Source: Neelides folsomi
Taxonomy: Eukaryota; Arthropoda; Collembola; Neelipleona; Neelidae
Assembly: GCA_034687125.1 (NCBI GenBank)
Contig: JAQGBZ010000623.1
Coordinates: 1 to 25,583 of the forward strand
Length of the DNA stretch: 25,583 nt
Reading direction: 5' to 3'
Shown: in pieces, positions 1-25,583 of the stretch
Layout of the letters: each line of letters starts with the position of its first letter
How positions within the stretch are numbered: position 1 is the first letter of the stretch
Made by a program: the position numbers and the translations under genes
Notes under the pieces: model-generated
Database searches by the model: none
What the model saw: only the letters and a program-made list of their open reading frames with translations
Told to the model about the DNA's origin: nothing

Positions 1-1181
1 CGGCCATCGTCAACCTTAATGTGACAATCCCTGAAACGTTTAATCAACTACATTGTAAACCATGTAGGTCTGTTGGGTGTAATACTCATTGAAGTTCCTA
101 TTTTACTTATGACTTATTGAACCTTATTTATACACCTTAAATCAAATATTAGCTCTTTAATAAAACGCAGTATATGGACATTCCTACAACGTAAAATTTA
201 AATAGGTAAACACAAACTTACTCTTTACAAATAAGTATACATATACCTATATTTGTCTGTAAAACTGTAAAATCCATTTATAAAATAATGATTTACTTCC
301 TTACATAAATAATAAATGTGATTTTGAATTATGAACAAGAAGTTGAATTATATATGTTATAAATATAATTATGGTTAAGACCCAAATATAAAGTTCTCCA
401 AAATTTTATTAAAGAACGGGAAGTAAATAGAATCGAAAGCTTGTTGTAAACGTCAATACATTTTTCAATCCTCTGGGAAAACAATGAAAAGTTCCCTTAA
501 TATTAGTATATTAGGTGGGAATTTGTTAATTTGATGGAATATATTCGATATGTATGTCTTACTGAGATATTTCGTCACATTAGACTAGACCTCGCCGCGA
601 CAAAAACTATTTATGAATTTCCTCATTTGCTCCCACATAAAATCATAAAATTAACAAATACCAAAATTATCAAAACAAATTGTTTATTTCTTGATAATTA
701 AAATTATTATTGTCAAAGCCAAAGCATACATAAATTTGACACTCTTTATAGTTTATTTATAGTTTAAAACCGATCATAATTATAATTTGAATTATCAAAA
801 CGAGTTTAATAACGAATTTATTTGAGATAAATTTATTAAAAGTCAATACTTATCAGACATTCGAGATTCGATTCAATAATTAAAAATAGTAAATTCGACT
901 GGAGAGAATTTAATTGTTCAAAAATGAGTATATATATTGGAACAACTTAGTTTAGAAGAACAATATTTGAAAAACATTAAATGTGAGTTAACTTAAATAT
1001 AAGTATGAAATATTATATACAGATTTTGGACAATTTTCGGATTCAATACAGATTTGATCTTTTGATCCCTCTCACCTGGGATTCTGTGAGATCCGATCAT
1101 CGTATCCCAGACTCGTCGGATTATATAAAATTTAGTTATAGAAAAACCATGTTTAATTCTTTATCCTTATTATTTTCAAAG
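1..1181. other. AT-rich 5' region; possible upstream zinc-finger exon
   Basis: No complete gene is visible here. One short open segment at 929-982 reads with Leu/Glu-rich content (LEQLSLEEQYLKNIK) and ends at a strong donor (T then GTGAGT at 983). It ends in phase 1, which matches the phase-1 acceptor at 1182 of the zinc-finger gene, so it may be a 5' exon. Its own acceptor (TGAG at 928) has a poor pyrimidine tract, and no initiator ATG is identified upstream. The rest is low-complexity AT-rich sequence. Confidence 0.35.
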
Positions 1182-3318
1182 GTGAAAAACCAGATAATTC
1201 TTCTGTCGCTGAAATGAATGAAATGCTCACTACAATAACTTCACAAATTCAAGGTAATGGTTATATAGTTAAAATTAAAATTAAGTCTACAATTATAATG
1301 AAATTTATTAAATGTTTTAATCAAATATTTTAATTTTATTTACATTTAGTGTTGAATTCTTCCATGATTAAAAATGAAGAAGAATTTATTTTGCCAGACG
1401 ATCAAATAATTTGTCCAAGATGTAAAAAACAATTCACTAATCCAAATTTGTTTGAATCCCATTCAAAAATATGTAAAAGAACAAAGAAAGGAGAAAGTAA
1501 TACAAAGAAGTTTACAAATGAAAAAAAGAACGAAAATGTTTTTGAATGTGATCGATGTGGAAATTCATTTTCCAAAATGAAGCTGTTAAAGATCCACGTT
1601 AGAAATGTGCATTTAAATACAAATGTATTCAATTGTACCATTTGTAATTACTCATGTAAATTTAACCATAAATTAAAAACCCATATTAAATCACATGAAG
1701 GAAGCAATAAACCAATTGAATGTCAATTTTGCAAAAAGAAGTTTAATAGACGTGGGATAACAGACCATTACAATACTTGTATGACAAAACAGTTGTCAAA
1801 CAATTTCATTGAGGAAAATGTATTTAAGTGTTGCCATTGTGGAAAAACATATTCGAAAAAGAAAAATTTAGCCAGACATATTAGAATCATTCATTTGGAT
1901 AAGGGTTCGTATGAAAAAAAGGTTAAATGTACTATTTGTGACTTTTCTTGTGTATCTAATGGAAGATTGAATCAACACCTTGTATCCCATTCAGCGGAAA
2001 AACCATTTGAATGCCAAATATGTTCCAAGTCATTCAAAAGGAAAGTTCATTTAAACGCACATTCAAAAGTTCACTCAAATTTTAAACCTTTTGTTTGTTT
2101 AATTTGTGAAATTCATTTCAAACGCAAAAATGACTTGCTCGTACATATTAATAGACATTCATACAAAAATAAATGCAAATTTTGTCATCAACAATATTCA
2201 AAAGAAAGTTTAGAAAAACATTTAAACGATTCAGATAATTCTTGTTGTAAAATGAAACATAGCATCGATGCCAGTTTAAAAAATCCAATTGAATTTAAAT
2301 GCCCAAATTGTGAAAAATTGTTTAATTTTAAAAGATATTTAAAAAGTCACCTTTTGATATGTTTTATGAAAAATCCAATATCATGTAATATTATATTTGA
2401 CAAAGAGATAATTAAAGAAAAGTCCATTTCAATATCTTCACACGAGCAAGGTAAAATAATCTCACAATTGTTTTTTACGAAATATGAAATGAAAGTATAT
2501 GTAAATACAGACAGGATCGTATATTACAATATTTACAGATCAATCTCCACATCTCTTGACGAACTTTGAAAATCATAATTTATTTGAGATGTACAAAAAG
2601 AAATTTCCAACCTTGAAAGATCTCCGAGTTTCAATTAAACGATTGAATATTCCAAATTCAATTTCAATGAATAAAACTTTAAGTACAGATTTTTCTAATG
2701 ACAATGATGCTAACAAGATAACTAAAGAAGAAATAATTTCATCAGTAACTTTAACAACACAAGATGAAGGTAAATCTATATTCAAAGATATAATTGACAA
2801 ATAATGATAGAATAACAATAATGAAAATTTTAATTTAATACGTATAAATGTAATTAATTTTAATATTAATATTTTAAATAGTTTCGATTGTGAATGAAGA
2901 AGAAGAATTCATTTTACCTAATGAACAATTTAATTGCCCAAGATGTGCAAAAGAATTTACCAATCCAAAGTCATTTGAATTCCATTCAAAGATCTGTAAA
3001 AGAAAAATTAAAGGCGAAACCAAGAAGTTGACACAGGAAATGAATTCCAAGAGAGAAGAAAATGAATTTAAATGTAATCAGTGTGAGAATTCATTTTCAA
3101 AAAAGATATATTTACAGAATCACAATTGGCGCATGCATGTGAATAGAAATATTCTTAAATGTCCAATTTGTGATTATTCTTGTAAATTAAATAATAAATT
3201 AAAAGAACATCTAAAAACACACTCCAATGAAAAACCATTTGAGTGTCAAGTTTGCAAAAAGAAGTATACAAGGAGATGTTCTTTAACTAGACATTCCTTC
3301 ACTTGTTCGGCTAAATAA
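1182..3318 (+). CDS. multi-C2H2 zinc-finger protein, four visible exons, 5' end uncertain
   Basis: Exons are 1182-1253, 1350-2450, 2539-2769 and 2882-3318 (TAA at 3316-3318), all joined by phase-1 introns with GT-AG ends. Exon 2 encodes about ten fingers: the first (CPRC...H...C), the fourth, ninth and tenth are C2HC-like, and the others are C2H2, with TGEKP-like linkers such as AEKPFECQ. Exon 3 encodes a polar, finger-free spacer. Exon 4 encodes four fingers closely matching the first four of exon 2; both blocks begin EEEFILP and have F-T-N-P in finger one. The role is inferred from the family: a nuclear DNA-binding factor, target unknown. The first Met could be at 1214, but a strong acceptor at 1180-1181 (long pyrimidine tract, CAAAG) suggests another exon upstream. 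Two tandem genes (split before exon 3, with a possible ATG at 2589) are an alternative to one gene with an internal duplication. Confidence 0.78.
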
Positions 3319-3440
3319 AAGTTAGTAAAAACGTATAAAATGAATCGTTTAGAAAATTCAGAACTGTCCATGGAAACATTTAGTAGTAAATCAGAGTTAA
3401 AAACACATTTAATTCCATATATATATATATATATATATAT
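3319..3440 (+). pseudogene. decayed fifth zinc finger after the stop, then (AT)12
   Basis: Translation continues open in the same frame after the TAA at 3316-3318. At 3358-3408 it reads a finger-like segment with Ser codons at 3358 and 3367 and His at 3406. The spacing is exactly C-X2-C-X12-H, with both Cys replaced by Ser, and it contains ETFSSKSELKTHL, typical of a finger helix. It ends in an (AT)12 microsatellite at 3417-3440. The parsimonious reading is a longer ancestral finger array whose 3' end eroded after a stop arose; stop-codon readthrough is the alternative. Confidence 0.6.
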
Positions 3441-3514
3441 CTATAATATATAATATCTATGTAATATATACCTATGTGAAAATAAATTGAGTAAAAATTT
3501 TGAAGAGATTAAAA

Positions 3515-3802
3515 CAGGGTAGGCAAAAAGGTAGGTTTTTGCTAGGCCGTCGTTGCTTTTTGGTTTAAACTACCTTTTTGCTAATTACTTTTTGAATTTG
3601 TATATTTTCGTACTATAACTTTGTTTAATACAAACAAATAGTATTAAATCGTTAATAATGAGTTAGGTTATACTTCAGCTCATGTTTTTAATATAAAATA
3701 TATTCAAATTAAAAATTTTCCGGAAAATTATTTTTTTATATTCTTGATCATTTAACCAAAAAGCAAAAACGAAAACCCAAAATGCAATCTTTGCCTACAC
3801 TG
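3515..3802. mobile_element. hAT-like MITE, 288 bp, old
   Basis: The left end reads CAGGGTAGGCAAA and the reverse complement of the right end reads CAGTGTAGGCAAA. Inward, both arms share a second block, GCTTTTTGGTT followed by A-rich sequence, so the inverted termini extend for about 50 bp with mismatches. The CAG-G-GGCAAA type end is characteristic of hAT elements. There is no transposase frame. The flanks (GATTAAAA left, ATAAGTGA right) do not form a clear 8-bp target duplication, so the copy is old or the ends are slightly misplaced. Confidence 0.55.
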
Positions 3803-3878
3803 ATAAGTGAATTTATTGTTAACCAAAAGTTTAAATACTTATATAACTATCAGGAATATACAAATCAAATTTTACTAG

Positions 3879-4080
3879 GTATGGCGGTGCACAAAAAACA
3901 AACTATAGGTATTTTGTGCAGTGTCATAAGTACCTATACCTCATCCACTGCTAATTTGCGCTTGAGATTTAGAAGCCCTATTAAGTGCATTATTAAAATA
4001 TTGTTACTAACTGAACTGAGAATTTTAATAATGCACTTGATAGGGCCTCTAAATCTCAAGCGCAAGTTAGCCGTGAATGA
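3879..4080. repeat. foldback cluster with 59-bp inverted arms
   Basis: The main hairpin pairs 3941-3999 with 4022-4080. The inner 50 bp of each arm differ at only three positions around a 22-nt loop. To its left, ATAGGTA at 3905-3911 pairs with TACCTAT at 3931-3937, and GTGCACAAAA near 3888 pairs with TTTTGTGCA at 3912-3920, giving additional hairpins. No protein resemblance is seen in any frame. It could be a MITE, or a long hairpin RNA source if transcribed. Confidence 0.65.
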
Positions 4081-4660
4081 ACAATAGCAAACTTTGATTT
4101 GAATATTCCTAATAATATAATTAATTTCATATTTAAATTAATATTACATAATGTATAGGTTTTATTAACAAATTGATCTTGTTGATTTCAAATCCATAAT
4201 AACCTTCGAGTCAACGCTCAAAATGAAACAATCCCAATAAAAAAATTTATTATGGATTCCAAAATCGTCCAAAAAATAAAAAGATTTTCTGTTTATTGAA
4301 ATCTCAAAATTCTTGTTTATGAGCGAATTAATCGAATATTAAAATTGTTTATTCACACAAAATTTAAATAAAAACACATGAAACATTATATAATTAACAC
4401 ATAAACACAAACATTTATATATTATTTAAAATGTTCCAATATGATATCCGATATTTGGTATAGCATGTATTGATATAATTATCAAATTACAAATTAATAC
4501 TGTTTTGAAATAAAAATGAATATAGAAAAACATTTGGTTATTTAATATCATTAACAATCTTTGTCTAGATGAATTATCACTTAATTATAAAAAATACATA
4601 CCAATAGTAATAAATGCTCTAATAAACACAAGTAAAAATGTAGGATACTTAAATATTTTT
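4081..4660. other. intergenic, AT-rich, no gene seen
   Basis: This lies downstream of calypso, which reads toward it. A short inverted pair (AATCCATAATAA near 4191 and TTATTATGGATT near 4243) is the only structure noticed. No coding segment is supportable. Confidence 0.5.
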
Positions 4661-7014
4661 TCATTTCTTTTTCCTTCCAGGTCGTCCATTCCTTGACGAT
4701 TTTTTCTTTTGGCTCATTTCACTTGGGATAAGTCTGGACATGAAAGAAATATAAAAATTAATTTTAAAAATTGTCATAATTATCAATATTATTTTAATTA
4801 AATTTTTGTATTTTTTCTTACTTGTTTGTCTTCCCTGGAATAACTCCATGATGCTTTTGAATCATCAAATGTTGTTCAACCAAATCCCCCAACTTTCCTT
4901 GTTCGGCCAACATGGACAGAAAATTGCAAAAGAAACTGTTGTAATCATGAGTCCGACGGCACCCGTCAACCTGCAGAAAAAATATAATAATAATTCTCCG
5001 CACTTTTGTATTTTAAATATTCGCAAATTTTAATTAAAATATTAAAATATTAACCCACTTGATATTTCTTTCTCTTTTCGATCTCATCAATCAACATTGT
5101 TTCATTTTGTGTGATGTCTGCGTCTAAGTTTTTGAGTATTGTCAGCATTTCGGTCGGTGCATGTCGTCGATTTTCGTAAATGAATTCATATTTCCTCAAC
5201 CATTCCATGTCCTCTGTGTCGGCCGGTTCCTCCAAGTTGTCTTCTCCAAAATAATCATTTTCAGTCATGTCGCTCACAAGTTTCCGAATGTCGATCGAAT
5301 CCAATGACAAACTCGTTAAGTGATTGATATTTGAAAACGAAAGTGACGAAGGGACTTTGGAACTACTCGCCTTCACTTGACGGATTTTCTTCTCAAGAGA
5401 TTCTTTCATAATCGCTCTAAATAAAATAAAAATAAAAATTACACTTTTGAATTTATGTAAAATACACAATTTATTATATATTTTATAAATTGACTTTAAT
5501 TTAATTAATTGACTTTTAATTAATTTGATCGTTAAATATTTTTATTATTATTATCATCATTGTTATTGAATACTTATTAATTATTATTTGTATTTAAATT
5601 ATTTATTTTAACTAACCGATTAATTTTCTTTAATTTTACTTCTTGAATTAAAGAGAGTCTTTTGTCAGGCACAACAGCCATGAGATTAAATCGAATATCA
5701 TGATAAGGTTCTCCACTCGTTGCAATTCCGAGTCTTTCCGTAATAACCCGCCTGAATTGTTCTGTCCAATCTTCTTCTTCTCCCCAAGGCCCGTGGTCAA
5801 TAGGGAACGGTTTAAGACCGTCAAGTTCAAACAATCTCCCATTGATTGGGACATAGGAGACGAAATGGAAAGCTTCGGCTGTGTAGCGACTCGTTGACAA
5901 AATCCCTGCTGCTTGTTTGTCCGCTTTGTTGGCTTTGACGGCTTCAGGGGTCGCGTGAGTGTTGTGGGCTTTTGCCAATTCCGGAGTGTTCCCAATGGCC
6001 CAACCTTTATTCTCCGGACTCATTCCATTCGTGTACTCGCGGAGACGATTCAAAGTTGTGCCCAAATCCATGTTGGGACAATTGAGGAGGACGGAAACGA
6101 GGGCGTGAGTTGCACAGCTGTTGGGAATCATCTGGAAAATTTAATTAATCAATTAATTAAATTACTATAATTAAATTCTTCCATTAGTGACCATTACGTG
6201 TGACATGGTGAAATTATCATGATTTGTGAATTTGTGATATTAACTTTGAGATTTGAGAATATTTTTAAATGTACCTGCTGGGCGAAGAAAATATTATTGA
6301 CGATATTTTCATCACGGACGAAAGATTCGGCATCGTCGGTAACTTTTCTCCTCGATCTTCTTTCCTCGATCCAGCGGAATAGGAAAATGAATCCGTACAC
6401 GACAGGGTCAATTTTCTTCTGAAGGTCATAAATTTCTTCAACTTGGACTCCTTCAACTCCAAACTCTTCAAGAAGGAGTGTGAAAAGTCCTGGGAAAAAT
6501 TTAATATGTTTTAGAATAAATATAATATATTAAAATGAATATTTGACTAATAATTTTAAACCAAAACGAAATAAATTATAAACGAATGGATCTCTAAAAG
6601 GAATTCACTATTTAATGAGTATTTAAGCTCAATATAAATAATTGTTCAAATCACGAGTAATTAAATTCCAAAGGCAAAATCTTCCATCAGCTATGTACGC
6701 ACTTATTGACCAATTAAGCAATATTTAAACAAAATAAAAAAACAAAATATTTTAAATCACAGTTTAACAAAGAAGCAAAGAAATTAAAGTTTTTGATTTT
6801 TTTAGCTTTGAATGTCTTTGAGTTTAGATTAGGGCTTGTTTGAACAACTTTAAATGTGAAAAAAGATAATTTGGTTAATTTTATTTTGAAAGTTAATTTG
6901 GTTTATGAAAAAAGCTGTTTAGTTTTGAAATAAAAGTGAAATTGAACAATTACCTGGATCTGATTCGAGTTCCAGCCATCCTTCTGTTAATGGTAGCAAA
7001 GTGTCCGTTGGCAT
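4661..7014 (-). CDS. calypso: ubiquitin C-terminal hydrolase calypso/BAP1
   Basis: Exons on the minus strand are 7014-6954, 6489-6275, 6131-5617, 5416-5059, 4970-4822 and 4733-4661. All phases agree and give 456 residues, close to the size of fly Calypso and much shorter than vertebrate BAP1. The N-terminus has the family sequence [10 protein letters not shown], then the UCH domain (about residues 12-250): oxyanion Gln92, catalytic Cys98 in PNSCATHA, His181 in AFHFVSYVP and Asp196 in LFELDGL. The crossover-loop region is followed by a poorly conserved stretch, then the ULD-like C-terminus ([21 protein letters not shown]) and a basic tail rich in Lys/Arg. By family knowledge it pairs with ASX in the PR-DUB complex and removes ubiquitin from histone H2A in the nucleus. 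It is transcribed divergently from the acid phosphatase gene. The exon 4 donor is GTGGGT, weaker than the others. The long central region of vertebrate BAP1, including its HCF-1 binding motif, is absent. Confidence 0.95.
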
Positions 7015-7818
7015 TTTAACTGATAATTAAATTTCCTTATTGAAAGTCTATTTTGTACGAGAAGGAATAAAATATGTGATTCATGTTAATTATAATTAAG
7101 AATTATTAACTTTAAGAAAAAGAATTTAAGCTTTTAATTTATTTGCTTTGTATTGGACTTTCAAATTGGAAGGATCAAGAAGAGCGAGAAATATCTCACA
7201 TTTCAATTTCTCATCATTCCCATTTCCCGTTTATTTTAACTTTGTAATTTCTATTCCTTTAATAATACTTTAACATGTAAGTATAACATTTATGTTAAAA
7301 TTTAACATAAGGTAACAATATATAAGGTATATTTATAGCCAATCGAACGATATACTATAAGATATATAGATACATTATCTTTAATATAAATTCTTTATAT
7401 AATTTATGTTATATCATAATAAATAAAAACAACGTGTCAAGATAGGAAGATTCTAATTGGAGTTTAAATTATTTAAATATCAATCGCAATGCATAAATGG
7501 AAAATCAATATGATAGATATGCAAGCAATATTAATTTAAGCTTACAATATTTCTACTTTAATACACTAATAAGTTTAATATTAATCAATATAGTAAAAGC
7601 TCCAACATGAATAATATGTAAGTTTGGGTTCACAATTCCACATATGGATTGATTACTACAAACCACATTGCAAATTTTCCTTCTAAATTCCTAAAATTGT
7701 AGTGCCATAAAAATATATTTATACTTATTACGCGTTCCTTTAACATTTATAATGTAAATATGAACATTTATTTTCTTAAATTCAAATTGAAATTAATAAA
7801 TTGAAATATAAATGAAAT
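7015..7818. promoter_or_regulatory. divergent intergenic promoter region
   Basis: About 0.8 kb separates the start codons of calypso (minus) and the acid phosphatase gene (plus), so it should hold both promoters. It is AT-rich. A 19-bp near-perfect palindrome, TATGTTAAA-A-TTTAACATA, lies at 7291-7309. No convincing TATA+Inr pair was found for either gene, and no coding segment is visible. Confidence 0.4.
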
Positions 7819-9856
7819 ATGAAATTCCTCTCAATCACAATCCTCATTGTCGTTTTGATCTCCAAAGTAAGTGGAAGGAGCGATGTGAAATTCAGTGCTG
7901 ACATTGAGACTCTTAAATTTGCACAAGTGGTAAGAAAAATTATTAATCCGATATTTCATCATTTTTTCCCTATTTACCATTTGATGTTTCATTAATATTT
8001 ATTTATTAATTATTTAATATTCAATTGATTTAAAGATCTTTCGACACGGCGACCGAACTCCGCTTCCTGATTCAATTTACCCAAATGATCCTTACAAATC
8101 TCAGTCTCATTGGCCAGAAGGATTCGGACAACTTACAGAAGTAATTAATTAAATAAATTAAATCTCATTGCATTTAGCAAATACCCAATTTAGCTAATAC
8201 CTCCAATGACAAATTTAATCGACAATTAGCAATTATTAATCATTAATTTGATTTCAGAAAGGAAAAGCGCGAATGTTCAAATTTGGCGAATATCTCCGTT
8301 ATCGCTATGCGGGATTTCTGAACAGGGTTTATTCATCCTCCGAGGTCTACGCTTTGTCTTCCGAAATTGAACGATGCATCGGGAGTGGAGAATTAACAGT
8401 GGACGGATTATTCCACTCACTCAAAATGAGATCTGGGAGCTCTTGGCAGAATCCGCCCATACACACAATCCCTTATGGATTGGATAATGTAAACATAAAC
8501 CAAAATATTTTATAAATTTATTCCGCCCACAACCAAGGTTAGGTCAAGTTATGTTACAAAAATAAGATGAACGTCAGACAGTGTTAAGTATTATATACTG
8601 TCACAGTATTATTTAAATCCAATTACGATAAATATGCTTTTGGACCTTTTACACTTTTGGAACATGTTCTGTAGATTTTAAAATTTATTTAAATTATTTA
8701 TGAATTCCTGTCTGTCACTTACTTGTGGCAATGGGAGTAATGGACTATTGATATTTACAGAAATTGGATTTCAGTGCCGAATGTAAAAAGTACAAAGAAG
8801 CTCAGGATGTTTATTTGAATTCTGAAGAGATGCGAAGAAAACATGGGAATGATATGATGCTCTTTCGCGTTCTTAACTCATTCTCTGGAGGAAACATCAC
8901 AAACATATTCGGAGTTATGGATCTTTACGACACGCTATTTGTTGAGGTAACTTAATTCAAATTCAAGCGGGAATTTTAAATAAAGTAAATTAAATAATTT
9001 GAATTATTGAATTATAATTTCTAATATGAGAATATCTGAATATTTCAAAGAAAATGAAAATAATTTTAATTTTGATTAAATAGTCTGAAAATGAATTTCC
9101 TTTGCCAAATTGGACCAAGAATTATTTTCCAGAAGTATTGAAGCCAATGGCAGCTGAATGTTTTGAAGCGATTGTTGGGAACGAAGAATTGCAGGGATTT
9201 CGCGGTGGTCCGCTTTTGAAAGAACTTTTCTTAAATTCCAAATTGAAGATTGAAAACGAAGAAGGGAAATGGAGAGGATTGAAATTGATTCTTTTCTCTG
9301 GACATGATTCAACAATTTCCGCCCTCCTTATGGCACTTGGAGTGTTCAATAAACAAATTCCTCCTTACGGATCCGCCATATTCTTTGAACTCCACAAATA
9401 TAAAACAGAGAAATTCCATTTTCTTCGGGTCAGTTTTCAAACTTGCCGCTTTTCAATAAAATTTAATTTTAATTTAATAAAATGCTTAAATGGGTTAAAC
9501 CGGGCAAACCGTTAAACTATTGTGAATATTTTAAATTTTAGTTTTATACAGATCTATGTAAGTATATAATATGCGAAAGAGGTTAAGTTTTAAATGTTAA
9601 GCATTTAATTGTTCTATTTTAGATTTTCTTCCGGAACAATTCTAATCAAGCGCCATTCGAGCTGGAAATTCCACATTGCCCTTTTCCATGCCGGTTGGAA
9701 AGATTGCGTCAGTTGAAACGAAGGATTTTGCTAAATGATTGGATTGGAAGTTGCGAAACTTCTCGGATGGATCAATTAACTGAATTTGGTTCTTACCTTA
9801 CCAAATCCGCAAGTTCCTTTCTCTCCATTCCATTGAAGTTTTTAAATATTCTTTAA
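7819..9856 (+). CDS. secreted histidine acid phosphatase (prostatic/lysosomal type)
   Basis: Exons are 7819-7929, 8036-8140, 8258-8488, 8761-8946, 9084-9428 and 9623-9856, all phase 0, giving 403 residues. The start is the ATG at 7819, which opens a signal peptide (MKFLSITILIVVLISKVSG); the ATG at 7813 is in another frame. The catalytic loop FRHGDRTP holds nucleophile His41, flanked by Arg40 and Arg44. Arg111 matches the third phosphate-binding Arg, and SGHDST holds His285 and the proton donor Asp286. The motif usually read RSTDxxR is here LSSEIER, so its first Arg is lost while the catalytic one is kept. Conserved Cys in the C-terminal region (PHCPFPCRLERL) match the family. It hydrolyses phosphomonoesters at acid pH, in lysosome or secretions. 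There is no clear transmembrane anchor. A polyadenylation signal AATAAA lies at 9913. Confidence 0.93.
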
Positions 9857-10609
9857 AATCTTCACCATTATTTAAATTTAAATCCAATGTACTCTAATTA
9901 TAAATATATAATAATAAAATAAAAATCTAAATTGTGATTTAAAGACTATGTAGCATTAAATGCAAACGTATTAATTCAAAATATGTATATAATTCCTTAA
10001 TATGATCAAAATCATCAATAATATTGAAGTCGAAGTGATAAATCGTTTATGAAAATAAAATGTTTTAAATTGATATGAACCATAAATCATATAAATTAAT
10101 TAAATTAAACTATTATTCATTAAATGGAAATAAATCTCCGTTTTGCATATATGTGAGAAATTGGCCAAATTCGAATTCTGTATATTCAGAAACCAAACAA
10201 AGAGAAAATTGTAAAGAAAAAGAAAAGTTTTGTAATTTAATGTCATAAAGTTGATGTAATTTTTATAACATTTATCAATTTCTAACTTTGTGTGAATTTT
10301 GACATTTGAAGTTAAAGACGTCTTTGAATGTTTTGAGTGTTTTGTGATGTGGTTTCAAATTGTACGAGAATAAGACAAAGGAGTTAAGTTTTAGTGGGCT
10401 GAATGTTCCTAATGAGAAATGACAGAGATGAAATCAAAAGTGTGGGCAGAATGTCGCCAAAGGACTTTCCGAAATTCGGAATCCGAACGGAGGGGGAAAT
10501 TGAGTGGGCGGGCGGGGATTTTGGACCCGGGTGTTTGGGGTTGGTTGGAAGTGAATAAAAGCTTTGGATTCATTTCCCTCTTCGCTCCAAACAAACCAAG
10601 AACTCCGCC
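9857..10609. promoter_or_regulatory. 3' region of phosphatase gene and GC-rich ACP promoter
   Basis: The left part is AT-rich 3' flank. From about 10400 the composition turns GC-rich, unlike the rest of the window. It holds a palindrome TTCCGAA-A-TTCGGAA (10467-10481), a GC box GGGCGGGCGGGG near 10505-10516 that fits Sp1/KLF-type factors, and a TATA-like GAATAAAAGC near 10553. The TATA-like site is about 55 bp before the ACP start codon, which would give a short leader. Open frames here on both strands look like by-products of the composition. Confidence 0.5.
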
Positions 10610-11530
10610 ATGAACAAACTCCCGCTCGCCCTTTTTGTCTGCTGCTGCTTGGCCCTCATACACATCACTTCTTCACAAGTAAAAACCCGCCAGCTTTTAA
10701 ATATTCATAGCCCCCATTATTCTATATTCTTAACTTAACCCCATTTAAATATAATTTAATTAATTTAATTTAATTACAATTAATTTTAATATTATTCCTT
10801 CCAGATCACGTTTTCCCGCGAGTGGGTGCGTGGTAAATATGGTCACGAGAAGGAAGACGACGATCAACTGCCCATGAGAAATGCCCGGGCACCTTCTTAT
10901 TTTGTAAATAGGGTAATTCCTAATTCCTTAATTTTAAATATTTTATAATTTTAAATGCCTTTTTATTTAATTTGATTCGCTATTGCTTTATAATTATATA
11001 GGTAATAATATAGTATATAATTTAATTAAAAATGCTAAGGTCAGTTCAATTTAATTCAGTTAACCGCGAACAAATTATGAATGGTCGAAATCATGTAAAT
11101 ATTTGAATTTGCACTCAAGCGGGCATTTTCTTTGTTCAATTCCACTTGTTTTCGCATTATGTTTTAAACAAGTGGCGTTTTTTGTTTACTGTGTGGATTT
11201 TATAAGGTTGAATGATTTTAGAACGATAGGGGCGAAACTTAATTGATTAATTAAATATAATTCTTGGGGTTCGGGTTATTTAAATTGTAAATTAATTTAA
11301 AGTTTGGTTTAACTTTAGATTTAACAGTTGGTTTAACGCTTGATTTAACGTTTGGTATAACGTTTGATTTAATGTTTGTTCAGGGAGCGGGTGGAAGCCG
11401 AAATTTGAATCGTCTGAAAAAGGAATTCCTCGACTACAAAATCACTCGTCCTGCCTTTGAGCCCGACACCGTGAAAGAGGAATTTTACCCTTTTTACCCT
11501 AAATTTTCTTACGTCCCCATTGTTGACTAA
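10610..11530 (+). CDS. ACP: ACP (AKH/corazonin-related peptide) neuropeptide precursor
   Basis: Exons are 10610-10678, 10805-10912 and 11384-11530, all phase 0, giving 107 residues. Residues 1-22 form a signal peptide (n-region MNKLP, core with CCC, end HITSS). Cleavage leaves Gln23, and the mature sequence reads QITFSREWVR-G-K. Known ACP decapeptides have the form pQVTFSRDWNA-amide, so length, pyroglutamate, TFSR and Trp8 all fit; AKH (usually FSP/FST near the middle) and corazonin (QTFQYSRGW) fit less well. Gly33 would donate the amide. Cleavage follows a single Lys34 rather than the usual KR, with Arg at P3 and P7 as monobasic sites often have. The remainder is an acidic, Tyr/Pro-rich C-terminal peptide without Cys. 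The first intron falls between Gln23 and Ile24 of the hormone. It acts as a secreted neurohormone on an AKH/corazonin-type receptor; its physiology is poorly defined in general. Confidence 0.85.
11302..11373 (+). repeat. six 12-bp tandem repeats abutting the ACP intron 2 acceptor
   Basis: Six units of 12 bp, consensus GTTTGATTTAAC, run without gaps from 11302 to 11373, ten bases before the acceptor AG at 11382-11383. Each unit carries TTTAAC or a one-base variant, resembling a branch-point sequence, so the acceptor has a ladder of candidate branch points. Units differ at one to three positions. Confidence 0.8.
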
Positions 11531-13551
11531 AAATCAATATAAATACCAATTGCACAATGTACGATTGTTCCATCATAACTTCATAACTATATATAGGAAC
11601 GATGGACTTAATTAATTGGCTCATATTTTATTACACCTCAATCACTTTTTTGATCTCAAATGTCATGCTGCGGTTTGGTCCATTTGGCCATAAAAAAGAT
11701 AAAAAATGAATAAATAAATATTTCATCAATTCCATTTGAACCTGAAACTAATCACAATTTATAAATAGCACTCCAAAACATTAAAGTTGTACATGAGAAA
11801 ATAAAAATCAATAGTGTCATTAACGTCATGTATCGATAAAGCTAATTAAATATGAAAAAATGTTATCCAAAAAATTGCTTGACGCAAATAGAAATTTCTC
11901 CTTACTTCCTTAACATTCTTAAAACATTCACAAATTCACAATAGACATTTTCCAATACCTATAGCCAGGGCTGGGCAAAAATGGCGTCCAACCGGGCATT
12001 ACCGCGGTTAAAACCGGTCGTTCAAACCAATTTAACACACGTTAATATAGGTTTCACCCAACCGGTATTAACCGATCAACTAGTTTTACCCGCGGGTAAA
12101 ACCCAGCCCTGCCTATAGCTATAGCCTATAGCTATAGTTGCATGTTGCAATATTGTCGAGTTATATTTTACGTACTTTATTATAGTGAATTATTATTAGA
12201 ATTATCCATTACACGCATCAATGAATAAATGAATATTTCAGTACTGATTGTTAATGTTAGATCATTAAATGGAGTAAAATAATTAATGTAAAATAGAATG
12301 AGTCAAAATCACAAAAATATGAAAGTGAGCAAAATGGAAATGACATCTAATGAAAATAAATAGATATGATGATCATTGTACTCTAAATAATAATAATAAT
12401 AAAAGCACAAATCCCTTCTAATCCTTATATCTAATTACATAATAACAATTATATATCCATTTCACGAAATTCTTCAGAATAAAAAAAGTTTCAATTCTTC
12501 TCTTGTCAAACTTATTAACATTTGACATTTGACCATTTAAGCATTTAGGAATTCAAATTGTCTTCTGAAATTCAAACCAGTAAACACTTGTAATTTCATA
12601 TATGTGCATTATAAATTCCTTTTCCTTTACAATTTTACAATACAGATAAGACATAATAGATAGATATCAATGGGTTTTATTTGAACATTTATCTATATAT
12701 TGAATTTAAGATAAAATCATTTCATTTTTCAATGAATTTACAGTTAGTTCAATTCGTCACGCGTGGTTTGATTGGGAAATCCTTAATTCTGAGAAATAGA
12801 CGTTGAATAAAAACATCAAAAGCTTATGCATTATTAGTACTATTAAGTTTCAACATTATCATTTTGTCATTAAACTGCATACAATTCATTGACATTGAAC
12901 GATATTTATGTTTGATAAGCTTAAAAATGTTATTCAGTAATCAGGAGCTTTCAATTACAAGAAATCCATTAAACTCGGGAATTACTTTATCATTACCATA
13001 TTTATAATAAATTTTGACATATAAAAAATAAGATAAGAAATAAAACGGTTTTATATGTTAATATTTAATAAAGTATCTATAAAGTAACATACAAGACTAA
13101 GCTTGTTCCTTATACTCTACATTATTCTTTATACTACATGCAATATAGGAAATAAATACTAAAGAGGTATAAACAATAATTTTATTAATGCGTAGTAAAC
13201 GGTAGTTATAGTTATATTATCAATCTGATGATGTTTTCCCTTAGAAATTCTATTTAATTGAATAGATTATTCATGAGGTGAGTTCTTCTTTGAAGCTTAA
13301 AACACCTAAAAGCCCAAACCCAAATCTCATTCGCGTTTGATCTTTCCAATATGTGGATTTTTCCCTTTCTTTCCATCTGATCCCTCGCTCTTAAAATAAA
13401 CCAAGAGGATTCCTTTAACGCCTTCTTTAAATTCCTTTTCTTTCCATTCACAAAATCGGGATTCAATACGAACAAACCGGACAAGTCAAGACGAATAGAT
13501 AAAGGAGAATAAGAGAATTCTTTAATATTTTAATTAAAACGGACATTCAAA
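11531..13551. other. 2-kb intergenic region, mostly empty
   Basis: This holds the 3' flank of the ACP gene, the hAT MITE listed separately, and AT-rich sequence in which no gene is seen. From about 13250 the pyrimidine and GC content rise before the aminopeptidase start at 13552, consistent with promoter and 5' leader. The opposite-strand open frame there (13254-13484) has no recognisable features. Confidence 0.5.
11966..12111. mobile_element. hAT MITE, 146 bp, with perfect 8-bp target duplication
   Basis: The ends are inverted: CAGGGCTGGG on the left and its complement CCCAGCCCTG on the right, the CAGGG-type terminus of hAT elements. The eight bases CCTATAGC lie immediately before (11958-11965) and after (12112-12119), a perfect target duplication of hAT length. 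The interior holds ACCGGT, CCGCGG and other short palindromes and no coding frame. It is a non-autonomous, fairly recent insertion. Confidence 0.85.
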
Positions 13552-16500
13552 ATGGGCTACGCCAATGCCACACTCATTTTGGGCCTTTTGAGGATTTTGA
13601 TGTCAAACGTCGAGTTTGATGGAAGGAACGGAAGCATTGAAGCCTACATTGTGCCACCCGGAGACGCCCACAATGTAAAATATTCAAATTCAAATTATTT
13701 ACTAAATAAATAATGTAAATTCAATATTATAATGATTTTGTTAATTGTCATAATTAATTAAATCTTAATTTGATATCAGAGTGAGTACATTAGTGCCAGT
13801 GACGATCGTCGTTCATTTGTGAGTGGATTTGATGGCTCAGCTGGAATTGGTTTGATTACGAAGGAGGGGAAATGTCGTTTGTGGACAGATGGACGTTACT
13901 TCACTCAAGCACTTAACCAACTCGATCTTAATTCTTGGGAATTAATGAAAGAAGGTCAGCTTTAATTAAAATTTAGCTTAATTTAACATAAAATACAATT
14001 TTACAATCCAATCTGTTAATTGCTTTTTGAAGAAATTCTTTAATTTTAATAATAAATTGAATGTGTTATTAAGTCAAACGTATTTTTTAATTTTAATAGC
14101 TAACTGGTGGTTAATTAATCGCAATTGAATTTTACTTTGGACTTTGCTTAGGGATCGATGTGAGCATGGGAAGTTGGTTGAAGGGGAATTTGGCCGTCGG
14201 ATCTCGCGTTGGCGTCGACCCTTCGCTTTACTCCAAAGGGAATTGGGACGCGTTGGCCGAAGAATTAACACAAAAGGAAATTAAGTTAATTCCTCTTAAA
14301 CAAAACCTCGTGGACCAAGTTTGGTCGGATCGACCGCCGAGATCAACTGAACAAATAATTCAATTGCCAATTCAATTCGCTGGAGTTTCCACAAAAGTCA
14401 AAGTTGAGGATGTGAGGAAGAAAATGAAAGACGAAGGAGCAAAAGCATTAATTATCACTGAATTGGACCAAATTGCATGTAAACATTATTTATATTTAAC
14501 TCTTCTACTCTTCTTTACAATTACCATTTTCTACAATTAAAGTCTCTTAATACAATTTAAATCTCTTAATAAGCTGCCCATTTTGTCAAAGTTTCCGCTT
14601 TAATATTTAATCGATTCATAAACCCCACTTTATTATTCAAATATGAGTCCATGGTATAATTTCAAAGGTTGATTTATTTCATACATTGAGTATCTTGTGC
14701 TTAATGACGTTCATGATGTTTTAAGTTTAACGAGTAATTATGATTTAAAGGGTAATTTTGTCATTTTCAGGGCTTTTGAATCTCCGCGGGGGCGATGTTC
14801 CTTATAATCCCTACTTTTATGCTTACGTGATTGTGAGCGATGTGAAAGTCGAAGTTTTCCTCAACACAGCCCAAATCTCTCGGGAGATCCAGACCAACAT
14901 CACCAATGAGCTTAGTGGAGCCATTGCATTTGAAAGTTATGAAAATGATAAACTTCTTGAAAGAGTCGTGCAAATGGTAAGCAGATTTAGTTTAATATTT
15001 AATATGAGGAATTAGCTTTAGGATTTAAATAACAATAACAATAATGTTATACTTATACAGTAGTTAATACAGCTGTATTTAAGTTTTGGTTTCTGATGGA
15101 ATATTTAAATAAATTATATTATTGGTATAATTAATATTTTTAATTAGGATTCGGAGTTTAAAGAAGGAGAAAAGATCTGGGTTTCCAAAAATTGCAATTT
15201 TGCCATTGCGAGTAAAATTTCCGATAGTAAAAGAATCACCAAGCTGACTCCAATAGCTTTCATGAAAATTATCAAAAATGGGATTGAAGCTGAAGGGATG
15301 AAAAAAGCTCATGTTAAAGACGCCGCTGCTTTGATCCAATTCCTCGCTTTTCTCGACAAACAAATGGAAAATGGAGAAAACATGACGGAAATCTCTGCGT
15401 CAAATTACCTGGCTCAATATAGAAAGTAGAAGCTTATTTATATTAATATTAAGATTCATTATATATTATTTTTAATTCAAGATTTATAATATTTATTCTA
15501 TTATGCTAATATTGTAATTTTGCATTAATAATAATTAAATAAATGCTTTTTATATAAACACAGAAATGCAATTGATAACATGGGACTGAGTTTCCAATCC
15601 ATTGCCGGTAGCGGACCAAATGGAGCAATCATTCACTACAGACCAACTCCACAAACTGACAGAATGCTCAAAAAAGAAGAAATGTTCCTATTGGATTCTG
15701 GTGGTCAATTCAAGTAAGTTTAAAGTGTTTGTAATTAAATGCCAGTCAGTATTTAATTTAAATCCAATTGATATTTAATTTAATTTCAATTAACTTTTTC
15801 CTAATTCTAAGGGATGGGACAACTGATGTGACTCGTACTTTACATTTTGGGACTCCTACGGACCATCAAAAAGAATGTTTCACTCGCGTACTCAAAGGAC
15901 AAATTGCTGTGAAGAATGCGATTTTCCCTTCTGGGATTATTGGGAATTATTTGGACACTTTGGCCAGAAAGGCTCTTTGGGATGTTGGATTGGATTATTT
16001 ACATGGGACAGGTTGGATAATTAAAAACTGTTCAATTAAATGTTTAATTAAATATATATTTAAAAATGAACCGATTTGATTTTGTCTATTTTTTATGTAA
16101 GGTCACGGGATTGGGATGTTTTTGGGAGTTCATGAACCGCCAATTGGAATTTCATTCAAGCCGTTCCCGGACGATCCGGGGCTTCAAGAAAACATGTTTT
16201 TATCTAATGGTGAAAAACAATTGAATTTAATCATAAATTCCAGAATATTTATTTGTTAAATAATTTGAGTAATGTGTTATTTGTGAATTTTAATTCAGAA
16301 CCCGGCTATTATGAAGTTGGAGAAAATGGCTTTGGAATTCGTATAGAGAACATTGTAAGGGTGGTGAAAGCAAATCCAAAGCATAATTTCAACAATATTG
16401 GATTTTTGACATTCGAAGACATGACGCTGGTTCCAATTGAGAAGAAATTAATTCAAGTTGATCTACTTACTGCCCAAGAGGTTAATAATTAAAAATAATT

Positions 16501-16883
16501 TAATAGTTATACTTAATTAATTATTTGGACATTTTACATTAATTACTTATTTGTTAGTTAGTATTGTATTAGAAATTAACATATTAACAATAGGATATTG
16601 TTAAGTATAAACACATTGTATAAAGTTTATTAGTAAAAAGCGGAAATATTGTATTAAATGAACTTTATTAAATTTCCAGTTGAATTACTTGAACGAATAT
16701 CATTCAAAAGTTTACAAAGTTGTTGGCGACTACATGCGGGAATTGAAAGTGGATGAAGGAACAATGGAATGGCTAAAAGCTGCTACTGATCCGATTCAAA
16801 CTGATGATGATACTGACTCTGCAGCTGCCATTTCAAAAACCTTATTTGTATTGATATTAACTATCTACTACATTATATACTAG
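13552..16883 (+). CDS. XPNPEP: Xaa-Pro aminopeptidase (aminopeptidase P, M24B)
   Basis: Ten exons: 13552-13674, 13780-13954, 14152-14478, 14771-14976, 15148-15425, 15564-15713, 15812-16011, 16102-16209, 16299-16480 and 16680-16883. Phases agree throughout and give 650 residues (human XPNPEP1 and XPNPEP2 are 623 and 674). Two creatinase-like N-terminal domains ([34 protein letters not shown]) precede a pita-bread C-terminal domain. The dinuclear metal ligands are Asp414 and Asp425 ([14 protein letters not shown]), His488 (HGTGHGIG), Glu523 (NEPGYY) and Glu539 (GIRIEN); the catalytic-site His497 is in VHEPP. It removes an N-terminal residue preceding proline. The C-terminus has small residues (SAAAIS) followed by a hydrophobic end, as in a GPI-anchor signal, which favours the XPNPEP2 membrane type. 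The N-terminus has only a weak hydrophobic stretch before the catalytic fold. An in-frame TAA at 13531 with no acceptor after it fixes the start. Confidence 0.95.
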
Positions 16884-17214
16884 ACCTATATCGCTTTAAT
16901 TTAACCAATTCTTAACTTGAATTAATTTAACTATCCTAACTTATTTAACTTATAACTAGTTACTTTATATCTTATTGATAGCAGGTGATTTAAAATTATG
17001 ATACATGTATCAGTTAAAATAATAAGTAAAATGAGTTTAACCTTATTAAGTGTTCATTAATTAATTGTAAATTGATATGTAATTTTAATAAATATCACTT
17101 TAATAGCTCAATGCGAATATTCTTTATTAATTTTAAATTTATATAATTTCATTATTTGGTTATTATCAATATTTGGTCAATTTTAAAATCATGAATTTTT
17201 TGATTAAAATATAT
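16884..17214. terminator. convergent 3' ends with facing polyadenylation signals
   Basis: AATAAA on the plus strand at 17087-17092 serves the aminopeptidase gene, 204 bp past its stop. TTTATT at 17123-17128 is AATAAA on the minus strand, about 87 bp past the stop of the CAP gene. With cleavage usually 10-30 bases downstream, the two transcripts would end within or across each other. Nothing else is seen. Confidence 0.6.
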
Positions 17215-18393
17215 TTATATAGGCTTCACCACGTTTTGTTGAAATGCGCCTTCAATATTCCCTGCTGTAAAATATCTGCAAACAACATACATTTTTGGTC
17301 CTTTGATCGCGTAACCACAACCAACTCTGGTGGTTCCTTTCCACACAACTTGTGTAAAATGTCCATATTTGCTAAATATAGCTGTTGTTTCTCTTGGATT
17401 GTTGTAAACATATGGAACGTTCTTTTCGTCATACCAAAGATCAACAGCAACATTTCCACAAACTATTTTGCCTGTGATTAGGAATAAATTTTCTCCTTGG
17501 TTGGGGCGTGAATCTGAAGGGCTATGGGCCCATGTATTAGTGCTGGCCATCTTATTAGCATATTCTGTTGCTTGTTGAGCTAACTAAATATTAAAATATA
17601 ATAATTAATAATATAAATTATTATATTTTAATTAATATTCTATTTAAATACAATATTTAATATGTTTTTAATTAATTATATGTATACGCTATTGTCTTGA
17701 GTCAAAGGGACAGCACCATGTTTTGATCTGAAAAAGTTATGAACTTTTAAAATATCTGGATTGAAAGTTGCCAGGGTTGGTCCGGTGAATGCTGCTGTTG
17801 GCATTCCTTGATTTCCTTTCCCTTTCACTCCACCGAATCCGACGGTTTTGACACAAGCGGTCCCTTTGGCTGGTGCTGGTGTGCCACCTCCTGTACCACC
17901 ACTTCCACCACCTCCGCTTCCACCACCACCTGAACTTGGACCTTACCAGAAGAAATTAATTAAGATAAGGATTGTTGGTGTATGTTCAAAAACTTGCGTC
18001 TTAACAAGCTCATCACTCATTGACTCATTCATATAAACATTTGAATATTATAAATAAATATTATATACTACTGTATTTAAGTGTGTATTCGTATTCGTAT
18101 AATTTATAAAATATCTAGAAATTTTATTTTTAATGGTTGTATGTCTAATGGTATAAAATGTAGGTATATTTTTAAATTACCGAATAAAAATTTAACAGCC
18201 ATCTAAATAAAATTACACTATTAGACATAAAATATAATTATCTTGGTTTTTAAAAAATAGATAAATATTTTTTTGAAATTTATTGCTAATAGTTAAATAT
18301 ATAATTATTAGAAGAATTCAATTTAGATACCTTATCATTATCAAAAGAAGCTGATAAGGTAATAAATAACGCGACGATCAACAATTTCAACAT
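17215..18393 (-). CDS. secreted CAP-superfamily protein with Gly/Ser linker
   Basis: Exons on the minus strand are 18393-18331, 18202-18181, 17941-17688 and 17583-17215, giving 235 residues. Exon 1 is a signal peptide (MLKLLIVALFITLSASF). Exon 2 is a 22-nt microexon coding MAVKFLF plus one base; it is needed because exon 1 ends in phase 0 and exon 3 starts in phase 1, with a stop codon directly upstream. Exon 3 begins with PSSGGGGSGGGGSGG, then a Pro/Ala stretch and the start of the CAP fold (ILKVHNFFRSKHG, with the first cavity His). Exon 4 carries QGENLF, GHFTQVVWKGTTRVGCG (CAP signature 1) and VVCRYFTAGN (signature 2), ending FQQNVVKP much as in GAPR-1-type proteins. CAP proteins are secreted, cysteine-stabilised folds that bind sterols or lipids in some cases; the role here is unknown. 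It is convergent with the aminopeptidase gene. A TATAAAT on the minus strand near 18465 may be its TATA box. Confidence 0.9.
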
Positions 18394-19060
18394 GGTAAAT
18401 TAATGATATTTAATGATATGGTTAAGAATGAAAGAGAAAATGAAATATTATAAATCAAATTTATAGATTTCCGATTTATTCAATTCCCATTTATTAAATA
18501 ATTTAATGTAAATATTGATTTTTGTAACAATTACATTATATAATTTACCTGAAATCATAACTGTCATAAATCATAAAGCCAAATCAAGTAATTATACATA
18601 CATATACCTATAGTATTTAAATTTATTTTAATTTGCATTACTTCGTGTGTTCTGACGTCAGTAAGGTGTGTTATTTTAACACCACTTATGCAAATATCAA
18701 ATATAATTAAATTACGCTAGTGACTAATCTTAAATGCCACAAGATCCCCAGATGATCTGGGCCAGATCATTCTGATTGTTGGAAATAAAATAGGGGATTA
18801 TTTCTAGGGTACGTTCCGGGGAATCGTTCTATGGAAACGGAACATCTTATCTGGCTCATATATACTATATGAATACACTTCTACAACTACATATACTGGT
18901 ATTTTAAGTTTTCGTATAAGACATCTCAAGTTCTCATTTCTCATTGAGCTACCATCATTTAGAAATGGGATGTTTTTATACAATTGGGAACAGATGCGGA
19001 GCTTCCCCTATTCTCTAAAATACCCTTTAAGCCTTTAAATGAATTTGTCAAGTCCATTCA

Positions 19061-19092
19061 TATATAAATGGATTCTTCATTTCAGTTAGTCA
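19061..19092 (+). promoter_or_regulatory. TATA box plus arthropod Inr
   Basis: TATATAAA at 19061-19068 is followed by TCAGTT at 19090-19095, an exact match to the arthropod initiator TCAGTY. Its A at 19092 is 31 bases from the first T of the TATA box, the canonical distance. A second TCAGTT lies at 19082. No annotated gene starts here apart from the small ORF at 19147. Confidence 0.6.
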
Positions 19093-19146
19093 GTTTGAGT
19101 GAAACAAAGCTTACGAAGACTTTCCCAATTGTTAAATAATAAAAGA

Positions 19147-19200
19147 ATGAGCAAGGATTGGTTTGAAAATATTGTAAAGTCTTGGATGCAAGAGTGGTGA
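19147..19200 (+). CDS. possible 17-residue small ORF or first exon
   Basis: The first ATG after the predicted start site opens MSKDWFENIVKSWMQEW and stops with TGA. It is Trp-rich and amphipathic with no recognised family. A candidate donor, GTAAAG, sits inside it after the Ile codon, so it could instead be a short first exon (MSKDWFENI) of an unrecognised plus-strand gene, or the transcript could be non-coding. Support rests only on the promoter context. Confidence 0.25.
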   Translation: MSKDWFENIVKSWMQEW

Positions 19201-19643
19201 AGTATAAGGTGAAAGACCTCTCTCGCTTTAATACATTGCACTTATCTTCTTAATTACTGATAGAACAATACTTTACCCATATTACTTAATAAATAACAAG
19301 ACAATGAGGATGACGAATGAGTAGTTACACAGTGGCGATACAGCAGTTATGCATAAGCTTATTGTTTTTACTTCGGTCCTCTTCTGACTGTGTGCGCCGA
19401 AAAAATCTATTCTGTTTTTATATTTCATGAGGACTAAACCATGACTTCAGATTTGGAGAATTTTAGCCAATTATGCATACCTGTGCATCTATCAATGATC
19501 GCAAATAAAATTAATTAAATTTAATTTATGCAATAGTACAATATTTTTATTATGGCATAAATACTAATAAATACATATTTAATCTATTATAAATACATAT
19601 AATAATATACATATTTACTTTCTAAAGATTAATGAATTATTTT

Positions 19644-19983
19644 GGTCAAAGTCCAGAACGCGGGCCTGTTTCGGGCAACCATTGCCCGAAAAGAGGCAAT
19701 GATTGCCCGAAACGGGCAACGTTGCCCGCCAAAATATTAAGGTTGCCCGACAAAATATGGACGTTGCCCTTTAAGATCTGAACCTTAATTTCATATTCTA
19801 CACGTGATAAATAAAGTAGGTCAAAGTCCAGGACGGGCAATCATTGCCTCTATTCGGGCAATCATTGCCTCTATTCGGGCAATCATTGCCTCTTTTCGGG
19901 CAATCATTGCCTCTTTTCGGGCAATCATTGCCTCTTTTTGGGCAATGGTTGCCCGAAACAGGCCCGCGTTCTGGACTTTGACC
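19644..19983. mobile_element. MULE-like foldback element, 340 bp, 9-bp target duplication
   Basis: The terminal inverted repeats start GGTCAAAGTCCAGAACGCG and extend about 68 bp with one mismatch (19644-19711 and 19916-19983). AATTATTTT lies directly on both sides (19635-19643 and 19984-19992), a perfect 9-bp direct repeat, the usual length for Mutator-like elements. Inside are five 21-bp tandem units (19834-19938, core CGGGCAATCATTGCC), each itself a palindrome, and an internal partial copy of the terminus (GGTCAAAGTCCAGGACG, 19819). There is no transposase. A hAT origin with an 8-bp duplication is the alternative. Confidence 0.8.
19834..19938. repeat. five 21-bp palindromic tandem repeats
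   Basis: Units start at 19834, 19855, 19876, 19897 and 19918. Each holds GGCAAT-C-ATTGCC, six-base arms around one base. Because 21 is a multiple of three, the array stays open in a frame and gives a repetitive but meaningless translation (RAIIASF/I). Confidence 0.9.
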
Positions 19984-19992
19984 AATTATTTT

Positions 19993-20336
19993 TAATTTAA
20001 TTTATTCAGAAAACTGAATGTAAATTGTATGCGCCAATGAAATCGAACAATTACAAGATCTAGATTTTTATTTGAAATTATCTTTTATTTGAGAGTAAAT
20101 AATTTAAATTAAAAAAATATCAGATCAACTTATATTCAGCATTTTATATAAAAAGAGCTAGGTACATTTTATATAATAAAATAGCTATTGCACATATTTA
20201 AACTTAATATTTACACATTCATCAAATTTTATTAAAAAAATTTATCGTTTATTAAAAAAAACTAAAGGAGATTTTTTATTCCGCGTGTCTTCTAATTACA
20301 TTTCAGAATCTTTGTCAGTAGGTGTAATTAAAGTTG
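19993..20336. other. intergenic, AT-rich, no gene seen
   Basis: This lies downstream of the first CRAL-TRIO gene, which reads into it from the right. TTTATT at 20275-20280 is AATAAA on the minus strand, 57 bp after that gene's stop. Confidence 0.5.
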
Positions 20337-21696
20337 TTATAAAAGTTCCTCGGGCATTGCATTAGAATGAATTACTTTTTCTATCACTGGATACCATTGA
20401 TTTCGGTCATTTGTAAAAATTTGAAAATCTTTCAATCCCCTTGGTGAAATGATATTCTGAATAATTTGAAATATAATTGTAAAAAATGGTGGAGCTAAAA
20501 AAATAACAAATAATCATTTTAGATTTTATCTTTAAATACTAAATTAACCATAATTTTATACCTAACTACGAGTATAATACAATGTATTTACCATTGATGA
20601 TAAAAACGTGTTTTGCATGAAGGGGATAATTATTTTCATAAATTCTCATCATTTCTGCAATTGCTCCCAATGCTTTAAAGTTAAAAACGAAAATTAATTT
20701 TGTTTAATATGTATCAAGTGATATTAAAATTGTATAGAAATAATATATTTAGATTATTTATGTTTTATGTGTGTAATATAAATATTGTGTTTATACTTCT
20801 TATTGACGTCACTTGTCTGATTGATATTCCTTTCAAATCAAAAATTGCAATCCATTGCCCAAGCGTTTCATTCTTTTTTGAATCTAAATTGATCGCTTTG
20901 TACGCGCCTTCAATCATCCGTGTATATTCTTTAAGAAAATCAGCCCGGTGACCATTAAAAACGGCTTTGCGAGCGTCCCACAATCCCATTTGTGAATAAA
21001 GAACTAAAAGGTGAAATAATTAAATTTATTATTCTTATTAAATCTCTATAATAAACTTGTTTCATTATGAATATTGTATTATTTATATTTTGTACCTGGA
21101 TATCCTTCATTTGTAAATCCGTTAACTCTATGGGGATATTCTCCAGAATTAAATCCACAAGCTGCCTGCCAATCTTCAATATTTTCAATGTCATTTTTCT
21201 GTCTCCATTGAAGAGATTTTAATAAAAGGGTTGATGATTTTTCTATGTTTCCATCAGCAGCTAATAGAATATGAATATTGAATTTTTAAATTGTCATTGA
21301 TATAAAATTGAATAATTGAATAAAAAATACTTTTGACCCAATTGTTCAAAATTTCATCTGGAGTCCTTTGAAAAAATTCCTTTAAAAATGTTCTTTCTTC
21401 TTTATTCAGCCCATTGCTTTTGGTTCCGAGTAAATCTTTGAACTAAAATATTTTACAACAATAATTTTCAAATTTAAATCCTCATTTTAAATAATTAAAA
21501 AACGTAACCAATCATTATGAATAATAAAAAGTTATTATTTATTATTACTATTATAATGTAATTATTATCAATATATGTAGATTATTTAATAGTTTAATAC
21601 CTTTTCAACCGTTGCTTTGTCACTTGAATTGAGTAAACAATTTCCATTATGTACTGCAGCAAATATTAAAACAAACACTAAGGAATATGAAAACAT
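20337..21696 (-). CDS. secreted CRAL-TRIO (Sec14-like) lipid-binding protein
   Basis: Exons on the minus strand are 21696-21601, 21442-21331, 21260-21096, 21003-20797, 20672-20592 and 20494-20337. The first junction is phase 0, the others are phase 1, giving 272 residues. A signal peptide (MFSYSLVFVLIFAAVHNGN) precedes a CRAL-TRIO-N helical region (KEERTFLKEFFQR ... LLLKSLQWRQKNDIENI), then the lipid-binding domain (GFTNEGYPVLYSQMGLWDARKAV; LGQWIAIFDLKGIS; MMRIYENNYPLHAKHVFIINAPPFF). Family members bind small hydrophobic ligands such as retinal, tocopherol or phosphoinositides and are normally cytosolic; a signal peptide makes this one secreted or lumenal. The C-terminus stops at AMPEELL, just short of the usual Gly-Gly that ends the fold. 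It is a tandem paralogue of the CRAL-TRIO exons at 22766-24365, with shared intron positions except one. Confidence 0.9.
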
Positions 21697-22765
21697 TTTA
21701 TTAAAATAAATCACGTTGAGTTATTTGACTGAAAAGTTTACGTTAAATGAAGGAATAACCTGAGAATCTGAGACTTTTAAACAAGTATTTCCGATGAAAA
21801 TTAATTCGATTTCCGAGAATTTGTCAATTATTTACAGTCATGTAATTATATTGACGCAGAAAAATTAATGCCAATCCATCATATACAGACAGTTGAATAC
21901 TTTTAAATTCTCATTTTTATAATTTTTCGCGTTAACCTTTTGACGTGGACAACTGGGGTTTTATTATATTTTTTATTATTAAAATGAAATTCACAATTCT
22001 TAGAATTTCACTGACCGGTACCGGTACTAAAAGTTGTTTTAGGTCATGTCATGAAAAATAAAATAATTTTTCAATGTTAACTGACAATGAGATCAGCTTA
22101 CATTGAAAACATTATTCAAATTGCACTTGACATTTCATTTGATTTCACCAATTTGTTCCAATTACATAAAATAAAGCAATAGTTTTGTTATATGAAAACT
22201 TTTACTCTCAAGACTTAAAGAGCTACAAGGAAATATTTCGCAATGCATAAGGCATACCTCGTTTTTCCTTTATACCTGTAGAGTTCAAGTTGAAGTTCAC
22301 TGTAAATAATTTCTGTTGGATGTATACTAATTTTATACATTAGATATAGATATATAGTTAAAGTTGAATGGATCTTATTAATTTTGGCTTAGAATGAATT
22401 CAAGTTTTTTGACCTTGGTTTCTTGGTATAGGTATTATATTAAATACAATGTATTTTCTTATCCTATCTACATCTTAAGTTATTGAAAAGATTTCTATAA
22501 TGATTATTTTCTAAAGATTGACGTTTATTTACATAAATGTAGACTATAAATTTAGACAATAAAAATCATTCTTGTTAAAATGAGTATCTCTACAATTAAA
22601 ATGACAAAATAAGTTTTTTATTTTTAACAATAAAGGAAATTTTTTGGAAAATCTGTTTTATTCAATAACATAGGTATGGATATACTATATATATATATAT
22701 ATTCGATAGATTCACTACATTTTCTTTTAAATAATTCATTGTTGAATTATTTGCACTGTGTGGAT
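21697..22765. other. intergenic, about 1 kb
   Basis: It contains the promoter of the CRAL-TRIO gene to its left (TTTAAAAG near 21775 on the minus strand is the best TATA-like candidate), a 12-bp perfect palindrome ACCGGTACCGGT at 22014-22025, a (TA)n tract at 22686-22702, and AATAAA on the minus strand at 22662-22657 for the gene to its right. No coding segment is seen. Confidence 0.5.
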
Positions 22766-24365
22766 TTAATTTTTTCCTCCAAGTTGAATAGGAAGAGCAT
22801 CAATGGGAATTCTCTGAATTAACGGCGGTTTCCAATCCTTTTCATTCGGCCCAGTTACAATAATTGTCTCAACAGTGGCTTGAGTTAAAAATGATTTAAT
22901 GTGCCAAAAAATGTGAGGAAAATAAGTCGGACCTAATTAAAGGTAAAATAATAATTCCATTTAATGAAAATAATTATAATACCATTTATATTTAATAACA
23001 TTATAAAGCATTATATTATAACTATAACTTACCTCTTATGATAAAAACGTTGGTTGGATAAAGAGCAAAAGCAGATACAATAATTCTATAATATTTACCA
23101 GCAGTTTGTATTGCTAAAATTAAAAAGAAATACTCATATTTAAATTAATATGTAAATTATAATAAAGAAAACTTGATATTATCAAAATCTTGATTTTTAT
23201 ATAAGAACATATAAATAGCTTATAAGATTATTAATATTAATTTACCTGCTACTGAAGAAACTAAAGTTGATCTAAAATTATTAAAATCTATTATGAAGTA
23301 AAAGTTTCCAACTGGGAGTCCAGAAGAAGGATCAATTTTCTTTGAAGCTTCCACAGTTGTAAATTCCAACATTTGAGTAACCCATTTTAATAATTCTTCT
23401 TTTTGACCTTTAGACGCCGCTTCTCGAATATTCCAATTTCCCATTTCCATGTATAAAACTAATTTTAAATCATTTGATTTTCACCATTACATTACAATAC
23501 ATGTAGCAGAATCTTAACGTTATCGTAAACCGTAGATATGTATTTAACTAAAAATTAATTCTATGTTTTCGTTAATTTAAATACCCGGTTTGTTTTCATT
23601 AGTAAATCCAGTTATTCTCCATGGATATCTATCTGGAAAATCGCTTGGAAATTCCCGCTGAAGTATATTTTCAATTTCATTTTCCATTCTCCAATTCAAA
23701 GTCTATTGGAAGAAAAGAATAAATAAACTTTGTAGTAGTTTAATGTTTTTAGTTCATTCACTTCCTTAATCATAACTACGATTTATTTTAAATTTAAAAA
23801 TAAATTCATTTCAAAGAATTTTGTGCATAGAGCATTAAAATAAGTAATTATAATTTCTCTTCTATTATTTCTTGGTAATAATGTTAATTTAAAATGTATA
23901 CTTTCAATATCTGTTTTTCTGCCCCTTCCATGTCATATCCAGCATCTTGTAAGATAAAAATTAATGATTTAACTACAATTTCACACTATAAGTTAAGTAA
24001 TTCCAATTATTTTAAAATAATTGGAATTACTAATCAGGATTGGATAAAGTAGAGAGATTACACAAATATATATAAAATACGAACATTTAATAAAGTTGAT
24101 TAAAATGAGGTCGGAATTTTTATTTAGCCATTCAGTTAGATACGTTCTCTCATCCAAGCTCATGTTTCCTTTCCTCTCAAGCGTCTCCCTAAGCTGTTTA
24201 AAATAAATAAGTTTAAAAGAATACATATATGAATGTATGTATTTATTATAAAATCCTAATATTAAATATTACACCCATATATTGAAGATCGTAAATATAT
24301 TAAAGATAACCATAATAGTTAGGTTACCTCTCTAGCAATACTCAAATCTTCGCTAAGATATTGAT
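22766..24365 (-). CDS. second CRAL-TRIO domain; probable 3' part of a protease-LDLRA-CRAL-TRIO gene
   Basis: Exons on the minus strand are 24365-24328, 24193-24085, 23945-23902, 23702-23585, 23458-23246, 23113-23033 and 22932-22766, giving 256 residues after the joining codon. The N-terminal helix reads YLSEDLSIARE then LRETLERKGNMSLDERTYLTEW, continuing smoothly across the first junction. CRAL-TRIO hallmarks follow: AGYDMEGAEKQILKTLNWR, GFTNENKPVLYMEMGNWNIREA, FYFIIDFNNF, LYPTNVFII, and the end ALPIQLGG. The first exon begins in phase 1 after an acceptor, with an in-frame TGA just upstream, so it cannot be the gene's start. No signal-peptide exon is found; the only upstream exon with a matching phase-1 donor is the LDLRA exon, 66 nt away. 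The donor after exon 24193-24085 (GTTCGT) is weak. Compared with its neighbour paralogue it has one extra intron (after ILK). An in-frame ATG at 24226 could give a non-secreted form lacking that helix. Confidence 0.88.
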
Positions 24366-24431
24366 CTGTTCATTTAAGATAACGATTAATAGATTTGAAT
24401 AAAAGTAAAAAAACCGTTATCTATTTATGAC
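24366..24431 (-). other. 66-nt intron linking LDLRA and CRAL-TRIO exons
   Basis: The donor is G|GTCATA (GT at 24431-24430) and the acceptor AACAG (AG at 24367-24366). Both exons are in phase 1, and the join makes a GAT codon (Asp). If the intron is kept, translation reads GHK and stops at TAG (24423-24421). The length is in the range of other short introns in this window. The donor is below consensus. Confidence 0.6.
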
Positions 24432-25583
24432 CTGTTTCAGTAGTAGTAGTCGTCGTTTGAGGAATTCGTGTTGTTCTTCTTGTTGTTCTTGGAGTAGTTT
24501 GTTGATCAATGTTAGATGGTTTTGATTCTTTACAATTTGGAAAACATTTTGAACAATCAATTTCATCAGATCCATCTTTGCAATCATTAACTTCATTACA
24601 AACTGAACCATAAGGAATACAACGATCATTTTTGCACCTGAATTGGTTTTTACAATTTTCACAATTCATTTCGTCAGATCCATCTTTGCAATCATTTTCA
24701 TAATCACACACGTGGGACAAATCAACACAATTTCCATTTTTGCATCTAAATTGATTTATTTGACAATTCCCGCAATTTGCTTCATCCGATCCATCGTGGC
24801 AATCATTTGATCCATCACAAATTGAACTTCCATTTAAACAATATCTTTGAGATGAACAAAGAAAAAAAGTTTGATGGCAAAATTTTTCACATCCAAATTC
24901 ATCAGACCCATCGCCACAATCATTTTGTGAATTACAAACTTTCTCTTCTGCCATGCATTTATCATTTTTACATTTAAATTCATTTTCACCGCATGGATAA
25001 CATCCGATTTCATCGGAAGTATCCCCGCAATCATTTTCATTATCACAATGGAAAAGACTTGGGATTTTATTTTCATTGCTACAGAGAAATTCTTCGTTTC
25101 CGCACATTACAGTTGAATCCTGGCTTTCACCATTTCTACTTAAAATCTCCAAATCCCTTAATTAAAATATTTCATAATAATTTTTATTAATGGTTTCTAG
25201 ATTTCCTTATGATCGAATAATTATTTAATTATTAAACTTTTAATATTTACCTCATTGGATTATGTTTAATCCATGAATAGAAATAAGAAACGGACGTGAA
25301 ATAACTTTCGATTTCGATACCTTGACCACAAGAGTCTGGACTAAAGGCTGAAATTCCGCAAAGTGAATTGTGACCTCGATTATCTAAATGTAAATTACAA
25401 AATATCTTTTAAATACATTGTTAATAAAACAAAACTTTCTTCTAAACATATTTCTTATTTCTCAATTTGGTTTCTATATGTTATAAATGTGATTTAAAAA
25501 AATATTTACTTTTGCAAATCATTGGACCTCCAGAGTCGCCAGAACAGATTGATTTCAATGATTTTGTTCCACAAATTATACTG
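24421..25583 (-). CDS. S1 serine protease with C-terminal LDLR class A repeats, 5' end outside window
   Basis: Partial: it enters from the right edge. Exons on the minus strand are 25583-25510, 25383-25251 and 25156-24432 (or to the TAG at 24421 if the next intron is retained). The first carries the catalytic serine motif CSGDSGGPMIC; the residue six before that Ser is Ser, so the S1 pocket looks chymotrypsin-like rather than trypsin-like. The second completes the protease fold (VSYFYSWIKHNP). The third has five LDLRA modules with the CDxxNDCxDGSDE calcium cage; the first lacks its third Cys, the other four have all six. A Thr/Arg/Pro-rich, mucin-like segment (TTPRTTRRTTRIPQTTTTTTE) follows. 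Modular secreted proteases of this kind act in extracellular cascades, immunity or digestion. His and Asp of the triad lie outside the window. Confidence 0.93.

Follow-up and report, generated by a model that had tools for sequence, protein, structure and literature searches.

Candidate fusion of an S1 protease domain, LDLRA repeats and a CRAL-TRIO domain in a gene family of Neelides folsomi

Background

Sec14/CRAL-TRIO domains are intracellular lipid carriers, and LDLRA-bearing S1 proteases are extracellular cascade enzymes. SEC14L2, a CRAL-TRIO protein, also has a GOLD domain. To our knowledge, no S1-CRAL-TRIO architecture is catalogued elsewhere.

In the sections of PMC11172050 consulted, the inventory of Tenebrio molitor comprises 269 serine peptidases and homologues, with LDLRA repeats occurring beside many partner domains. 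The LDLRA/S1 partner domains named there are clip, CUB, CBM, SRCR, Fz, PAN, TSP, Sushi, SEA, EGF and GD, and the word CRAL has no occurrence in the main text. Among the papers listed by searches of the open-access literature other than bioRxiv preprints (15 of 39, 5 of 5 and 10 of 487 where any were listed), at the level of titles and the starts of abstracts, neither an S1-LDLRA-CRAL-TRIO protein nor a secreted CRAL-TRIO protein was found described, and a word search of PMC5739039, on CRAL-TRIO genes in butterflies, found nothing on secretion or protein fusion.

The window, meaning the whole stretch of DNA analysed here, is the entire contig C623 (25,583 bp) of a 75-Mb, 840-contig assembly of Neelides folsomi. 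Two coding units in the window are, as the evidence below indicates, very probably one gene encoding an S1 domain, five LDLRA repeats, a linker and a CRAL-TRIO domain. The same order is found in genes on contigs C254, C171, C709 and C232. The fusion is a new arrangement of known parts.

The fused family shares S1 and LDLRA in one chain with the arthropod mosaic S1-LDLRA proteases (Nudel, MSP/HP14 and the Tenebrio molitor SerPs), as these are presented in parts of PMC11172050, and, as among them, active and inactive members stand side by side. LDLRA repeats follow a protease domain in Nudel too; however, the order of Nudel is LDLRA-protease-LDLRA-inactive protease-LDLRA (PMC11172050, same parts), whereas the fused family has a single N-terminal S1 domain, five LDLRA repeats and CRAL-TRIO. 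Several LDL-bearing Tenebrio SerPs carry a signal peptide or transmembrane span, in contrast to the four complete fused copies, which have no such start segment.

On the lipid-binding side, SEC14L2, SEC14L4, SEC14L3 and, more distantly, CRALBP and alpha-tocopherol transfer protein share the CRAL_TRIO domain, which is over the Pfam cut-off in the fused proteins. SEC14L2 is the nearest solved structure to our CRAL-TRIO alignment (7.2e-30), aligned over profile positions 35-248 of 250. Unlike these Sec14/CRAL-TRIO proteins, the fused proteins carry the domain behind LDLRA repeats and almost free of cysteine, and they end right after it with no C-terminal GOLD domain, unlike SEC14L2. A search of 5.8 billion proteins gave nothing at E <= 1 (1183 candidates) or at E <= 0.01 (3783), a negative that says little because the same alignment does find SEC14L2 in the PDB; animal proteins seem to be scarce or absent among the 5.8 billion.

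Results

Structure of the window locus

The contig end cuts the gene, and of the protease the window retains just the final two S1 exons. The features are as follows.

25510..25583, minus strand: S1 protease exon truncated by the contig end, ending in phase 1 and carrying the catalytic serine motif CSGDSGGPMICK (Pfam Trypsin)
25251..25383, minus strand: last S1-domain exon, 133 nt, ending in phase 2 (Pfam Trypsin); 133 nt also in C254, C709 and C232, 154 nt in C171
24432..25156, minus strand: LDLRA exon, five LDLRA repeats and a Thr-rich linker in a single exon, ending in phase 1 (exon reading, Pfam)
24366..24431, minus strand: linker intron, 66 nt, GTCATA...AACAG; if retained, the frame ends at TAG 24423-24421
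24328..24365, minus strand: linker exon DQYLSEDLSIARE, 38 nt, entered in phase 1 and left in phase 0; the corresponding exon measures 80 nt in C254, 89 nt in C171 and 65 nt in C232 and is merged with the LDLRA exon in C709
24085..24193, minus strand: CRAL-TRIO exon 1 (LRETLERKGNMSLDERTYL...), 109 nt; each of the four further copies has 112 nt
23902..23945, minus strand: CRAL-TRIO exon 2, 44 nt in all five copies
23585..23702, minus strand: CRAL-TRIO exon 3, 118 nt in all five copies
23246..23458, minus strand: CRAL-TRIO exon 4, 213 nt; 204 nt in C171
23033..23113, minus strand: CRAL-TRIO exon 5, 81 nt in all five copies
22766..22932, minus strand: CRAL-TRIO last exon with stop codon 22768-22766 (Pfam CRAL_TRIO); 158-206 nt across copies

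A sequence-only reading of the locus had placed the phase-1 end of the LDLRA exon at 24432, followed by a 66-nt intron, an exon at 24365-24328 and an in-frame TGA just before that exon, and all of this is exact to the base. The LDLRA exon ends ...GAAACAG/gtcataaa, the TGA lies at 24372-24370, and the linker exon reads ag/AT CAA TAT CTT AGC GAA GAT TTG AGT ATT GCT AGA GAG/gtaacc. The same reading held that the CRAL-TRIO unit has no start exon of its own, and this is borne out: the unit has seven exons and no in-frame start codon before the methionine of MSLDERTYL. In the joined window protein Pfam reports Trypsin at 1.9e-8 (C-terminal part only), five LDLRA stretches at 3.2e-46 and CRAL_TRIO at 1.7e-16.

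With a score of 6.45, the donor of the linker intron, CAGGTCATAA, comes close to the leave-one-out median over 53 donors (6.78), and it ranks first among the 11 GTs in 24620-24367. It has a rare letter, C, at +3 (2 of 53 donors), and the acceptor is the fifth lowest of 53. The weak acceptor and the rare donor letter are evidence within the window against the fusion. Introns of 60-70 nt make up 10 of the 53 in these genes. Neither a bacterial-type promoter/terminator scan of 24300-24500 nor an Rfam scan of the whole window returned anything. The window also holds an adipokinetic-hormone-like precursor, with a Pfam match below the cut-off, as would suit an arthropod; a literature search on this neuropeptide listed no paper.

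Four further genes with the same order

With the CRAL-TRIO domain of the window, and also that of C709, as query against the assembly, the best relatives outside C623 lie on C709, C254, C19, C411, C232, C448 and C171, and four of these seven (C709, C254, C232 and C171) are directly downstream of an S1-LDLRA gene on the same strand. The sequences are diverged, with 42-59% identity in CRAL-TRIO. The window LDLRA exon as query (97 of 97 candidates scored) matches nearly in full at five places, with 60-100% identity, and all five have a same-strand CRAL-TRIO gene of the fused group behind them; the next matches longer than 120 residues show 56% identity or less.

At whole-protein level PF00089 Trypsin is matched at 2e-41 in C254, 3.7e-30 in C709 and 1.9e-8 in the partial window protein, and the S1 domains of C171 and C232 are matched exon by exon. 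PF00057 finds five LDLRA stretches each in the window, C254 and C709. CRAL_TRIO scores 60.8, 59.8 and 52.1 bits in the window, C254 and C709, against a curated cut-off of 22.6.

Exon phases are equal at every shared junction of the five fused genes. C254, C171 and C232 follow the window pattern, in which the LDLRA exon ends in phase 1, a linker exon follows and phase 0 leads into CRAL-TRIO. In C709 the phase-1 intron is absent, and a single exon (3445-4207) contains the LDLRA repeats, the linker and DEMILIKN, and runs to the shared phase-0 donor. In each joined coding sequence the sole stop is the terminal one. From lengths of 743-810 residues, the full-length proteins are estimated at roughly 80-95 kDa.

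An error of prediction is very unlikely, because this unusual architecture is found again in four more genes of the genome. An assembly chimera, in which the contig would join two unrelated stretches, is scarcely conceivable: the contig, with its 25,583 bp, is short and breaks off within the gene, but the same order stands on four other contigs in diverged sequence, so that five chimeras at homologous positions would be needed. The protease-LDLRA-CRAL-TRIO fusion proposed for the window accordingly keeps its architecture, recurring four times with matching phases and, in C709, without an intron at the join; the label protease is not general, as C171 and C709 lack the catalytic serine.

One gene or two

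Two tandem genes duplicated as a pair would place the end of the protease at TAG 24423-24421 and the start of CRAL-TRIO at an unseen leader exon or at the methionine of MSLDERTYL. A stop does lie 3 to 23 codons past the donor in the four intron-bearing copies, a methionine is present before the phase-0 intron in C709, C232 and C171, and a stand-alone neighbour family exists. However, C709 runs as a single frame through the join, the linker exon is in phase in all copies and has no methionine in C254 or the window, the resemblance to the neighbour family reaches upstream of MSLDE, and the 55 nt from the stop to the window linker exon are too little for a leader exon. We regard a pair of separate genes as quite improbable.

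The same stops, found in 4 of 4 intron-bearing copies, would also suit an intron switch with two products, an S1-LDLRA protein ending ...TETGHK where the linker intron is retained and the lipid-binding form where it is spliced out. The mixed strength of the window splice sites and the shortness of the intron (66 nt) point the same way, yet intronic stops are expected by chance at about 71% A+T (window composition), and C709 does not have the intron, so that a switch could not be general. Such a switch is unlikely, if less so than two separate genes.

The halves of the fusion also exist apart, and this is counted against the single-gene reading. Close S1 domains with one or two LDLRA repeats occur in C148 and C579 (72% and 67%, first exon), and no CRAL-TRIO match at E <= 0.01 was found in about 4 kb downstream of them. 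Conversely, C411 and C448 have CRAL-TRIO exons similar to the fused ones (46-54% to C709), with no S1 match found among the 90 of 171 candidates scored and no LDLRA match among all 97 of 97.

Open frames at the join speak for a single gene. C709 has about 54 stop-free codons from the last LDLRA cysteine to the phase-0 donor, with a chance of about 0.011 by base composition. The four separate linker exons are all 2 mod 3 in length and together hold 88 open codons; the corresponding chance of about 0.0006 is indicative only, because the exons were chosen to fit.

Constraint was estimated by pairwise Nei-Gojobori dN/dS among the five copies, with synonymous sites close to saturated and a junction whose 9 codons are too few for an estimate. 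Values are 0.13-0.39 for CRAL-TRIO (median 0.24; 9 of 10 pairs calculable), 0.06-0.18 for LDLRA (8 of 10) and 0.05-0.33 for the shared S1 end (10 of 10). The linker, at 0.50-1.80 (9 of 10 pairs), shows no clear constraint; it is fast-evolving and Thr- or acid-rich.

These values bear on whether the window copy alone has decayed, the other four being fused and its own join broken with CRAL-TRIO as a leftover. The weak acceptor, the rare donor letter, the shortest linker exon (38 nt) and the missing 5' end would fit decay. Every CRAL-TRIO exon of the window is nevertheless open and in phase, the donor score is near the median, and dN/dS against the other copies is 0.22-0.27 for CRAL-TRIO (4 of 4 pairs) and 0.06-0.17 for LDLRA (3 of 4 calculable), which makes decay very improbable, even more so than two separate genes. 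A single fused gene remains our reading of the window.

Origin of the fusion

The stand-alone CRAL-TRIO gene next to the fused one is as follows.

20337..21696, minus strand: tandem neighbour of six exons, a stand-alone CRAL-TRIO gene that starts MFSYSLVFVLIFAAVHNGNC; a relative lying outside the fusion, with 30% identity to the fused domain

Its start is signal-peptide-like, as had been read from the sequence, and a strongly hydrophobic leader (hydropathy 3.32-3.36) is present in the neighbour, C597, C493 and C609 alike. These leader-bearing genes are the closest stand-alone CRAL-TRIO genes among those examined, at about 30% identity to the fused domain. They begin with the signal-peptide-like segment, whereas the fused genes begin with S1-LDLRA; a phase-0 intron after the first helix is common to both.

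A tree was built from nine CRAL-TRIO sequences (the five fused domains, the neighbour, C597, C493 and C609; C411 and C448 were left out). The five fused domains fall on one side of a 100/100 branch and the four leader-bearing genes on the other. The idea that a neighbouring CRAL-TRIO gene lost its leader and was recently captured at the window locus is rejected by this split, and five independent fusions are unsupported by the same nine-sequence tree, from which C411 and C448 are absent. Because of the 100/100 split, the simplest account would be one older fusion followed by duplication, which fits better than capture at the window locus. The leader of a neighbour-type CRAL-TRIO gene would have been replaced by the tail of an S1-LDLRA gene, and duplication to at least five genes would have followed.

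On loss of CRAL-TRIO in C148 and C579, the branching of the S1 tree is unresolved. On C365 a pair of CRAL-TRIO pieces comes directly after an S1 piece, and the second of the pair has 76% identity to C709; this looks like an internally deleted relic.

The N-terminus

The four complete copies start MAVSIYS, MSIPIQL, MAISINP and MAVPSLF. By simple hydropathy, which served as the signal-peptide test, their best values are 0.81-1.37, against 3.32-3.36 for the family of the neighbour and 2.39-3.22 for two leader-bearing S1 genes, and none of the four has a recognisable signal peptide. The protein had been described as secreted, and the complete copies do not support this; the N-terminus of the window copy is off the contig. 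In the four complete copies, C148, C579 and two genes on C332 the protein begins with a methionine some 14-20 residues ahead of the S1 core, and no hydrophobic leader is seen (best windows 0.81-1.83).

No shared leader exon was found in the 842-2476 nt upstream of the four complete copies. Hydrophobic ATG frames occur there in C254 (1), C171 (2) and C709 (3) and not in C232. A hidden leader exon upstream of the protease was rejected for these stretches, there being no hydrophobic frame common to the copies and no conserved acceptor position. In C254 and C232 an in-frame stop precedes the ATG by 12 and 6 nt, and no AG intervenes; both starts themselves contain an AG (ATGGCAG), which is not present in C709 or C171. 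C148 and C579 share an upstream block (86.5% identical over 364 columns) with a hydrophobic frame, which was not accepted as a leader, as no conserved acceptor links the block to the ATG.

It appears that either a distant leader exon was missed or the fusion family is leaderless. A missing signal peptide sits badly with disulphide-rich extracellular modules. The front half of the fused proteins has 36-40 cysteines and their CRAL-TRIO domains 0, 0, 0, 1 and 0; the leader-bearing stand-alone family has 0-1. A nearly cysteine-free CRAL-TRIO domain is what might be expected for folding in an oxidising place, although this is only suggestive.

Discussion

Catalytic state differs among the copies. 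AAHC, DIAVI and GDSGGP are all present in C254 and C232, and the window keeps GDSGGP, its His and Asp being off the contig. The serine motif is altered to DDVGW in C171 and NQLGG in C709, and thus the catalytic serine is lost in two of the five copies. C254, C232 and the window have Ser at residue 189, in what we take to be the correct numbering; this would point to a chymotrypsin-like pocket. The nearest solved structures to the S1 domain are coagulation factor IX and elastases (best 1.1e-23). The residue before the S1 start I-G/S is Q, H, L and H in C254, C171, C709 and C232, none of them the Arg or Lys of zymogen activation; some S1 proteins are cleaved after residues other than Arg or Lys, according to the consulted parts of PMC11172050.

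A tentative mechanism, which we hold as possible rather than probable, would combine a docking stalk, a lipid pocket and a protease or pseudoprotease head. The LDLRA repeats would form a calcium-stabilised docking stalk, the CRAL-TRIO domain would bind a hydrophobic ligand, and the S1 domain would be a working protease in some copies and a binding module where the catalytic serine is missing. In this manner a partner loaded with lipid may become the site of proteolysis or of protein binding. We infer lipid binding and docking from the families concerned, and the place of action likewise.

Bolder still, and in our estimate unlikely, is a lineage-specific leaderless family of proteases and pseudoproteases that would reach an oxidising compartment by a non-classical route. 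There LDLRA docking and a Sec14 lipid pocket would be coupled to S1, and the loading of lipid would decide whether the protease, or an inactive copy, binds its target, and at what place, beyond the cytosol that is the normal site of Sec14 proteins.

Should transcripts uphold it, the leaderless start would be a separate puzzle. A duplicated and constrained family that joins an intracellular type of lipid carrier to an extracellular type of protease may offer a handle on a Sec14 fold working outside the cytosol and on lipid steering a protease, and the same genome holds natural controls in S1-LDLRA relatives that have no CRAL-TRIO and in CRAL-TRIO relatives that have no S1.

Possible foldback elements and a neuropeptide-like precursor

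Window 19642-19985, almost perfect inverted repeat with one arm at 19642-19712 and the other at 19915-19985
L030:4194-6103 (stretch with the fused copy of contig C254), third intron of that copy, 1,990 nt with long inverted arms
Window 10610-10912, + strand, neuropeptide-like precursor in two exons

The arms of the window repeat (71 nt, 99% complementary) enclose arrays of a 21-bp unit based on GGGCAA/TTGCCC, and the whole looks like a small foldback element. The C254 intron, at 1,990 nt versus 60-199 nt in the other 52 introns measured, contains inverted arms of 136 nt (93% complementary) as well as further ones, and appears to hold an inserted foldback-type mobile element. In the window precursor, an intron separates the leader MNKLPLALFVCCCLALIHITSSQ (10610-10678) from ITFSREWVRGKYGHEKEDDD... 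(10805-10912); its match to Pfam Adipokin_hormo scores 20.0 bits, under the cut-off of 22.9. No paper turned up when the literature was searched for the string ITFSREW.

Relatives of the fused genes

Other contigs of the assembly (G000) carry the following:
C365:4136-4693, S1 piece followed by two CRAL-TRIO pieces
C493:3082-10533, several stand-alone CRAL-TRIO genes in tandem array
C411:42308-43483, CRAL-TRIO exons without S1 or LDLRA match
C448:31639-32243, likewise

The C365 segment is likely the relic of a sixth fused copy. Its S1 piece is 54% identical to the C254 copy and its CRAL-TRIO pieces 60% and 76% to that of C709; the window LDLRA exon, as query, found no match on C365 (97 of 97 candidates scored). 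The C493 genes are relatives of the window's neighbour CRAL-TRIO gene. The C411 and C448 exons resemble the fused group roughly to the degree that its members resemble one another; on these contigs S1 was not matched among the 90 candidates scored out of 171, nor LDLRA among all 97. C148 (L034) and C579 (L035) encode an S1 domain near that of the fused genes, then one or two LDLRA repeats, followed in C148 by a long tail rich in Pro/Ser/Glu and in C579, farther downstream, by a second S1 start (RIVGG...). No CRAL-TRIO match (E <= 0.01) was present in either within about 4 kb behind the S1-LDLRA part. This S1-LDLRA family is thus variable at its 3' end.
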